Source: Nitrobacteraceae bacterium AZCC 1564 (GTDB lineage Bacteria > Pseudomonadota > Alphaproteobacteria > Rhizobiales > Xanthobacteraceae). From it: DNA of 64,000 nt. The position numbers and the translations under genes are program-made. Positions 1 through 64,000 of this stretch are shown here, piece after piece; position 1 is the first letter of the stretch, and the number at the start of each line of letters is the position of its first letter. The notes beneath the pieces were generated by a model. That model was not told the DNA's origin, made no database searches, and saw only the letters and a program-made list of their open reading frames with translations. Where the stretch lies: NCBI GenBank assembly GCA_036924835.1, contig JBAGRR010000001.1:992001-1056000 (forward strand), written 5' to 3'.

Positions 1-546
1 CTCGACGGCAACCAGCTGACGCCGAGCGAGTACAAGATCAATCCCGCAGGCTTTACGATTCACTCCGCCATTCATGAGGTGCGAGAGGACGCGGGCTGCG
101 TGATGCATCTGCACACCCCGGACGGCACTGCTGTTGCGAGCTGTATGGAAGGCCTGCTTCCACTCAACCAGACTGCGCAGCTCGTCACTGGCGACCTCGC
201 CTACCACGACTATGAAGGCATCGCGCTCGACCATGATGAACGCCCGCGCATCCAACGGGACCTCGGCCAAAAGAATCATCTGCTGCTGCGCAATCACGGC
301 ACACTGACCGTCGGTCGTTCGGTCGCGTCGGCATTCGAGCGTATGTATCATCTGGAGCGGGCATGCACGATGCAGGTGCGCACCCGCATGTTGGGACCGA
401 CGGCCTACCCGGTCGACAAGTTGGTGATCGAAAAGAACGAGAAACTGGTGAGCGATCCGGATCGCTCCGATCTGCGTTCGACAAAGCTCGTCTGGCCGCC
501 GCTGCTGCGTAAGCTTGACAGGATCGATCCCAGCTACAAGAATTAA
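1..546 (+). CDS. class II aldolase/adducin family protein (5' truncated by window edge)
   Basis: The reading frame is open from base 1, so the start lies outside the window and only about the last 181 residues are seen. The zinc-ligand pattern of class II aldolases is present as HLHTP near residues 40-44 of the visible part, and a further histidine in LLRNHGTLTVG is typical of the family. Members cleave or epimerise sugar phosphates or act on related small substrates; some bacterial ones lack a known substrate. The substrate cannot be read from the sequence. A strong hairpin terminator follows 30 bases after the stop. Confidence 0.85.
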   Translation, partial: LDGNQLTPSEYKINPAGFTIHSAIHEVREDAGCVMHLHTPDGTAVASCMEGLLPLNQTAQLVTGDLAYHDYEGIALDHDERPRIQRDLGQKNHLLLRNHGTLTVGRSVASAFERMYHLERACTMQVRTRMLGPTAYPVDKLVIEKNEKLVSDPDRSDLRSTKLVWPPLLRKLDRIDPSYKN

Positions 547-575
547 CTCGTCAGCCTCTACACTGACCGGACTAC

Positions 576-606
576 AAACGCCGCCCAATTCCGGGCGGCG
601 TTTTTA
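576..606 (+). terminator. Rho-independent terminator after the aldolase gene
   Basis: A GC-rich inverted repeat (CGCCGCCC, loop AATT with flanking C, GGGCGGCG) is followed by TTTTT. It sits between the end of the aldolase gene and the convergent M20 peptidase gene. The stem is preceded by an A-run, so it may also stop transcripts coming from the minus-strand gene. Confidence 0.85.
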
Positions 607-623
607 CTTTTGAAGGCAGAATA

Positions 624-2024
624 TCAGCTACGAGCGTCTGCGAAGGCGGCCAGAATGCGCGCCCAGGAACGGATGCCCTTGTGGAAGCTCTGGAGGTCGT
701 ACTTCTCATTCGGCGAATGGATATTGTCATCCTCAAGCCCAAATCCGATCAGCACGGTGTCGAGGCCGAGCGTGCGCTTGAAGTCAGCGACGATTGGAAT
801 CGACGCGCCGGAGCCGATCAGCAGCGCCTCCTTGCCCCACTCGTCGGTCAAAGCGCGCTTTGCCGCTGCAAGCGGCTTCATTCCCCAATCGAGAGCAATG
901 GCCGGCGCGCCCGCATGATCGGTGAACTCGGCGGAGCAATCTTTCGGCAAGCGGGCCGCGACGAAATCGCGGAAGGCCTTGCGGATCTTCTCGGGGTCCT
1001 GGCCCTCCACCAGACGGAACGAGACCTTTGCTGAGGCTTCGGCCGGAATGACGGTCTTTGACCCTTCACCCGTATAACCACCCACGATACCGTTGATGTC
1101 ACAGGTCGGGCGCGACGATATCTGTTCGATCAGAAGGCGATCCTTCTCACCGGCTGGGACGGAAAGACCGATCGGCTTGAGGAATGTTTCAGGTGTGAGA
1201 TTCAATCCCTTCCACTGTTCCAGAATGTCCGACGGCAAATCCTTCACGCCGTCATAAAAGCCCGGGATCGTGATGTGTCCGTTCTCGTCGAACAGACCGC
1301 CGAGTATCCGCGTCAGCACACGGATCGGATTCTGCGCCCCGCCGCCAAAAATGCCGGAATGCAAATCGCGGTTTGCCGCTTTGATCTTGACCTCATCGTA
1401 CACGAGCCCGCGCAGCGACGTCGTGATCGCCGGCGTATTTGGATCCCACATGCCGGTGTCACAAACCAGCACGAAGTCCGCAGCAAAGTCCTTCTTATGT
1501 TTTTCGAGAAAAGGTCCGAAGTTCTTCGATCCGATTTCCTCCTCGCCCTCGATTAGGATCGTCACGTTCAGCGGCAACGAGCCGGTGACATTCTTCCAGG
1601 CTCGGCAAGCTTCGACAAACGTCATGAGCTGGCCTTTGTCATCCTCAGCGCCTCGCGCCACGATGATCTTGCGCCCATCCGCGTGATTGGTGACGACCGG
1701 CTCAAACGGGGGGCGGTGCCAGAGATCCAGTGGATCAACCGGCTGTACATCGTAGTGTCCATAGAACAGAACGTGGGCACCACCGGTGCCATTGCTTTTC
1801 CCCACAATCGCCGGGTGCCCTGCGGTTTGGCGAACCTCAGTCGCAAAACCGATGCTGGCAATGTCAGCCGCAAGATGATCGGCCGCGTTGCGGCAATCTT
1901 CAGCGAAGGCAGGATCAGCCGATATCGACTTGATCCGTAACAGCGCGAACAAACGCTCAAGACTCTTGTCGAAATCAGCATCGATGCGCGCAAGCACATC
2001 GGAAAGCGCGGCAGTCTTTGTCAT
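624..2024 (-). CDS. M20 family metallopeptidase (dipeptidase)
   Basis: A 466-residue cytosolic-looking protein with the full M20/ArgE-DapE metal site: LFYGHYDVQPVDP (His and catalytic Asp, about residue 90), ARGAEDDKGQ (bridging Asp), EGEEEIGS (catalytic Glu and metal Glu), CDTGMWD (Asp) and the C-terminal HSPNEKYDL histidine. Length and the M20 dimerisation insert between the halves match the bacterial dipeptidase subgroup that hydrolyses short peptides. The ATPase gene lies 27 bases upstream on the same strand, so the two may be co-transcribed. No signal peptide is seen. The exact substrate is not known. Confidence 0.92.
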   Translation of the reverse strand: MTKTAALSDVLARIDADFDKSLERLFALLRIKSISADPAFAEDCRNAADHLAADIASIGFATEVRQTAGHPAIVGKSNGTGGAHVLFYGHYDVQPVDPLDLWHRPPFEPVVTNHADGRKIIVARGAEDDKGQLMTFVEACRAWKNVTGSLPLNVTILIEGEEEIGSKNFGPFLEKHKKDFAADFVLVCDTGMWDPNTPAITTSLRGLVYDEVKIKAANRDLHSGIFGGGAQNPIRVLTRILGGLFDENGHITIPGFYDGVKDLPSDILEQWKGLNLTPETFLKPIGLSVPAGEKDRLLIEQISSRPTCDINGIVGGYTGEGSKTVIPAEASAKVSFRLVEGQDPEKIRKAFRDFVAARLPKDCSAEFTDHAGAPAIALDWGMKPLAAAKRALTDEWGKEALLIGSGASIPIVADFKRTLGLDTVLIGFGLEDDNIHSPNEKYDLQSFHKGIRSWARILAAFADARS

Positions 2025-2051
2025 CGTCGGGCTCCGGATTCTAGAAAGAGA

Positions 2052-3684
2052 TTATCGGCGTAACAGACCGCCGAGCGCGCCACGCACAAGGGCGCGGCCG
2101 ATCGACCCACCAAGTGAACCGCCCACGGATTTACCGACATCAGAAACCATGCCTCCGATCACTTTATTGGTCACGGTGCGCGTCACATCACGGGCAATGA
2201 CTTGCGTCGTGGACAGTCTTTTCCCGCGCGGCGTATCGGTGCCGAAAATGCTTCCGACGATCGAGCCAAGCTGGCCGAGAACCCCACCTTCCGAGGCTTC
2301 TGTTGTTGCTGCGGTACCAGCAACGCGCTTCTGCAGCACCTCATAGGCGGATTCAGAGTCGATCGTGGTGTCGTATTTGCCCTTTACCGGGCTTGCCGCC
2401 ATGATGGCCTTGCGCTCATCCGGAGTGATCGGTCCGATCCGGGCGGTCGGCGGACGGACCATTACCCGCTCGACCATGGCGGGCGTGCCATTGCCCTCCA
2501 GGAAAGACACTAGTGCTTCGCCCTTCCCCAGTTCGGTAATGACCTGGGCCGTATCAAGCGCAGGATTGGGCCGGAACGTCTCTGCGGCCGCCTGAACCGC
2601 CTTCTGATCGCGCGGTGTGAAGGCGCGCAAGGCGTGCTGAACACGGTTGCCAAGCTGGGCGAGAACCTTGTCTGGCACGTCGATCGGATTCTGCGTGACG
2701 AAATAGACGCCGACACCTTTGGAACGGATAAGACGTACCACCTGCTCGATTTTGTCCATGAGGGCCTTTGGCGCATCATTGAACAACAGGTGCGCTTCAT
2801 CAAAGAAGAACACGAGCTTTGGCAGCGGCGCGTCGCCGACCTCGGGAAGCTCCTCGAATAATTCGGACAGCATCCACAACAGAAACGTCGCGTAGAGCTT
2901 CGGATTTTGCATCAGCTTGTCCGCGACGAGGATGTTCATCATCCCCCGACGATTGGAGTCGGTTCGCATGAAGTCCTTCAGCTGCAACGCCGGCTCGCCG
3001 AAGAACTTGTCAGCGCCCTGGTTCTCAAGCACAAGCAACTGGCGCTGGATGGTCCCCACCGTCTGCTTCGAGACATTGCCGTATTGCGTGGTCAATTCGT
3101 CAGCATGCTCCGCAACGAAGGACAGGATTGCGCGCAGATCCTTCATATCAAGCAGAAGCAAGCCCTGCTCGTCCGCCACGCGGAACGCAATGTTGAGGAC
3201 GCCCTCCTGCACATCGTTGAGGTCCATCATCCGCGAGAGCAAAAGCGGCCCCATTTCTGATACCGTCGCTCGAACGGGATGGCCCTGCTCGCCAAAAACA
3301 TCCCAGAAGACCGTCGAGAACTGATCGGGCTGAAAAACAAGCCCCATTTCCTTGGCACGGCTCAAGATAAAGTCCTTGGCCTCTCCCAACTCGGAGATAC
3401 CCGACAGGTCACCCTTGATGTCCGCGGCAAAGACCGGCACCCCGGCACGGGCGAAGCCTTCCGCCATAACCTGAAGCGTGACTGTTTTTTCCGGTCCCCG
3501 TCGCACCGGTTACAAGGCCATGACGATTGGCTAGCGCAAGCGTCAGGAAGGCAGGCTGATCGCCTTTGCCGACAAACATCATCGTGTCGGTATCGGCGGA
3601 TGCCGCACTCGCCGCAGCGGCAGGGGGCTTGGTGGCCGTTGCGGATTTCGATGTTGAAGCGGTCTTGGAGGATTTCTTTGCCAT
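2052..3684 (-). pseudogene. HerA-like/YjgR family ATPase (DUF853), frameshifted in this sequence
   Basis: Translation from the ATG at 3684 gives a Lys/Ala/Ser-rich N-terminus, then [29 protein letters not shown], a Walker A. The frame then breaks within the P-loop and continues in the other frame as [29 protein letters not shown]. Removing one base from a run of six T (3485-3490; A on the coding strand) restores GATGTGKTVTLQ and a protein of about 543 residues, close to the usual YjgR length. Walker B-like [10 protein letters not shown] and a C-terminal glycine-rich tail are intact. The family belongs to the FtsK/HerA helicase clan; its role is unclear. A sequencing error is the likeliest explanation, as all else is conserved. 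Confidence 0.85.
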
Positions 3685-3730
3685 TGCCTTGTCTCTTGCA
3701 GGCTATCGATGTCGTCAGCTCGGCCGAAGC

Positions 3731-3748
3731 AACGCATTATAATGCGTT
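3731..3748. promoter_or_regulatory. perfect 18-bp palindrome upstream of the YjgR-type gene
   Basis: AACGCATTATAATGCGTT is fully self-complementary and lies 47 bases upstream of the ATPase start codon, within AT-richer intergenic DNA. The centre TATAAT also resembles a -10 box. A homodimeric repressor or activator site is a reasonable guess; no regulator is visible next to it. Confidence 0.4.
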
Positions 3749-4160
3749 GGAACTCATCTTGCAGGCGGCAATCGAGCGGTCAACCCGCAACGGTAGAACG
3801 ATCAGATATAAAGTAGTATCGCCTGTGCGCATTGTTCAGTTCCGGACGACCAAAAGAAATAATCCTTTTTCAATACCTGCCTCCTAAGCAAACCGGCTCA
3901 GTTGCAACACAACATTTTTTAGAAGATCACGTGCGCTTCGCACACCTTGATGCATCTCTAAATCGGAAATGCAGGACGCCGAACCAAAGAAAATGCGACA
4001 AAATCGACGATCACTCTTGCATCACGGCAACACTTTGCACGCGATCGAACTCAAATAGGCGAATCAAGCGCAGCATCGCTTGATATTCATCTCGCACACG
4101 CTCAAGATAAAATCATAAGCAAAACATCCGGACGCGTAACCGGAACCGACGGGGCATCTG
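3749..4160. other. intergenic region without a recognisable gene
   Basis: About 410 bases, noticeably richer in A and T than the genes on either side. The longest open frame (3832-4083, plus strand) has a composition unlike a real protein, no convincing ribosome binding site and no recognised motif. I see no RNA gene or hairpin terminator here. Confidence 0.5.
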
Positions 4161-4340
4161 ATGGACGGGCTGATTGATCAGCTGGCTGAAAAAGCTGGCG
4201 TGCATGGTTATGTGTCGATACGAAACGTCGATATCGGCGATCTTCAGAACTTATCCCTCAATCCACCGACCAATTGGCTAGGCAATTCTGGAGCAAGCCA
4301 AAGCGCTGCCGGAACGCAGCACCTTTTCCAATTCGCTTGA
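4161..4340 (+). CDS. small ORF, possibly a remnant (59 residues)
   Basis: An ATG-started frame encodes MDGLIDQLAEKAGVHGY and continues to a TGA at 4340. The opening resembles the N-terminus of small alphaproteobacterial proteins of the 'MDELIxRLAxKAGVD' sort as I remember them, but the rest diverges, so it may be a decayed copy. A GGGG stretch 8 bases before the ATG could act as a weak ribosome binding site. It lies just upstream of the DUF4332 gene on the same strand. Treat as doubtful. Confidence 0.3.
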   Translation: MDGLIDQLAEKAGVHGYVSIRNVDIGDLQNLSLNPPTNWLGNSGASQSAAGTQHLFQFA

Positions 4341-4362
4341 AATCATTTTTCAGTACGAGTCC

Positions 4363-4770
4363 ATGACATATTCTATTTCAAAGATTGACGGGTTGGGCCT
4401 GCAGGCCCAGGCCAAACTCAAAGCGGAAGGCATCCGCACAACGGCTGCCCTTCTCGAACAGGCGAGCACTGTAAAGGCTCGCAAAGCCCTTTCTGCAAAA
4501 ACCGGGATCAGCGAACAGCAACTGCTGGCATGGGCGAATATTGCGGACTGCATGCGCATCAAGGGCATGGGCAAGGCCAAGGCAGAGTTACTTCGCGCCG
4601 CCGGCGTCAATACTGTCCGTGAGTTTGCACTTCGCAATCCGGAGCGCCTTGCCCAAGCGATGAAAGACGCCAATGAAAAGCGTAAACTTGTTCGGGTGCT
4701 GCCCTCCGAGAAATCGGTCGCACAACTGATCCAGAATGCGCGCAAGCTCCCGCTGAAAATCAGCTACTGA
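4363..4770 (+). CDS. DUF4332 domain-containing protein
   Basis: A 135-residue protein with two helix-hairpin-helix-like repeats (IDGLGLQAQAKLKAEGIRT and IKGMGKAKAELLRAAGVNT), the hallmark of DUF4332. Such repeats resemble the non-specific DNA-binding HhH motifs of DNA polymerase and RuvA. No catalytic domain and no membrane segment are seen. The function is not established. It precedes the folate genes on the same strand by 79 bases but is probably not part of that operon in function. Confidence 0.75.
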   Translation: MTYSISKIDGLGLQAQAKLKAEGIRTTAALLEQASTVKARKALSAKTGISEQQLLAWANIADCMRIKGMGKAKAELLRAAGVNTVREFALRNPERLAQAMKDANEKRKLVRVLPSEKSVAQLIQNARKLPLKISY

Positions 4771-4849
4771 GGCCGCGGGATTATAAGACCCGCGCCCAAG
4801 CCTAACTCGACGGCTTGACTCCGTGTGACGGACCGCGCAAAGCCACGCC

Positions 4850-5707
4850 ATGATGGCAGCACCGTCCAGATCGCCCGAGACGCCTGTATCGCAACAGCAC
4901 ACGCTGCTGCAGCCCCTATTTGTGCGCGCCTATCCTGCCGTCATGGGGGTGCTCAATGTCACGCCCGATTCATTTTCCGATGGCGGACAGTTTACGACCT
5001 CCGATCAAGCTTTGGCTCAGGCAAAACGCATGATCGCCGAGGGCGCGGATATTATCGATGTCGGAGCGGAATCCACCCGCCCCTACGGCTCGGCGCCGGT
5101 CTCTGCAGAAGAAGAATTGCAGAGATTACAGGCTATCCTGCCGCAGGTTGTCGCCCTGGGGCTCCCCGTTTCCATCGACACCATGAAAGCATCAGTCGCG
5201 GCGTGGGCGCTCGGCCAGGGAGCGCAAATTGCCAACGACGTATGGGGTCTCCAGCGCGATTCAGACATGGCCCGTGTCGTCTCAGACCATGACGCGCCGA
5301 TCATCGTGATGCACAATCGCGATACCGTCGATGCCAACATCGACATCATGCAGGATTTGACCACCTTCTTCCGCCGCTCACTCGATATTGCGGCCAAAGC
5401 CGGCATACCGCAGAAAAATATCGTGCTCGACCCGGGCATCGGCTTTGGCAAGACGCCCGAACAAAGCATGACAGCGTTAGCCCGGCTCGATGAACTGAAA
5501 CAGTTCGGGCTTCCATTGCTTGCCGGCGCTTCGCGCAAACGATTTATTGCCAGCGTCACACCGTCAGAGCCGCATCAGCGGCTAGGTGGCTCCATCGCGG
5601 CACATCTGATCGCCGTTCAGCGGGGCGCCCAGATCATTCGCGCTCACGACGTGGCGGAAACCGTTCAGGCGCTGCGGGTGGCGGCGGCAATCGAGGACAA
5701 ACGATGA
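4850..5707 (+). CDS. folP: dihydropteroate synthase
   Basis: This 285-residue TIM-barrel enzyme condenses 6-hydroxymethyl-7,8-dihydropterin pyrophosphate with p-aminobenzoate to make dihydropteroate, in the cytosolic folate pathway. Motifs are complete: MGVLNVTPDSFSDGG (pyrophosphate loop, about residue 30), IDVGAESTRPYG, DPGIGFGKT and GASRKRFI. It is the sulfonamide target. The stop codon overlaps the folB start (ATGA at 5704-5707), indicating a folP-folB-folK operon. Two ATGs stand in tandem at the start; either may be used. Confidence 0.97.
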   Translation: MMAAPSRSPETPVSQQHTLLQPLFVRAYPAVMGVLNVTPDSFSDGGQFTTSDQALAQAKRMIAEGADIIDVGAESTRPYGSAPVSAEEELQRLQAILPQVVALGLPVSIDTMKASVAAWALGQGAQIANDVWGLQRDSDMARVVSDHDAPIIVMHNRDTVDANIDIMQDLTTFFRRSLDIAAKAGIPQKNIVLDPGIGFGKTPEQSMTALARLDELKQFGLPLLAGASRKRFIASVTPSEPHQRLGGSIAAHLIAVQRGAQIIRAHDVAETVQALRVAAAIEDKR

Positions 5708-6069
5708 GTGACACGATCTTCATTAAAGGGCTTCTGATCCATGCCCGCCACGGTTTGCTGGAGCATGAAGCGGAGGTCGGTCAGCGCTTCGTCATCGACC
5801 TCGAACTCTCCATAGATCTCGCGGAATCTTCGCTGACTGACAAACTCGCAGACACAGTTTCCTATTCAGATGTGGTGGCAAGCGCGATCGAAGCCTTCAA
5901 GGGCCACAACTATTACTTGCTGGAGCGAGCGGCTGGCGCCGTTGCGGAAGCCATACTGTCCACGTTCGACCGCATCAGCGCGGTCAAGGTCACCGTGCAC
6001 AAGCCTCATGCCCCTATTCCCGCAATCTTCGACGATGTCGGCGTGATCATCACACGCAGCCGGTCCTAG
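5704..6069 (+). CDS. folB: dihydroneopterin aldolase
   Basis: A 121-residue protein of the usual FolB length. It converts 7,8-dihydroneopterin to 6-hydroxymethyl-dihydropterin and glycolaldehyde. The opening IFIKGLLIHARHGLLEHEAEVGQRFVIDLEL and the conserved C-terminal block with VHKPHAPIPAIFDDVGV (pterin-binding region) match the family. Translationally coupled to folP by a 4-base overlap and followed by folK after 6 bases. Confidence 0.95.
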   Translation: MSDTIFIKGLLIHARHGLLEHEAEVGQRFVIDLELSIDLAESSLTDKLADTVSYSDVVASAIEAFKGHNYYLLERAAGAVAEAILSTFDRISAVKVTVHKPHAPIPAIFDDVGVIITRSRS

Positions 6070-6075
6070 AGTTCG

Positions 6076-6567
6076 ATGGCGAGCGTCCTGATCGCACTCG
6101 GTGGCAATGTCGGCGATGTCCGCAGCACATTCCGCAAGGCCATTGCCAACATCTGTGGCATGGCACAGGCAACTTTGATCGCACGATCGTCTGATTACAG
6201 CACACCGCCGTGGGGTGACGAACAGCAGGATCGCTTCATCAATGCCTGCATCGAGATCGAGACCGATCTCGATCCACACGCGCTCCTCTTTACGATGCAC
6301 AAGATCGAAAAGAAGTTCGGTCGCGACCGGGCCAATGAACGGCACTGGGGCCCACGCACGCTTGATCTCGACATGATCGCTTATGATGATGTCCGCCTCG
6401 ACAGGCCGGAGCTGACATTGCCCCATCCGCGCCTGTTCGAACGCGCGTTTGTGCTGGTTCCACTGACAGAAATCGCGCCCGATCGCCTGATTGCCGGGCG
6501 GACACCCCGCCAGGCGCTGTCCCGGCTCGAGGTGGAAGGCATCGAACGCTTGCCAGACCTGCCCTGA
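6076..6567 (+). CDS. folK: 2-amino-4-hydroxy-6-hydroxymethyldihydropteridine pyrophosphokinase
   Basis: A 163-residue HPPK, which transfers pyrophosphate from ATP to hydroxymethyl-dihydropterin, making the FolP substrate. It begins VLIALGGNVGD, the classic N-terminal motif, and has the ATP/Mg signature RHWGPRTLDLDMIAYDD around residues 90-106. Last gene of the folP-folB-folK operon. No separate terminator hairpin is seen before the mutase operon, which starts 88 bases on. Confidence 0.96.
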   Translation: MASVLIALGGNVGDVRSTFRKAIANICGMAQATLIARSSDYSTPPWGDEQQDRFINACIEIETDLDPHALLFTMHKIEKKFGRDRANERHWGPRTLDLDMIAYDDVRLDRPELTLPHPRLFERAFVLVPLTEIAPDRLIAGRTPRQALSRLEVEGIERLPDLP

Positions 6568-6654
6568 AAGCGGAAACAATCATTTGGCTTACGCCCCTCC
6601 ACGTGGCATTTTCCGGCAAATCAATAACGAAGCTGCCGGGAGTTAACCTGCTGA

Positions 6655-8520
6655 ATGTCCACGGAAACTGACGATCTGCGGCTTGCCGCCGACTTTGCGC
6701 CGTCGTCGCGCGACGACTGGCGGAAGCTGGTCGACGGAGTGCTCAAAGGAGCCCCCTTCGAAAAGCTGGTCGGCAAAACCTACGATGGTTTGCGGATCGA
6801 TCCGATCTATGAGCGCGCGAAGAACGCAGTCGTCATCCCTGGCCGCGCCCCGACAGGTCCATGGCAAATCATGCAACGCGTCGATCATCCCGACGCGGCA
6901 GCCGCAAATGCGCAGGCCCTGCACGATCTCGAGAACGGCGCGAGAGGACTCACCTTGGTCTTTGCCGGCGCGAAAGGCGCTCATGGCACCGGCCTTGAGC
7001 CGACGGCCGCGGCCCTGGCGCGCGTGCTTGACGGCATCTACCTTGACGCTGGTATCGGTATCGAATTTCAGATCGGCCCGCAGACCCGCGATATGCCGGT
7101 CCATTTCGCCGCTCTGCTGCAGCAGAAAGGCATCTCGCCCTCCAATGTGGACGCGCGCTTCGGGCTTGATCCGATTGGCGCGGCGGCTACGTGGGGTAGC
7201 AGCCCCTATCCATGGTCAGACATCGCCAAGGTTTTCGGTGCAGCGGTTGGCCAGTTTGCAGCTCAGGGATTTCGCGGACCGTTTGCGGTCGCAGATGGTC
7301 GCGTGATCCACGACGCAGGCGGAACCGAGGTTCAGGAGCTCGGCTTCGTACTTGCAGTGGCCGTGGCCTATTTGCGTGCCATTGAAGCAACCGGCGTGCC
7401 ACTGGATGCAGCCCGGCGAATGATCTATTCGCGGCTCAGCGCCGACGCCGATCAATTCCTCACAATGGCAAAATTCCGCGCGCTGCGATTGCTGTGGGCG
7501 CGGGTCGAAGAAAGCTGCGGGTTGACGCCGGAGCCGATGTTCATCGCAGCCGAGACGGCCTGGCGCATGCTGACGCAGCGCGATTCCGACGTGAACATGC
7601 TGCGCGCAACCATCGCAACCTTCTCAGCCGCGCTCGGCGGCGCGAATAGCATCACCGTGCTGCCTCACACTCTGGCACTCGGACTACCCGACGCCTTCGC
7701 GCGGCGCATTGCACGCAATACGCAGCTCGTCCTGCTGGAAGAATCCAATCTAGAGAAAGTTGCTGATCCTGCTGCGGGCGCAGGCGGCATCGAAGCGCTA
7801 ACGAGCCAGCTTTGCGAAGCGGCGTGGACGCTATTCCAGGAGACTGAAAAGGCCGGCGGCGCGTTCGCGGCTCTTGAACAGAACATCATTCAGAAGAAAG
7901 TCGCCGCCGCACGTGCCGCGCGAGATGCAAACATTGCAAAGCGCCGTGACATCCTGACCGGCGCCAGCGAATTTCCAAACCTCGACGAGAGAACACCAAC
8001 AGTACTGGATGCCAAGCCGGTCGACCTGCCGTCCTATGGCGAGGCCAAGATCACGTTCGATGCACTACCCCCTATCCGCCTCGCAGCACCATTTGAGGTC
8101 TTGCGCGACGCGTCCGACGTGATCCTGGAGACAGCGGGATCACGCCCGAAAGTGTTTCTCGCCAATCTCGGCACGCCAGCGGATTTCACTGCGCGCGCGA
8201 CCTTCGCCAAAAGCTTCTTCGAGGCCGGCGGGATTGAAGCTGTCGACAGCAACGGTTTTTCTGAACCGGAGAAACTTGCGGCCGCTTTTAAGGACGCCGA
8301 AGTTTCCCTCGTCTGCCTGTGTTCCTCGGACAAGGTCTATGCGACGAGCGCGATAGCCGCAGCACAGGCTCTTCATTCAGCGGGCACAAAGCATATTTAT
8401 CTAGCAGGACGCCCAGGCGATCTCGAAGCTGAGTTGCGAAAAGCCGGAGTGAACGAGTTCATTTTTGCGGGCGCGAATGCGCTGGCTATTTTGAAGGCGG
8501 CTTACGAACACATCAGATGA
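6655..8520 (+). CDS. mutA: methylmalonyl-CoA mutase small (non-catalytic) subunit
   Basis: A 621-residue paralogue of the mutase large subunit. It has the N-terminal TIM-barrel half (WRKLVDGVLKGAPFEKLVGKTYDG, later ADQFLTMAKFRALRLLWARV) and a C-terminal B12-like domain in which the DxHxxG cobalamin motif is absent (NLGTPADFTARATFA instead). This fits the small subunit of the heterodimer, which binds no cofactor but stabilises the catalytic chain. It leads an operon with the large subunit and MeaB, and ends overlapping the GFA gene by ATGA. Confidence 0.93.
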   Translation: MSTETDDLRLAADFAPSSRDDWRKLVDGVLKGAPFEKLVGKTYDGLRIDPIYERAKNAVVIPGRAPTGPWQIMQRVDHPDAAAANAQALHDLENGARGLTLVFAGAKGAHGTGLEPTAAALARVLDGIYLDAGIGIEFQIGPQTRDMPVHFAALLQQKGISPSNVDARFGLDPIGAAATWGSSPYPWSDIAKVFGAAVGQFAAQGFRGPFAVADGRVIHDAGGTEVQELGFVLAVAVAYLRAIEATGVPLDAARRMIYSRLSADADQFLTMAKFRALRLLWARVEESCGLTPEPMFIAAETAWRMLTQRDSDVNMLRATIATFSAALGGANSITVLPHTLALGLPDAFARRIARNTQLVLLEESNLEKVADPAAGAGGIEALTSQLCEAAWTLFQETEKAGGAFAALEQNIIQKKVAAARAARDANIAKRRDILTGASEFPNLDERTPTVLDAKPVDLPSYGEAKITFDALPPIRLAAPFEVLRDASDVILETAGSRPKVFLANLGTPADFTARATFAKSFFEAGGIEAVDSNGFSEPEKLAAAFKDAEVSLVCLCSSDKVYATSAIAAAQALHSAGTKHIYLAGRPGDLEAELRKAGVNEFIFAGANALAILKAAYEHIR

Positions 8521-8990
8521 GCAGTATGACAGACAGGACCGCTGTTCTGACTGGTGGTTGCCAATGCGGCGCAATCCGTTTTGCGTCCTACAGCGACCCA
8601 GGACGGATCAGCATTTGTCATTGCCGCATGTGTCAAAAGGCCGTGGCCGGACCGTTCGCTGCGTTTGTTGAAATCAATTATGCCGACTTTGCATGGACCC
8701 GTGGTGCGCCCGCGACGTTCCGCTCATCCTCCATCGCAGAACGCGACTTCTGTGCGGCGTGCGGAACACCGTTGAGTTACCGTAAAATTAACGGCCCCAT
8801 TATTGAGATCCTTACCGGTGCTCTGGACCGGCCGGAACTCGTGGTTCCGGCATATGAAACGGGCATCGAGTCCAAGCTGCCATGGCTTGCGACGTTGAGT
8901 GAGCTTCCGGGCAGAACTACCGAGCAGAACGACGGTTTTGACGAAGCTGCCCGCATTGTCAGCTATCAGCATCCGGACCATAATACGTAA
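8517..8990 (+). CDS. GFA family protein (glutathione-dependent formaldehyde-activating-like)
   Basis: A 157-residue protein with the Mss4-like zinc-binding fold of the GFA family: GGCQCGAIRF near residue 14, CHCRMCQK near 38 and FCAACGTPLSYR near 80 supply the cysteine ligands. Family members are mostly of unknown substrate despite the name. It overlaps the mutase small-subunit gene by 4 bases and sits directly before the large-subunit gene, so it is translated from the mutase mRNA. Whether it takes part in propionyl/methylmalonyl metabolism is unknown. Confidence 0.88.
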   Translation: MSSMTDRTAVLTGGCQCGAIRFASYSDPGRISICHCRMCQKAVAGPFAAFVEINYADFAWTRGAPATFRSSSIAERDFCAACGTPLSYRKINGPIIEILTGALDRPELVVPAYETGIESKLPWLATLSELPGRTTEQNDGFDEAARIVSYQHPDHNT

Positions 8991-9033
8991 CTGCGCGTTG
9001 AAAGATCACGACACCTGAATTCGAGGCGGACGA

Positions 9034-11193
<2,160 letters not shown>

Positions 11194-11223
11194 CGACGGG
11201 CGCCAATTTTCCTTCAACAGTCG

Positions 11224-12054
11224 ATGAGGACTGTCTTGCCGCAAACATTCTTTGAAAAGTCCGCGCGTATCGGTCGGATCGCTGCGGGAGCAATACTGTT
11301 TATGTTTGCGGCGTCGGCATCGCTCCACACCGCGCGTGCCGACAATCCAAAACCTGATTTGACACTCAAAAGCAAAGCTGCCGAGATCACGGTCTCGCTC
11401 GATGCCGATCTTAAAGCCAATCAGCCGCTCGCCGAGAACCTGCTCGCTGAGGGCAAACGGTGGGCACAGAAATATCTCGCCGACGCCAACAAGGAATTCA
11501 AGCAATCGCCCGAGCTTTTCCGCGAAGGGCGAACCTGGAGCGTTGAGCGGAACTACGAAACCAGATCGGTCGTTGCAGGTCACTACGTGAGCATCGCGCG
11601 AACCGATTACATGAACACGGGCGGCGCGCATCCCAACACGGACATCAATACGATCATCTGGGATAACACGGCCAAGAAACGCATCAGCATCCGCCCATTC
11701 TTCAAGGAAACCGCCGACAACGGCCCGACGATGAAAGCGATGCTCGAGGCCATCGTTGTCTCGCTTCGTGCCGAGAAGAAAAAACGCGACACCTACACCA
11801 CGGATGCGGACATCAAAAACTACATTGAACCCAAGCTTCTCAAGATTGGCGCAGTTACGTTCGCGCCATCAACGGAGGCAGGAAAAAGCTCGGGATTGAT
11901 TTTCGACTATCCGCCCTACGCAGTCGGCGCCTATGCGGAAGGCGCGTATGATGCATTTGTGCCGTGGGATGTGCTCAAGCCGTATCTTTCAGCCGAAGGG
12001 ATTGCAGTGTTCGGCGGCAGTCGCCCGGTGGACACCAGCAAATCCGAAAAATGA
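11224..12054 (+). CDS. exported DUF3298 domain-containing protein
   Basis: A 276-residue protein with an N-terminal export signal (hydrophobic IAAGAILFMFAASASLHTARA, cleavage probably after ARA). The mature part has a DUF4163/DUF3298-like layout, with Y-N-TGGAHPNTD as the most recognisable piece; this pattern occurs in RsiV-type and other periplasmic proteins. It is probably periplasmic. It stands between mutB and meaB, and its stop overlaps the meaB start (ATGATGA), so it is in the same transcript though no metabolic link is obvious. Confidence 0.8.
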   Translation: MRTVLPQTFFEKSARIGRIAAGAILFMFAASASLHTARADNPKPDLTLKSKAAEITVSLDADLKANQPLAENLLAEGKRWAQKYLADANKEFKQSPELFREGRTWSVERNYETRSVVAGHYVSIARTDYMNTGGAHPNTDINTIIWDNTAKKRISIRPFFKETADNGPTMKAMLEAIVVSLRAEKKKRDTYTTDADIKNYIEPKLLKIGAVTFAPSTEAGKSSGLIFDYPPYAVGAYAEGAYDAFVPWDVLKPYLSAEGIAVFGGSRPVDTSKSEK

Positions 12055-13034
12055 TGAAAGCCGCGTCGGCCTCCCAGCTTGCTGACGATATCCGGCGTGG
12101 TGACCGCGCAGCCCTCGCCCGCGCGATCACTTTGGTGGAAAGCCGCCGCGCCGATCATCAGGCGCAGGCGCGCGACCTCGTGCAGGCGCTTCTGCCGCAA
12201 ACCGGCAAAGCGGTGCGGGTCGGCATCACCGGCTCCCCTGGGGTTGGAAAGTCCACGACCATCGATGCGCTAGGAATGGCGTTGATCGCGAAGGGCAATA
12301 AGGTCGCGGTGTTGGCTGTAGACCCCTCGTCGGCGCGCACCGGAGGCTCAATCCTCGGCGACAAGACCCGCATGGCCCGGCTCGCCGCCGAAGATAACGC
12401 CTTCATCAGGCCATCGCCTTCATCGGGCACGCTGGGCGGCGTAGCGGCCAAAACGCGCGAGGCGATGTTGTTGTGCGAGGCCGCCGGCTTCGATGTGGTG
12501 TTGGTGGAAACGGTCGGCATCGGACAATCGGAAACCGCCGTCTGTGACATGACGGATTTTTTTCTGGCCTTGATGCTGCCCGGTGCCGGCGATGAATTGC
12601 AGGGCATCAAGAAGGGTCTTGTCGAACTGGCCGACATGATCGCGGTTAACAAGGCCGAAGGTGACAATCTCAAGCGCGCGCAAGCCGCCGCATCGGAATA
12701 CAGGGCGGCGCTCCATATTCTGGCACCGCGATCCGAGCACTGGTTTCCCCCCGTCGTCACCTACTCCGCCCTGACCGGCGATGGCATGGATGCACTATGG
12801 GACAAGGTGCTCGCCCACCGGACCGCGATGCAGGCATCCGGCGACTTCGAGGCACGCCGCCGCGACCAGCAGGTCAAATGGATGTGGGCGATGCTGGAAG
12901 AGCGGTTGAAGGCCCGTCTGCGCTCCGATCCCGCGGTCCGTAGCAAGGTCAAGCAGGCGGAGGCCGCCGTTGCCGACGGCCGCATGACACCGGCCGTCGG
13001 GGCAGATACAGTGGTGGCGCTGCTGGAGCAGTGA
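12051..13034 (+). CDS. meaB: methylmalonyl-CoA mutase-associated GTPase MeaB
   Basis: A 327-residue G3E-family GTPase that gates cofactor loading and protects methylmalonyl-CoA mutase from inactivation. Walker A is GSPGVGKST near residue 63. Further G motifs follow: VDPSSARTGGSILGDKTRM, ETVGIGQSE, and NKAEGD for guanine recognition. The start at 12051 is chosen because it overlaps the previous stop codon; an upstream in-frame ATG at 11964 would lie deep inside the preceding gene and adds unrelated sequence. Confidence 0.95.
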   Translation: MMKAASASQLADDIRRGDRAALARAITLVESRRADHQAQARDLVQALLPQTGKAVRVGITGSPGVGKSTTIDALGMALIAKGNKVAVLAVDPSSARTGGSILGDKTRMARLAAEDNAFIRPSPSSGTLGGVAAKTREAMLLCEAAGFDVVLVETVGIGQSETAVCDMTDFFLALMLPGAGDELQGIKKGLVELADMIAVNKAEGDNLKRAQAAASEYRAALHILAPRSEHWFPPVVTYSALTGDGMDALWDKVLAHRTAMQASGDFEARRRDQQVKWMWAMLEERLKARLRSDPAVRSKVKQAEAAVADGRMTPAVGADTVVALLEQ

Positions 13035-13696
13035 TGGGCGACAAACTGCGCATCCTTATCACCGGCTTTCAGCCCTTTCCGGGCGCCCCCTACAATCCGA
13101 CACAGAAACTCGTTGAACGGCTGGTGCGGTTGCGCCGGCCAGCCTTCAACGACATCGACCGCATCGGGCATGTTTTCCCGGTGACCTACAGCACGGTCGA
13201 CCGCGAGCTGCCCGCGCTGATCGCAAACCACCACCCTCACGCCCTGCTCATGTTCGGCCTGGCGTCGCGAACACCGCATATGCGGATCGAGACTCGTGCC
13301 CGTAACGCTGTCACTCAAATCTGGCCCGACGCAGACCATACGCGTGTCCAGGGCTGGGCAATCGTTAGGGGGGCGAATGATGCGACCCGCCGTTTCGGAC
13401 CGCATACAGCGCGCCTTCTGCGAGTCGCTGAGGAAACCGGTGTCGCCGTGAAAAGCTCGCTGAGCGCCGGCTACTATCTCTGCAACTATCTCAGCTGGCG
13501 CGCCATCGAAGCTACAAAAGTGGAGAAAGGCCCCCGTCTGGCTGCATTCATCCACGTGCCGCTAATCCCGCGCGGCATTGTCTCCAAGCGTGCATCGCTG
13601 CGAGGGCGAGTCTCGTTCGAGGAAATGGTCGATGCCGGCGAAGCCATGCTCATGGAAATGGCACGGTTGGCGCGTCATTGTGCAAACAACAACTGA
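13034..13696 (+). CDS. pyroglutamyl-peptidase I family protein (peptidase C15)
   Basis: A 220-residue cysteine peptidase of the C15 fold, expected to remove N-terminal pyroglutamate. The opening ILITGFQPFPGAPYNPT is the family signature. Candidate catalytic residues are the Glu in MRIETRARN, the Cys in AGYYLCNYLSW and the His in FIHVPLIP. It is slightly divergent, lacking the usual GxxxGR block. The ATG at 13034 overlaps the meaB stop, with GGAG upstream; a GTG one codon earlier is possible. It is the last gene of the mutase operon. Confidence 0.88.
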   Translation: MGDKLRILITGFQPFPGAPYNPTQKLVERLVRLRRPAFNDIDRIGHVFPVTYSTVDRELPALIANHHPHALLMFGLASRTPHMRIETRARNAVTQIWPDADHTRVQGWAIVRGANDATRRFGPHTARLLRVAEETGVAVKSSLSAGYYLCNYLSWRAIEATKVEKGPRLAAFIHVPLIPRGIVSKRASLRGRVSFEEMVDAGEAMLMEMARLARHCANNN

Positions 13697-13800
13697 AACA
13701 GCCGGCTGACCGATATCGTCTGGCAGCCATACGCGAAGATGAGTTGTGCGTCGCAACATCCGCGGCCTAGAGATAGGCCCAACTTCGCGAGTCCTCCTCT

Positions 13801-15048
13801 ATGACCGATCCCAATGCTAGCGGATGGGTGTCATCCGCCCACCGCCCGATGGGTTTTCCCGAATTTGTCGCCATCGTCGCTGCCATCATGGCGCTGAATC
13901 CGCTGGCGATGGACATGATGCTTCCGGCGCTGCCCGATGTCGGCGCGACCTTCCACATCAGCAATGCAAACAGCCTTCAGACGATCCTGTCGGTCTTCCT
14001 GACTGGCTTTGGCGCTGGTCAGTTCATCATGGGGCCGCTCTCCGACCGTTTCGGCCGGCGGCCGATCCTGTTGTTCGGAATGCTCGTCTATGGCGCCGCC
14101 AGCATTCTCGCAATTGTCGCACCATCGTTTGAGGCGTTGCTACTTGCGCGCGCACTTCAGGGGCTCGGAACATCGGCAACCCGCGTCATTGCCACCTCGG
14201 TGGTGCGGGATTGCTACACCGGCCGCCGCATGGCGAGCGTCATGTCGCTCGCGATGATGATCTTCATCGCTGTTCCGGTGATCGCCCCCTCTTTCGGACA
14301 GGCTCTCATGCTTGCCACGCAGTGGCGCGGCATTTTCGTCGTGCTGCTGATCTATGGCGTGTTTGCGCTGGTCTGGAGCGTCCTGAGACTGCCCGAGACA
14401 TTGCCGACATCCGAGCGCAAGTCACTCGCGTTCAATGTGGTGGCCGGTAACTTCTGGCAGACCGTGTCGAACCGCCAGACCATCGGTTACGCCATCGCCG
14501 CCGGCAGCATCCAGGGAATCCTGTTCGGCTACGTCTTCTCATCGGAGCAGATCTTCACCGAGATCTACGGACTTGGTCACTATTTCACGATCGCGTTTGC
14601 TGCCGTTGCCGTGGGCATCGCCATCGCTGGTTTCCTCAACTCCCGCATCGTCGGCCGCTTCGGCATGCGTGTCATTTCGCATATCGCGCTTGTAGCCCAG
14701 CTTATCACTGCAGTTCTGATGCTCGCTGCCGCCATAGCGGGCTGGCTTCCCTTGTCGATCTACATGATCCTGTCGACAATCAGCACGTTCTCGTTCGGGC
14801 TGATGTTCTCGAACTTCACAGCGCTCGCCATGGAGCCGCAGGGCCACATCGCCGGGACCGCATCATCGCTGTTCGGGACGATCACGACGCTACTCGGCAT
14901 CCTGATCGGTTCCACGATCGGGCAACACTACAACGGCACTTTGGTGCCCTTCGCGATCGGAGCTGTTCTAGCTGCGCTGTTGGCGCTTGCGGTCGTGCTT
15001 GTGGTCGAGAAAGGCCGCCTGTTTACCCCGCACAACAAGCCGATCTGA
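13801..15048 (+). CDS. MFS transporter, Bcr/CflA drug-efflux family
   Basis: A 415-residue inner-membrane protein with twelve predicted hydrophobic helices. The opening MALNPLAMDMMLPALPDV and the loop motif GPLSDRFGRRPILLFGM (motif A of the drug:H+ antiporters) place it in the Bcr/CflA group. Such proteins expel bicyclomycin, chloramphenicol or other small molecules using the proton gradient. The real substrate cannot be told. Monocistronic by context. Confidence 0.9.
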   Translation: MTDPNASGWVSSAHRPMGFPEFVAIVAAIMALNPLAMDMMLPALPDVGATFHISNANSLQTILSVFLTGFGAGQFIMGPLSDRFGRRPILLFGMLVYGAASILAIVAPSFEALLLARALQGLGTSATRVIATSVVRDCYTGRRMASVMSLAMMIFIAVPVIAPSFGQALMLATQWRGIFVVLLIYGVFALVWSVLRLPETLPTSERKSLAFNVVAGNFWQTVSNRQTIGYAIAAGSIQGILFGYVFSSEQIFTEIYGLGHYFTIAFAAVAVGIAIAGFLNSRIVGRFGMRVISHIALVAQLITAVLMLAAAIAGWLPLSIYMILSTISTFSFGLMFSNFTALAMEPQGHIAGTASSLFGTITTLLGILIGSTIGQHYNGTLVPFAIGAVLAALLALAVVLVVEKGRLFTPHNKPI

Positions 15049-15169
15049 CGCGCAATGATGGATGGATCATTCCGGTCCATTAACCCTACCCCCGACAAAC
15101 GCGTAGATTCCCGCGTGTGAAAGCCTCGGTTGACGGTTTCCTGCATTAGCTCCTGTGCAGGAGAGCCAC

Positions 15170-16540
15170 ATGGACATCAGCCGTCGTAACCTGATCAATG
15201 TATCTGCAACCGCCGCCGCGGCGGGTGCGCTTGCCATGCCTGCCGACCCGGCGCGCGCCGCGCCGCTGACGTCTGTGCTCGGGCGGGACGCGACGCAATT
15301 CGGTGTGCGCCCCAACAGTCCGGACGATCAGACCAAAGCACTTCAGCGCGCCATCAACGAAGCCGCGAACGCGCAAATGCCGTTGGCGCTGCCTCCGGGA
15401 ATCTATCGCACCGGGCAACTGCGTTTGCCGAATGGGGCGCAACTCGTCGGGGTGCGCGGCGCGACAATTTTGAAATTCGCTGGCGGGGCGTCCCTCGTCA
15501 CCGGCGAAGGATCAAACGGCATCTATCTGTCGAACCTCACCCTCGATGGCGGCGGCATCAAGCTCGCCGACCGGCGCGGACTGCTGCACTTCGTGAACGG
15601 CCTGAATGTGCGCATCCACGATTGCGAGATCGTCGGCAGCGGCGGGTACGGCATCTGGTTTGAAAACATTGCCGGTGAAGTTCGCGGCAACATCATTCGC
15701 AAGACGGCCAACACGGCTTTTACGTCCTTCGATGCACTCGGCCTTCTGGTGGCACAGAACACCATCCAGGATGCATCCGACAACGGCATCGAGATCCTGC
15801 GCTACGCCATCGGCGACGACGGCACGCTGGTGATCAACAATCGTATCGAGGACATCAAGGCAGGTCCGGGCGGATCCGGCCAGCACGGCAATGCCATTAA
15901 CGCCTTCCGCGCCGGCAATGTGGTCGTCAGCGGCAACCGGATCCGCAATTGCGACTATTCCGGGGTGCGCGGCAATTCAGCCTCGAACATTCACATCACG
16001 GACAACAGTATCAGCGACGTGCGCGAGGTCGCGCTCTATTCGGAATTCAGTTTTGAAGGCGCCGTGATCGCCAACAACACCGTTGATATTTGCGCGCTGG
16101 GCGTTTCGGTCGCCAATTTCAACGAGGGCGGCCGGATTGCGACCGTTCACGGCAACATCATCCGCAACATCTTGCCCAAGCGCCCCATCGGCACCGCGCC
16201 GGACGATGACGGTGGCGTCGGGATCGTCGTCGAGGCGGATGCGGCGGTCACCGGCAATGTGGTCGAGAACGCCCCGGCAGTCGGCATCATGGCCGGTTGG
16301 GGAAAGTACCTGCGCGACGTCACCATAACAGGGAATGTGGTCCGCAACGCCTATATCGGCATCGGCGTCTCAGTCGTGCCCGGCGCAGGAACGGCTTTGG
16401 TCAACGGCAACCTTATCTCTGGGGCTGCGCGCGCATCGATCGTTGGGCTCGACCACGCCAAAGTCGTAACCGACGACCTTGGCAAACAGAGCACGTCACG
16501 ATTTGCCCAGATCGTACTGGGTACCAATGCCGTGCGCTGA
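15170..16540 (+). CDS. Tat-exported right-handed beta-helix repeat protein (TIGR03808 type)
   Basis: A 456-residue protein starting MDISRRNLINVSATAAAAG, a clear twin-arginine signal (SRRNLINV), so it is exported folded. The mature part is made of parallel beta-helix repeats with many N-x-I and G-N-x-I strands (NGIYLSNLTLDGG, VSGNRIRNCDYSGVRGNSAS, ITGNVVRNAYIGIGVS), as in pectate-lyase-like folds. It matches the TIGR03808 family as I recall it. The ATG at 15170 is preferred over GTG 15155 because GGAG lies 7 bases before it. No catalytic residues are recognised. Confidence 0.85.
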   Translation: MDISRRNLINVSATAAAAGALAMPADPARAAPLTSVLGRDATQFGVRPNSPDDQTKALQRAINEAANAQMPLALPPGIYRTGQLRLPNGAQLVGVRGATILKFAGGASLVTGEGSNGIYLSNLTLDGGGIKLADRRGLLHFVNGLNVRIHDCEIVGSGGYGIWFENIAGEVRGNIIRKTANTAFTSFDALGLLVAQNTIQDASDNGIEILRYAIGDDGTLVINNRIEDIKAGPGGSGQHGNAINAFRAGNVVVSGNRIRNCDYSGVRGNSASNIHITDNSISDVREVALYSEFSFEGAVIANNTVDICALGVSVANFNEGGRIATVHGNIIRNILPKRPIGTAPDDDGGVGIVVEADAAVTGNVVENAPAVGIMAGWGKYLRDVTITGNVVRNAYIGIGVSVVPGAGTALVNGNLISGAARASIVGLDHAKVVTDDLGKQSTSRFAQIVLGTNAVR

Positions 16541-16900
16541 CGACGTCCGCAGCGCCTGCATCGCCAAGGATGGCCTCGTGAAGGATGGGGAAGCCAACGG
16601 CGGGGCAGTTAAGGGCGGAGCGCTGACCGGCCGAGGCTCAACAGGTGGCCGCTCGACTGGCAGTGCGGCCTCTACCTCAACCGGCCTGTCCCGACCGGGC
16701 TCAGGCGGTGCAAGCGTTTCCCAAGCCTTCAGCGCGGCATGGGCTTCGCGGACGATCTTCAGGAATTCCGGCTCATTGTAATAGAGTTTCCACCGACCAC
16801 TCTCATAAAGCTCAATCAGATATTTGAGCCTGCGTTCGGCGAGCATTCGCCAGCGTACGACGACGCTTCGACCCGAGTCAGCAGCAGAGAGCTTGGTCAT
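16496..16900 (-). CDS. TIGR03809-like family protein
   Basis: A 134-residue protein: a basic, helical N-terminal half (VVRWRMLAERRLKYLIELYESGRW) followed by a proline-rich low-complexity tail from about residue 70. It resembles the TIGR03809 family, small proteins of Bradyrhizobiaceae found beside TIGR03808 genes; I rely on memory for this. It converges on the beta-helix gene, with the two coding ends overlapping by 45 bases. No signal peptide or known catalytic motif. Confidence 0.7.
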   Translation of the reverse strand: MTKLSAADSGRSVVVRWRMLAERRLKYLIELYESGRWKLYYNEPEFLKIVREAHAALKAWETLAPPEPGRDRPVEVEAALPVERPPVEPRPVSAPPLTAPPLASPSFTRPSLAMQALRTSSAHGIGTQYDLGKS

Positions 16901-17067
16901 CAGAAATTCCGTTGTGGGTAATCAAACTGAGCCAGCACTGAATCGTATAGCGACAGATTCGCTATGAAGGCTCAAGACCTGCGGCGCCCCCAAGCGCGGC
17001 CTGGAAAGAGAAATATCTATAAAAAGCGAAAGTCCTGTGACGCAATTCCTTAACGATCAAGGTGAGA

Positions 17068-17083
17068 CCGGCCGATCAGCCGG
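17068..17083 (-). other. small hairpin after the di-haem DUF4384 gene
   Basis: CCGGC, loop CGATCA, GCCGG lies 15 bases beyond the stop codon of the minus-strand gene. There is no T-run, so it is a weak terminator candidate at most. Confidence 0.3.
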
Positions 17084-17097
17084 CCTCATGCAGGATT

Positions 17098-19404
17098 TCA
17101 GCGGACCTGAAGCTGAATCGCTGCCCTGAAAGAGACGCGCGACCCTTGGGGCGGCGGCTGGCGCCCCGATACCGCGGCTGCCCCGGTATTGGTCACCCCC
17201 GATATAGCCGGAGCACCGGAATTGGCAGGGACGACAGCGATGGAGCGAGCAACCGCGGTGGTGTAATTCGGCACCGGCGTAAACTGGTTCTTGTTGAAGT
17301 CATGCTGGATCCGATCCCCGCCGCCCGCCTGTGTGGCACAGACAGCCGTGACCGTTTCGCGCCCTTTGTCCTTCATCCTGAACTGAAACGGCGCCCCCGC
17401 CCCGGGAAATTGGATCGGAACGCCCGCCTTGATGAAGTTCTCCTGCTGGAAGCGGTTTGGCATTAAGACCGTGCCTTCGCCCTTCTCGTCGATATCCATC
17501 AGTGTCAGGAAACAATCTCGGGAGGTCACGATGGTGAACACCGGACTGTCACCCACACGGTAGCTGTCCTGGTCCGAGGTCAGCGAAAGATCTATGTCGC
17601 CCCCAACCGGCCGCGCGACAGGCTGGACGGCCGGACGCCCGCTCATCTGCACGGGCTTGAGATCAGTCATGTCCGGAGCAATTTCGCGAAAGGCGAGCTC
17701 GAAAGCATCGCGGGGGACCGATCCTTGCGAGAGCCGGCGCAGCAACGGACGATACTTCTTAGCGACATCCGCGCCCCCCTCCTTGAATTCGGTCTTGGTG
17801 AGGCCAAGTTCGGCTGCTGCTAGCGTCAGATCGAGATCGTCTTCATAGCGCTTCGCCAACGCATTGATCATCTCAATGCCGTTAAGCTTGAGTGCGGGAT
17901 CAAGCCCCGCGCGCTTCATGGCATCCGCGAAGCGCTTGCCGTCGCCCTCGATCAGGGCATCCATCTTGTCATGCGGCGGATAAAGACCCTCGACCTGCTC
18001 CCGAACCTCACGGGGGAAAGTGCGGCCATTCAGGATCAGGTCGCGGACGTCATCCTTGGCCTTGCGCATGCCCTGATCATGGCACCCCATACACGAGATG
18101 CCGTTGGTGACGGAGAAATCCTTACGCGAGGGATCGCGGACAATTGCCGTCGGCCCTTTGTCGAGCCGCTCACCGGTGGCCTTGTTCAGGTAGTAGGCCT
18201 GAAACCCATTGGGCAGGCTGAAGATCGTCTCCCCGCCGTCGTGATGGAAAGTGTTCTGCCCCGACGGACCAAGCGGGTAATCGAACAGGTTTTGACGGTC
18301 CTTGTTTCCAGCGAAATCATATGACGTCCAGAAGTAGCCACTGCGCGATGGATGGCGTTCGATCAAGCGATTGTTCTGGCTAACACCGGACTTCTGGAAC
18401 GCTGCGCGTTGCGCGACGAAATTGCGGATGTTGCCTTCGATATCGATCCCCTGCTCGCGCGCGAGCTGCTGAAACGTGTTGGGCAACTGAAGCAGCACGT
18501 CGTACAGCGGCGGTTGCGAGGCAACGAACGCAAACCAGTCCGCACGAACATAAGCCATCGGAGCGCGCGTGCTGGTGGCCAGGGCGCGGCTGGTCTCGGT
18601 ATCCGGGTCGACCATGTAGGGATACGTCGCGATAACATTTTCCCAGTCACTTCCATTCCAGCCAAGATCGGCCAGATTGAAGCGAATGATCGTGCGTTCG
18701 GGATCGATCGTCTCCAGCTTGATCACATCCGAGGAACGGCTGAGCGAATTGAGGAATTTGACCGCAGCCTGCCGGTAGACATTCATCGCCGCCGCATCGG
18801 CGCAGATGTTGGCGAGATGGGTTAGCGTCAGATAACGCGTGGTCTGGCGCCGCTGAGGCAACTGCTTGTCGAGATCTTTCGCCATCAACGCAATCATGTC
18901 GTTCGGCGTTATGAACTTGTGCGCTTCGCATGTCGCAGTCGCTTTGGTCCCGAGTGCGGAAATCCAGTCCTCAAGCGCCTTGATGTCTGCCTCCGATACG
19001 CGCGGATATCTGGTCTCGCCTTCGTAGTTGATGTCGTATGGCATCTCCTTGTCGGCAATCTGCCGAAAGAGCTTCGAACCAAGCGGATTTCCGGGAAGTA
19101 CGTAGTGCGGGTTTGAGGCAATCTCGTCGAGCTTCAGAATGTTGCCGAAGTTCTTCGCCGGCCGCTCGCGCTCCACCAGCTTACCCTGCTGGTGGCAGCG
19201 CGCGCAGTGCTGTTCGAGAACATTGAACGCAGCCTTCGCAACCGGGTCAGACGGTGAAGTGATGGCTTCCGACGTGTTTGCACGGACAGCTGCCTCGCCG
19301 GGTTTCCCTTCCTGAGCGAACGCAATTCCGGAAATACCAAAAGCCAATCCCACGGCGACCGTAAGCCCGATCGCCCTGAGGCGAAATTCCGGCAATCCGC
19401 TCAT
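17098..19404 (-). CDS. exported di-haem cytochrome c-type protein with C-terminal DUF4384
   Basis: A 768-residue protein with a signal peptide (AVGLAFGISGIAFA). The first haem-binding motif CARCH is at about residues 67-71, in a cytochrome c-like domain preceding LEDWISALG; a second, CMGCH, is at about 438-442. The middle 160-430 has no fold I recognise. From about 607 comes a DUF4384-like beta domain (LTSDQDSYRVGDSPVFTIVTS, LTLMDIDEKGEGTVLMPN). It is likely periplasmic or surface-linked and redox-active. The ATG at 19404 is preferred (GAGGGGAAG just upstream). It is the last gene of the sigma/anti-sigma/subtilase/OmpA row. Confidence 0.8.
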   Translation of the reverse strand: MSGLPEFRLRAIGLTVAVGLAFGISGIAFAQEGKPGEAAVRANTSEAITSPSDPVAKAAFNVLEQHCARCHQQGKLVERERPAKNFGNILKLDEIASNPHYVLPGNPLGSKLFRQIADKEMPYDINYEGETRYPRVSEADIKALEDWISALGTKATATCEAHKFITPNDMIALMAKDLDKQLPQRRQTTRYLTLTHLANICADAAAMNVYRQAAVKFLNSLSRSSDVIKLETIDPERTIIRFNLADLGWNGSDWENVIATYPYMVDPDTETSRALATSTRAPMAYVRADWFAFVASQPPLYDVLLQLPNTFQQLAREQGIDIEGNIRNFVAQRAAFQKSGVSQNNRLIERHPSRSGYFWTSYDFAGNKDRQNLFDYPLGPSGQNTFHHDGGETIFSLPNGFQAYYLNKATGERLDKGPTAIVRDPSRKDFSVTNGISCMGCHDQGMRKAKDDVRDLILNGRTFPREVREQVEGLYPPHDKMDALIEGDGKRFADAMKRAGLDPALKLNGIEMINALAKRYEDDLDLTLAAAELGLTKTEFKEGGADVAKKYRPLLRRLSQGSVPRDAFELAFREIAPDMTDLKPVQMSGRPAVQPVARPVGGDIDLSLTSDQDSYRVGDSPVFTIVTSRDCFLTLMDIDEKGEGTVLMPNRFQQENFIKAGVPIQFPGAGAPFQFRMKDKGRETVTAVCATQAGGGDRIQHDFNKNQFTPVPNYTTAVARSIAVVPANSGAPAISGVTNTGAAAVSGRQPPPQGSRVSFRAAIQLQVR

Positions 19405-19482
19405 CAAAGCTTCCCCTCACATACTTCTCAACGACAGGCCGTCGGCTATTGGTCGTTTCAGCGCATGAGCGCGTTCAAGGAA

Positions 19483-20133
19483 CTATCGTCCAGTCGTCGC
19501 CTGGATTGTGGTGTTGACGATCTGAACGCGGCGATTTTCCGCGCTCAGCGGGTCGGTCGTATTCTTCAACTGTTCTGCGCCGAAACCGGTGGCAATCAGG
19601 GTGTCTGGCGCGAGCTTATATTGCTCAATCAGAATTCGGCGAACGGCATTGGCGCGACGCTGGGAAAGCGTTTGATTGTAGTCCGCACGACCGGCAGCGT
19701 CCGTGTGGCCGTTGATCAGGAAGACAGAGCCCTTCGGACCTTGGCGTGACAATGCAGCTGCGAGCGCCATCAACACCGGCGCAGCTTTTGGCGTGATTTC
19801 AGCGGAGTCGTAATCGAACAGGATGTCCAGATCGATCGCGGGCTTGTCGCGCGAGATGTCCGCAATCAGCGCCCGCTCATCGACGCTTGGGACTGCAGCC
19901 GGTTCGACGCTGATGGAACGGGTCCGAATCCGATCAATGACCTGCCTTTCGGCAACAGTTTTCGGATCAGCCGCAAGGCTTCGCGTCAGCGGCACGTTCG
20001 ATTTCAATGCCGCTCCAATCTGGTCTTCGAGCGACTGCGCGTACGCGGGATCGACCAGCGCCGCCATCGCAAACACCGCCAGGACCGGCGCAGATCCAAT
20101 GATTGTCAAAAAAGGGGGAAATTTGAATTGCAT
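19483..20133 (-). CDS. OmpA family peptidoglycan-associated protein
   Basis: A 216-residue protein from the ATG at 20133. The signal peptide is APVLAVFAMAALVDPAYA. The C-terminal OmpA domain (about residues 105-210) has LDILFDYDSAEITPKAAPVL, the peptidoglycan-binding NGHTDAAGRADYNQTLSQRRANAVRR core and the closing ENRRVQI. There is no beta-barrel and no lipobox, so it is a soluble periplasmic cell-wall-binding protein. The longer upstream frame is rejected because its extra 88 residues look non-coding. Confidence 0.88.
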   Translation of the reverse strand: MQFKFPPFLTIIGSAPVLAVFAMAALVDPAYAQSLEDQIGAALKSNVPLTRSLAADPKTVAERQVIDRIRTRSISVEPAAVPSVDERALIADISRDKPAIDLDILFDYDSAEITPKAAPVLMALAAALSRQGPKGSVFLINGHTDAAGRADYNQTLSQRRANAVRRILIEQYKLAPDTLIATGFGAEQLKNTTDPLSAENRRVQIVNTTIQATTGR

Positions 20134-20482
20134 GAGAAGGTCTTCAACAATGTCATTTGCGGCAGTCAGCCCGCCGCTTGTGCATCCTCGTCTGGTTGGA
20201 TCAAAACGGTCAAGTCTTGGGCAAACTACAAGTTCATCGGCAACGCCGGATGACAGCACGGCTGGCGAAGACCCGTCCGGGGGACAACCGGACGGGTCAA
20301 GCCGTGACGGCGCGAGGGTGGATGGGCACACGCGCCGGCAAGCTACGAGGGCGGGAAATTCGCCTTCGCGTGAATTCGTCGGCCGACAGCGGAACAAGGT
20401 TCACACAAGAACGGCGACAGAATTTGCAAAAATCCACCAGCCGGCTGCGTTGATATGGACGGTAAGAGCCCGCGCGAACGAT
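20134..20482. other. 349-bp gap between subtilase and ompA-type genes
   Basis: No gene is recognised. The region holds the hairpin at 20270-20298 and presumably the 5' leader or promoter of the minus-strand OmpA-type gene. The short frames across it lack motifs. Confidence 0.5.
20270..20298. other. perfect 11-bp inverted repeat (hairpin)
   Basis: GACCCGTCCGG, a 7-base loop, then CCGGACGGGTC. It lies about 185 bases after the subtilase stop and 137 before the OmpA-type start on the minus strand. No T-run follows on either strand, so a simple intrinsic terminator is not supported. A leader-RNA structure or a transcript-processing site would also fit. Confidence 0.45.
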
Positions 20483-21982
20483 TTAGCGCGTCGTGCCTTT
20501 GTCTGATGCGGCCGCCAAAGGCGCCGGCGCCACCGCAGAGACCGCACCGAAAGCATCCGCCTGCCCGGCCCCGAACTGATCGTCACGCCCCTTCGGTCCG
20601 AGGTCACGTGCAGTCGAGGCCAAGGTTGCGCGGATGTCGGTAGCGGATAAGTCCGGATTGCGTGCGATCAACAGCGCGACCAGTCCACTGATGAAGGCCG
20701 ACGATAACGACGTGCCGGAAGCCATCTGATATTTTCCGTCAGGCGCTGGAGACAAAATATCCACACCCGGAGCCGCGATAGCGACATAGCTGCCGCGATT
20801 GGATTGTACGAACAGCCGATCGGACTGATCGGTCGCCGAAACCGCGATCACGTTCGGATCCGCGGCGGGATAAAGCGGCGGAGATTTCGGCCCAGCGTTT
20901 CCGGCGGCTGCAACGAGAACGACGCCTTTGGCTGCCGCCGCCGCAAGCGCGCGTTGCATGACGGGATCATGGGGGCCCGCGAAGCTCATATTGACGACCT
21001 GTGCGCCGTTAGCCACCGCGTAGTTCAGGCTTTTGAGAAGAATGAACGACGTGCTTTCCGGGCCGCTCTTCTTTGCGCCAAAGGCGCGAATGGCGAGAAG
21101 ATGTGCTGAAGGTGCCGTTCCCATCAAACGGCCATGGGCGGCGATGACACCTGCGATTCCAGTGCCGTGGGGGTGTGGCCCTTCCTCGCTGTTCAAAGCA
21201 TCGAACGTGCCCGCGATGACCCCCGCCAACTCTGGATGCGTGACGTCAACGCCGGAGTCGATGACGGCAACCGTCACATCCGCACCGACCGACAGGGCGT
21301 GCGCCTCTGGTAGTCGCATCTTCGCAAGCGCATACTGGGCCGGGTCGCCTTCGCTGGACGTCGACTGTTGCTGGAGCTTGAAGATATTGTTTCGCTGCGC
21401 CGATCGAACATCTCCGCTCGCCATCAGCTCTCGAACGACGGTATCAACCGAACGGCCATCCGTGATCCGCCAGCGGAAGAAGGTGCTGTTGGTCAATGCG
21501 AAGTTCTGCGATTGCACACGCGTCAGGCGATGGCGGCGTGTAATCCCATCAACCTGTTCATCGGACGGCGTCCCATCGATTTCGATCAGCACTTCCTTGG
21601 CGACGTATGAATTGTCAGCCACGGTCGCCGGACTCTTTTTCGTCCGACGCGGTGGCGCGGCGTCACGCGCGCTCTTCGCTTGCCCCTGCTCAACGTTCCT
21701 TGCGGCACGCGGACGCGCCTGCGGTCTCGGCTGATCGATTCCGTCGTATTGAACGTTGGGCGAGTACCGTACATTTGGATTGACGGAGATCCGCGGCCCG
21801 ACGTTGATGCTAGGAGTCCGCATGACGCTGGGGCTCCGCACGCTGAAATTAGTGTAGCTCTGCGCATGCGCAATAGGGACGACGAAACTGGCAACAACGG
21901 ATGTCGTGACAGCCACACACGCGTAGCGAAAGATCGCACGAACGCGCTCGGCATTTCGTTTGGCGTTTCTCGCTCTGATCAT
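20483..21982 (-). CDS. secreted S8 family serine peptidase (subtilase)
   Basis: A 499-residue subtilisin-like protease. Residues 1-40 are a signal peptide ending AHA. A low-complexity Arg/Pro stretch follows, then a propeptide-like domain (about 128-203: VLIEIDGTPSDEQVDGITRR to NNIFKLQ). The catalytic triad is complete: Asp242 in VAVIDSGVD, His272 in HPHGTGIAG and Ser425 in SGTSLSSAF, with the oxyanion Asn in AAAGNAG. It acts in the periplasm or outside the cell. ATG with GAGGAC 8 bases upstream. It lies 66 bases downstream of the anti-sigma gene on the same strand. Confidence 0.95.
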   Translation of the reverse strand: MIRARNAKRNAERVRAIFRYACVAVTTSVVASFVVPIAHAQSYTNFSVRSPSVMRTPSINVGPRISVNPNVRYSPNVQYDGIDQPRPQARPRAARNVEQGQAKSARDAAPPRRTKKSPATVADNSYVAKEVLIEIDGTPSDEQVDGITRRHRLTRVQSQNFALTNSTFFRWRITDGRSVDTVVRELMASGDVRSAQRNNIFKLQQQSTSSEGDPAQYALAKMRLPEAHALSVGADVTVAVIDSGVDVTHPELAGVIAGTFDALNSEEGPHPHGTGIAGVIAAHGRLMGTAPSAHLLAIRAFGAKKSGPESTSFILLKSLNYAVANGAQVVNMSFAGPHDPVMQRALAAAAAKGVVLVAAAGNAGPKSPPLYPAADPNVIAVSATDQSDRLFVQSNRGSYVAIAAPGVDILSPAPDGKYQMASGTSLSSAFISGLVALLIARNPDLSATDIRATLASTARDLGPKGRDDQFGAGQADAFGAVSAVAPAPLAAASDKGTTR

Positions 21983-22048
21983 CTCGCGTCCTCGCCCACT
22001 TCCTGCGCGCGCACGATTCGCAAAGTTCTACCGCTTCTGGACAGGCAG

Positions 22049-22726
22049 TTATTCTGCCGCCACAGCCAGGCTAATGATCTTTTCGCCCTGCACCTTTGCG
22101 AGCAATTGCGCAGCCTCCTGCTTCGACAATGCTGTGTCACCGAACCGGACACGGAACATTCCGGCCTGAGGTCCCGAAACGATCGACGCCTTATAGGTAT
22201 CGAGCAGCTTGGTGATGTCGGACGCACTGGCATCCGGCGCGAAGCGGATTAGAGCATAAGTCCCAGTGGCTTGCTGCGCCTGGAAAGATGCGGTTTCAAA
22301 ATTGCCGCCGGAGCGATCCTTGACCAGCACTGTGCCGATCACCCCTGCTTGCAACAGGAGCACGGCAGCACCGGCAATAGCCGAATAAGCCAATGTCCGG
22401 GGGGCGAGACTCGAAAAGAATTCTGAGATCCGCTGCAACGGACTGAATGAAGACGACGGCTTGCGCGCAGGTTCCGCGTCGATCGCATCGAACAGCTTTT
22501 GCATCGCGCGTGTCGATGGCGCTCCCAGGCTCTCGTTCAACAATATTGTCTCTGCGTATTCATCCTGGATCGCGGCATACTGGCGGGCAAGATCGGGATC
22601 ATTGGCCAATGCTTCTTCAACGCGGCGCGCATCACGCAAATTGAGCGTTCCAGCAGCATGGAATGGCAGCAGAGCCTCGATCTCCGTCGGTTCACGATCC
22701 TCGGTCTGTTTGCTTGCCGCAGTCAT
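22049..22726 (-). CDS. membrane anti-sigma factor with a subtilase-propeptide-like periplasmic domain
   Basis: A 225-residue protein whose start overlaps the sigma-factor stop (ATGA, 22723-22726), so the pair is translationally coupled. Residues 1-90 resemble an anti-sigma domain (EIEALLPFHAAGTLNLRDARRVEEALA) but lack zinc cysteines. One transmembrane helix is at about 111-131 (LAYSAIAGAAVLLLQAGVIGTVL). The periplasmic part (about 150-225: YALIRFAPDASASDITKLL to GEKIISLAVAAE) has the beta-alpha-beta-beta-alpha-beta order of subtilisin propeptides (I9 type). A longer upstream start would run into the sigma gene and is rejected. Confidence 0.82.
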   Translation of the reverse strand: MTAASKQTEDREPTEIEALLPFHAAGTLNLRDARRVEEALANDPDLARQYAAIQDEYAETILLNESLGAPSTRAMQKLFDAIDAEPARKPSSSFSPLQRISEFFSSLAPRTLAYSAIAGAAVLLLQAGVIGTVLVKDRSGGNFETASFQAQQATGTYALIRFAPDASASDITKLLDTYKASIVSGPQAGMFRVRFGDTALSKQEAAQLLAKVQGEKIISLAVAAE

Positions 22727-23292
22727 GGCCAACCTCGCTCGACACCGGCTGCTTTCAGCAGCTCGGCCAATTTCTTTCGCGCATAAAACAAACGCGTCTT
22801 CACCGTGTTTTCCGGGATACCCACGATCTCGGCCACCTCTTCCACGGACTTCTCGTGGTAGTAGACGAGATCGACGATCTCCCGATGCTCTGGCGAAAGT
22901 GCGGTCAAGCAATTCCGCAACGCGTTACCAGTATCTTTCTTCGCAATAACGGTTTCCGGATTGTCGGACGTATCCTCGATCGCGGCAGCCGCCTCCTCAT
23001 CCAATTCCGCGTCCTTCCTCTTGCGGAGGGCAGACAGGGCCTTGAATCGGGTGATCGCCAGGAGCCACGTAGAGACGGCAGACCGGCCTTCAAATTTGCC
23101 GGCCTGACGCCACACGTCGAGAAAAACCTCACTAATGAGGTCTTCCGCGACAGACTCGTTACGAACGAGCCGCAGCGCGAAGCGGAACACCCGTACATGG
23201 TGCCTTCCGTAAAGCACCTGCATGGCGAGACGGTCACCGTTGGCTATGCGACCGATCAGAACTTCGTCCGTGGCCGCCTGTGTTGCACTCAA
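22723..23292 (-). CDS. ECF-type RNA polymerase sigma factor
   Basis: A 189-residue sigma-70 family protein with only regions 2 and 4. Region 2 (about 25-95) includes LYGRHHVRVFRFALRLV and DLISEVFLDVWRQAGKFEGRSAVSTWLLAITR; region 4 (about 130-180) includes ALSPEHREIVDLVYYHEKSVEEVAEIVGIPENTVKTRLFYARKKL. It should direct transcription of the envelope genes downstream and is held by the coupled anti-sigma factor. The assigned start is TTG (23292), because no ATG or GTG lies near; this start is uncertain. Confidence 0.92.
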   Translation of the reverse strand: MSATQAATDEVLIGRIANGDRLAMQVLYGRHHVRVFRFALRLVRNESVAEDLISEVFLDVWRQAGKFEGRSAVSTWLLAITRFKALSALRKRKDAELDEEAAAAIEDTSDNPETVIAKKDTGNALRNCLTALSPEHREIVDLVYYHEKSVEEVAEIVGIPENTVKTRLFYARKKLAELLKAAGVERGWP

Positions 23293-23376
23293 TGGCCGTC
23301 TCGCAAGGTTGGTCGCTGAGGACTGGGAAAGGGTTCAATCAAATCCGTGAAAATCTTCGCGAATCTCTGGAAGACT

Positions 23377-23454
23377 CTAGTGTGGTGGTTCAGAAGTTCG
23401 CTTAATTTTTCCCGCGAGTCCCTCCAGCGGACCTCTGAACCTAAACCACACCAG
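23377..23454. repeat. CTAG-ended palindromic repeat, copy A1
   Basis: The left arm starts CTAGTGTGGTGG, then TTCAGAAGTTCGC. The right arm is the imperfect complement ending ACCACACCAG, so the closing CTAG is mutated. One arm has an extra TTTA about nine bases in. It is followed by a 13-base AT-rich spacer and copy A2. It lies between the sigma-factor start and the diguanylate cyclase gene. Confidence 0.75.
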
Positions 23455-23467
23455 AATCATAAACTTA

Positions 23468-23545
23468 CTAGCGTCCTCTCGAATCCAAACTTCGCTACGG
23501 AGCGCGCGGCACGATGAGGCGAACTTTGTATATTCGGGACGCTAG
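23468..23545. repeat. CTAG-ended palindromic repeat, copy A2
   Basis: It begins CTAGCGTCC and ends GGGACGCTAG, with the inner arms CCAAACTTCGC and GCGAACTTTG. The arms are more diverged than in the other copies. It forms a tandem pair with A1 across the spacer AATCATAAACTTA. Confidence 0.7.
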
Positions 23546-23836
23546 ATGTCCTAATCCGAACGGGCCGCAAAATGCCCTTGAATCAGCGACAAGAGCAAGT
23601 CACGGTTCCAGACATCGTAAAAGAGTATTATGATACCATCGTCCGCTGACTTAGCGACGGGGTATGCGACGCCTCCGGTCCCCACGCGAACGGGAGACGG
23701 GCTGCTCGACACTCCAAAATCTCTTTATCTGATCAACGGTTAGGAGCCCCGACGAGTTAAAGTCGGCTCTCGAAAGATACCAAACCTAAAGGCTTTTCGA
23801 CCTAGAGTTCTCGCATTGCATCCCAATGGCGAGTTC
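23546..23836. other. leader region before the diguanylate cyclase gene
   Basis: About 290 bases with no recognised gene. GC-rich inverted segments exist but do not match a c-di-GMP riboswitch core that I could identify. Presumably it holds the promoter of the GGDEF gene. Confidence 0.4.
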
Positions 23837-24994
23837 ATGCGTAGCGCGGCGTCCCCAGTTCCTGAATCACTGCTTGGTGCTGTTGGCGGTAAGCCGGCGC
23901 CTGCCGCTACCGAACTCGCAACAGACTCTCTCGCCCGGCGCGGCAAACAGCGGCGAAAAATGCTGGGCATGGTTGGCACCAGCTATGTCGTCGATGCCGT
24001 GGTCCTGCTCGTCTACGCCTACGCCGGAGTGACAGCATACGGGACAGCGCTGGCCTATCTGACATGCGGCCTGCTGTCAGTGGCTTTTTTTCTGACGTTG
24101 TCCGAAGCGAAGATCAGTGACCGCTTCAAGGAACATCACCTCGTCATGCAGCAGTCGAGCGTCGGCCTCGGCATCATGCTGCTCTTCCTGTACATCGCGC
24201 CCGAAGTCGGCTGCGTGTTCCTGTGCTCGATCTTTCTCGTCTTCACTTTCGCCGCATTGAGGGCCACCACCCATCAAACGATGATTGGATGGACTGCAGC
24301 CACAGTGGGACTTGCCGCACTATTTCTATTGACTGACAAGCCCATCGCAATGCCAACCGAAACGCCGCTCGAGCGTTTCGCAACCATGCTGGTTTTCGTG
24401 CTAGTTCTCGGGCGCGGAATGATTGTCGGGCTGTACAGCAGCTCTCTTCATGACTCGCTCTACAAGCGTGGCCTGGAGCTCAAAGAAGCCTACAAACGGA
24501 TCGAAGAGCTCGCCGAACTCGATGAACTCACCGGCTTGCTCAACCGTCGCAGCATCATGCAGGCGCTGGACGACGAAATGGTTCGCGCCAGGCGCAGCAA
24601 CGCTCCCCTCACGGTTGCATTGATCGACCTCGACTGGTTCAAGCGGATCAACGACGAGTATGGCCACCCGACCGGTGACGAAGTGCTGCGCACTTTTGCG
24701 ATTACGATGTTCGCCAATATCCGCAGCATCGACAGGTTCGGCCGCTATGGCGGGGAAGAATTCCTGCTCGTCCTTCCAGAGACGAGTAACGATACAGCAA
24801 AGCGCACCCTCGACAGACTGCGGGCTATTATCGCGGACCTCGATTGGAGCGCGATCTCCCCTGGCATGATGGTCACCATTTCCGCAGGCATCGCAACGCT
24901 GCGTCCCGAGGATGCACCGGACAGCCTGCTCGCGCGTGCGGATTCCGCACTCTACAAAGCCAAGGATCTCGGACGTAACAGAGTCATCGTCTGA
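23837..24994 (+). CDS. membrane diguanylate cyclase (GGDEF domain)
   Basis: A 385-residue protein (ATG 23837; a TTG 21 bases earlier is possible). About five to six hydrophobic segments fill residues 45-200. A short coiled linker (LKEAYKRIEELAELDELTGLLNRR) leads into a GGDEF domain with the active-site motif GRYGGEEFLLVLPE, so it should make c-di-GMP from two GTP. The inhibitory site RxxD (RSID) lies five residues before GGEEF, as in product-inhibited cyclases. The N-terminal sensor is not a family I can name. Confidence 0.92.
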   Translation: MRSAASPVPESLLGAVGGKPAPAATELATDSLARRGKQRRKMLGMVGTSYVVDAVVLLVYAYAGVTAYGTALAYLTCGLLSVAFFLTLSEAKISDRFKEHHLVMQQSSVGLGIMLLFLYIAPEVGCVFLCSIFLVFTFAALRATTHQTMIGWTAATVGLAALFLLTDKPIAMPTETPLERFATMLVFVLVLGRGMIVGLYSSSLHDSLYKRGLELKEAYKRIEELAELDELTGLLNRRSIMQALDDEMVRARRSNAPLTVALIDLDWFKRINDEYGHPTGDEVLRTFAITMFANIRSIDRFGRYGGEEFLLVLPETSNDTAKRTLDRLRAIIADLDWSAISPGMMVTISAGIATLRPEDAPDSLLARADSALYKAKDLGRNRVIV

Positions 24995-25056
24995 CAGTTG
25001 ATTGAGCCAGCCGAGAACCGTGACTGGCTTTTAGTTTTGTTTCCAGGACAGAAGTC

Positions 25057-26172
25057 ATGCCATCGAAATCGGCAGTTGCTCCACCAAATCTTCTCGAGGA
25101 ACTGCAGAACGCACTCTCGCACGGGTCAGTGGCCCGTCGCGTGGAAACACTCCACCGGATTACCGACCTCTTTATTCAGGGCGAGGTGAATTACTCCGAC
25201 GAGCAGATCAGCTTATTCGACGATGTCTTCCACTGTTTGATCGAGAAAATCGAAACGTCCGCGAAGGCTCTGCTTGCGAGCCGCCTGGCTCCCATTCCAA
25301 AAGCGCCTCCCCAACTCATGCAAACGCTCGCCTTCGACGATTTGATCGAGGTCGCCGCGCCTGTGCTGGCACAATCAGACCGGCTTGACGACGACATGCT
25401 CATTGAGAATGCACGAAGCAAGAGCCAGGGACATCTTCTCGCGATCTCGAAGCGAAAGGCCCTGAGCGGCGCGGTGACGGACGTGCTGGTCGAGCGCGGC
25501 AACAACGAGGTCGTCGAGAGCACCGTCAGGAATCCCGGAGCCGAATTCTCCGAGGACGGCTTTAGCCTGCTGGTTTCGCGTGCCGAGGGCGACGACAATC
25601 TGACGACCTGCATTGCGCTGAGGCCGGCGATCCCGAGGCACCACTATCTTAAACTGGTTGCAAAAGCCTCTGACTCCGTACGCGCGCGCCTGGAGGCAAC
25701 CAACCCGCAAGCATCAGGTGAGATTTCATCGGCGATCAGGGAAGTTGCGCGCCGCGCCAGCACGAATACATCAGCAATCACGGAACAAACCGTCATCGCG
25801 CATGAACTCGTCAAATCGCTTTTTGATGACGGGCGTCTCGACGAACACCAGGTTGCAACATTCGCAAAAGCCGGCCAATTCGACGAGACCAGCGCGGCAC
25901 TCGCGGCGATGGCGAATGTGCCGGTATCGACCGTCGAAAACATGATGATCGAGTCCCGCTCCGAAGGCTTGATGATTCTAGCCAAGGTAACGGGGTTGTC
26001 CTGGCCGACGTTGAAAGCGGTCATGGACATGCGTGGCGCTTTGTCCGGAGCCACTATCGACGATATCGATGAATTCAAACGCAGCTATGAGACGTTGCGT
26101 GCATCAACCGCCCAACAGGTCTTGCGCTTCCATCGGATGCGGCAGAGTACGATGCAGGCTGAGCCGATCTAA
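25057..26172 (+). CDS. DUF2336 domain-containing protein
   Basis: A 371-residue, largely helical soluble protein with the DUF2336 layout of alphaproteobacteria: DDVFHCLIEKIETSAKALLASRLAPIPKAPPQL near residue 55, then HEAT-like helical repeats. No transmembrane segment and no catalytic residues are evident. The function is unknown. It lies 62 bases downstream of the diguanylate cyclase gene on the same strand, which hints at a shared signalling role but proves nothing. Confidence 0.88.
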   Translation: MPSKSAVAPPNLLEELQNALSHGSVARRVETLHRITDLFIQGEVNYSDEQISLFDDVFHCLIEKIETSAKALLASRLAPIPKAPPQLMQTLAFDDLIEVAAPVLAQSDRLDDDMLIENARSKSQGHLLAISKRKALSGAVTDVLVERGNNEVVESTVRNPGAEFSEDGFSLLVSRAEGDDNLTTCIALRPAIPRHHYLKLVAKASDSVRARLEATNPQASGEISSAIREVARRASTNTSAITEQTVIAHELVKSLFDDGRLDEHQVATFAKAGQFDETSAALAAMANVPVSTVENMMIESRSEGLMILAKVTGLSWPTLKAVMDMRGALSGATIDDIDEFKRSYETLRASTAQQVLRFHRMRQSTMQAEPI

Positions 26173-26186
26173 ATTTGCATCAGCAG

Positions 26187-26825
26187 CTAGTATTTGAACA
26201 TCTTCGAGCCGGCAAACGCACCGATCGCAACGACGACTCCGGTGGCGAGTGTATACCAGGTCGCGACGAACAGCGGTGAATCGTCCATGCAATGCGACGC
26301 ATAAATCGCCGCCGCAAATCCTGCCGACAACAAGCCGGCAAAGGCACCGGCAAGCGCGGGCCGAGAGGGGGCGCCGTGACGTAGCGCCAGCAATGCTGCG
26401 GCCAGCACCGGCAATGACAGCAGCGGAATAGCCATCACACATACGCGCGAGCTGTTGCCAATTAACCGTGCCGACCATGTGGTGCGCTGAGGCATCATCA
26501 TGTCGCCCATCACCCCGATACCCAGCAGGCCGATGGGAATCGCCAGCAGCCAGCCCCAGCGGCCGATGGTCTGCTCAGGTCGCGACAGATGCAGGCTGAT
26601 GGCAATTGACGCGCCTGCCAATGCAATCGTGACAGCGAACTTCAAATCAAAAAATGGATTTCCCAGAGCTTCCATGAAATCCTTGCGCATGCCGAGCGTC
26701 GCCAGAAGCATTGCCGCCGATACGGGGACAGCGAGCAAAAGCGCCACCAGCAGTAAGTCGCTTACAGGCCTTTCTTGCGTCGTATTGTCGGCGACCAGCG
26801 TGCGAATAAGATCATCGGTCTTCAT
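26187..26825 (-). CDS. NrsF (DUF1109) family membrane anti-sigma factor
   Basis: A 212-residue inner-membrane protein with six hydrophobic segments, matching DUF1109/NrsF. The two conserved cysteines expected in the family are present, in NSSRVCVMAIPLLSLP and YASHCMDDSPLFVATWY. In Caulobacter the homologue holds the ECF factor SigF inactive until metals or oxidants act on these cysteines. It lies 5 bases downstream of the sigma gene, so it is a sigma/anti-sigma pair. Confidence 0.9.
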   Translation of the reverse strand: MKTDDLIRTLVADNTTQERPVSDLLLVALLLAVPVSAAMLLATLGMRKDFMEALGNPFFDLKFAVTIALAGASIAISLHLSRPEQTIGRWGWLLAIPIGLLGIGVMGDMMMPQRTTWSARLIGNSSRVCVMAIPLLSLPVLAAALLALRHGAPSRPALAGAFAGLLSAGFAAAIYASHCMDDSPLFVATWYTLATGVVVAIGAFAGSKMFKY

Positions 26826-26830
26826 GGTGA

Positions 26831-27376
26831 TCAGTCTTTCCGCAATCGGTTTGCCAGGCCGGTCAGCCCACGATGCAATGCCACACGAACCGCTCCTTCA
26901 GTCATTGAAAGCTTCGTCGCCGTCTCCTTGATCGACGCACTGTCAACTGCAATCGACCGCAGCACGTCGCGCTGTCGTTTGGGCAAGGTTTCGAGCTGAG
27001 CAGCAACCGTGCTTGCCGGGACGGTCTCTTCGGCTGGCTCGTCGGGCAGCGTTTCGGAAAAGTCATCGATGTTGACAAAAATGCGCCTGCCCCGACGGCG
27101 CAAGGCATCGATCAATTTGTTGCGGGCAATGGCGAATAGCCACGGTGCAAACGGGGCCTTCGGATCCCACGTATGTCGTTTCAAATGCACCGCGAATAGA
27201 ATGTCTTGCACGATGTCCTCGGCTTGATCGAGCGGCTGGCCTGCCCGCCCCAATCCGCGGCGTGTCACAGCTCTTAGAACCGGCGCCACGGTCATCAGAA
27301 GACGACCATATGCGGCATTGTCCCCCGCATTGGCCGCTTTCATCAGGTCGGTCCACTCGTTTTCCCGTCCGCGCAC
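26831..27376 (-). CDS. ECF sigma factor, SigF-like
   Basis: A 181-residue sigma-70 family protein with region 2 (QAEDIVQDILFAVHLKRHTWDPKAPFAPWLFAIARNKLIDALRRR, about 50-95) and region 4 (LPKRQRDVLRSIAVDSASIKETATKLSMTEGAVRVALHRGL, about 128-170). Pairing with NrsF points to the SigF group that answers heavy metals and oxidative stress. CAGGAG precedes the start, and a candidate autoregulatory promoter lies 21-45 bases upstream. None of the usual SigF targets (DUF692, DoxX) is seen here. Confidence 0.92.
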   Translation of the reverse strand: MRGRENEWTDLMKAANAGDNAAYGRLLMTVAPVLRAVTRRGLGRAGQPLDQAEDIVQDILFAVHLKRHTWDPKAPFAPWLFAIARNKLIDALRRRGRRIFVNIDDFSETLPDEPAEETVPASTVAAQLETLPKRQRDVLRSIAVDSASIKETATKLSMTEGAVRVALHRGLTGLANRLRKD

Positions 27377-27388
27377 GCGGTCTCCTGT

Positions 27389-27421
27389 ACAGACATTTCG
27401 TGTCTGTTCCTAAAGTGTTAC
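27389..27421 (-). promoter_or_regulatory. candidate SigF-type promoter and 7-bp inverted repeat
   Basis: On the minus strand GTAAC (starting at 27421), 16 bases, then CGAA (27400-27397) resembles the GTAACC/CGAA promoter elements reported for Caulobacter SigF, as I recall; the sixth -35 base and exact spacing differ slightly. Overlapping the -10 is a perfect inverted repeat ACAGACA-TTTCG-TGTCTGT (27389-27407). It lies just upstream of the sigma gene. Confidence 0.45.
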
Positions 27422-27582
27422 GACGCAAAGCTGCAATCACGCGATCGTGAGTTCGAGTAAATAGGAAAATAATCTCTGTCATTTTCGGGGCATAGGTCCA
27501 AAGATTCCCCTTTTTTGCCGTTCTGTGGCCACGCGATCCCGGTCCTTTGTTAACCGGATGGGGGCAGGCAAGGAGATTTGCC

Positions 27583-28254
27583 ATGCCGAAAAAGGATGTC
27601 CGGCTGGTAGCAGCGACCACCGCTGTCGGAATACTGGTGTGTTTCTCGACGCCCGAACAAACAGCCGCGGCGCCCGCCAAATCAACGGTAAGCGCGGAAA
27701 AGCCTATCGTCTTGTCGAAATTCAACAAGCGCCGAGCGCACACTGCGAAGAAATCGCGTTCGGCCCGATACGCTCGAAAGTCCTCCTCGAAGTCATCGGC
27801 GAAAAAATCCGACGAGAGCAAAGTTACCCAAAAGACAACGGCAGCGTCTAAGCCGGAATTGCCGGCTGTTGTGGCGAACGCTCACGCGGAAGCGCCAAAG
27901 CCCCGAACGTTGGCGGAAGACGAAGCGCGAAACCTCGCGGCGCTCGATAGCACTGACGTAGTCTCAAACGTTGATGGCGTGCCGATTGCGGCCTCGGATC
28001 AGTTGAACGACGTCGATCGTGCGCTGACAGAAGAGAGCGCACCTGCCCTCGTCTCGACGGCAGCCAAATCAGTTGCGGCTGAACCGGTCCCTGTGAACAA
28101 GATCATTAAGGCAGTACCATCCGGAGAAAACCCAACGGTTAAAAAAGCCGATGACAGTGATCCTTGGAGCAAGTCATCCCTTCTCGGCAAGTTTTTCATT
28201 ACCTTCGGCGGCCTCCTTACGCTGGCCTCGGCCGCACGAATATTCATCGCCTGA
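27583..28254 (+). CDS. hypothetical exported, C-terminally anchored protein
   Basis: A 223-residue protein of no family I recognise. The N-terminus is signal-like (MPKKDVRLVAATTAVGILVCFST). Then come a Lys/Ser/Arg-rich patch (residues 50-80), an Ala/Pro/Val-rich middle and one hydrophobic C-terminal helix (LGKFFITFGGLLTLASAARIFIA). The ATG at 27583 has AAGGAGA just upstream, so the longer TTG start is rejected. It is divergent from the SigF-like gene. Possibly an envelope-spanning or tail-anchored protein. Confidence 0.7.
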   Translation: MPKKDVRLVAATTAVGILVCFSTPEQTAAAPAKSTVSAEKPIVLSKFNKRRAHTAKKSRSARYARKSSSKSSAKKSDESKVTQKTTAASKPELPAVVANAHAEAPKPRTLAEDEARNLAALDSTDVVSNVDGVPIAASDQLNDVDRALTEESAPALVSTAAKSVAAEPVPVNKIIKAVPSGENPTVKKADDSDPWSKSSLLGKFFITFGGLLTLASAARIFIA

Positions 28255-28280
28255 GACCTCAAACTCTCCCTGCTTGACTG

Positions 28281-28313
28281 ACGCCGGTCTGTTTCAGACC
28301 GGCGTTTTCTTTT
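28281..28313 (+). terminator. Rho-independent terminator
   Basis: ACGCCGGTCT, loop GTTTC, AGACCGGCGT, followed by a T-rich tail TTTCTTTT. It ends the transcript of the hypothetical exported protein, 27 bases after its stop. Confidence 0.9.
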
Positions 28314-28432
28314 GCCTGACATTGCTGATATTCTGACCGGTTACAAACCAGTCTTGCAGAGACCTGCCTGAGCAGGCACAGTGAATGCTACGGGCAGCCG
28401 AACGCTGCCCTCCAGGAGAGACAGGGCGAACC

Positions 28433-29212
28433 ATGGCTGCATTCGAGCACATCATCGTAGAGAACAAAGGCGCGGTCGGAATCATCCAGATCAATCGTCC
28501 GAAAATGCTCAATGCTCTGTCTTTTGGTGTCTTTGGCGAGATCGCGGCTGCGATTGACGACTTAGAGGCCGATGACGCCATCGGCTGCATCATCATCACT
28601 GGCAATGAAAAAGCGTTTGCTGCAGGCGCCGACATCAAAGAAATGCAGCCCAAGAAGTTCATCGACATGTTCAGTCAGGATTTCATGGACATCGGCGGCG
28701 ATCGCGTCGCCACTTGCAAGAAGCCGACTATCGCGGCCGTCAGCGGCTACGCGCTGGGCGGCGGTTGCGAGCTTGCAATGATGTGCGACATCATCATTGC
28801 ATCCGACACCGCCAAGTTCGGCCAGCCGGAAATCACCCTGGGCACCATTCCGGGTTTGGGAGGCACCCAACGCCTGACCCGCGCGGTTGGAAAATCCAAG
28901 GCCATGGACCTGTGTTTGACCGGACGTATGATGGATGCCGCCGAAGCCGAGCGCTCCGGCTTGGTAAGCCGAATTTTTCCAGCCGATAAGCTGATGGAAG
29001 AAGCACTGGCGATTGCCGAGAAGATCGCTGCAATGTCGCGGCCAGTCGCTGCAATGGCCAAGAATGCCGTCAACCGCGCACTGGAAACGTCGCTGGCCGA
29101 AGGTATGAACCTCGAAGGCGACCTCTTCCACGCAACCTTTGCCCTCGAAGATCGTTCGGAAGGCATGGCCGCCTTCATCGAGAAGCGAAAGCCGAACTTC
29201 AAGCACCGCTAA
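28433..29212 (+). CDS. enoyl-CoA hydratase
   Basis: A 259-residue crotonase-fold enzyme. It adds water to trans-2-enoyl-CoA in beta-oxidation. The oxyanion hole comes from [11 protein letters not shown] and [14 protein letters not shown]. Both catalytic glutamates are present, in GGCELAMM and [13 protein letters not shown]. Length and the [20 protein letters not shown] block are typical of short-chain hydratases. The ATG at 28433 follows an AGGAGAG region; an earlier in-frame ATG is not preferred. It converges on the acetyl-CoA hydrolase gene with a 14-base overlap. Confidence 0.94.
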
Positions 29213-31064
29213 ATTTGTTGCTTCGCTTAAGCGCAGCAATCACGAGCGCGCGGTAGAGCCGATCGGGCAGCGACTTTGGCTGGTCGAGTTGCAGACGCGA
29301 CAGGCACTCTATCGCTTTCGAATTCGGCTGACCCGAAAAGAAGCCTTTTGCAGCCAGCCGGATCACATCCAGTGGATTGGCCGAAGCTGCCGCAAGTATC
29401 TGCAGCGCCGGGATCAGACGCTGTTCGATGTCGGTAAAGTCGCTTCCGAACGGAAATGCCGGCAACAACCCCGCATCCCGCGCAGGCCTCAATGTCTTTG
29501 CAATCCGGTCGGGATCATTTTTGCGGTAGGCAGACGGAATTTGATAGTCTTTTGGCAGCTTCCCGGCGTCTTTCGCCTGCCTCATCAACTCGTCCTGAAA
29601 ACGAGAGTCTGCGATCGACAGCATTGCAGCGATCACGTCCGCATCAGAACGGCCTCGAAGATCGGCTACGCCGTACTCCGTAATCACAACATCGCGGAGA
29701 TGGCGCGGGATCGTCGTGTGGCCGTACGACCAGCGAATGTTCGATGTAAGCTTTTTGCCTGACCCGCGTGCGGCCTCGAGCGTCAATATCGATCGCGCAC
29801 CTTCCAGCGCAAAGGCTTGCGCCACGAAATTATATTGTCCGCCGACGCCGCTGACGACCTGACCATTGTCGAGACCGTCCGAGATCGCGGCCCCCAACAA
29901 CGTCACCATCATCGCGTTGTTCACAAACCGTGCATCGACACGCGCTCGCCGCTTCGCATCTTCATTGCCGTAGATCTCATTCGTGAATGACACCGGCATC
30001 ATCTGAATGCGCGCGAGCCGTTCGGGAGCCATCTCGCGCAATGCACGATAAAAGGATTTAGGGCCGAGAAAGAACGCGGCATGCAGCAGGACGCCGTCGA
30101 CATCGCGCTTGATAATGTCTGCGTCGATCAAGGCGAGAAACGCCTCGAAGAACATTTCGCTGACACCGTAGAGACCGGACACGAATGTGCCGCTCTCCAG
30201 CAAAGGACGATCCGGTGCGAGTCGTGACATGATATCTCGAAACGCTGCGTTGTCGCGGTGACGAACGATCAACCCCTGCGCCAACGCATCACCCACCTGG
30301 CCAATGCCAATCTGTAGCGTGCCGCCGTCGCGTATGAGACCGGCGGCATGAAGACCGATCGCATATTTTGCATCGGTGATCGGCTCGGACGGTGGTGCGA
30401 ACAACGGAAAATCAGTCTCGGGACTATCGAGAACCGCGTGGAATTCATCGGCGGGCAGATCGCCCTCACCAGACATGAAAGGCAGTTCGGAATTCACCTG
30501 CGCCACAATCCTGAAAGTGGTGCGGCCCTCGCGGCGCGCCCGCATAAAGTCGAGCGTGGTGTCGGTATTTCCGCTCAAGCTGTAACGGGTCTGGCCATTG
30601 ACGATGCGTTTGGCGACGAGTTGGGCAATCACGTTGACACCACGTGTCAGCAGATAGGACGCCGCATGGGTGTAATTTGCTGCGATGTATTGTTCCTGCG
30701 CATACGAGTTGCCGAGCCATTTTCCGGCAAGGAAGAAAAATTCGGTGACCTCGATATTGGAAGGCAAAGCCTTGGCGTGTAGCGCCTTGGCATAGTCCAG
30801 ATCAGGATAGCCGCCGAACAGGCGCTCGATCACAGGCCCGATAAATCGCCGTTCAAGGTCGCTCGACGGCGTCGGCTTTTCCAGCGTCAGTGCCGTGAAG
30901 ATCGTGAGGTGGATCGACGGATCGGCGACGGCGCGTCTGAACAACGCATTGATGATATGGTTCGCCTTGCCCAGCCCAAGTGGCAACCCGACCACCAATC
31001 TCGTCCCAACTTCGCGAATAATGTCATCCGCGATCGCTTCTGGATCGGAAAAAACTCTCGGCAT
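29199..31064 (-). CDS. acetyl-CoA hydrolase/transferase family protein
   Basis: A 621-residue protein of the AcetylCoA_hydro family: the N-terminal domain begins [24 protein letters not shown], and the C-terminal half carries [21 protein letters not shown] and [20 protein letters not shown]. Such enzymes move CoA between acetate, succinate, 4-hydroxybutyrate or other acids, or hydrolyse acetyl-CoA. At 621 residues it is longer than the common 430-500, so it belongs to a longer subgroup whose substrate I cannot name. No signal peptide. Confidence 0.88.
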
Positions 31065-31167
31065 TCAGTTTCTGCTGAGTTATCGGCACCCGCGGTAGCC
31101 GAGGAAAGCGTTCATCCCTGACATAGCGGCAACTTGCCTTGCAATCCCATCACAGAGCCTTGATCGG

Positions 31168-31244
31168 CTAGTGTCCTTCGATTCCGAAGTTCGCATCATT
31201 CCGCTGCACCTTCGTCTGCGAACTTCGGAATCGAAGGACACTAG
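31168..31244. repeat. CTAG-ended palindromic repeat, copy B1
   Basis: Perfectly paired arms: CTAGTGTCCTTCGATTCCGA continuing to AGTTCGC, and its exact complement ending GGACACTAG. The 23-base centre is unpaired. A 12-base spacer CAAGTTATTGAT leads to copy B2. Confidence 0.9.
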
Positions 31245-31256
31245 CAAGTTATTGAT

Positions 31257-31335
31257 CTAGTGGTCCGATTCTAACATTCGCATCCCATTTCAGCAGGCGC
31301 CTCTCCTGCGAATGTTAGAATCAAAGGACCACTAG
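31257..31335. repeat. CTAG-ended palindromic repeat, copy B2
   Basis: The arms are CTAGTGGTCC + GATTCTAACATTCGC and GCGAATGTTAGAATC + AAA + GGACCACTAG. The three extra bases (AAA/TTT) form a bulge in the stem. It is nearly identical to the reverse complement of copy D2. The spacer to B3 is CAAATATAAGTTG. Confidence 0.92.
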
Positions 31336-31348
31336 CAAATATAAGTTG

Positions 31349-31427
31349 CTAGTGGAGTTTTGGATTTGACATTCGCTTGACGAATTCGCAGCCGCGTGGG
31401 TAGCGAATGTCCAATCCACTCCGCTAG
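31349..31427. repeat. CTAG-ended palindromic repeat, copy B3
   Basis: The arms are CTAGTGGAGT + TTT + GGATTTGACATTCGC and GCGAATGTCCAATCC + ACTCCGCTAG. It is nearly identical to the reverse complement of copy D1. Its closing CTAG is shared with the start of B4. Confidence 0.92.
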
Positions 31428-31498
31428 TGTGGCTTTGGTTCAGAAGTCCGCATTCCAGACTCGCACGAATGATGCGGACTTCTGAACCACCACACGAG
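31424..31498. repeat. CTAG-ended palindromic repeat, copy B4
   Basis: The arms are CTAGTGTGGC + TTT + GGTTCAGAAGTCCGC and GCGGACTTCTGAACC + ACCACACGAG. The last CTAG has become CGAG. It shares four bases with B3. From here to the TolC start at 31655 nothing else is recognised. Confidence 0.85.
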
Positions 31499-31654
31499 GC
31501 AAATGTACCTTTGCAGGGGATAAAGGCGATCACATTGTCACAGCTTGGGAAATTCTTCGCCGGACGGTTTGCCCGGGGCACCGCCCCCCTCTAAACAGCG
31601 TAGGGATGAGCGCATCACTTGAATGGTGACGCGCAGGATTTGTTGTGGGAAACG

Positions 31655-33058
31655 ATGGTTCGGCGTGGTTCAGTAGTCGGTCGCAGGGGGTGGCGTGTGC
31701 TGTGGTCCAGCGTCGCCTTCGGCGTCGGCTTTACCGGTTCCGCCGGGGCCGAAACGCTCAATGAAGCTCTCGTCAAGGCCTACCAATCCAATCCTCAGCT
31801 TAATGCCGCCAGGGCTCAGCAGCGAGCAACGGATGAAAATGTCCCGCAGGCGCTTTCGGGATATCGGCCGCAAATCGTTGCAAGTCTCAGCGCCGGATTA
31901 CAACCGGTGCGCAATCTCCTTGTGGACAACACGATCCAGACCGCGTCCCTCAAGCCATGGACGATCGGCCTCACCGTTACGCAGAATCTATTTAACGGAT
32001 TCAAGACCGCCAACAGCGTCCGGGTTGCCGAACTTCAGGTGCGCTCAGGTCGCGAGGCCTTGCGGAATACCGGCCAAGGCGTCCTGCTGGACGCAGTCAC
32101 GGCCTATATGAACGTCATCGCCAATCAGGCCCTGGTTGAAACCCAGCGCGGTAACGTGAACTTCCTGCGCGAAACCGTCGGGATTACAAAAAAACGCCTT
32201 GATGCCGGTGATGTGACACCGACCGACACGGCGCAGGCCGAAGCCAGGCTGAGCCGCGGTCTCGCCGACCTCAATGCCGCCGAAGTGGCGCTCGAGACTA
32301 GCCGTGCGGTCTATGCGCAGGTGATCGGCAATGCGCCCGGCGCCCTCGCCCCGGCGCCGACCGTCGATCGTTTCGTGCCGCCCAGCCGACAGGAAGCCAT
32401 AGAAGCTTCAAGCCGTGAAAATCCGGCGGTGATGGCCGCGACCTATGATGTCGATGTCGCGACCACCAACATCAGCGTCGCCGAAAGCAGCCTGCTGCCG
32501 CAGGTCAATGTGCAGGCCAACGTCAACCGCAGCGCCGACAGCGATCCCAATCTCGGCACTAAGCGGGCCGATCAGGCCTCGGTAATCGGCTCCCTCTCGG
32601 TCCCGATCTATGATGGCGGGACGGCCGCATCGCAGACGCGACAGGCGAAAGAAACAGCCGTCCAAAGCCGCCAAGTCCTCGAACAGGTCAGGAATCAGGC
32701 CCGTACGGCCGCGATTAGCGCCTGGATCAGCAGCGAAGGAACCAAGGTCGCCCTTGCCGCTGCCGAAGCTGAGGTCAAGTCGGCCAACATCGCACTTCAG
32801 GGTGTCCGACGTGAGGCTCAAGCTGGCCAACGCACCACCATTGACGTCCTCAACTCACAGCAGGATCTCACTGCCGCGCGCTCCCGCCAGATCCTGGCGC
32901 AGCGTGACCGTGTCATTGCGTCCTACACGTTGTTGAGTGCTATCGGCCGCCTCGACGTGCGCACCCTGGGCCTCAACACCCCGGATTACCTGCCTGAAGT
33001 TCACTATCATCAAGTGCGCGACGCTTGGCACGGCCTCCGCACACCGTCAGGTCAGTAG
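31655..33058 (+). CDS. TolC family outer-membrane efflux protein
   Basis: A 467-residue outer-membrane channel. After a short N-terminal signal region (VLWSSVAFGVGFTGSAGA) the mature protein starts ETLNEALVKAYQSNPQLNAARAQ, the usual TolC opening. It shows the two alpha-helical/beta repeats, with FNGFKTANSVRVAE and YDGGTAASQTRQAKE as the paired signatures. It probably works with the RND pump encoded convergently 5 bases downstream, though TolC proteins serve many pumps. ATG 31655 is preferred; a TTG 36 bases earlier is possible. Confidence 0.9.
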   Translation: MVRRGSVVGRRGWRVLWSSVAFGVGFTGSAGAETLNEALVKAYQSNPQLNAARAQQRATDENVPQALSGYRPQIVASLSAGLQPVRNLLVDNTIQTASLKPWTIGLTVTQNLFNGFKTANSVRVAELQVRSGREALRNTGQGVLLDAVTAYMNVIANQALVETQRGNVNFLRETVGITKKRLDAGDVTPTDTAQAEARLSRGLADLNAAEVALETSRAVYAQVIGNAPGALAPAPTVDRFVPPSRQEAIEASSRENPAVMAATYDVDVATTNISVAESSLLPQVNVQANVNRSADSDPNLGTKRADQASVIGSLSVPIYDGGTAASQTRQAKETAVQSRQVLEQVRNQARTAAISAWISSEGTKVALAAAEAEVKSANIALQGVRREAQAGQRTTIDVLNSQQDLTAARSRQILAQRDRVIASYTLLSAIGRLDVRTLGLNTPDYLPEVHYHQVRDAWHGLRTPSGQ

Positions 33059-33063
33059 TTCGT

Positions 33064-36000
33064 TCACCGCGTTCGGCGGGAGAAGACCGAGATCAGCACC
33101 GGCAGCGTGATCAAGATCACCAGCGGTGCTAGGGCCATGCCCGTCACCACAACCACCGCCAGCGGCTTCTGAACCTGCGACCCAATACCAGTCGATATCG
33201 CGGCCGGCAGCAATCCGATGCCCGCGACGGCGCAGGTCATCAAGACGGGACGCATCTGCAGTTCACCAGTGCGAATGGCGGCCTTCACGCGATCAAGCCC
33301 CTCATCGATCAACTGGTTGTACTGCGAGAGGATGATGATGCCGTCCATCACGGCAATACCGAACAATGCGATAAATCCGATCGCCGCCGAAACGCTGAAC
33401 GGGATGCCGCTGAATAACAGGCCAACCACGCCACCGAACACCGCCATCGGAATGACGCTCATGGCGAGCAGCGTGTCCACCATCGAGCCAAAATTGAACC
33501 ACAGCAGAATGGCGATCAAAGCCAAGCTGATCGGAACGACAATCGACAACCGGCGGATCGCATCCTGCAGATTGCCGAATTCGCCCACCCACTCCATGTG
33601 CGAGCCAGGCGGAAGCTGCACCTGCTCCGCAACCTTATCCTGTGCTTCCTTGATAGCGCTGCCGAGGTCCCGTTCGCGCACCGAGAACTTGATCGGCAAA
33701 TAGCGCTCCTGCTGCTCGCGATAGATATAGGCAGCCCCTGACACGAGATTGATCGATGCCACCTCACTCAACGGGATTTGCGTAATGCCATTAGAGCCCT
33801 GCGTGCCGATCCTGAGATTTTGGATCGCTTCCGCGCTCTTGCGATATTCGGGGGCCAGACGAACGATAATCGGGAAATGCCGATCGCTGCCCGGTTCATA
33901 CACGTCGCCTGCGCTGTCGCCGCCGATCGCAACGCGAATGGTCGCGTTAATGTCGCCAGGCGAAAGCCCGTAACGCGCCGCCCGCGCGCGGTCGATATCG
34001 ATCTGAATCGTCGGCTGTCCCAGCGAGGTGAACACCGACAGGTCGGTGACACCTTTGACCGTCGAAAGCACTGCCTTGATCTTGTTGGCCGTATTGGTGA
34101 GTTCGACGAGATCATTGCCGTAGAGCTTGATTGAGTTCTCGCCCTTCACGCCCGAAACAGCTTCGGCGACGTTGTCCTGCAGGTATTGCGAGAAATTGAA
34201 TTCCACGCCCGGGAATTTCTTCTGCAATTCCGCCAGCAGTTCACTTGTGACCTTATCCTTGTCATGCGAGCCGGGCCACTGGCTAACGGGCTTCAGCGGC
34301 GCAAAAAACTCCGCATTAAAAAATCCGGCCGCATCGGTGCCATCGTCTGGCCGGCCATGTTGCGAAACCACTGCCTCGACTTCCGGCCGCGCCCGGATGA
34401 CCTTTCGCATCTCGTTGACGTAAGAGTTGCCCTCCTCCAGCGAGATGGTCGGCGGCAAGGTCGCACGGATCCAAAGATTGCCCTCTTCAAGTTTCGGCAA
34501 GAACTCAAGGCCAAGAAAACGCACCGCAACGAATGTGAAAACAACGAGGCTCACAGCCAGCGACATGATGACCTTGCGACTGCCGACGGACCATTTCAAC
34601 ACCGGCACATAAATGCGATGCAGCCATTGCACGATCAGCGTTTCGGTATGCTGGATATGAGCGGGAAGAATGATCGCGCTCAGCGCAGGCGTGATTGTGA
34701 ATGTCGCAAGCAGACCGCCCACCAAGGCATACGCGTAGGTCTTGGCCATCGGCCCGAAGATATGGCCTTCCACGCCGCTCAGGGTGAACAGCGGCAGAAA
34801 CGCCGCAATGATGATCGTGGCCGCGAAGAAGATCGAGCGCGAAACGTCGGCAGCAGCGCTCAGGATCGCGTGCTTCTTGATGCCCATGACAGTTTCAGGC
34901 GAGATTGCACTTTGCTCTTCAGGCGATAGCTCTGTCGTATGCGACAGCCGGCGGAAGATCGCCTCCACCATAATGACCGTGCCATCGACGATCAGGCCGA
35001 AGTCGATGGCACCGACGGAGAGCAGGTTTGCCGACTCTCCCCGCAGCACCAGAATGATGACGGCAAAGAACAGCGCAAACGGAATTGTGGCACCGACGAT
35101 GACAGCACTGCGCAGATCGCCGAGGAACATCCATTGCAGCAGCACGATCAGCAAAATGCCGACCACCATGTTGTGCAGCACCGTGTGCGTGGTGGTGTCG
35201 ATCAGGTCCTTGCGGTCATAGATGCGTTCGATCCGAACGCCGGGCGGCAAAATGCTCGACTTGTTGATCGATTTGACGAGCTGTTCCACTCGCTCGATCG
35301 TGGGGGCGCTCTGCTCGCCGCGTCGCATGAGCACGATGCCCTGCACGATGTCGTCGTCCATATCCATGCCGGCAATGCCGAGGCGTGGTTTAGACCCGAT
35401 TGTGACGTTGGCCACATCTCTGACGAGAACGGGATTGCCCCCGCTCTGAGCCACCATGGTGGTTGCGAGATCGTCGACGGGAGCGGATTGATCCTACACC
35501 GCGCACCACCGCCGACTGCGCGCCGATGTTCACGGTGTTGCCGCCGACATTGATATTCGAGTTTCCAATTGCCTGAAGCAGTTGCGGCAGGGTCAAGCCG
35601 TACGCGATCAGCTTGTTGAAATCGACCTGCAGCTCGTAGGTCTTGGTCTTACCGCCCCAACTGGTGACGTCGATGACGCCCGGCACCGCGCGGAATCGCC
35701 GCTGCAAAACCCAATCTTGCAATGTCTTGAGATCGAGCACACTGTAGTTCGGCGGACCGACCAGGCGATAGCGGTAGATTTCACCAATCGGACTGAGCGG
35801 CGATATCTGCGGCTGCACATTGCCAGGTAACGGCGAGAGCTGTGACAGCCGGTTAAGTACCTGCTGCAAAGCTTCTTCATAGGTGTAGTTGAAGGAAAAC
35901 TGCAGTTTGACGTCGGAGAGGCCGTAAAGCGAAATGGTGCGGATCGTGCGGAGGTTCTTAAGACCCGCCACCTGCGCCTCGATCGGAATCGTGATGTAGC

Positions 36001-36184
36001 GCTCGACTTCCTCAGCTGACAGGCCCGCGCTTTGCGTGACGATGTCGACCATCGGCGGCGTGGGGTCGGGATAAGCTTCGATGTTGAGCTGCTGAAATGC
36101 GAAGACGCCGCCGATCAAGATTATCGCGAACAGCGCCACCATGAGATAGCGGCGGTTGACGGCAAGGGCAACAAGACGATCCAT
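33064..36184 (-). pseudogene. CusA/CzcA family heavy-metal RND transporter, frameshifted in this sequence
   Basis: The two halves lie in different frames: residues 1 to about 235 (LMVALFAIILIGGVFAFQQL ... NIGAQSAVVRGVGSIRS) end near 35480, and the rest continues as VDDLATTMVAQSGGNPVLVRDVANVTIG. Removing one base from GGG at 35479-35481 restores a protein of about 1039 residues, normal for CusA/CzcA. The HME-type helix 4 motif DFGLIVDGTVIMVEA is present. It would export metal cations across the envelope with the adaptor and a TolC channel. The metal cannot be told. The single extra base is probably a sequence error. Confidence 0.87.
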
Positions 36185-36239
36185 CGAGACCGGGTCTTTC
36201 AAAAAAAGCGGGATCTTTCAGGGAAAGACACGATTCAGG

Positions 36240-37505
36240 TTAGGTACCTGATGATGCAGCACGATCGATGAACAGGCTACCCTTGGTCACGATTCTATCA
36301 CCGGGAGAAAGATTACCTTTCACCTCGACAAGATCACCATTGGCCAAGCCGACCTTGATCTGGCGCAACTCGATCGACTTGTCGTCGCGCGCGACCCAGA
36401 CCCGGACCTGATCGCCTTCATAGATTAACGCCTGCTTCGGCACACCAATGGCCGGACGCTCACCGGCTGAGTAGATCGTGACATTGGCAAACATTTCCGG
36501 CTTCAGCACCCCGCCCGGATTATCGATCGTAGCGCGAACCATCAACCGGCGCGTCGAAGGCTCGATTGCAGCCGACACGTAATTGATCCGCGCAGTCATG
36601 GTTTTGCCGGGGAGCGCGAGAACGCTGAAGGTAATCTCCTGTCCCACCTCAATGGCCGGGGCCTCGGTTTCGCGAACGAATGCCGTGAGCCACACGGTCG
36701 AGAGATCACCGATCACGAACACCGGATCGCTTGCGCCGGCATTGACATATTGACCAGGGCCCACCTTGCGCTGAACAACCGTACCGGTGATCGGCGAATA
36801 GATCGTCGTTTCCGGATTGATGCGACCCTTTTCTTGGAAGACGGCAATCGCTTCATCGGTGAGGCCAAGGAAGCGGAGGCGATTGCGAGCGGCTTCAAGC
36901 GCGGTCTCCGATGAGCGCATGTCGTTCTGGGCGGATACAAGGGCCGCCTGGGATTGTTGGTAATCCTTCAGCGGCGCCGCCTTGCCCTCATAGAGATCGT
37001 GCGCCCGCTTATCCTGAATTTGCGCCAGATCGAGTTGCGACTTCGCCTTGTTGAGGGCTGTCGCCGCCGTAATGAAGTCGTTCTGGGCCTGTACGGTGTC
37101 GGCGGCTTCAATCACGAACAGGGGCTGCCCCTGCGTGACCCGATCGCCAGGCCGCGCCAGCAGCTTTGTGACCCGGCCTGCGTATGGCGAAAACACCGGC
37201 GTTGAGCGGTCTTCGTCGACCGCAATCTTGCCCTCGGTGATGTGTTCGGCCCGAAAAACGTGCTCACTCACCGGCTGAATCGTCAGGCTGGCGAGCTCAG
37301 TCGGCGTCGGCGTATAGCGGAAAAGGCTCTTCCGCGACTGGCTCGAAATTTCGGAACTGCCCTTTTCCGGGGCTCCACTGCGCGTCAGACCAAAGGCGGC
37401 CGCGCCTGCGAGCACCACTAGCCCTGCACAAACAGCTAAACGCTGTCGGGCAAGGCCCTGAAATACGGCGGAAAAGCCGCCCAATCGGAAGTTGTCTTTG
37501 GTCAT
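36240..37505 (-). CDS. RND efflux periplasmic adaptor (CusB/CzcB family)
   Basis: A 421-residue membrane-fusion protein. N-terminal anchor LAVCAGLVVLAGAAAFGL; a barrel-sandwich half-motif GRVTKLLARPGDRVTQGQPLFVIE near residue 125; a helical hairpin (about 150-225); then beta-barrel SPITGTVVQRKVGPGQYVNAG and the C-terminal domain. The ATG at 37505 has AGGAAG 8 bases upstream, so the longer start is rejected. It is first in the operon, 55 bases before the pump gene. No metal-binding His-rich N-terminus is seen. Confidence 0.92.
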   Translation of the reverse strand: MTKDNFRLGGFSAVFQGLARQRLAVCAGLVVLAGAAAFGLTRSGAPEKGSSEISSQSRKSLFRYTPTPTELASLTIQPVSEHVFRAEHITEGKIAVDEDRSTPVFSPYAGRVTKLLARPGDRVTQGQPLFVIEAADTVQAQNDFITAATALNKAKSQLDLAQIQDKRAHDLYEGKAAPLKDYQQSQAALVSAQNDMRSSETALEAARNRLRFLGLTDEAIAVFQEKGRINPETTIYSPITGTVVQRKVGPGQYVNAGASDPVFVIGDLSTVWLTAFVRETEAPAIEVGQEITFSVLALPGKTMTARINYVSAAIEPSTRRLMVRATIDNPGGVLKPEMFANVTIYSAGERPAIGVPKQALIYEGDQVRVWVARDDKSIELRQIKVGLANGDLVEVKGNLSPGDRIVTKGSLFIDRAASSGT

Positions 37506-37600
37506 GCAAATGCTTCCTGCGACCGGCTGACGCAGCCAGTTCGCTAATAGTGCTACTTTGCAGCTTAGGACAATCAAAAACGGCGGAATGGATATTATTT

Positions 37601-39008
37601 TCAGTTAACGCCGATTTTGGGCCACGCTGGGGGGCTGCCCCCCAGTTGCACTGCGGGATGGGACCAACTCGAAGATGTCGCCGAGAGTACCGCCGAATGA
37701 CGAACTGCTCGCAGCTTTCCGAAACCGGAGGAGCTGTCCTCAAGAAACGGTTCAACCGTCTCGCCCTTATTAATATCGGCGCATCCAAGTCCATCGTCCA
37801 AACGGCCGAGATTCCAGAGCCAGCGTCCGGTCTGGGCCAATGAGACCCGGACGTGCCAACTGCCACCTTCGCGAGACTGCCGGAGCCGCGCCATCATTGC
37901 CCCGAATGCCATCAGGTAGCCGGTCGCATGGTCGAGGATCTGCATCGGCAATTCCTTCGGCCCTTCAACGCCAGCCGCCTGGCCCCTCAGCATGGTTGAA
38001 ACCGGTCGAGGTCTGCACGAGTGAATCAAAGCCCCGGCGACCTGACCAGGGGCCGAGGTGACCATAGGCCGATAGCGACACGTAAATAATGCCCGGGCTT
38101 ATCCGCGCGGCATCCTCTGGCGAGAAGCCAAGCGCCGCGATTGATTGCGGACGATAGCCTTGCGAGAAGATGTCGGCTCCCGACAACAGGTCACGCAACG
38201 TATCTCGCCCCTCTTCCGTTTTAAGGTCGGCGAAGCTCGAGAGCTTGCCGCGCCCGGTGTCAATCACCAGCCACGGGATCGACGGGAGGTGGGGCGAAGA
38301 AATCAACATGACGTCCGCCCCGTGCGCTGCCAAGGTGCGGCCCGCAACAGGTCCTGCGATGACACGCGACAGGTCGAGCACACGTAATCCCGCCAACGGC
38401 CGATCACCCGCCGGCCATGGTTTCGGCTCCGCCTCACCGATCTTCTCAATGGTGAGCAGCGGCAACTGCTTCAGCGCCTTGGCCTGCGGATGTGCGAGCC
38501 ATTCATTATGGGTGCGCATCATTGAGACCACACAACCGCCGGCATAGGCCTGCGTTTCGAAATCATCGGCCTTCCATTGCATCAACGCGCGCTGCACGTC
38601 GTCGCGGTCCGGCTTGCAGGCCAGCACCTTGCAAATGTTGTTACGATGATGCGGAAAGTTGGTGTGAAGGCGGACATAACGGCCATCACCGGTTTTATAG
38701 ATGCCTGCGGTTGGGTCCCACGCCGGCGGAGGCGGCTTGTCATCAACGCGGAGATAGCGCTCGCTGCGGCACTCTACGGCCGCATGGAGCATATCCACGG
38801 AAACGGTCTGCGCCTGACCGCTACGAGCCTTCCATATCTCAGCGGCGGCAAGGCCCGCGGCCGCGATGGTGACTTGTGCTGCCGCGCCGACGCGAAACGA
38901 AGAAGGAAGAATGGGCTCCTGTCCGGTCAATGTGACGGCATCGAGCGTGGATGAATCGCCTCCACCGAGTGTCCAGACATTGGAAAGAATATCGCGTGTC
39001 GATTGCAT
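37601..39008 (-). pseudogene. CaiB/BaiF (family III) CoA-transferase, frameshifted in this sequence
   Basis: Residues 1 to about 340 (MQSTRDILSNVWTLGGG ... LVQTSTGFNHAEG) read in one frame and the rest (QAAGVEGPKELPMQILDHATGYLMAFGAM) in another. Removing one base from CCCC at 37983-37986 joins them into about 468 residues. The signature GLRVLDLSRVIAGPVAGRTLAAHGADV marks a CoA-transferase III domain in the second half; the N-terminal half resembles a partial second copy. Start at ATG 39008 with GGAG upstream. The substrate is unknown. Likely an assembly or sequencing error. Confidence 0.83.
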
Positions 39009-39069
39009 CGACGTCTCCGGCAAATTGACGCCGAACCATCGCGCCGAACTTTCACCGCATCAAGCGCAC

Positions 39070-42000
39070 TCAGTGGAAATCCCTCGACCGTGGGAGAATA
39101 CGTACATTGCGCGGATGGCGCATCTTGTGCGCGGGCATGTCTGACTGCACAGGCAATTCGTCTTCCAGTGGTTCGATGACATCGGCGCCGTTCGGCACGA
39201 TGGGCTTACGGCTGAGCGCATCATTGGCGAGCTGCTGTAGGTCATGAGATCGGTCGACCAGTCGTTCCGCCACCAGATGGACGACCTTCTCTGGGCTGCT
39301 TTGAATAATTCCTTCGATTTCGATCAGTCGAGAACCCATGACTTCCTTGCGGAAAGCCTCCATGATCTTCGGCCAGACCACGATATTTGCGATGCCGGTT
39401 TCATCCTCCAAAGTCATGAAAACGACTCCCTTGGAGCTGCCAGGACGCTGCCGCACCAGCACCACGCCAGCACATCGCACACGTCGTTTGTCATTGGAAT
39501 GGTTCACGCCTTGGCAGGAGATCACGCCCTCATTCGTGAACATCGGCCGCAGGAATTCCATCGGGTGTCCTTTAAGTGAAAGGCGGATGGTCTGATAATC
39601 CGCCACCACCTGTTCCGGCAGCGGCATGGCTGGCAACGGTTTTGTGCCTTCATCCGGCTGTTCACGTGCCGCGGCTGCCGAGAATAACGGCAACGAGATG
39701 TCATCTGGCAACCGACGCACTGTCCACAGAGCCTCGCGACGATCGAGACCGAGCGAGCGAAATGCATCCGCATCCGCAAGCAGGATCAGGGCGCGCTTCG
39801 GCAACCCGGTTTCTCGAGCGAAATCTTCCAGTGAGGTGAACTCTTTTCGCTTCCGCGCATCAACAATGCGTTGATCCCAATACTCCTCGCGGGATTTCTT
39901 TTGAGTCTTGCCGAATTTCTCGGAAAGCCTGTCATCGACATCAAACACCTCGAAACCATCGATCTGACGAAAACCGAGGCGCACCGCGTTGTGCTTATCA
40001 CTTTTTTCTTCAAGCGTATTCTGACCAAAGCTGTGGGAGACATCGATCTCACGAACTTCGACGCCGTTCTTGCGCGCATCGCCGACAATCTGCGCCGGCG
40101 CGTAGAAGCCCATTGGCTGCGAATTCAACAAACCGCAGCAGAAGGCATCAGGGTGAAAATGTTTGAGCCATGAGGACACATACACAAGCTGCGCGAAACT
40201 CGCGGCATGGCTTTCAGGAAAACCGTAACTGCCGAATCCTTTAATCTGATCGAAACAGCTTTTGGCAAATGCGGGATCGTAACCGCGCGCGATCATATTG
40301 CCGACCATCTTGTCTTCGAATTTATGAATGGTGCCCACATTGCGGAATGTGGCCATGGCACGCCGCAAGCCGTTTGCTTCATCGGCTGTAAATTTCGCGG
40401 CTTCGATTGCGATCTTCATTGCTTGCTCTTGGAAGAGAGGCACGCCCATTGTCTTATGCAAAACTTGCCAGAGCTCATCAGGTGGACCATGTTCTGGTGA
40501 TGGCGATGGATATTCCACCTTCTCAAGCTTGTTTCGCCGTTTTAGATAGGGATGAACCATGTTGCCCTGGATCGGTCCGGGCCGAACGATGGCAACCTCG
40601 ATCACCAGGTCATAAAATTCGCGTGGCTTGAGGCGTGGCAACATGTTCATCTGCGCACGGCTCTCGACCTGAAACACGCCAAGGGATTCGCCTCTGCAGA
40701 GCATGTCGTAGACTTCCGGCCGCTCTCGCGGAACTGTCGCCAATTTATAGTTCTCGCCTTTATGGTCCGCGATCAGATCAAAGCACTTGCGAATGCAGGT
40801 CAGCATACCGAGCGCCAGCACGTCGACCTTCATCATTTTCAAATTGTCGATATCGTCTTTGTCCCACTCGATAAAGGTGCGATCATCCATCGCAGCATTG
40901 CCGATCGGCACATAGGTATCGAGCCGATCCTGCGTCAGCACATAGCCCCCCACATGCTGCGACAAATGGCGAGGAAATTCGATTAATTCGCTCGCGAGCT
41001 CAACGGCGCGGAAGATCATCGGATTGCTGGGATCGAACCCGGCCTGTTTGACCTGCATCTCGCTGAGACCATCGCCCCAGCTTCCCCACACCGTATCAGC
41101 CAGTGCAGCGGTGACATCTTCCGTCAGACCAAGCGCCTTACCAACATCGCGGATGGCACTGCGCGGCCGGTAATGAATGACAGTCGCAACAATCGCCGCC
41201 CGGTGACGGCCATAGCGCTTGTAGACATATTGCATCACCTCCTCACGACGTGAGTGCTCAAAATCAACGTCGATATCAGGGGGCTCCCGGCGCTCTTGAG
41301 AGAGAAATCGCTCGAACAACAGATCGACCTCCGTCGGATCGACGGAGGTGACCCCGAGCACATAACAAACGGCAGAATTTGCTGCCGATCCCCGTCCCTG
41401 ACACAAAATGCCTTCCGTGCGCGCGTGATGCACAATGTCATGTACGGTGAGAAAATAATGCGCGTAATCGAGCCTCCGGATCAGCGCGAGTTCTTTCTCC
41501 AAAGCTTTCTGGACTTTGAACGGGATTTCTTGCGGATAATAGGTTTTGGCACCTGCCCAAGTCAGGTCTTCAAGGTGTTGCTGCGCCGTCTTGCCGGGTG
41601 GCACCGGTTCGTCAGGATATTGGTATTTCAGTTCTTCGAGTGAGAACGTAATGCGATCGGAGAAACGCATGGTCTCCTCGATCGCCTCCGGCGCATCACG
41701 GAACAACCGCGCCATCTCCTCGCCTGACTTCAAATGGCGTTCGGCATTGGCCTGAAGTTTTTTCCCAATGGCATGAATGGTGGTCTTTTCCAGAATGCAC
41801 GTCAGCACGTCCTGCAACGGCCTGCGGGTAGGATCATGATAAAGCACCTCGTTAGTCGCGAGCAGAGGCACACGGGCAGCGGCAGCAACACGTTGCAATC
41901 TTGCCAGACGCCGTTTGTCATCGCCGCGATAAAGGAGGCTCGCAGCCAGCCAGATTCCATCCGCACCGCTGCGTTTTAACCGGTCGAGCGTTTTCAGCGT

Positions 42001-42414
42001 CTGCGCGACGTCAAAGTGATGCGGCAATGTCAGAACCAGCAATTGACCTTCGGAAAACTCCAGCAAATCGCCGATCTCGAGGCTGCACTCGCCTTTATCC
42101 GCTCTTCGTTTGCCAAGAGTCAGCAACTGACAGAGACGGCCGTAAGCAGCGCGATCCCGAGGATAGACAAGAATGTCCGGCGTCCCGTCCATGAACACGA
42201 GACGCGAACCGATCAGCAATTTCGGCTTACGTTCAACCTCCGGATTACTCAACTCGGTGTAGGCACGTACCACACCTGCCAGCGTATTGCGGTCAGCAAT
42301 GCCGATTGCCGGCATTCGCATTTTGCTGGCTTCATGAACATAGTCCTGTGGATGCGAGCCGCCGCGCAGGAACGAGAAGTTCGTCGTGATGCCGATTTCC
42401 GCATAAGCCGTCAT
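39070..42414 (-). CDS. dnaE2: error-prone DNA polymerase III alpha subunit
   Basis: A 1114-residue C-family polymerase (DnaE2/ImuC). An N-terminal PHP domain (AEIGITTNFSFLRGGSHPQDYV), the palm with catalytic aspartates in PPDIDVDFEHSRREEV near residue 395, HhH and OB-fold regions (ANIVVWPKIMEAFRKEVMGS) are in order. It replicates past lesions and causes SOS mutagenesis with ImuA and ImuB. The start at 42414 overlaps the imuB stop (ATGA), giving a coupled imuA-imuB-dnaE2 operon. Confidence 0.96.
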   Translation of the reverse strand: MTAYAEIGITTNFSFLRGGSHPQDYVHEASKMRMPAIGIADRNTLAGVVRAYTELSNPEVERKPKLLIGSRLVFMDGTPDILVYPRDRAAYGRLCQLLTLGKRRADKGECSLEIGDLLEFSEGQLLVLTLPHHFDVAQTLKTLDRLKRSGADGIWLAASLLYRGDDKRRLARLQRVAAAARVPLLATNEVLYHDPTRRPLQDVLTCILEKTTIHAIGKKLQANAERHLKSGEEMARLFRDAPEAIEETMRFSDRITFSLEELKYQYPDEPVPPGKTAQQHLEDLTWAGAKTYYPQEIPFKVQKALEKELALIRRLDYAHYFLTVHDIVHHARTEGILCQGRGSAANSAVCYVLGVTSVDPTEVDLLFERFLSQERREPPDIDVDFEHSRREEVMQYVYKRYGRHRAAIVATVIHYRPRSAIRDVGKALGLTEDVTAALADTVWGSWGDGLSEMQVKQAGFDPSNPMIFRAVELASELIEFPRHLSQHVGGYVLTQDRLDTYVPIGNAAMDDRTFIEWDKDDIDNLKMMKVDVLALGMLTCIRKCFDLIADHKGENYKLATVPRERPEVYDMLCRGESLGVFQVESRAQMNMLPRLKPREFYDLVIEVAIVRPGPIQGNMVHPYLKRRNKLEKVEYPSPSPEHGPPDELWQVLHKTMGVPLFQEQAMKIAIEAAKFTADEANGLRRAMATFRNVGTIHKFEDKMVGNMIARGYDPAFAKSCFDQIKGFGSYGFPESHAASFAQLVYVSSWLKHFHPDAFCCGLLNSQPMGFYAPAQIVGDARKNGVEVREIDVSHSFGQNTLEEKSDKHNAVRLGFRQIDGFEVFDVDDRLSEKFGKTQKKSREEYWDQRIVDARKRKEFTSLEDFARETGLPKRALILLADADAFRSLGLDRREALWTVRRLPDDISLPLFSAAAAREQPDEGTKPLPAMPLPEQVVADYQTIRLSLKGHPMEFLRPMFTNEGVISCQGVNHSNDKRRVRCAGVVLVRQRPGSSKGVVFMTLEDETGIANIVVWPKIMEAFRKEVMGSRLIEIEGIIQSSPEKVVHLVAERLVDRSHDLQQLANDALSRKPIVPNGADVIEPLEDELPVQSDMPAHKMRHPRNVRILPRSRDFH

Positions 42415-43994
42415 GCGAATAGCCCGTGCATGAACCACTTTGGAGGAACAGGCTTGTCCCCTTCTTGAGGGATCTCACTATAAAGACCATCGCGATAAAT
42501 CCAGAAACGCAGCCCTTCCTCATCCTCGACCCGGAAGTAATCGCGCGTCAAAGCTTGCCCCTTATGCTGCCACCATTCCATGGCGATGCGTTCGGGTCCT
42601 TCTACCCGGACCACCGCATGCGTCGCCCGTCGCCAGATGAAGCGGCGTGGCGGACCATCCGGAACGGTCGCAAAAGGCACGTCGATCATTTCCGGCTTTT
42701 CGAATAGCCGCAAAGGACGCAATGGCGGCTCGCTCTCCACACACGCGGGCCATTCCGCAACAGAGGCTGCGGTCAGGTGCTGCTGCGCGGGCAAAGCCAT
42801 TTCGGCATGTTCAGGGATATGCGTGTCCCGCGGCAGATGCACCACCACACGCTGGCTGCCGATACGCGCGGAGATGCGATCGATCAGGGCAGCAACTTCG
42901 TCATTCTCCTGAACACGCGTGTCGAAATCACGCTGCTCCTGCACGACAATTTCGACATGGCTTGCGGACAGGCGAATAAGATCGAAACCAAAGCCAGGAT
43001 CGAGCGGGTCCGTCAGCGCATCCAGCTTTTCGCGGAACAGACGATTCATCACCGCTGCTTTGGTCACGGGACGGCCCGCGTCCACCGCGATGACACGCAC
43101 CACGCCATCGGTGCGAAAGAAGCTCGCCTCCAGCCGGCGCGCGCCCTTGCCCTGCTTGTCCAACGCCTCGACCAGCATCTGCGCAAGGTTGGACAAAACA
43201 GATGCGATTACGCCATCGGTGGCGACAGGCTCCGCAAAGCGTCTTTCCACCATGAAGTCAGGCAACGGCTTGCGCGGCGAGATTGGCGCATCACCCTGCC
43301 CCAAGGCTTGTTCCAGAAGATCCGTGAAAGTCGCACCGAAACGCGAGGTCAGCTCATGGGGTGCACGCGAAGCCACGTCACCAATGGTCTTGAGTCCGGC
43401 ACGGCGCAGCCCTCGCGTGATCGCATCATCTGCGCAGAGGGCGAATACCGGCAGCGCACTGACAGCCTGCGCCTCGTTTCCATCTTCAACGATGCAACCT
43501 CGTCTGGCTCGCGTCAGCGTGCGCGCGCAGACTGCCGTTCCGGCAATCGCAGCATTGACAATGAAGCCTTGCTGTTTGAACGAAGTGCAGATGCTGCGCA
43601 GCATAGCGGCTTCGCCACCGAACAGATGCGCGCATCCGCTAATGTCGAGAAACAGGCCATACGGCGGATCGAGCGCCACCAACGGCGTGAAACGATCACA
43701 CCAATCGGCAATGGCCTCCAGCAATTTGGTATCCGCTATCTCATCAAGGTCAAAGACCTGCACATCAGGATCAATCGCGCGTGCATTGGCGAGCGGCAGG
43801 CCGACTTCAAGGCCGATATGCGCGGCTGCGTCGTTCAGCGCTCTGACTTGCAATGCGTTGTTGAGTTTGCCAACGACGACGCAGGGACGTGCATCATCCA
43901 GTACGCCGCCTGGCAGTCGCTTCAATCTGTCGGTAGACAGGCGGGGCAGCCACAGGCTGAGAATACGCCGCCTGCTCACGGAAGAGGCCCTCAT
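42411..43994 (-). CDS. imuB: ImuB, catalytically inactive Y-family polymerase
   Basis: A 527-residue protein. It begins RRRILSLWLPRLSTDRLKR, where active Y-family polymerases have an aspartate-bearing motif, so the catalytic acids are absent as in known ImuB. Palm, finger and little-finger regions (RGLRRAGLKTIGDVASRAPHEL is the HhH) and a long C-terminal tail follow. It acts as the hub that brings DnaE2 and the beta clamp together. ATG 43994 is used; it overlaps imuA by 101 bases, which is long. Confidence 0.93.
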   Translation of the reverse strand: MRASSVSRRRILSLWLPRLSTDRLKRLPGGVLDDARPCVVVGKLNNALQVRALNDAAAHIGLEVGLPLANARAIDPDVQVFDLDEIADTKLLEAIADWCDRFTPLVALDPPYGLFLDISGCAHLFGGEAAMLRSICTSFKQQGFIVNAAIAGTAVCARTLTRARRGCIVEDGNEAQAVSALPVFALCADDAITRGLRRAGLKTIGDVASRAPHELTSRFGATFTDLLEQALGQGDAPISPRKPLPDFMVERRFAEPVATDGVIASVLSNLAQMLVEALDKQGKGARRLEASFFRTDGVVRVIAVDAGRPVTKAAVMNRLFREKLDALTDPLDPGFGFDLIRLSASHVEIVVQEQRDFDTRVQENDEVAALIDRISARIGSQRVVVHLPRDTHIPEHAEMALPAQQHLTAASVAEWPACVESEPPLRPLRLFEKPEMIDVPFATVPDGPPRRFIWRRATHAVVRVEGPERIAMEWWQHKGQALTRDYFRVEDEEGLRFWIYRDGLYSEIPQEGDKPVPPKWFMHGLFA

Positions 43995-44670
43995 CACATT
44001 TCCACTCCATGATCCAACGTCCAGTCTGGCCGTGACGATTGCGAACAAGTTCGGCATCCAGTATCGGCGCGCCCCATGCTTCGGTTGCTAAAGATGACGG
44101 CACGCCGCGCACCATCCAACGGGTTTCGGCCGTGCTGGTCGCGGGCATTGCCGCTGTACGCAGCACAAGACATGTGACGTTTGACGTCCTTGCGGTGAGC
44201 GTCAGCCTGCGGCTCGCAACCAGATCGAACTGGCGCACCTCACCCCAAACATCGAGCACCACTGCGCCAAGGGCATCGCACGCCAGAGCATCGGCCGTGA
44301 CGCGCAACGCTTCCTCTGCATCCGAAGCCTTGACGACGACCAGCAAGCGCGGGTCCAGACCTAGTTCGGCCAAACCTCCGAACGACAACGCACCGGATTC
44401 GATCTCCGCAAAATCCTGCCGCACCCAGAGCAGTGGTCGCCGTCCAGCCAGACGATGAGCAAGCCCTGCGATGAAACCGGTCGCCGCCGTTGCATTGCGC
44501 CCGCCCTCGGCGAACACCTCATGCAGCGCCCCCCGCACCAAGCCGCCATGAAGCGTGGCATCCGCACCGGCATGACCCAATGTCACACGCACCAACCCAT
44601 CCGTCTCGCCTTCGAGACGGCCGATGGTCTTTCGCAGAGACGCGAGTGTATTCATGCGTGCGCCGGTCAT
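43894..44670 (-). CDS. imuA: ImuA, RecA-like SOS mutagenesis protein
   Basis: A 258-residue RecA/SulA-related protein, first in the imuA-imuB-dnaE2 operon. Recognisable blocks are LHGGLVRGALHEVFAEGG near residue 45, ALVWVRQ-like PLLWVRQDFAEIESGALSFGGLAELGLDP and LDARTSNVTCLVLR-like LTARTSNVTCLVLR. ATG 44670 is chosen because AGGAG lies 6 bases upstream and because it leaves room for the LexA site; a longer start at 44706 would be too near that site. In other bacteria it aids DnaE2-dependent mutagenesis through RecA. Confidence 0.9.
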   Translation of the reverse strand: MTGARMNTLASLRKTIGRLEGETDGLVRVTLGHAGADATLHGGLVRGALHEVFAEGGRNATAATGFIAGLAHRLAGRRPLLWVRQDFAEIESGALSFGGLAELGLDPRLLVVVKASDAEEALRVTADALACDALGAVVLDVWGEVRQFDLVASRRLTLTARTSNVTCLVLRTAAMPATSTAETRWMVRGVPSSLATEAWGAPILDAELVRNRHGQTGRWIMEWKCDEGLFREQAAYSQPVAAPPVYRQIEATARRRTG

Positions 44671-44729
44671 GCGCCGCTCCTGACAGTTCAAAATCGTCAT
44701 CGCCAATTGAACGAATGACGAGCTTATTT

Positions 44730-44744
44730 GTTCATGATATGTTC
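44730..44744. promoter_or_regulatory. LexA (SOS) box for the imu operon
   Basis: GTTCATGATATGTTC matches the alphaproteobacterial LexA consensus GTTC-N7-GTTC exactly. It lies 60 bases upstream of the chosen imuA start and 387 upstream of the UdgX start, so it is placed to repress the imu cassette and could reach the divergent gene too. Confidence 0.88.
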
Positions 44745-44888
44745 TAGTATAAAACTAAGAGCCGAAGAGTCAATCGACGTATTTTCTTCAATTAAAACAA
44801 CGAATAATCAATTGACGCCGCATCATCGCCCGCACGCTGTGCCCGCTGGGGTGGCTGCCAAGACACATCAAAGGCGAGAGAAAGGCCG

Positions 44889-45731
44889 ATGCCCCGGCAG
44901 GCGATCAGCTCGACGAAATCTGACGCCGGTATTTTCAATCCCGCACGATTGAAGATCAAAGCCATGCAACGAGAAATGTCCTGGAAGTATTGGCGGAACC
45001 TTCCCGAGACTTTGCTGATTGATCCGTTGAACCAGAAGGCTTCACATGACGCAGGCGGCGATCGCTGCGATGCCTCTCAATCTCGAACATCTCAACAGCG
45101 AAAAGAAGTTCCAATGGCAAAGCATCCGGCGCAAGACAGTTTGACAGCGCTGCGGGCGGAAGCCGCCGATTGCCGTGCCTGCCACCTCTGGAAAGATGCG
45201 ACCCAAACGGTGTTCGGCGAAGGACCCCGCCATGCGACCATCATGCTGGTGGGCGAGCAGCCCGGCGACAAGGAAGATTTGGCGGGCAAACCGTTCGTGG
45301 GGCCCGCGGGCCGGATTCTCAACCGCGCCCTCGAAGACGCAGGCATTGACCGTGACAAAGTTTACGTCACCAACGCGGTCAAGCATTTCAAGTTTGTGCC
45401 TCGCGGCAAGATCAGGCTACACCAGAAGCCGAATACGCCCGAAATCAAGGCATGCCGCCAATGGTACGAGCGTGAGCGCGCAGTGATCAAACCGCTGCTG
45501 GTTGTGGCCATGGGCTCCACGGCCGCGCAAAGCGTGTTCGGCAAGATGACGCCGATCGGCAAGAACCGCGGCCGCTTGATCGATCTGGAAGACACGAAGG
45601 CATTGGTGACGGTTCATCCCTCCTATCTGCTGCGTCAACCCGATGAAGACGCCAAGGAGCGCGAATACGAAGCGTTCGTACAAGACCTCAAGGTCGCAAC
45701 GTCATACCTGCGCAGGCGTGAGGCCGCCTGA
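44889..45731 (+). CDS. UdgX family uracil-DNA glycosylase with a residual DUF4130 tail
   Basis: A 280-residue open frame. Residues 15-45 (IFNPARLKIKAMQREMSWKY, then WRNLPE) match the C-terminal signature of DUF4130, which is often fused before UdgX; the rest of that domain is missing. The UdgX part (from ATG 45114, 205 residues) has CRACHLW, VGEQPGDKEDLAGKPFVGPAGR, the KIRLHQKP loop whose His covalently traps excised uracil in characterised UdgX, and VTVHPSYLLR. Translation may really start at 45114. It repairs or tags uracil in DNA. It is divergent from the imu genes. Confidence 0.88.
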   Translation: MPRQAISSTKSDAGIFNPARLKIKAMQREMSWKYWRNLPETLLIDPLNQKASHDAGGDRCDASQSRTSQQRKEVPMAKHPAQDSLTALRAEAADCRACHLWKDATQTVFGEGPRHATIMLVGEQPGDKEDLAGKPFVGPAGRILNRALEDAGIDRDKVYVTNAVKHFKFVPRGKIRLHQKPNTPEIKACRQWYERERAVIKPLLVVAMGSTAAQSVFGKMTPIGKNRGRLIDLEDTKALVTVHPSYLLRQPDEDAKEREYEAFVQDLKVATSYLRRREAA

Positions 45732-45748
45732 TCAAATATTTGAACTGA

Positions 45749-45774
45749 CCACCGGAGAGCGTGCTCGCCGGTGG
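45749..45774. terminator. weak hairpin between convergent genes
   Basis: CCACCGG, a 12-base loop, CCGGTGG lies between the UdgX stop and the DUF892 stop. There is no T-run, so termination is uncertain. Confidence 0.3.
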
Positions 45775-45792
45775 GTCGTTCGCTCTGGAACA

Positions 45793-46287
45793 TCAAGCCG
45801 CGAGTGCTTCAGAATTCACAGCAGCAAGAGCGATGCTGGTCAGCGCCTCGTCCGCCTTATGCTCTTCCAGAAGAGTTTCATCCAGCAGACGCGCTGCCTC
45901 AGTCATACCGAGCCTTGTCGCCCAAGCCTTCAGGGTTCCATAGCGCGAGATTTCATAGTGCTCGACCGACTGCGCCGCCGCCAGAAGACCAGCGTCCAGC
46001 GCCTCCGTCCCCTTGTATTCGTCCATGATCTCCTTGCCTTCGTCGAGGATGCCCTGGATCGCTTCGCAGGTTTTGCCCCTCGCCGGCTTCTCGAGCATAT
46101 CAAAGATCTTGTCGAGCCGATCCACATGCCCTTCGGTCTCGCCGAAGTGCTTTTCGAGCGCCGCGCGCAGCTTGTCGGAATGAGCTGCCTTCGCCATTTT
46201 GGGCAGGGCTTTTAGGATATGCTTCTCGGCAAAATAAATGTCCTTGAGGGTGTCAAGGAACAGATCGTGGAGGTCTTTCTCCTTCAT
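45793..46287 (-). CDS. DUF892 (YciE/YciF) ferritin-like protein
   Basis: A 164-residue four-helix protein of the YciF family. It begins LHDLFLDTLKDIYFAEKHILKALPKM and has the metal-type residues of a ferritin-like bundle in HFGETEGHVDRLDKIF (E-x-x-H) and SVEHYEISRYGTLKAWA. Members are stress-induced and of unclear function. The start at 46287 has GGGAGA upstream; the much longer upstream frame is non-coding in character. Confidence 0.92.
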   Translation of the reverse strand: MKEKDLHDLFLDTLKDIYFAEKHILKALPKMAKAAHSDKLRAALEKHFGETEGHVDRLDKIFDMLEKPARGKTCEAIQGILDEGKEIMDEYKGTEALDAGLLAAAQSVEHYEISRYGTLKAWATRLGMTEAARLLDETLLEEHKADEALTSIALAAVNSEALAA

Positions 46288-46393
46288 GGTAACGTCTCCC
46301 ACTTGGTTGTTGGGGCATAACCCGCGCCTTCCAACACAAAGCAGAAGACATCGTTCCGGATGCCCAAGCTGAGAGCGCAGTTCCGCTCTCCGG

Positions 46394-47566
46394 TCAGCCC
46401 GCGAGCTGCGTTTCGACGAGCTTGATCCAATAGGACGAGCCGTACGCGATGGCATCGTCGTTAAAATTGTAGGCTGGGTGGTGCAGGCCCGCACTGTCAC
46501 CATTCCCGATGAAGATGAAAGCGCCCGGCCGGGCTTCCACCATATAAGCAAAATCTTCCGCGCCCATCACCGGTGGAATGTCGATGCTGACGTTATCCTC
46601 GCCCACGATATCGGCAGCCACCCGCGCCGCGATACCGGCTTCGGCGGCATGATTGACCAGCACCGGATAGCTCCGCTCATATTCAAGGGTGATCTTGGCG
46701 CCTGAAAGCTGCGCGACACCTGCAACCACCTCGCGCATGCGCTGTTCAACAAGGTCCCTGACCTCGGGCGTCAAGGATCGGACGGTTCCTTTGAGCTCCG
46801 CAGTCTGCGGGATGACGTTGCGCGCGTTACCTGCATGAAACTCGCAGATAGAAAGCACCGCCGCGTCGAGTGGATCGACACTGCGCGAAACCACCGATTG
46901 CAACGCTGTGATGAGCTGAGCTCCGACCAGAACGGAGTCGATACTCTTGTGCGGGCGTGCTGCATGGCCTCCGAGGCCCGCGATGTGGATATCGATGTGG
47001 TCGGTCGCCGCCATAGTTGGCCCCACACGCGTCGCAAACGTTCCGACCGGCATGCCAGGGCTGTTGTGCATGCCGTAAACCTGTTCGACGTTGAAACGGT
47101 CCATCAAGCCATCCTTGATCATGGCAGCAGCACCGGCACCGCCCTCTTCTGCCGGCTGAAAAATCACCACCGCATCGCCAGCGAAATTCCGCGTCTCCGC
47201 AAGATAACACGCTGCGCCAAGCAGCATCGCCGTATGACCATCGTGACCACAGGCGTGCATTTTTCCCGGCACGGTCGATCGGTATTCAAGCCCCGTTTCT
47301 TCCTCGATCGGCAGTGCGTCCATGTCCGCACGCAGGCCGATCGCCTTCAGGCCGCCGTTGCCTGGTTTGCGTCCTTTGATCACGCCAACCACGCCGGTGC
47401 GCCCCACCCCGGTTGCAACCTCATCACAACCGAACGCGCGCAACCGATCGGCAATAAAAGCCGCCGTGCGATGCACGTCGTACATGAGTTCGGGATGCGC
47501 GTGGAGCTCGCGCCGCCAGCCCATGATATCGGGTTGCAAATCGGCGACGCGGTTGACGATGGGCAC
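46394..47566 (-). CDS. M20 family amidohydrolase (hippurate hydrolase type)
   Basis: A 390-residue zinc amidohydrolase. The metal ligands are HACGHDGHTAM, QPAEEGGAGA, YGMHNSPGMP and the C-terminal LHHPAYNFND, with MGAEDFAYM also conserved. It hydrolyses N-acyl amino acids or related amides; the substrate is not certain. The GTG at 47566 has GAGAGG 8 bases upstream and is preferred to the TTG at 47581. A palindromic repeat lies directly upstream. Confidence 0.92.
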   Translation of the reverse strand: MPIVNRVADLQPDIMGWRRELHAHPELMYDVHRTAAFIADRLRAFGCDEVATGVGRTGVVGVIKGRKPGNGGLKAIGLRADMDALPIEEETGLEYRSTVPGKMHACGHDGHTAMLLGAACYLAETRNFAGDAVVIFQPAEEGGAGAAAMIKDGLMDRFNVEQVYGMHNSPGMPVGTFATRVGPTMAATDHIDIHIAGLGGHAARPHKSIDSVLVGAQLITALQSVVSRSVDPLDAAVLSICEFHAGNARNVIPQTAELKGTVRSLTPEVRDLVEQRMREVVAGVAQLSGAKITLEYERSYPVLVNHAAEAGIAARVAADIVGEDNVSIDIPPVMGAEDFAYMVEARPGAFIFIGNGDSAGLHHPAYNFNDDAIAYGSSYWIKLVETQLAG

Positions 47567-47586
47567 GATGAAACCTCTCAATCGGA

Positions 47587-47662
47587 CGAGTGCGGTGGAT
47601 CTGACGTTCGTATCAGTATTAACTGCTAGTCCATCATACGAATGTCAGAACCGGGACGCTAG
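47587..47662. repeat. CTAG-type palindromic repeat, degenerate copy C
   Basis: The arms TCTGACGTTCGTAT and ATACGAATGTCAGA pair with one mismatch. The right end is GGGACGCTAG, as in copy A2, but the left end is decayed (ACGAGTGCGG). It is a single copy between the amidohydrolase and GMC genes. Confidence 0.6.
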
Positions 47663-47800
47663 GGAGCGCGAAGCTAGCATGAGCCTGCGACAGACCCAAT
47701 ATCTGCGCAAACTGGAATTGCACAGGTTCATACTGTACAGCGAGGGCCTGCTGAGGCCATAAACGATCCACGATACGGAAAAAGAAACGCAGGACAGGAT

Positions 47801-49423
47801 ATGGCGAAACGCCTCGAGGGAGATTTCGATTACATCATTGTCGGTGCCGGTACAGCCGGGTGCATCGTCGCCAACCGCCTCTCGGCCGATGCCAGCAAGC
47901 GCGTGCTGATCCTCGAGGCCGGCGGCAAGGACAACTGGATCTGGTTTCACATCCCGGTTGGTTATCTGTTCGCCATCGGCAATCCACGCTCCGACTGGAT
48001 GTTCAAGACGGAGCCTGAGCCTGGCCTCAACGGCCGCGCGCTGGCGTATCCGCGCGGCAAGGTCATCGGCGGCTCGTCCGCGATCAACGCGATGATCTCG
48101 ATGCGTGGACAAGCCGCCGACTACGATCACTGGCGGCAGCTCGGCTTGACCGGCTGGGGCTGGGACGATGTGCTGCCCGCTTTCAAGAAGCTCGAAGATC
48201 ATTTTCTCGGCGAGAGCGAGCATCATGGCGTCGGCGGCGGCTGGCGCATTGAAGCACCACGTCTCTCCTGGAAAGTTTTGGACGCTGTCGCCGATGCTGC
48301 CAGCCAGATGGGGATCCGCAAGATTCCTGATTTCAACACCGGCAACAATGAAGGCATCGGATATTTTCACGTCAATCAGAAGCGCGGGCGACGCTGGTCA
48401 TCGGCGCGCGGCTTTCTCAAGCCAGCTCTGTCGCGCACCAATCTACGCCTGGAAACCAATGTCCTGGTGGACCGGCTGATCGTCGAGAATGGCCGCGCCG
48501 CCGGGGTCAGGTTCAGCCAAGGCGGTGAGACGATCGAGGCGCGTGCAAAGGGCGAAGTCATCCTCTGCTCAGGCTCGATCGGATCGGTGCAGGTGCTACA
48601 TCGCTCGGGCATCGGCCCGCAGGAATGGTTAGCTCCGCTCGGCATCGAGACCATCCTCGATCGGCAAGGCGTCGGCCGCAATCTGCAGGACCACCTGCAG
48701 CAGCGCGCCATCTACAAAGTCGAAGGCGTGCGGACGCTGAACGAAACTTACTATAACCTGTTCCGGCGTGGCTGGATGGGCGTCGATTACCTGTTGCGGC
48801 GACGCGGGCCACTGACCATGGCACCGTCGCAGCTCGGCATCTTCACACGCTCCGACGAACGGCAGGAGCGCGCTAACATCCAGTTTCATATCCAGCCCTT
48901 GTCGCTCGACAAATTCGGTGAGCCGCTGCACCGCTTTCCGGCGATCACTGTTGCAGCCTGCAATCTGCGCCCCACGTCGCGCGGCACCATCCGCATCAAA
49001 TCGAACGCACCTGACCAGGCTCCGCAGATTGCGCCGAACTATCTGGCGACCGATGAAGACCGGCAGGTTGCGGCTGACGCCATTCGCGTGACTCGCAAGC
49101 TGATGAAGCAGCGCGCACTCGCAGCGTATCATCCGCAGGAATATCTCCCCGGCCCCACCGTGGGCGACGATGATGCCTCGCTGGCCAAGGCTGCCGGCAA
49201 TATCGGCACTACGATCTTCCACCCCGTCGGAACCGTGAAGATGGGCTCCTCAACTGACCCGATGGCCGTCGTCGACGAACGCTTGCGCTTTCACGGGATC
49301 GCGGGCTTGCGCGTGGTGGACGCATCGATCATGCCGACGATCACATCGGGCAATACCAATACGCCCACGGCGATGATTGCCGAGAAAGGCGCCTCGATGA
49401 TCATCGCGGACGCGCGCCGCTAG
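47801..49423 (+). CDS. GMC family FAD-dependent oxidoreductase
   Basis: A 540-residue flavoprotein of the choline/alcohol dehydrogenase type. FAD-binding DYIIVGAGTAGCIVANRL and EAGG near the N-terminus; GMC signature 1 YPRGKVIGGSSAINAMISMRG; signature 2 GSIGSVQVLHRSGIGP; catalytic His in FHPVGTVKMG and partner Asn in SGNTNTPTAMIAEKG. It oxidises an alcohol group; the substrate is unknown. Its TAG stop is the TAG of a repeat's CTAG end, so the element sits exactly at the gene end. Confidence 0.94.
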   Translation: MAKRLEGDFDYIIVGAGTAGCIVANRLSADASKRVLILEAGGKDNWIWFHIPVGYLFAIGNPRSDWMFKTEPEPGLNGRALAYPRGKVIGGSSAINAMISMRGQAADYDHWRQLGLTGWGWDDVLPAFKKLEDHFLGESEHHGVGGGWRIEAPRLSWKVLDAVADAASQMGIRKIPDFNTGNNEGIGYFHVNQKRGRRWSSARGFLKPALSRTNLRLETNVLVDRLIVENGRAAGVRFSQGGETIEARAKGEVILCSGSIGSVQVLHRSGIGPQEWLAPLGIETILDRQGVGRNLQDHLQQRAIYKVEGVRTLNETYYNLFRRGWMGVDYLLRRRGPLTMAPSQLGIFTRSDERQERANIQFHIQPLSLDKFGEPLHRFPAITVAACNLRPTSRGTIRIKSNAPDQAPQIAPNYLATDEDRQVAADAIRVTRKLMKQRALAAYHPQEYLPGPTVGDDDASLAKAAGNIGTTIFHPVGTVKMGSSTDPMAVVDERLRFHGIAGLRVVDASIMPTITSGNTNTPTAMIAEKGASMIIADARR

Positions 49424-49498
49424 TGGAGTGGATTTGACATTCGCTACCCACCCGGCTGCGAGTTCGTCAAGCGAATGTCAAATCCAAAACTCCACTAG
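49420..49498. repeat. CTAG-ended palindromic repeat, copy D1
   Basis: The arms are CTAGTGGAGT + GGATTTGACATTCGC and GCGAATGTCAAATCC + AAA + ACTCCACTAG. Its first CTAG supplies the stop codon of the GMC gene. The spacer to D2 is AAATTTATATTT. Its reverse complement differs from B3 at only a few positions. Confidence 0.94.
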
Positions 49499-49510
49499 AA
49501 ATTTATATTT

Positions 49511-49587
49511 CTAGTGGTCCTTTGATTCTAACATTCGCAGGAGGTGCCTGCTGAAGCGGGATGCGAATGTTAGAATCGGACCACTAG
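49511..49587. repeat. CTAG-ended palindromic repeat, copy D2
   Basis: The arms are CTAGTGGTCC + TTT + GATTCTAACATTCGC and GCGAATGTTAGAATC + GGACCACTAG. It ends one base before the stop codon of the carboxyltransferase gene (minus strand). It is nearly the reverse complement of B2. Confidence 0.94.
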
Positions 49588-49588
49588 C

Positions 49589-51145
49589 TTACGGTCGTAT
49601 CGCCATCGAGACTGGTCCTGGCGTACGCAGCGGCTCCGCAAGACGCGCGAACTCGCACAGCAGCGAGCGCGTTTTGCGCGGATCGATGATCTCTTCGATC
49701 CAGAATTTTTCCGCCGAGCGGAATGGCGAACGCAATTTGTTCAGCCGATCCTCAATCTCAAGGAGCTTTGCCTTCGGGTCTTCGGCGGCATCGATCTCGG
49801 CGCGATAAGCCGCTTCGATGCCCCCTTCCAACGGCAACGAGCCCCAATAGCCTGACGGCCACGCATACCGCATCGAGAACCGACCAGCCGGTTGGTGCAC
49901 GACGCCTGCCACGCCGAACGAGTTGCGAACGATGATCGTGCACCAAGGCACTGTCGTCTGGTTCACTGCGGCCATTGCACGAACGCCGTGACGGATCGTG
50001 GCTGACTTTTCCGCATCAAGCCCGATCATGAAACCAGGGCAATCCATCAGATATACGACAGGCAGATGAAATGTTTCGGCAAGGTCGACGTAGCGCACGA
50101 CCTTCTGACAGGCGTCGGCCGTCCATGATCCGCCGTAAATATACGGGTCGCTAGCGAGCACCATCACTGCCCGGCCCTGCAGGCGCGCAAGGCCGGTAAT
50201 AATCGACCGACCAAAATTCTGACTCATCTCGAAGAACGAGCCCCGATCCACCACGGATTCAATGATCGGGCGCATCTTGTAAATCTGCCGGCGATTACGC
50301 GGCACGGTGCTCAGCAACGATTCATCCTCGCGATCAGGATCATCGTCGCAAGCGATTGTCGGCGGCAGATCGTAGACCGAGGACGGCAAGTACGACAAAA
50401 ATCGCCGCGCGCATTCGAATGCTTCTTCTTCCGTATCGACGGCGTGATCGATCGCGCCTGCTTTTGCCTGAATCTGCCAGCCGCCGAGCTCCTGCTTTTC
50501 GAGCGATTGCCCAAGCCGCGCCACCACCGGAGGACCGGCAACAAACATCGCGGATGATTTCGTCATCACAGAATAGTGGCTGGCGGCAAGGCGCGCTGCG
50601 CCAAGACCCGCGACGGATCCTAGTCCAAGTCCCACGACAGGCACGTGGGCCATATTCGCAGTCGTATACCAATACCACTCTGTCCCGCCGACACCTCCGG
50701 GCAGATTGGCCGCCCCCTTTGTTTCAATGGTCTTGACCGATCCACCACCGCCGGATCCTTCAATGACACGGATGATGGGCAACCGGAAATCATGCGCCAT
50801 CTGTTCGGCCATCAGCGGCTTGGCGGAGATCGACGCGTCGGCCGATCCACCACGAACCGTGAAGTCGTCGCCGACGACAACGACAGGACGACCATCAATC
50901 TTGCCGCGACCGAAAACGCAGTTGGCTGGCGTCAGCGATTTCAGGTCGCCGTTTGCCTCGTATTCCGCAACGCCGGAAATTGCGCCGACTTCGTGAAAAC
51001 TCTTCTGATCGATGAGTTTGTCGATTCGCTCGCGAACCGTCAGCCTGCCCTGATCGTGCTGCCGCTTGACCTTGTCCGCTCCACCCATCGCCCGGGCGAA
51101 CGTTTCACGCCGTGCGAGTTCGTCAAGTTCAGGCTTCCAACTCAT
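49589..51145 (-). CDS. acyl-CoA carboxylase carboxyltransferase (beta) subunit
   Basis: A 518-residue carboxyltransferase of the propionyl-/methylcrotonyl-CoA carboxylase type, with both crotonase-like halves. N half: GGADKVKRQHDQGRLTVRERI, VEGSGGGGSV-like IEGSGGGGSVKTIE; C half: GRAVMVLASDPYIYGGSW, DCPGFMIGLDAEKSATIRHG, then VGVAGVVH-like FGVAGVVHQPAGRFSMRYAWPS. It moves CO2 from carboxybiotin to an acyl-CoA. The start at 51145 has AAGGAG 6 bases upstream. The biotin carrier is encoded divergently 145 bases away; no biotin carboxylase is in the window. Confidence 0.92.
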   Translation of the reverse strand: MSWKPELDELARRETFARAMGGADKVKRQHDQGRLTVRERIDKLIDQKSFHEVGAISGVAEYEANGDLKSLTPANCVFGRGKIDGRPVVVVGDDFTVRGGSADASISAKPLMAEQMAHDFRLPIIRVIEGSGGGGSVKTIETKGAANLPGGVGGTEWYWYTTANMAHVPVVGLGLGSVAGLGAARLAASHYSVMTKSSAMFVAGPPVVARLGQSLEKQELGGWQIQAKAGAIDHAVDTEEEAFECARRFLSYLPSSVYDLPPTIACDDDPDREDESLLSTVPRNRRQIYKMRPIIESVVDRGSFFEMSQNFGRSIITGLARLQGRAVMVLASDPYIYGGSWTADACQKVVRYVDLAETFHLPVVYLMDCPGFMIGLDAEKSATIRHGVRAMAAVNQTTVPWCTIIVRNSFGVAGVVHQPAGRFSMRYAWPSGYWGSLPLEGGIEAAYRAEIDAAEDPKAKLLEIEDRLNKLRSPFRSAEKFWIEEIIDPRKTRSLLCEFARLAEPLRTPGPVSMAIRP

Positions 51146-51290
51146 TTCAACTCCTTGCCACGGTGTATCGCGTGCACCTTTGTGAAAGCAATTTCCCCTT
51201 GCGGAACAAGCTACCCCGGGCAATCCTGCCTCACAATAAAAGAAGCCGCACGCGCAGACTCCAACGCGCAACGGACAATTGGGGAGCAAT

Positions 51291-51509
51291 ATGGACGTCA
51301 AGATCACGACTGAAATAGCAGGACGAATCTGCGCAATTCCTGCCGTCATCGGCGGAAACGTCGAATATGGCGACGACATTGCGGTCATCGAAGCGATGAA
51401 AATGGAAATTCCGGTGCCCTCACCGGCGGCGGGACACATCAAATCGATTCTCGTCAATATCGACGACGTCGTGGCGGAAGGTCAGACCATCGCCGTAATC
51501 GAAACATGA
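51291..51509 (+). CDS. stand-alone biotin carboxyl carrier protein
   Basis: A 72-residue biotinyl domain, with the biotinylation site Lys in IEAMKMEIPVPSP. It has GDDIAVIEAMK and the mirrored AGHIKSILVNIDDVVAEGQTIAVIE, the two halves of the barrel-sandwich fold. The ATG at 51291 has GGGGAG 5 bases upstream. It would carry CO2 between a biotin carboxylase, encoded elsewhere, and the carboxyltransferase encoded divergently. Confidence 0.93.
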   Translation: MDVKITTEIAGRICAIPAVIGGNVEYGDDIAVIEAMKMEIPVPSPAAGHIKSILVNIDDVVAEGQTIAVIET

Positions 51510-51540
51510 CTCCTTAAAATGTATCGTGCCGCGGCAAACT

Positions 51541-51585
51541 GTCCGCCCTACAACGATCGTCTTGAACGATAGTCTTGTAGGCGGG
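51541..51585. other. stem-loop after the biotin carrier gene
   Basis: CCGCCCTACAA pairs, with one bulge, with TTGTAGGCGG across an inner partly paired loop. There is no T-run. It may be a weak terminator or leader structure before the TAXI-type binding-protein gene. Confidence 0.35.
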
Positions 51586-51679
51586 CGTTGCACTCGCCGA
51601 AGCACGGTGACATGATCCGCCAAAATTAAAAAATGCATTTCGCACAGCGAAAGCAGTTGGGAACGCGAGGGATAACTAC

Positions 51680-52840
51680 ATGAAACAATACGTCACCACA
51701 GTTGCGACCATTTTTCTGGCCGGCGCAGCGGTCATGCCGCTTGCACAAGCGCAGGACCTTAAGCTTCCGCCTTCGATGGCTTTCACCGCTTATGACACCG
51801 GCAGCTCCGGCTTCAATATCGCCGTCGGCGTCGGCAAGGTGATGAAGGACAAGTTCGGTTCGGATGTGCGCGTGCTTCCCGCCGGCAACGACGTCGCGCG
51901 TCTCGCACCGCTACGCGCCAAACGCGCAGTCGTCGCCTGGATGGGAACAGGCAGCTACTTCGCCCAGGAAGGTGTATTCGAATTCGGCGCCAAGGAATGG
52001 GGACCTCAGGCTCTCCAGATGATGTTGTCGACGGTCGACTGCAACGGCTTGTCGGTCGCAGTCGCCAAGGACGCCAACGTAAAAGAGTGGAAGGATTTCC
52101 GTGGTAAGCGCCTCGGTTTCGTGGTCGGCTCCCCCGCGCTCAACCAAAATGCGCAAGCCATCATTGCCTATGCGGGTCTCACCAAGAACGACGTCAAGAT
52201 CGTCGAGTTCGCAAGCTACAATGCCATGTGGAAGGGCGTCATCAATAACGACGCCGATGCCGCGTTCGGTTCGACGGTAACCGGTCCAGGCAAGGAGCTC
52301 GAGACCTCACCCCGCGGCATTTCGTGGCCGGAGCTTCCGGCAGAGGACAAGGAAGCCTGGGCTCGTGTCCGACGCGTTGGGGCGTTCTTCAATCCATACA
52401 ATGTCACCTGCGGCGCGGGCATCGAGGCATCAAAGCCTCTCCGGCTCGCAACGTACCCCTACCCGATCGCAACGGCTTACGCGACGCAATCTGAGGAGGA
52501 CATCTACAAGATCACCAAGGCGATGATCCTTGGCTACGACAGCTACAAGGACTCCGCCCCCGGAGCCACCGGTCTCGATATCAAGCGTCAAACCATGAAG
52601 TGGGTCATCCCCTATCATCCCGGCGCAGTGAAGGCGTTCAAGGAATCCAATCAGTGGACCGCCGAGGACGAGGCGCACAACAACAACCTCATCAAGCGGC
52701 AAGAGGTTCTCAAAGCTGCGTGGGCGGACTACGGGAAGTCCAATCCGCCGTCAGACGATGCTGCATTCCTGAAGGGGTGGATGGAAGCACGCAAGGCTGC
52801 ACTGGCAAAAGCCAACATGCCAAACGGCTTTGAAGATTAA
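51680..52840 (+). CDS. TAXI family TRAP transporter solute-binding protein
   Basis: A 386-residue periplasmic binding protein with a signal peptide (TIFLAGAAVMPLAQAQ). The TAXI family hallmarks are SMAFTAYDTGSSGFNIAVGVGKVMKDKFG and the later GKRLGFVVGSPALNQNAQAIIAYAGL. It captures a carboxylate or amino-acid-like solute and hands it to the membrane component encoded 63 bases downstream. The ligand is unknown; neighbouring carboxylase genes hint at an organic acid. Confidence 0.92.
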   Translation: MKQYVTTVATIFLAGAAVMPLAQAQDLKLPPSMAFTAYDTGSSGFNIAVGVGKVMKDKFGSDVRVLPAGNDVARLAPLRAKRAVVAWMGTGSYFAQEGVFEFGAKEWGPQALQMMLSTVDCNGLSVAVAKDANVKEWKDFRGKRLGFVVGSPALNQNAQAIIAYAGLTKNDVKIVEFASYNAMWKGVINNDADAAFGSTVTGPGKELETSPRGISWPELPAEDKEAWARVRRVGAFFNPYNVTCGAGIEASKPLRLATYPYPIATAYATQSEEDIYKITKAMILGYDSYKDSAPGATGLDIKRQTMKWVIPYHPGAVKAFKESNQWTAEDEAHNNNLIKRQEVLKAAWADYGKSNPPSDDAAFLKGWMEARKAALAKANMPNGFED

Positions 52841-52903
52841 GCGTACAATACGGCCGGTTTCCGATCGCGAGGCATCGGACATCTAAACTTTGAGAGATCA
52901 TTC

Positions 52904-54997
52904 ATGTCAGCTTCGTCCGGCCCCACAACTGGACCGGTAGCCGCGAACGCGGCTGCCGGAGTTACTTCGGAAAAAAAGAAGATCGTGTTCGACGATCCGC
53001 ACGCAGGTGTCGGAACCCTTCAGGAAGCCGAAGTTACACGTGTACGAACCCTACACGGTGTGTGGCGTTGGGCCCTGATCGTAGCAACGGCTGTCACCAT
53101 CCTGCTTTGCATCAACCAGCAGTTCACGCTGCGTTTCTTTGTTGGCTATACGCAACTCAACACGGAATATTTCTATCTCTTGATCGCACTGATGCTGCCA
53201 TTCACGTTCCTGATTTTCCCTGGCAGCCAGTCGGCGTCTCTCAGTCGCATCCCTTGGTACGATCTTATTCTGTTTGCCGTGACGTTTGGCGCATCGATCT
53301 GGCTGATGCTCAACATTCGCAAGGCGGCGGAAGCCGGCTGGGAATCGGATGGCGCCCCAAAAAATGTCATTGTCGCCGGTGTGATCATGTGGGCGGTGCT
53401 GATGGAGGCGCTGCGGCGGACAGGCGGATGGAGCCTGCTGCTGAGCGTTCTTCCGTTCACTGTCTATCCAATGTTTGCGGAGTCGTCGTGGCTAGGCCCA
53501 TTTCGCGGCTCGGAGCTCACGCTCGAGCAAACGACAGCTTATCACGTGCTATCCGGCGAAAGCTTGCTGGGCATTCCTATCCAAGCTTTTGCGGATACCG
53601 TTATCGGCTTTCTGGTGTTCGGCACCGCATTGATGATGACCGGGGCGGGCAAGTTCTTCATCAATATCGCATTCGCACTATGCGGCACCTTCCGGGGTGG
53701 TGCTGCAAAGGTTTGCATCTTTGCCAGCGGCTTGCTGGGCATGATGTCGGGTTCGATCATTTCGAACGTATTAACCGCCGGGACCATGACCATTCCAGTC
53801 ATGAAGAAGAGTGGTTTCCGAGCGTCTTATGCTGCAGCCATTGAAGCATGTGCCTCAACAGGCGCTGTTCTGGCGCCACCTGTTATGGGCGCGACGGCCT
53901 TCGTCATCGCACAGTTTCTTAATGTCGGGTACGCCGATGTCGCGATGGCAGCTATCATTCCAGCCGCGCTCTATTATTTCGGCTTGTTTATGCAGGTAGA
54001 CGCGTACGCGGCGCGCCACGGCCTGGAAGGCCTCCCGCGTTCAGAGCTTCCAAAGGTGTGGGATACGGTCAAGGAAGGCTGGTATTACATTTTTGTTATC
54101 GCGCTGCTCATTGTCATGCTTCTGCATTTCAAACGAGAAAGTCAGGCGCCATTCTACGCCACCGCCTTGCTGCTGGTCCTCAATCAGATCTTCTCCAAAG
54201 ATACGCGGTGGACACTTGGGACAATCAATAAATTCCTCGAAGTGAATGGACGGACTTTTGTCGAGTTGGTTGGTATTCTCGCGGGCTGCGGTCTTCTGAT
54301 CGGCGCGTTCTCGATGACAGGTGTGGTATCGAGCCTCGCGAACGACCTCCTCAGAATCGCCGGAGACAACGCGTTCTTCTTGTTGGCCATGTGCGCCTTT
54401 ACCAGTCTCTTCCTTGGACTCGGGCTTACAACAACGGCCTGTTACATTTTCCTCGCGATCCTTGTTGCGCCAGCACTTGAAAAGGTTGGCCTCAACCGGA
54501 TGGCCGTGCACATGTTCATCTTTTATTGGGGCATGCTGTCCTCGATTACCCCACCTGTCGCTATCGCGTCGTTTGCCGCTGCAGGTATTGCAGGCTCGCC
54601 TGCAATGAAAACAGGATGGGAATCGATGTGGGTGGGAAGCATCATTTACTTCCTCCCCTTCTTCTTCGTGCTCAATCCCGCCCTCGTTCTGCAGGGCAAC
54701 AGCCCATACCTTGCCGCGCTTGGCTTGATGGCACTTGCGTCCATAGGCATCTTATTCATCTGCGGCGGCATCCAGGGATATCAGTCGTTTGTCGGAGATC
54801 TGCGGCGCGCCGGCCTCTTGGAATGGCCACTGCGCGTATTGCTGATCATCGGCGGGTTCATTCTCGCCACGCCGGGCGGCGGGATCATGCCGGTTTCACA
54901 GTTGCAGATAATGACAATCGCGCTGGCGATCCTTGTCCCCACCGTGCTCGTCGCACTTTTCCTCGTGCGGCGAAATCCACTAGTGGAGCAGATTTGA
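52904..54997 (+). CDS. TRAP transporter fused 4TM/12TM permease
   Basis: A 697-residue inner-membrane protein fusing the small (DctQ-like) and large (DctM-like) TRAP subunits. About 16 or more hydrophobic helices follow a soluble N-terminus of about 60 residues. Recognisable large-subunit blocks are GLLGMMSGSIISNVLTAGTM, APPVMGATAFVIAQF and FIFYWGMLSSITPPVAIASF. It imports the solute bound by the TAXI protein using an ion gradient. The last five codons (LVEQI) and the TGA lie inside palindromic repeat E1, so the natural C-terminus has been altered. Confidence 0.94.
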   Translation: MSASSGPTTGPVAANAAAGVTSEKKKIVFDDPHAGVGTLQEAEVTRVRTLHGVWRWALIVATAVTILLCINQQFTLRFFVGYTQLNTEYFYLLIALMLPFTFLIFPGSQSASLSRIPWYDLILFAVTFGASIWLMLNIRKAAEAGWESDGAPKNVIVAGVIMWAVLMEALRRTGGWSLLLSVLPFTVYPMFAESSWLGPFRGSELTLEQTTAYHVLSGESLLGIPIQAFADTVIGFLVFGTALMMTGAGKFFINIAFALCGTFRGGAAKVCIFASGLLGMMSGSIISNVLTAGTMTIPVMKKSGFRASYAAAIEACASTGAVLAPPVMGATAFVIAQFLNVGYADVAMAAIIPAALYYFGLFMQVDAYAARHGLEGLPRSELPKVWDTVKEGWYYIFVIALLIVMLLHFKRESQAPFYATALLLVLNQIFSKDTRWTLGTINKFLEVNGRTFVELVGILAGCGLLIGAFSMTGVVSSLANDLLRIAGDNAFFLLAMCAFTSLFLGLGLTTTACYIFLAILVAPALEKVGLNRMAVHMFIFYWGMLSSITPPVAIASFAAAGIAGSPAMKTGWESMWVGSIIYFLPFFFVLNPALVLQGNSPYLAALGLMALASIGILFICGGIQGYQSFVGDLRRAGLLEWPLRVLLIIGGFILATPGGGIMPVSQLQIMTIALAILVPTVLVALFLVRRNPLVEQI

Positions 54998-55058
54998 CAT
55001 TCGCTATCAGTCACACAGCGGGCTCGTTCGGCGAATGTCAAATCCAAAGCTCCACTAG
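54980..55058. repeat. CTAG-ended palindromic repeat, copy E1
   Basis: The arms are CTAGTGGAGC + AGATTTGACATTCGC and GCGAATGTCAAATCC + AAA + GCTCCACTAG. It overlaps the 3' end of the TRAP permease gene and provides its stop codon. A 13-base spacer CAGCTTCTATTTG leads to E2. Confidence 0.93.
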
Positions 55059-55071
55059 CAGCTTCTATTTG

Positions 55072-55141
55072 CTAGTGGAGCTTTGATTCTAACGTTTACA
55101 AAGGGATCCGCGAAACACGATGCAAATGTTAGAATCACTAG
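55072..55141. repeat. CTAG-ended palindromic repeat, copy E2 (shortened)
   Basis: The left arm is CTAGTGGAGC + TTT + GATTCTAACGTTTAC; the right arm GCAAATGTTAGAATC joins straight to ACTAG, so about eight bases of the arm are missing. The order E1-E2 and the orientation match D1-D2. Confidence 0.82.
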
Positions 55142-55329
55142 TTCCTGCGTGAGTCCAATTGTGGCGACAATTTGCATCAACGCAAATGGGCTGATGACCT
55201 GTGCGCTGACGACACACTTGGGAAAATACTAAGGGTACTAGGCCTTGTAACTGACATGGCGTCTGGAATCTGATTGCGGCTACTTATAGTCTGTGGCCAA
55301 TCGAACGACTGACCAGAACAGGAACAACA
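55142..55329. other. intergenic region before the cysteine-rich small protein
   Basis: About 190 bases, with no recognised gene or hairpin. It probably holds the promoter of the small exported protein gene. Confidence 0.4.
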
Positions 55330-55566
55330 ATGCTTAGAACGCTGCTTGTCGCGACCTTGCTTGTATCGGCCACGACCATCTCATTTGCTCAAAGCGCCGC
55401 GCGCGGTGGTACACCGGAAGAACAGAAAGCCTGCGCTCCGGATGTTTCCCGCTACTGCCGCGCTGTGATGAACGAGAGCGACCTCACCATTCTGGGCTGC
55501 CTGAAGGCCTACCGCACCAAGCTCAGCAAGAAATGCGACAAGGTGCTGACCGACAACGGCCAGTAA
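55330..55566 (+). CDS. small exported cysteine-rich repeat protein
   Basis: A 78-residue protein with a signal peptide (LLVATLLVSATTISFAQ). The mature part has four cysteines in CAPDVSRYCRAVMNESDLTILGCLKAYRTKLSKKC, the Cys-rich (GLG1-like) repeat pattern seen in short periplasmic proteins of Bradyrhizobiaceae. Two disulfides are likely. Function unknown. A terminator hairpin follows. Confidence 0.82.
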   Translation: MLRTLLVATLLVSATTISFAQSAARGGTPEEQKACAPDVSRYCRAVMNESDLTILGCLKAYRTKLSKKCDKVLTDNGQ

Positions 55567-55601
55567 GCTCTACTTTTCCAGCGACTACGAAAGATCGATG
55601 C

Positions 55602-55637
55602 ATTGCGCGGCCCTCAAGCCGCGCAATTTTTATTTTT
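55602..55637 (+). terminator. Rho-independent terminator
   Basis: ATTGCGCGGC, loop CCTCAA, GCCGCGCAAT, then TTTTATTTTT. It lies between the small Cys-rich gene and the convergent hpnO gene and could serve both. Confidence 0.9.
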
Positions 55638-55641
55638 AATC

Positions 55642-57030
55642 TTAAGCTGATTTTCGCGCGGCGTTGTCGACCAAGGTCTTACCGAGCGACCAGATCGCGC
55701 CGGGGACCTTATGGCTGCTTTCAATCACGGTATCAAAAGCGCTGGTGATCCAGTTGCAGTCTTCATCCGTAATCGTCAGCGGCGGCAGCAGCTTGATCGT
55801 GTGGCTGGCATGGCCGGCGACCTGCGTGAGGATTTTGTGATCCTTGAACAGCGGAATGGTGATCAACTGGCAGAACAGCCCCTTGCTGGCTGTTTCCAGC
55901 ACACTCCACGATGCCTTGAGCGCGAGCGATTTCGGCGGCCCAAACTCCACGCCGATCATCAGGCCCTTGCCGCGTACATTCTTGAGCAGTTCGTAACGAG
56001 GCACCATTGCAGACAGCGTCGACAGCAACTGGGCACCGCGCGTCGCGGCGTTTTCAATCAGCTTCTCGGACTTGAGTACGTCGAGGGTCGCAATTCCCGC
56101 TGCCATGGCAAGATCGTTCTTGGCGAAGGTCGAGCCATGCACAACGGCGCGGTCCATGCGGTCAAACGTCTTGTCAAAAATCGCTTTACGCATCAGCACG
56201 GCGCCCACCGGCACATGCCCACCGGACAACGATTTGGAAAGCAGGACCATATCCGGCTCGACATTCCAATGCTCGACCGCAAGGAAACGGCCCGTCCGGC
56301 CCATGCCGGTCTGGATCTCGTCAGCGACGAAAATCGTCCCGTATCGTTTACAAAGTGCTGCTGCTCCGGCCAAAAACCCGTCATCGGGAATGTTGACGCC
56401 CTTGCCCTGAATAGGCTCGACAATGAAAGCTGCGATCTGGCGCGACATCAGCGCCTTCTCGAGCGCCGCAAGGTCATTGAACGGAACAGACGAGCAATCG
56501 GGCAGCAATGCGCCGAAGCCTTCGCGGAAGTTCCGGTCTCCGGTCAGCGACAGCGATCCGTAGGTGAGCCCGTGGTAGGCATGATCACAGTACAGGATGC
56601 CGGGACGACCGGTCGCGGCGCGCGTAAATTTAATCGCAGCTTCGACACATTCCGTCCCCGAATTCGCAAAAAAGACCTTGTCCAAATAGGGGACGTGCCC
56701 GATCAGTCGTTCGGCCAAAATGCCGGCCAGTGTGGACAGGTCAAGCTGGACGAGATTGGGCAAATCACTGTCGAGGACGCTCTTAAGGGCTTCCTTGACG
56801 ATTGGATGGTTGCGGCCAAGAGCAAAAACACCAAACCCGCTTAACAAGTCGAGATAACGGCTATTGTCGCGGTCATAGAGATATTGCCCCTGCCCGCGCT
56901 GAAATCCGACGTCATAACCAATCGTCTTGAGAACCCGGACGAGTTGCTCATTGAGATATCGTGTGTGGAGGGCGTTGCGCTGGAACTGACGGTCCGCGAA
57001 CATCTCTGAAATGTCTAGATTCGACTGCAT
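55642..57030 (-). CDS. hpnO: hopanoid biosynthesis aminotransferase HpnO
   Basis: A 462-residue class III PLP-dependent aminotransferase. The cofactor-binding Lys is in LLSKSLSGGHVPVGAVLM, the Asp in FVADEIQTGMGRTG, and FANSGTECVEAAIKFTRAATGR is typical of the fold. The N-terminus (NEQLVRVLKTIGYDVGFQRGQGQYLYD) and its place beside hpnN and hpnH support HpnO, which aminates the C35 hopanoid side chain to make aminobacteriohopanetriol. Confidence in the exact name rests partly on context. Confidence 0.87.
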   Translation of the reverse strand: MQSNLDISEMFADRQFQRNALHTRYLNEQLVRVLKTIGYDVGFQRGQGQYLYDRDNSRYLDLLSGFGVFALGRNHPIVKEALKSVLDSDLPNLVQLDLSTLAGILAERLIGHVPYLDKVFFANSGTECVEAAIKFTRAATGRPGILYCDHAYHGLTYGSLSLTGDRNFREGFGALLPDCSSVPFNDLAALEKALMSRQIAAFIVEPIQGKGVNIPDDGFLAGAAALCKRYGTIFVADEIQTGMGRTGRFLAVEHWNVEPDMVLLSKSLSGGHVPVGAVLMRKAIFDKTFDRMDRAVVHGSTFAKNDLAMAAGIATLDVLKSEKLIENAATRGAQLLSTLSAMVPRYELLKNVRGKGLMIGVEFGPPKSLALKASWSVLETASKGLFCQLITIPLFKDHKILTQVAGHASHTIKLLPPLTITDEDCNWITSAFDTVIESSHKVPGAIWSLGKTLVDNAARKSA

Positions 57031-57158
57031 GATATTCTACATACTTCGGTTGTTGGGCATCTAGTCAACCTAAAATAATGTATGCGTCCATTTGTCTAAC
57101 TCTGGAACTACGAACGATTCTTGTGCTTTAAACCGTTTGGCAGTGCACGCGAGGATTC

Positions 57159-57818
57159 ATGCGGAAAACAGCCCTTAGTGGAATAATTCTTCTAGCCGCC
57201 GTGACAACGGCAAATGCCGCCGAACCCCTTGGCGAATGGCGCGACGAAGACGGTAAGGCGACGATTAAAATTGTCGACTGCAACTCGAGGCTCTGGGGCG
57301 TCGTGGCCTCGGAATCGATTCCTGGAGGCATCGACAGGGAGAATCCGGACAAGGCCAAGCGCGGTCGACCGACGCTTGGAATGCCTGTGCTTCTCAACAT
57401 GAAGCGGTCGGGCGAAAAGGAAAAATGGGCAGGCAAGGTCTACAACGCCGAAAACGGCAAGACCTACGACGCCACCATTCAGCTTAAGTCTGCTAACGCG
57501 CTGCGTGTCGAAGGATGCCTTGTTTGGCCGTTATGCGGTGGGCAAACGTGGACGCGCGTCGAGCCGGGCATGTCCGGCTTTAACTATGGACCGGTAGAGT
57601 CAGGCGCAGCCGGCGCTCCGAAAGCGCAAACACCCCGAACAACGGCAACCGCGCCCGCCGGCTCTTCAAAAACGACGGCAACAGCTGTTCCTCCAGGCTC
57701 TCCGAAGGGGGCAGCTCCAAAAGGAGCCGCCGCCCCCGCCAGCAAAGCTGGACCAGCCGCAGATACCGCAACCAGCGAAGTTTGCTCACTTCCCGAGATC
57801 GCGGGGGCGGCCCATTAG
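57159..57818 (+). CDS. exported DUF2147 domain-containing protein
   Basis: A 219-residue periplasmic protein. The signal peptide ends TTANA; the DUF2147 domain (about residues 22-130) begins PLGEWRDEDGKATIKIVDC and includes KWAGKVYNAENGKTYDATIQL and LRVEGCLVWPLCGGQTWTR. An Ala/Pro/Thr-rich tail follows from about 150. The family is of unknown function. Its 3' end overlaps the convergent hpnN gene by 33 bases. Confidence 0.85.
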   Translation: MRKTALSGIILLAAVTTANAAEPLGEWRDEDGKATIKIVDCNSRLWGVVASESIPGGIDRENPDKAKRGRPTLGMPVLLNMKRSGEKEKWAGKVYNAENGKTYDATIQLKSANALRVEGCLVWPLCGGQTWTRVEPGMSGFNYGPVESGAAGAPKAQTPRTTATAPAGSSKTTATAVPPGSPKGAAPKGAAAPASKAGPAADTATSEVCSLPEIAGAAH

Positions 57819-60377
57819 AGCGGGCTGAAACAAGACCGCTGCCGCAAGCGTCGTTACAAGCGACAGCGCCAACAACTTGCCCATGCTCGACGTACCGGGA
57901 TGGCTCGACAGCCAGAGGCTGCCGAACGCCGTTGCGGTCGTCATCGCGCTGAAGAAAATTGCTCGCGTCAGGCTGGACTGCAGCAGATTGGTCTGACCGC
58001 CACGCCATGCCGTCACATAGTAGATCTTAAATGCCACGCCGATCCCCAGCAGTAGCGGCAGCGCAATGATATTTGCGAAATTCATCGGCAGACCGATGAG
58101 AACGCAAATTTCGAGAGTCAGCACGCCGGCAAGGATCAGTGGCACCAGCGTCAACAAGACGTCGCCGATACGTCGCAATACGATCCAAAGCAGGATCGCG
58201 ATCGACAACAGCGCCCAACCGCCGGCTTGAATGAAGGCAGACACAATCGTATCGCCCGATTTCAGGATGGAGATCGGCCCACCGATCGCCGTCGGCTCGA
58301 CCTTCAGGACCGCAGCCGCGAATTGACGAAGAGTGTCGTTGTCATTTGGATCGCCCTTGGGCTGGACTTCCACACGGGTGCGTCCATCTACAGAAGTCCA
58401 TTCGCTCACAATGTCTTGCGGCAATGTCTTCAGGCTAACCGGCTGCGCCTTAAGCATGCTGCGGACCTGATCCAGCGCCACGTTCAACGGGGCAATGAAG
58501 ACCTTTTCGGCGGTGTCGCGCGTCGTCTTGTCCGCCTGCGCAAGCTTTGCCAATGCATCGGCAAGACGGCGGGACGCGGCCGCCCCTGGCCCTTTGTCAT
58601 CACCTGCGAACTTGCGCAGGCTTTCGGCGGAACCGTTCAACGCCGCGACATTCTCCTCATCCGAAGGAGGGGCTCCCTGCGCCTCCGGTTTCAAGATCGA
58701 ATCAAGGGAAGCAGCAGCCTTGCGAATGATCGCAAGCTTGGCTGGCTGATCCTCCGGGACGAAACTTTCGAGCGAAAAGGTCCGTGAAACCTCCGGCACC
58801 TTGGCCAGCCGAGCTTCAATTTCCTTTGCTGCGGCGGGCGATGAGGCCATGACTTCGACCGCATTGGTACCTGTATTCGGATCCCGCCGCAGATCGAGAT
58901 AGGTCGCAATCGATTCAACCTTCGGGCTACGGAGATTGATCGGGTTGAAGTCGAAGTGAAGGAAATAGAGCAGTGGCAAGCCGAGCACAGCAACGCCCAG
59001 CGTGCAGGCAACAACCGGGACGCGGTACCGCTCAAGAAAATCATCAACGGGAGCCAGGAACTTAAACCCGAGCGGCTCAGCTTCACCCGGAGGATTAAGA
59101 AGCTTGAGCAACGCTGGAAGCACGGTGATCGCCGCAAAGAACGCGATGATCATACCGGCGCCGGCAATGATACCCAGTTCTGACACGCCCTTGTAGGCGG
59201 TCGGGAGGAAGGAAAGAAAACCTGCGGCTGTCGCCACGGCGGCAAGCGTCAGCGGAACGGCGGAATTCTCGCCGGCCTTCTCCAAGGCGCCAAGCAGATC
59301 GTCATGTTCATGGCGTTCAGCGCGGTAACGGACGCTGTACTGAATCCCGAAATCTACGCCAAGTCCAACAAACAGCACGAAGAACGCGATCGAAATCAGG
59401 TTCAATGCGCCGACCAACATCAGACCAACGGCGGTCGTAATCGACAGCCCAATCGCCAGCGTGATGAAAACCGCCGTGATGATCCTTGGAGACTTGAGTG
59501 CGCACCAGAGGATGAAAAGCACGATGAGAACGGTGCCGATGCCGTTTTCCCAAGCCCCCTCCTGGACGGTCGCAAACTCCTCGTTCGCAATTGGAACAGG
59601 GCCGGTCAGGCGGACCCGGGCGCTGTATTTTCCTGCGAGGTCGAGGTCCTGCGCGGCTTTGCGAATCGCGTCGGTCGCCGCCCCGCCCGGTTCGAGTGCA
59701 TTGAAGTCCAGCACAGGCCTAATGTTGAGAAGCACCCGGCGGTCAGACGGTGTCAGGGGCTCGTTACTGGCCAATTCCCGCCACGAGAACGGAGCCGGTT
59801 GTTTGGCTAGAACCTTTTCGACCGTATCAGCGACCATATTGAGGGGCCGCGCCATCGAATCGCGGGAGTACTGGCCACGCTGAGCGCCGGTCAGCCCGAA
59901 TTCGAGCACCCCGGTCAAACCACGGAGGCTAGGATCATCAACCAGGATATCAAAAATAGGAGCTGCCGAGGCGAGCTGGCTGGTTTGCTTGGCAACCTCC
60001 GCTGTCGGAAGGAACAGAAGGCCGTTGGTGTCGAAAAACGGCCCACTCCCGGCAGGGCGAACCCAAAGGAATTTATCGGTCTGGGGAAGCAGCTTTTGTT
60101 CCAAAGCCTCTCCGGCCTGACGGGCCAATTCGGGCGTCGGCGCCTCAATAACGGCCAAAATCAGGTCATTTCGACCCGGAAATGCCTTCTCGTAGTCAAG
60201 TTCCCGCTTGCGCCAGTCCAAATCCGGCGAAATAAGCTTCGCAATATCGGTATTGATGGCGAAGTTGCGGTGGGAATAAAAACCTGCCGCGACGGCCAAA
60301 GCAATTCCGGTAAGGAGCACCAGCCATGCATGGCGCGTGCAAAAACGAACAAGCGATACAATAGTCCTTGTCAGCAC
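57786..60377 (-). CDS. hpnN: hopanoid transporter HpnN (MMPL/RND family)
   Basis: An 863-residue RND-type inner-membrane protein. One N-terminal helix (WLVLLTGIALAVAAGFYS), a large periplasmic loop, a five-helix cluster (about 280-430) with GVDFGIQYSVRYRAERHEHDD and GFLSFLPTAYKGVSELGIIAG, a second loop, and a last cluster (about 735-855). This is the two-repeat HpnN plan. In Rhodopseudomonas HpnN moves hopanoids to the outer membrane. The start codon is GTG. It is divergent from dxs. Confidence 0.93.
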   Translation of the reverse strand: MLTRTIVSLVRFCTRHAWLVLLTGIALAVAAGFYSHRNFAINTDIAKLISPDLDWRKRELDYEKAFPGRNDLILAVIEAPTPELARQAGEALEQKLLPQTDKFLWVRPAGSGPFFDTNGLLFLPTAEVAKQTSQLASAAPIFDILVDDPSLRGLTGVLEFGLTGAQRGQYSRDSMARPLNMVADTVEKVLAKQPAPFSWRELASNEPLTPSDRRVLLNIRPVLDFNALEPGGAATDAIRKAAQDLDLAGKYSARVRLTGPVPIANEEFATVQEGAWENGIGTVLIVLFILWCALKSPRIITAVFITLAIGLSITTAVGLMLVGALNLISIAFFVLFVGLGVDFGIQYSVRYRAERHEHDDLLGALEKAGENSAVPLTLAAVATAAGFLSFLPTAYKGVSELGIIAGAGMIIAFFAAITVLPALLKLLNPPGEAEPLGFKFLAPVDDFLERYRVPVVACTLGVAVLGLPLLYFLHFDFNPINLRSPKVESIATYLDLRRDPNTGTNAVEVMASSPAAAKEIEARLAKVPEVSRTFSLESFVPEDQPAKLAIIRKAAASLDSILKPEAQGAPPSDEENVAALNGSAESLRKFAGDDKGPGAAASRRLADALAKLAQADKTTRDTAEKVFIAPLNVALDQVRSMLKAQPVSLKTLPQDIVSEWTSVDGRTRVEVQPKGDPNDNDTLRQFAAAVLKVEPTAIGGPISILKSGDTIVSAFIQAGGWALLSIAILLWIVLRRIGDVLLTLVPLILAGVLTLEICVLIGLPMNFANIIALPLLLGIGVAFKIYYVTAWRGGQTNLLQSSLTRAIFFSAMTTATAFGSLWLSSHPGTSSMGKLLALSLVTTLAAAVLFQPALMGRPRDLGK

Positions 60378-60588
60378 AGTTTTTCTTTCTATTTCTTGCG
60401 ATCAGCTCAGGCGTAGGCAACTGCCTAGGGGATGGGCGGTTAACTGTAGGGGCGTCAAACGGTGCCCTTAAGTCACACAATAGTGGCATAACGCCAGCAG
60501 TTGCTCAGATTTACTGCTGAATACCTGCCATAATGCTACACTGCAAAACGTTCCTGTCTTGTTCTTATATGGTACTGGAAGCCTCGGT

Positions 60589-62505
60589 ATGACCTCATCC
60601 ACTCCGTTGCTCGACGCAATCAAATCACCTGCCGATCTTCGTAAGCTCAAAGAGAGCGACCTGCCACAAGTTGCGGCGGAGCTGCGAGCTGAAACGATCA
60701 GCGCGGTCGCGGTCACAGGCGGTCATTTGGGCTCCGGTCTCGGTGTCGTGGAACTCACTGTGGCGATACATCATGTTTTTAATACGCCGTCAGATCGCGT
60801 CATTTGGGACGTCGGACACCAGGCTTATCCTCATAAAATTCTAACGGAACGACGCGACCGGATTCGTACACTGCGGCAGGGTGGCGGTCTCTCCGGTTTC
60901 ACGAAGCGCGCAGAGAGCGAATATGATTGCTTCGGTGCTGCGCATTCCTCGACGTCTATTTCAGCAGGACTTGGGATGGCCGTCGCGCGCGATCTTGCCG
61001 GCGAGGAGCGAAATATCGTCGCAGTGATTGGTGACGGTGCGATGTCGGCGGGCATGGCTTACGAGGCAATGAACAATGCCGGCGCAATGGACTCACGTCT
61101 CATCGTGATTCTCAATGACAATGAAATGTCGATCGCCCCGCCCGTCGGCGCGATGTCGGCCTATTTGTCGCGCTTGATTTCGGGCAACACCTATCGATCG
61201 CTGCGTGAAATCGGCAAGCAAGTTGCCAAGCGCCTACCGAAGTTCGTGGAAAAAGGCGCCCAGCGCGCGGAGGAATATGCGCGTGGATTTCTCTCCGGCG
61301 GCACGCTGTTCGAAGAATTGGGATTCTATTACGTCGGCCCGATCGACGGTCACAACCTCGACCACCTGCTGCCCGTGCTTAAGAACGTTCGGGACTCCAA
61401 AGTCGGCCCAACTCTCATTCACGTCGTGACTGAAAAGGGCAAGGGCTACACCCCGGCAGAGGCCGCCTCCGACAAATATCACGGTGTTGTGAAGTTTGAC
61501 GTCGCGACAGGCAAGCAAGCCAAGGCCCAGGCCAACGCCCCCTCCTACACCAAAGTGTTTGGCGAAACGCTCGTTCAGGAAGCGGAGAAGGACGACAAGA
61601 TCGTTGCCATCACCGCGGCCATGCCGTCGGGAACCGGCGTCGACATTTTCGGCAAGGCTTTCCCGAAGCGCACTTTCGATGTCGGCATTGCCGAACAACA
61701 CGGCGTGACGTTTGCAGCCGGACTGGCCGCGGAAGGCATGAAGCCCTTCACGGCCATCTATTCGACCTTCCTGCAGCGCGCGTACGACCAGGTGGTTCAC
61801 GACGTGGCCATTCAGCGTCTGCCGGTGCGCTTCGCAATCGACCGTGCCGGTCTGGTCGGCGCTGATGGCCCCACCCACGCAGGCTCGTTCGATCTCACCT
61901 ACCTGGGCTGTCTCCCCCACTTCATTATCATGGCGGCCGCAGACGAGGCTGAGCTGAGGCACATGGTGGCCACAGCCGCTGCAATCGACGATGCCCCGTC
62001 CGCATTCCGATTCCCGCGCGGTGATGGTGTTGGCGTGGATCTTCCGGCATTCGGTGTGCCGCTTGAGATCGGCAAGGGCCGAATCATTCGGGAAGGCTCC
62101 TCGGTGGCGCTCGTGTCCCTAGGAACCCGTCTCGCCGAATGCCTGAAAGCTGCAGACATTCTAAAGTCTCACGGCTTAACGACGACGGTTGCTGATGCCA
62201 GATTTGCCAAGCCGATCGATACGGATTTGATCCTCCGCCTCGCCCGCGAGCACGAGGTTCTGATCACGGTCGAGGAAGGCTCGATCGGCGGCTTCGGGGC
62301 GCAGGTTCTGCATGCGCTCGCCGAGCATGGCGCATTGGATAAGGGATTGAAGGTTCGCTCAATGGTCCTTCCGGACACGTTCATCGATCAGGATAGCCCT
62401 GCCGCGATGTATGCGAAGGCCGGTCTCGATGCGAAGGGCATCGTGATGCGCGTCTTCGAAGCGCTGGGTCGCGAAGCAAACATCAGTGCGGTGCAGCTTG
62501 CTTGA
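60589..62505 (+). CDS. dxs: 1-deoxy-D-xylulose-5-phosphate synthase
   Basis: A 638-residue thiamine-diphosphate enzyme making DXP from pyruvate and glyceraldehyde 3-phosphate, the first step of the MEP isoprenoid pathway. TPP-binding [18 protein letters not shown]; the N-terminal [18 protein letters not shown]; the transketolase central domain with [16 protein letters not shown] (catalytic Glu); C-terminal [15 protein letters not shown] 60589 gives the usual N-terminus. It is 10 bases upstream of ispH. It supplies isoprenoid units, including for hopanoids. Confidence 0.97.
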
Positions 62506-62515
62506 TCAAAGTCCG

Positions 62516-63475
62516 ATGAAGATCCTGCTGGCTCAGCCGCGCGGATTTTGCGCCGGTGTCGTGCGCGCGATCGAGATCGTCGAACGCGCGTTAGAAAAGT
62601 ATGGCCCACCGGTCTACGTGCGTCATGAGATCGTGCACAACAAATACGTCGTGGAAAACCTCAAGGCGAAAGGCGCGGTATTTGTCGAAGACCTGCATGA
62701 AGTCCCGGCAAACGCGATTACGGTCTTTAGTGCTCACGGTGTCGCGAAGAGCGTCGAGGAAGAAGCCGCGGCGCGCGGCCTTCCCGTGTTGAACGCGACC
62801 TGTCCTCTTGTCACGAAAGTTCACAATCAAGGGAAGCGATACGTCTCCAAGGGCCGTTCGCTCGTTCTTATTGGGCACGAAGGTCACCCTGAGGTTGTCG
62901 GGACGATGGGACAAGTGCCTGGCCCGGTCATCCTGGTGCAGAGCGTCGAGGACGTGGAAGCCCTTGATTTACCGAGTGATGCGCCGATGGCGTACATCAC
63001 GCAGACCACGCTGAGTGTGGACGACACCAAGGATATTATCGCCGCGCTTGAAAAGCGCTTCACAGATATCGAGGGACCAGACACCCGCGACATCTGCTAC
63101 GCGACACAAAATCGCCAGTCTTCGGTACGAGATCTCAGCAAGCTCGTCGATGTCATTCTGGTCGTTGGCGCTACCAATAGCTCCAACTCGAACCGCCTCA
63201 GGGAGATCGGGACCGAAGTGGGCGTCCCAAGCTACCTGATCGCCGACGGCAGCCAGCTCAATCCCGAATGGTTGAAGGGCGCGAAAACCGTCGGCATCAC
63301 CGCCGGCGCATCTGCACCAGAAATCCTCGTCGATGATGTTATCGAAGCCCTGCGGAAAATTGGACCGGTCACAGTGTCCGTTCTGCCTGGCCGGGAGGAA
63401 AATATCGAATTCAGGCTGCCGGCCGAATTAATGTCGAAGCAGGCAGACTTCTCACCCGCGATGCAAGAAAGATAG
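62516..63475 (+). CDS. ispH: 4-hydroxy-3-methylbut-2-enyl diphosphate reductase
   Basis: A 319-residue iron-sulfur enzyme that makes IPP and DMAPP, the last MEP step. The three cluster-ligating cysteines are in [24 protein letters not shown] and [33 protein letters not shown] and [11 protein letters not shown] are also intact. The ATG at 62516 gives [14 protein letters not shown]; the longer track start overlaps dxs. It lies 7 bases upstream of hpnH. Confidence 0.96.
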
Positions 63476-63482
63476 TCCTTAG

Positions 63483-64000
63483 ATGGCCATTCCGTTTTTC
63501 AAAGAGATCAAGATCGGCTCGTATCTGGTGAAGCAGAAACTGCTTGGCCGGAAGCGCTATCCGCTGGTGCTGATGCTTGAGCCCCTCTTCCGCTGCAATC
63601 TCGCCTGCGCAGGATGCGGCAAGATTGACTATCCGGATGCGATTCTGAATCGGCGTATGACAGCGCAGGAATGTTGGGACGCCGCCGAAGAATGCGGCGC
63701 GCCGATGGTTGCGATTCCCGGCGGCGAACCGCTGATCCACAAGGAGATCGGCGAAATCGTCCGCGGTCTCGTCGAGCGCAAGAAGTTCGTGTCGCTCTGC
63801 ACCAACGCGTTGCTGCTCGAGAAGAAGCTCGATCTGTTCGAGCCCTCGCCCTACCTGTTCTTCTCTGTCCATCTGGACGGCTTGAAGGAACACCACGACA
63901 AGGCTGTGTCCCAGAAGGGCGTGTTCGATCGCGCCGTCTCGGCGATCAAAGCGGCCAAGGCCCGTGGCTTCACCGTCAACGTCAACGCGACGATCTTCGA
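63483..64000 (+). CDS. hpnH: hopanoid radical SAM protein HpnH (3' end beyond window)
   Basis: An open frame from ATG 63483 to the window edge encodes at least 172 residues. It begins [20 protein letters not shown], has the radical SAM cluster motif CNLACAGC (CxxxCxxC) near residues 40-47, and [11 protein letters not shown] as the SAM-binding GGE. HpnH joins adenosine to the C30 hopene to start C35 hopanoids. The first 8 codons overlap nothing; ispH ends 7 bases before. It completes the dxs-ispH-hpnH row. Confidence 0.93.

Follow-up and report, generated by a model that had tools for sequence, protein, structure and literature searches.

We know of no established input signal or first protease for many ECF σ factors, and the locus described here raises the question of whether its own genes name both: a secreted subtilase gene lies beside a σ/anti-σ pair, and the periplasmic end of the anti-σ protein is predicted to resemble a subtilase propeptide. 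Does the anti-σ protein hold the protease, does the protease act on the anti-σ protein, or do the two only share a neighbourhood? The window is the whole stretch of 64,000 nucleotides analyzed from Nitrobacteraceae bacterium AZCC 1564; loci and genomes from the wider comparison carry L and G numbers. The host genome is 6.0 Mb in one contig, and the named close relatives of its genus are Afipia.

Layout of the locus

The three genes and their main parts are as follows.

22723..23292, minus strand: ECF σ factor, TTG start, NCBIfam PRK12515
22049..22726, minus strand: putative anti-σ protein with one transmembrane segment, 225 amino acids
22325..22393, minus strand: transmembrane segment of the anti-σ protein, residues about 112-134, read by eye
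20483..21982, minus strand: secreted S8 subtilase, 499 amino acids, signal peptide about residues 1-40, read by eye
21371..21601, minus strand: protease prodomain, residues about 128-204, Fervidolysin_NPro-like, below threshold in the window protein
20543..21337, minus strand: catalytic domain with Asp242, His272, Asn362, and Ser425, from profile and alignment

On the minus strand the order is σ factor, anti-σ protein, and, after 66 bases, S8 subtilase, with the σ stop codon overlapping the ATG of the anti-σ gene. The σ product exceeds the NCBIfam cut-off for PRK12515 (345.2 versus 236 bits) and matches both σ70 regions (Sigma70_r2, 4.1e-17; Sigma70_r4_2, 8.2e-15). The N-terminal domain of the membrane protein reaches 16.6 bits against zf-HC2, below the cut-off of 22.2, which is passed by four of the ten relatives scanned (L304, with 29.2 bits; L310, with 31.3; L319; and L321). 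Its assignment as an anti-σ protein is thus putative, made from gene position, the transmembrane segment, and sub-threshold family matches. The first-pass annotation had described an ECF σ factor coupled to a one-helix membrane anti-σ protein, and the PRK12515 score, the start/stop overlap, and the single transmembrane segment agree with this. A second σ homologue in the same genome (L223) has no detected anti-σ relative or S8 gene in the 16 kb around it that were covered.

The complete Asp/His/Ser triad read earlier in the secreted subtilase was also borne out, both in the window and in its relatives. The Peptidase_S8 profile matches the protein with an E value of 2.8e-46, and among 134 relatives plus the window protein, Asp242 and His272 are each kept in 135/135 and Ser425 in 133/135, the two gaps (L059 and L090) both being cut by contig ends. 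In a protease model built from eight sequences, the catalytic domain has a mean pLDDT of 36. The promoter-like sites, linker motif, missing tail, and downstream OmpA and DUF4384 genes treated below go beyond the first-pass annotation.

Linkage of the three genes across genomes

All three genes were found together in 26 of 29 congeneric genomes (own genome included; thresholds of E 1e-3 for the anti-σ protein and 1e-40 for the σ factor and subtilase), and all three were missed together in the other 3, namely, G002 (100% complete) and G016 and G021 (83%). Across the order, 87 of 297 genomes, again including the own genome, hold the anti-σ protein. We tallied 155 loci, 140 with the C-terminal domain and 15 without a domain call, drawing on 17 of the 25 other anti-σ-bearing genomes of the genus plus 7 entered as L040-L046, on all 86 other genomes of the order with an anti-σ match, and on 40 regions from wider searches, where the remaining matches were mostly weak or partial. 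In G007, which lies outside this tally, match coordinates place an S8 gene adjoining the anti-σ gene.

An S8 gene lies within 3 kb in 132 of the 140 loci with a domain-bearing anti-σ protein. In 123 of these loci it follows the anti-σ gene on the same strand and in 5 it precedes it there; the remaining 4 loci carry it on the opposite strand. Of the exceptions, L102, L128, and L150 lie at contig ends; L139 holds one half of a gene broken across two contigs, with the S8 gene on the other piece (L138); L295 is a second paralogue whose sister L294 has an S8 gene; and L306, L308, and L309 are distant loci. The next gene in L308 encodes a caspase with DUF4384.

Among the loci without a domain call, L047, L138, and L153 are cut at contig ends, and L310 combines a weak domain match with an S8 gene. 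Nine of the 11 anti-σ proteins that match only N-terminally lack an S8 gene, although three of the nine (L312, L313, and L320) have under 4 kb of contig downstream; the other two, L319 and L321, have an S8 gene and a different periplasmic domain resembling 17-kDa surface antigens. A Fisher test of S8 presence and absence with the domain (132/4) versus without it (2/9) gave p 5e-10; the test omitted L310, loci at contig ends, and split genes, and it took no account of relatedness. Six genomes (G027, G042, G066, G301, G656, and G781) contribute two loci each, and the loci are therefore not independent.

Neighbouring ORFs were clustered as well, with clusters in at least 10 loci considered and lineage labels following our own grouping. 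The widest clusters were the three module genes, whose loci outside the window's family number 64 to 85. The next cluster with outside loci, an ORF antisense to the σ and anti-σ genes (19 outside loci), was taken as an artefact; two further ORFs, in 11 and 10 loci, occurred only outside the window's family, and 22 loci, 5 of them outside, contain an enoyl-CoA hydratase-like ORF. By these counts, therefore, no fourth gene comes near the spread of the module genes.

One could argue that this is passive linkage, an old operon passed down or moved between genomes as one unit, whose secreted domains have no functional contact, and the single arrangement seen in most loci (123/132) would fit such a history. 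Against it, the genes stay together in rearranged orders (9/132) while the rest of the neighbourhood turns over, and the three genomes G002, G016, and G021 lack all three genes at once, so that we regard passive linkage as very improbable. Genomes keeping the σ pair without the subtilase as a rule, the pattern that the first-pass annotation had named as contrary to its proposal, did not appear in either the genus or the locus counts. The linkage is well supported, and we treat the σ factor, anti-σ protein, and subtilase as a conserved module.

A propeptide-like domain in the anti-σ protein

The periplasmic end of the anti-σ protein forms a separate unit.

22052..22264, minus strand: C-terminal propeptide-like domain, residues 155-225, predicted β-α-β-β-α-β

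This order of elements is predicted for anti-σ residues 156-223 (pLDDT 54-81 per ten-residue block) and equally for residues 130-197 of the protease (blocks of 54-84). The strand-helix-strand-strand-helix-strand order previously read into both domains from their letters is thus recovered, and a C terminus lacking a propeptide fold, named earlier as counterevidence, is not what the prediction gives.

Profiles were compared using an alignment of 70 of 88 anti-σ domains kept after an 85% identity filter and a protease alignment of 54 rows, made up of the window protein and 53 of the 69 others. The protease alignment omits 10 proteases that lacked the start motif sought by the regex; L102, which has no S8 gene on its contig; and, by hand, L058, L085, L090, L091, L095, and L099, where the regex position was wrong or the protein was cut. 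The anti-σ domain matches the prodomain of the neighbouring protease with an E value of about 1e-6, and the hhalign score of 34.5 compares with a best of 18.3 among 200 column-shuffled nulls. Over both directions of comparison, the prodomain scored 34.5-36.5, SPOR 23.0-24.3, and ACT 13.5-15.0. The Pfam family Fervidolysin_NPro-like (PF22148) matches 23 of the 70 anti-σ domains; the window's own domain has no PF22148 match, and among 10 domains inspected singly, one (L079) exceeds the curated cut-off.

Compared with the PDB by sequence profile, the domain returned no propeptide and mainly chance helical-repeat matches, and Foldseek with the domain model gave nothing at E ≤ 0.001, with fervidolysin (1r6v) only at rank 46 among the matches listed. 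Both the anti-σ domain and the protease prodomain have the PC1/3 prodomain (9fic) as their top structural neighbour. Propeptides are among the structures closest to the anti-σ domain, but many proteins that share only the topology reach similar Z scores. Some of the strongest conservation in the domain falls in the turn that joins strands 2 and 3 (Gly185, Pro186, Gly189, a mostly hydrophobic residue, and Tyr/Phe191); the PfSUB1 propeptide carries a hydrophobic plug on a β-hairpin turn, as described in PMC6993865.

These ambiguities leave room for a different reading, in which the periplasmic end would act as a generic sensor of ferredoxin-like or SPOR-like type, detecting, for instance, peptidoglycan or a small ligand, and the subtilase gene would be no more than a co-regulated output of the operon. 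Such a sensor would fit the weak SPOR matches in 15 of the 70 domains, the many same-topology proteins, the S8 genes beside anti-σ proteins without the domain (L319 and L321), and the domains without S8 (L295, L306, L308, and L309). However, the prodomain score extends over 64 columns, whereas that of SPOR covers 29 and ACT scores lower still; by profile comparison, a SPOR identity would thus rank below the prodomain. Moreover, S8 is kept through changes in gene order, and no other candidate output gene is spread comparably. We therefore consider a generic sensor unlikely, and the predicted fold and the profile match together support a propeptide-like C-terminal domain.

The domain ends short of the active-site segment

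The prodomain of the window's protease ends in a conserved tail, the segment that would fill the active site.

21371..21391, minus strand: prodomain tail NNIFKLQ, residues 198-204, motif N-x-x-[YF]-x-L-Q, putatively P4-P1 of the autocleavage site

Within this tail, Asn198 is kept in 118/135 proteases, Tyr/Phe201 in 130/135, Leu203 in 90/135, and Gln204 in 75/135. In the profile alignment, residue 74 of the 76 in the anti-σ domain pairs with protease residue 197, and by extrapolation the anti-σ protein therefore ends near protease residue 199. Aligned to the subtilisin BPN' propeptide (1spb_P), the anti-σ C terminus falls at residue 73 and the end of the protease prodomain at residue 77, the latter position being uncertain because the pLDDT of the protease model is below 50 from residue 199 on. 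In 115 of 140 loci, no more than 5 residues follow the domain match before the protein ends. From alignment and model, then, the anti-σ domain appears to stop about 4-5 residues short of the active-site segment.

A second difference concerns a pair of residues that may cap helices in the prodomains, Gln196 (91/135) and Asn198. They correspond to Glu69 and Asp71 of BPN' in an ungapped alignment, and a helix-capping role for such a propeptide pair is described in PMC6993865. The equivalent anti-σ positions (residues 222 and 224) show no conservation in the alignment of the anti-σ domains. The anti-σ domain may thus have kept propeptide-like recognition without the S4-S1 tail of an I9 inhibitor and without the capping pair.

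These results bear directly on the earlier proposal that the anti-σ protein may bind the protease as a pseudo-propeptide. Tethered to the membrane, the domain would then serve as a trans-inhibitor or folding chaperone, and a protease that is lost, activated, or misfolded would change the anti-σ protein so that it lets go of the σ factor, making the protease a ligand rather than scissors. Linkage and fold serve it as well as they serve docking followed by cleavage, and there is a precedent: SUB1-ProM, a stand-alone protein of propeptide type, inhibits one of the subtilases beside whose genes it is encoded, and for that protease a propeptide tail enhances inhibition without being essential to it (PMC6993865). 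Nevertheless, the short end and the unconserved capping positions fit docking without plugging better than strong inhibition. The propeptide-like domain and its tight link to the subtilase have stood; the inhibitor or chaperone version as a whole we rate rather improbable.

A conserved motif in the linker

Between membrane and domain lies one short conserved element.

22283..22300, minus strand: linker element [YF]xTASG, residues 143-148, FETASF in the window; candidate site-1 cleavage or recognition site, from conservation

The linker has a median length of 20 residues and a single conserved island, [YF]143-x-T145-A146-S147-G148, with an information content of 2.5-3.5 bits at residues 143 and 145-147, compared with mostly 0.7-1.3 in the flanks. 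A strict regular expression for the motif, picked after viewing the alignment, matches 109 of 137 linkers, versus 4.2 expected from shuffled linkers. It was not found in L295 and L306, the two S8-less loci of the linker alignment, and no such motif was seen by eye in the linkers of L308 and L309, which lie outside that alignment. In addition, both the linker motif and the protease tail motif have an aromatic residue at the fourth position ahead of the presumed cut. Given the conserved island and this shared aromatic residue, [YF]xTASG is a candidate for the site-1 cleavage or recognition site. An inhibitory anti-σ domain would leave the motif unexplained, and we favour a protease that acts on the anti-σ protein over a domain that holds or inhibits the protease.

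Promoter-like sites and candidate regulon

Both the σ gene and a gene beyond the subtilase are preceded by the same kind of site.

23309..23337, minus strand: ECF-type promoter-like site TGAACC-N16-CGAC-NN-A, upstream of the σ gene
20375..20403, minus strand: another promoter-like site of this type, preceding the OmpA gene
19483..20133, minus strand: OmpA-family protein, start placed at ATG 20133, only in Afipia-like loci; candidate regulon member
17098..19407, minus strand: secreted protein matching DUF4384 and, weakly, cytochrome c, only in Afipia-like loci

GAACC-N16-CGAC occurs upstream of the σ gene in 69 of 145 regions, and any such pattern occurs in at most 8 in three shuffled sets. A related scan assigned 83 sites to σ genes, 4 to S8 genes, and 5 to anti-σ genes. 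Five of these nine open rearranged units, before S8 in L072 and L116 and before the anti-σ gene in L134, L135, and L301; the remaining four (L307, L317, L321, and a second site in L116) have no clear assignment of this kind. Where S8 lies upstream of the σ gene, a site precedes S8 in only two of the five loci (L072 and L116), which runs counter to our reading. The promoter before the σ gene suggests that the operon is autoregulated, a point in favour of a generic sensor with the subtilase as output.

In the own genome, the extended pattern has 22 matches versus 7 for the reversed pattern, so that about a third are expected by chance. The 22 include the sites before the σ gene and the OmpA gene. 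Other matches precede ORFs of secreted or envelope type (among them those for a LemA protein, a polysaccharide deacetylase, and a protein with an FGE-sulfatase domain), with sites assigned to genes by position only and several matches lying inside longer ORFs. The 26 σ-bearing genomes of the genus hold 408 pattern matches versus 79 for the control; the counts in genomes without the σ gene are 7 versus 4 (G002), 6 versus 3 (G021), and 13 versus 0 (G016). G016 thus shows an excess that our reading does not predict; its assembly is 83% complete, and the genome itself may have a σ gene that the assembly lacks. As judged from these sites, the candidate regulon would include the OmpA operon and probably other envelope genes.

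Proposed mechanism

Starting from what was computed (the linkage, the predicted fold, the prodomain profile match, the missing tail, the linker motif, and the conserved promoter), we propose a three-protein envelope-signalling module. The anti-σ protein would hold the σ factor at the membrane, and its periplasmic end, a degenerate subtilase propeptide without the tail that plugs the active site, would recognize the partner subtilase. We infer that the mature subtilase, its own propeptide removed, docks on this domain. As a hypothesis for the cleavage and for the direction of signalling, the docked protease would cleave the linker at [YF]xTASG and so start a proteolytic cascade that ends in release of the σ factor. 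The freed σ factor would switch on its own operon, including the protease, together with the OmpA operon in this lineage and probably other envelope genes.

We hold this module, with docking on a pseudo-propeptide and a linker cut that starts σ release, as a tentative reading that falls somewhat short of even confidence. It is tempting to speculate further that the tail-less pseudo-propeptide reports the arrival of mature, propeptide-free protease, so that after the cut at [YF]xTASG the cell reads protease maturation as an envelope signal; this step is possible but more doubtful. If the proposed module is right, a propeptide fold has found a second use as receptor for the type of protease it belongs to. 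The genome evidence names a candidate input and first protease in one locus, in Alphaproteobacteria and a few other Pseudomonadota, and the locus offers a candidate cleavage site that can be tested, along with a promoter motif and a predicted regulon.

Comparison with known systems

We found no description of a σ/anti-σ/subtilase module in the literature searched, a scope that did not extend to the main ECF reclassification. Among the closest known systems is RseA-σE of E. coli, which works with DegS and RseP by regulated intramembrane proteolysis. Both systems combine an ECF σ factor, an anti-σ protein with one transmembrane segment and a periplasmic domain, and a periplasmic serine protease; DegS is the site-1 protease there (PMC8103513), and the site-1 role is proposed here. 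However, the protease of the RseA system is an HtrA-family PDZ protein, whereas here the gene of an S8 subtilase is linked and the anti-σ domain is propeptide-like.

The anti-σ domain shares with subtilase propeptides (Inhibitor I9; PF22148) the predicted topology, profile similarity, and a gene adjoining a subtilase gene, but it sits at the C terminus of a membrane anti-σ protein and lacks the active-site tail and conserved capping positions. SUB1-ProM is likewise a propeptide-like protein encoded beside subtilases; unlike the anti-σ domain, it is a stand-alone inhibitor with a modelled C-terminal tail, and no σ factor belongs to that system as presented in PMC6993865. Finally, PMC8999054 gives carboxypeptidase, subtilase, and CHAT-domain genes as the context of group ECF54, which thus resembles our module in having a subtilase gene near an ECF σ factor.

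Neighboring genes and related arrangements at other loci

Beside the sigma/anti-sigma/subtilase module, the window holds further features:
17098-19407, minus strand: DUF4384 protein of 769 amino acids, downstream of the module
26187-27376, minus strand: sigma factor and NrsF (negative regulator of sigma F), a second sigma/anti-sigma pair

The second pair lies about 3 kb from the module's own sigma and anti-sigma genes. The DUF4384 protein carries, besides this domain, two CxxCH-type heme motifs recognized by eye, and clustering of neighboring ORFs placed its cluster in Afipia-like loci only. DUF4384 also turns up, as a weak match, in a caspase (Peptidase_C14) gene at locus L308 of genome G1010. 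There (7083-10231), the caspase gene follows a gene for a protein with the propeptide-like domain, the partner of which may be a protease of a different class.

Two loci contain adjoining ORF pairs (L306, 6393-8213; L309, 7914-9201) in which both members match the anti-sigma family profile over their C-terminal part; no S8 subtilase was found in the fetched stretch of either locus. Small proteins directly follow a promoter-pattern match at L326 (1545-1826) and L334 (1536-1841); they have His-rich stretches and similar C termini and are probably secreted.

The anti-sigma proteins encoded next to S8 subtilases at L319 (5919-8489) and L321 (5464-8780) have a domain similar to the 17-kDa surface antigen. 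C-terminal of this domain, the L321 anti-sigma protein carries FQTAS, which resembles the [YF]xTASG linker motif of the window family's anti-sigma proteins.
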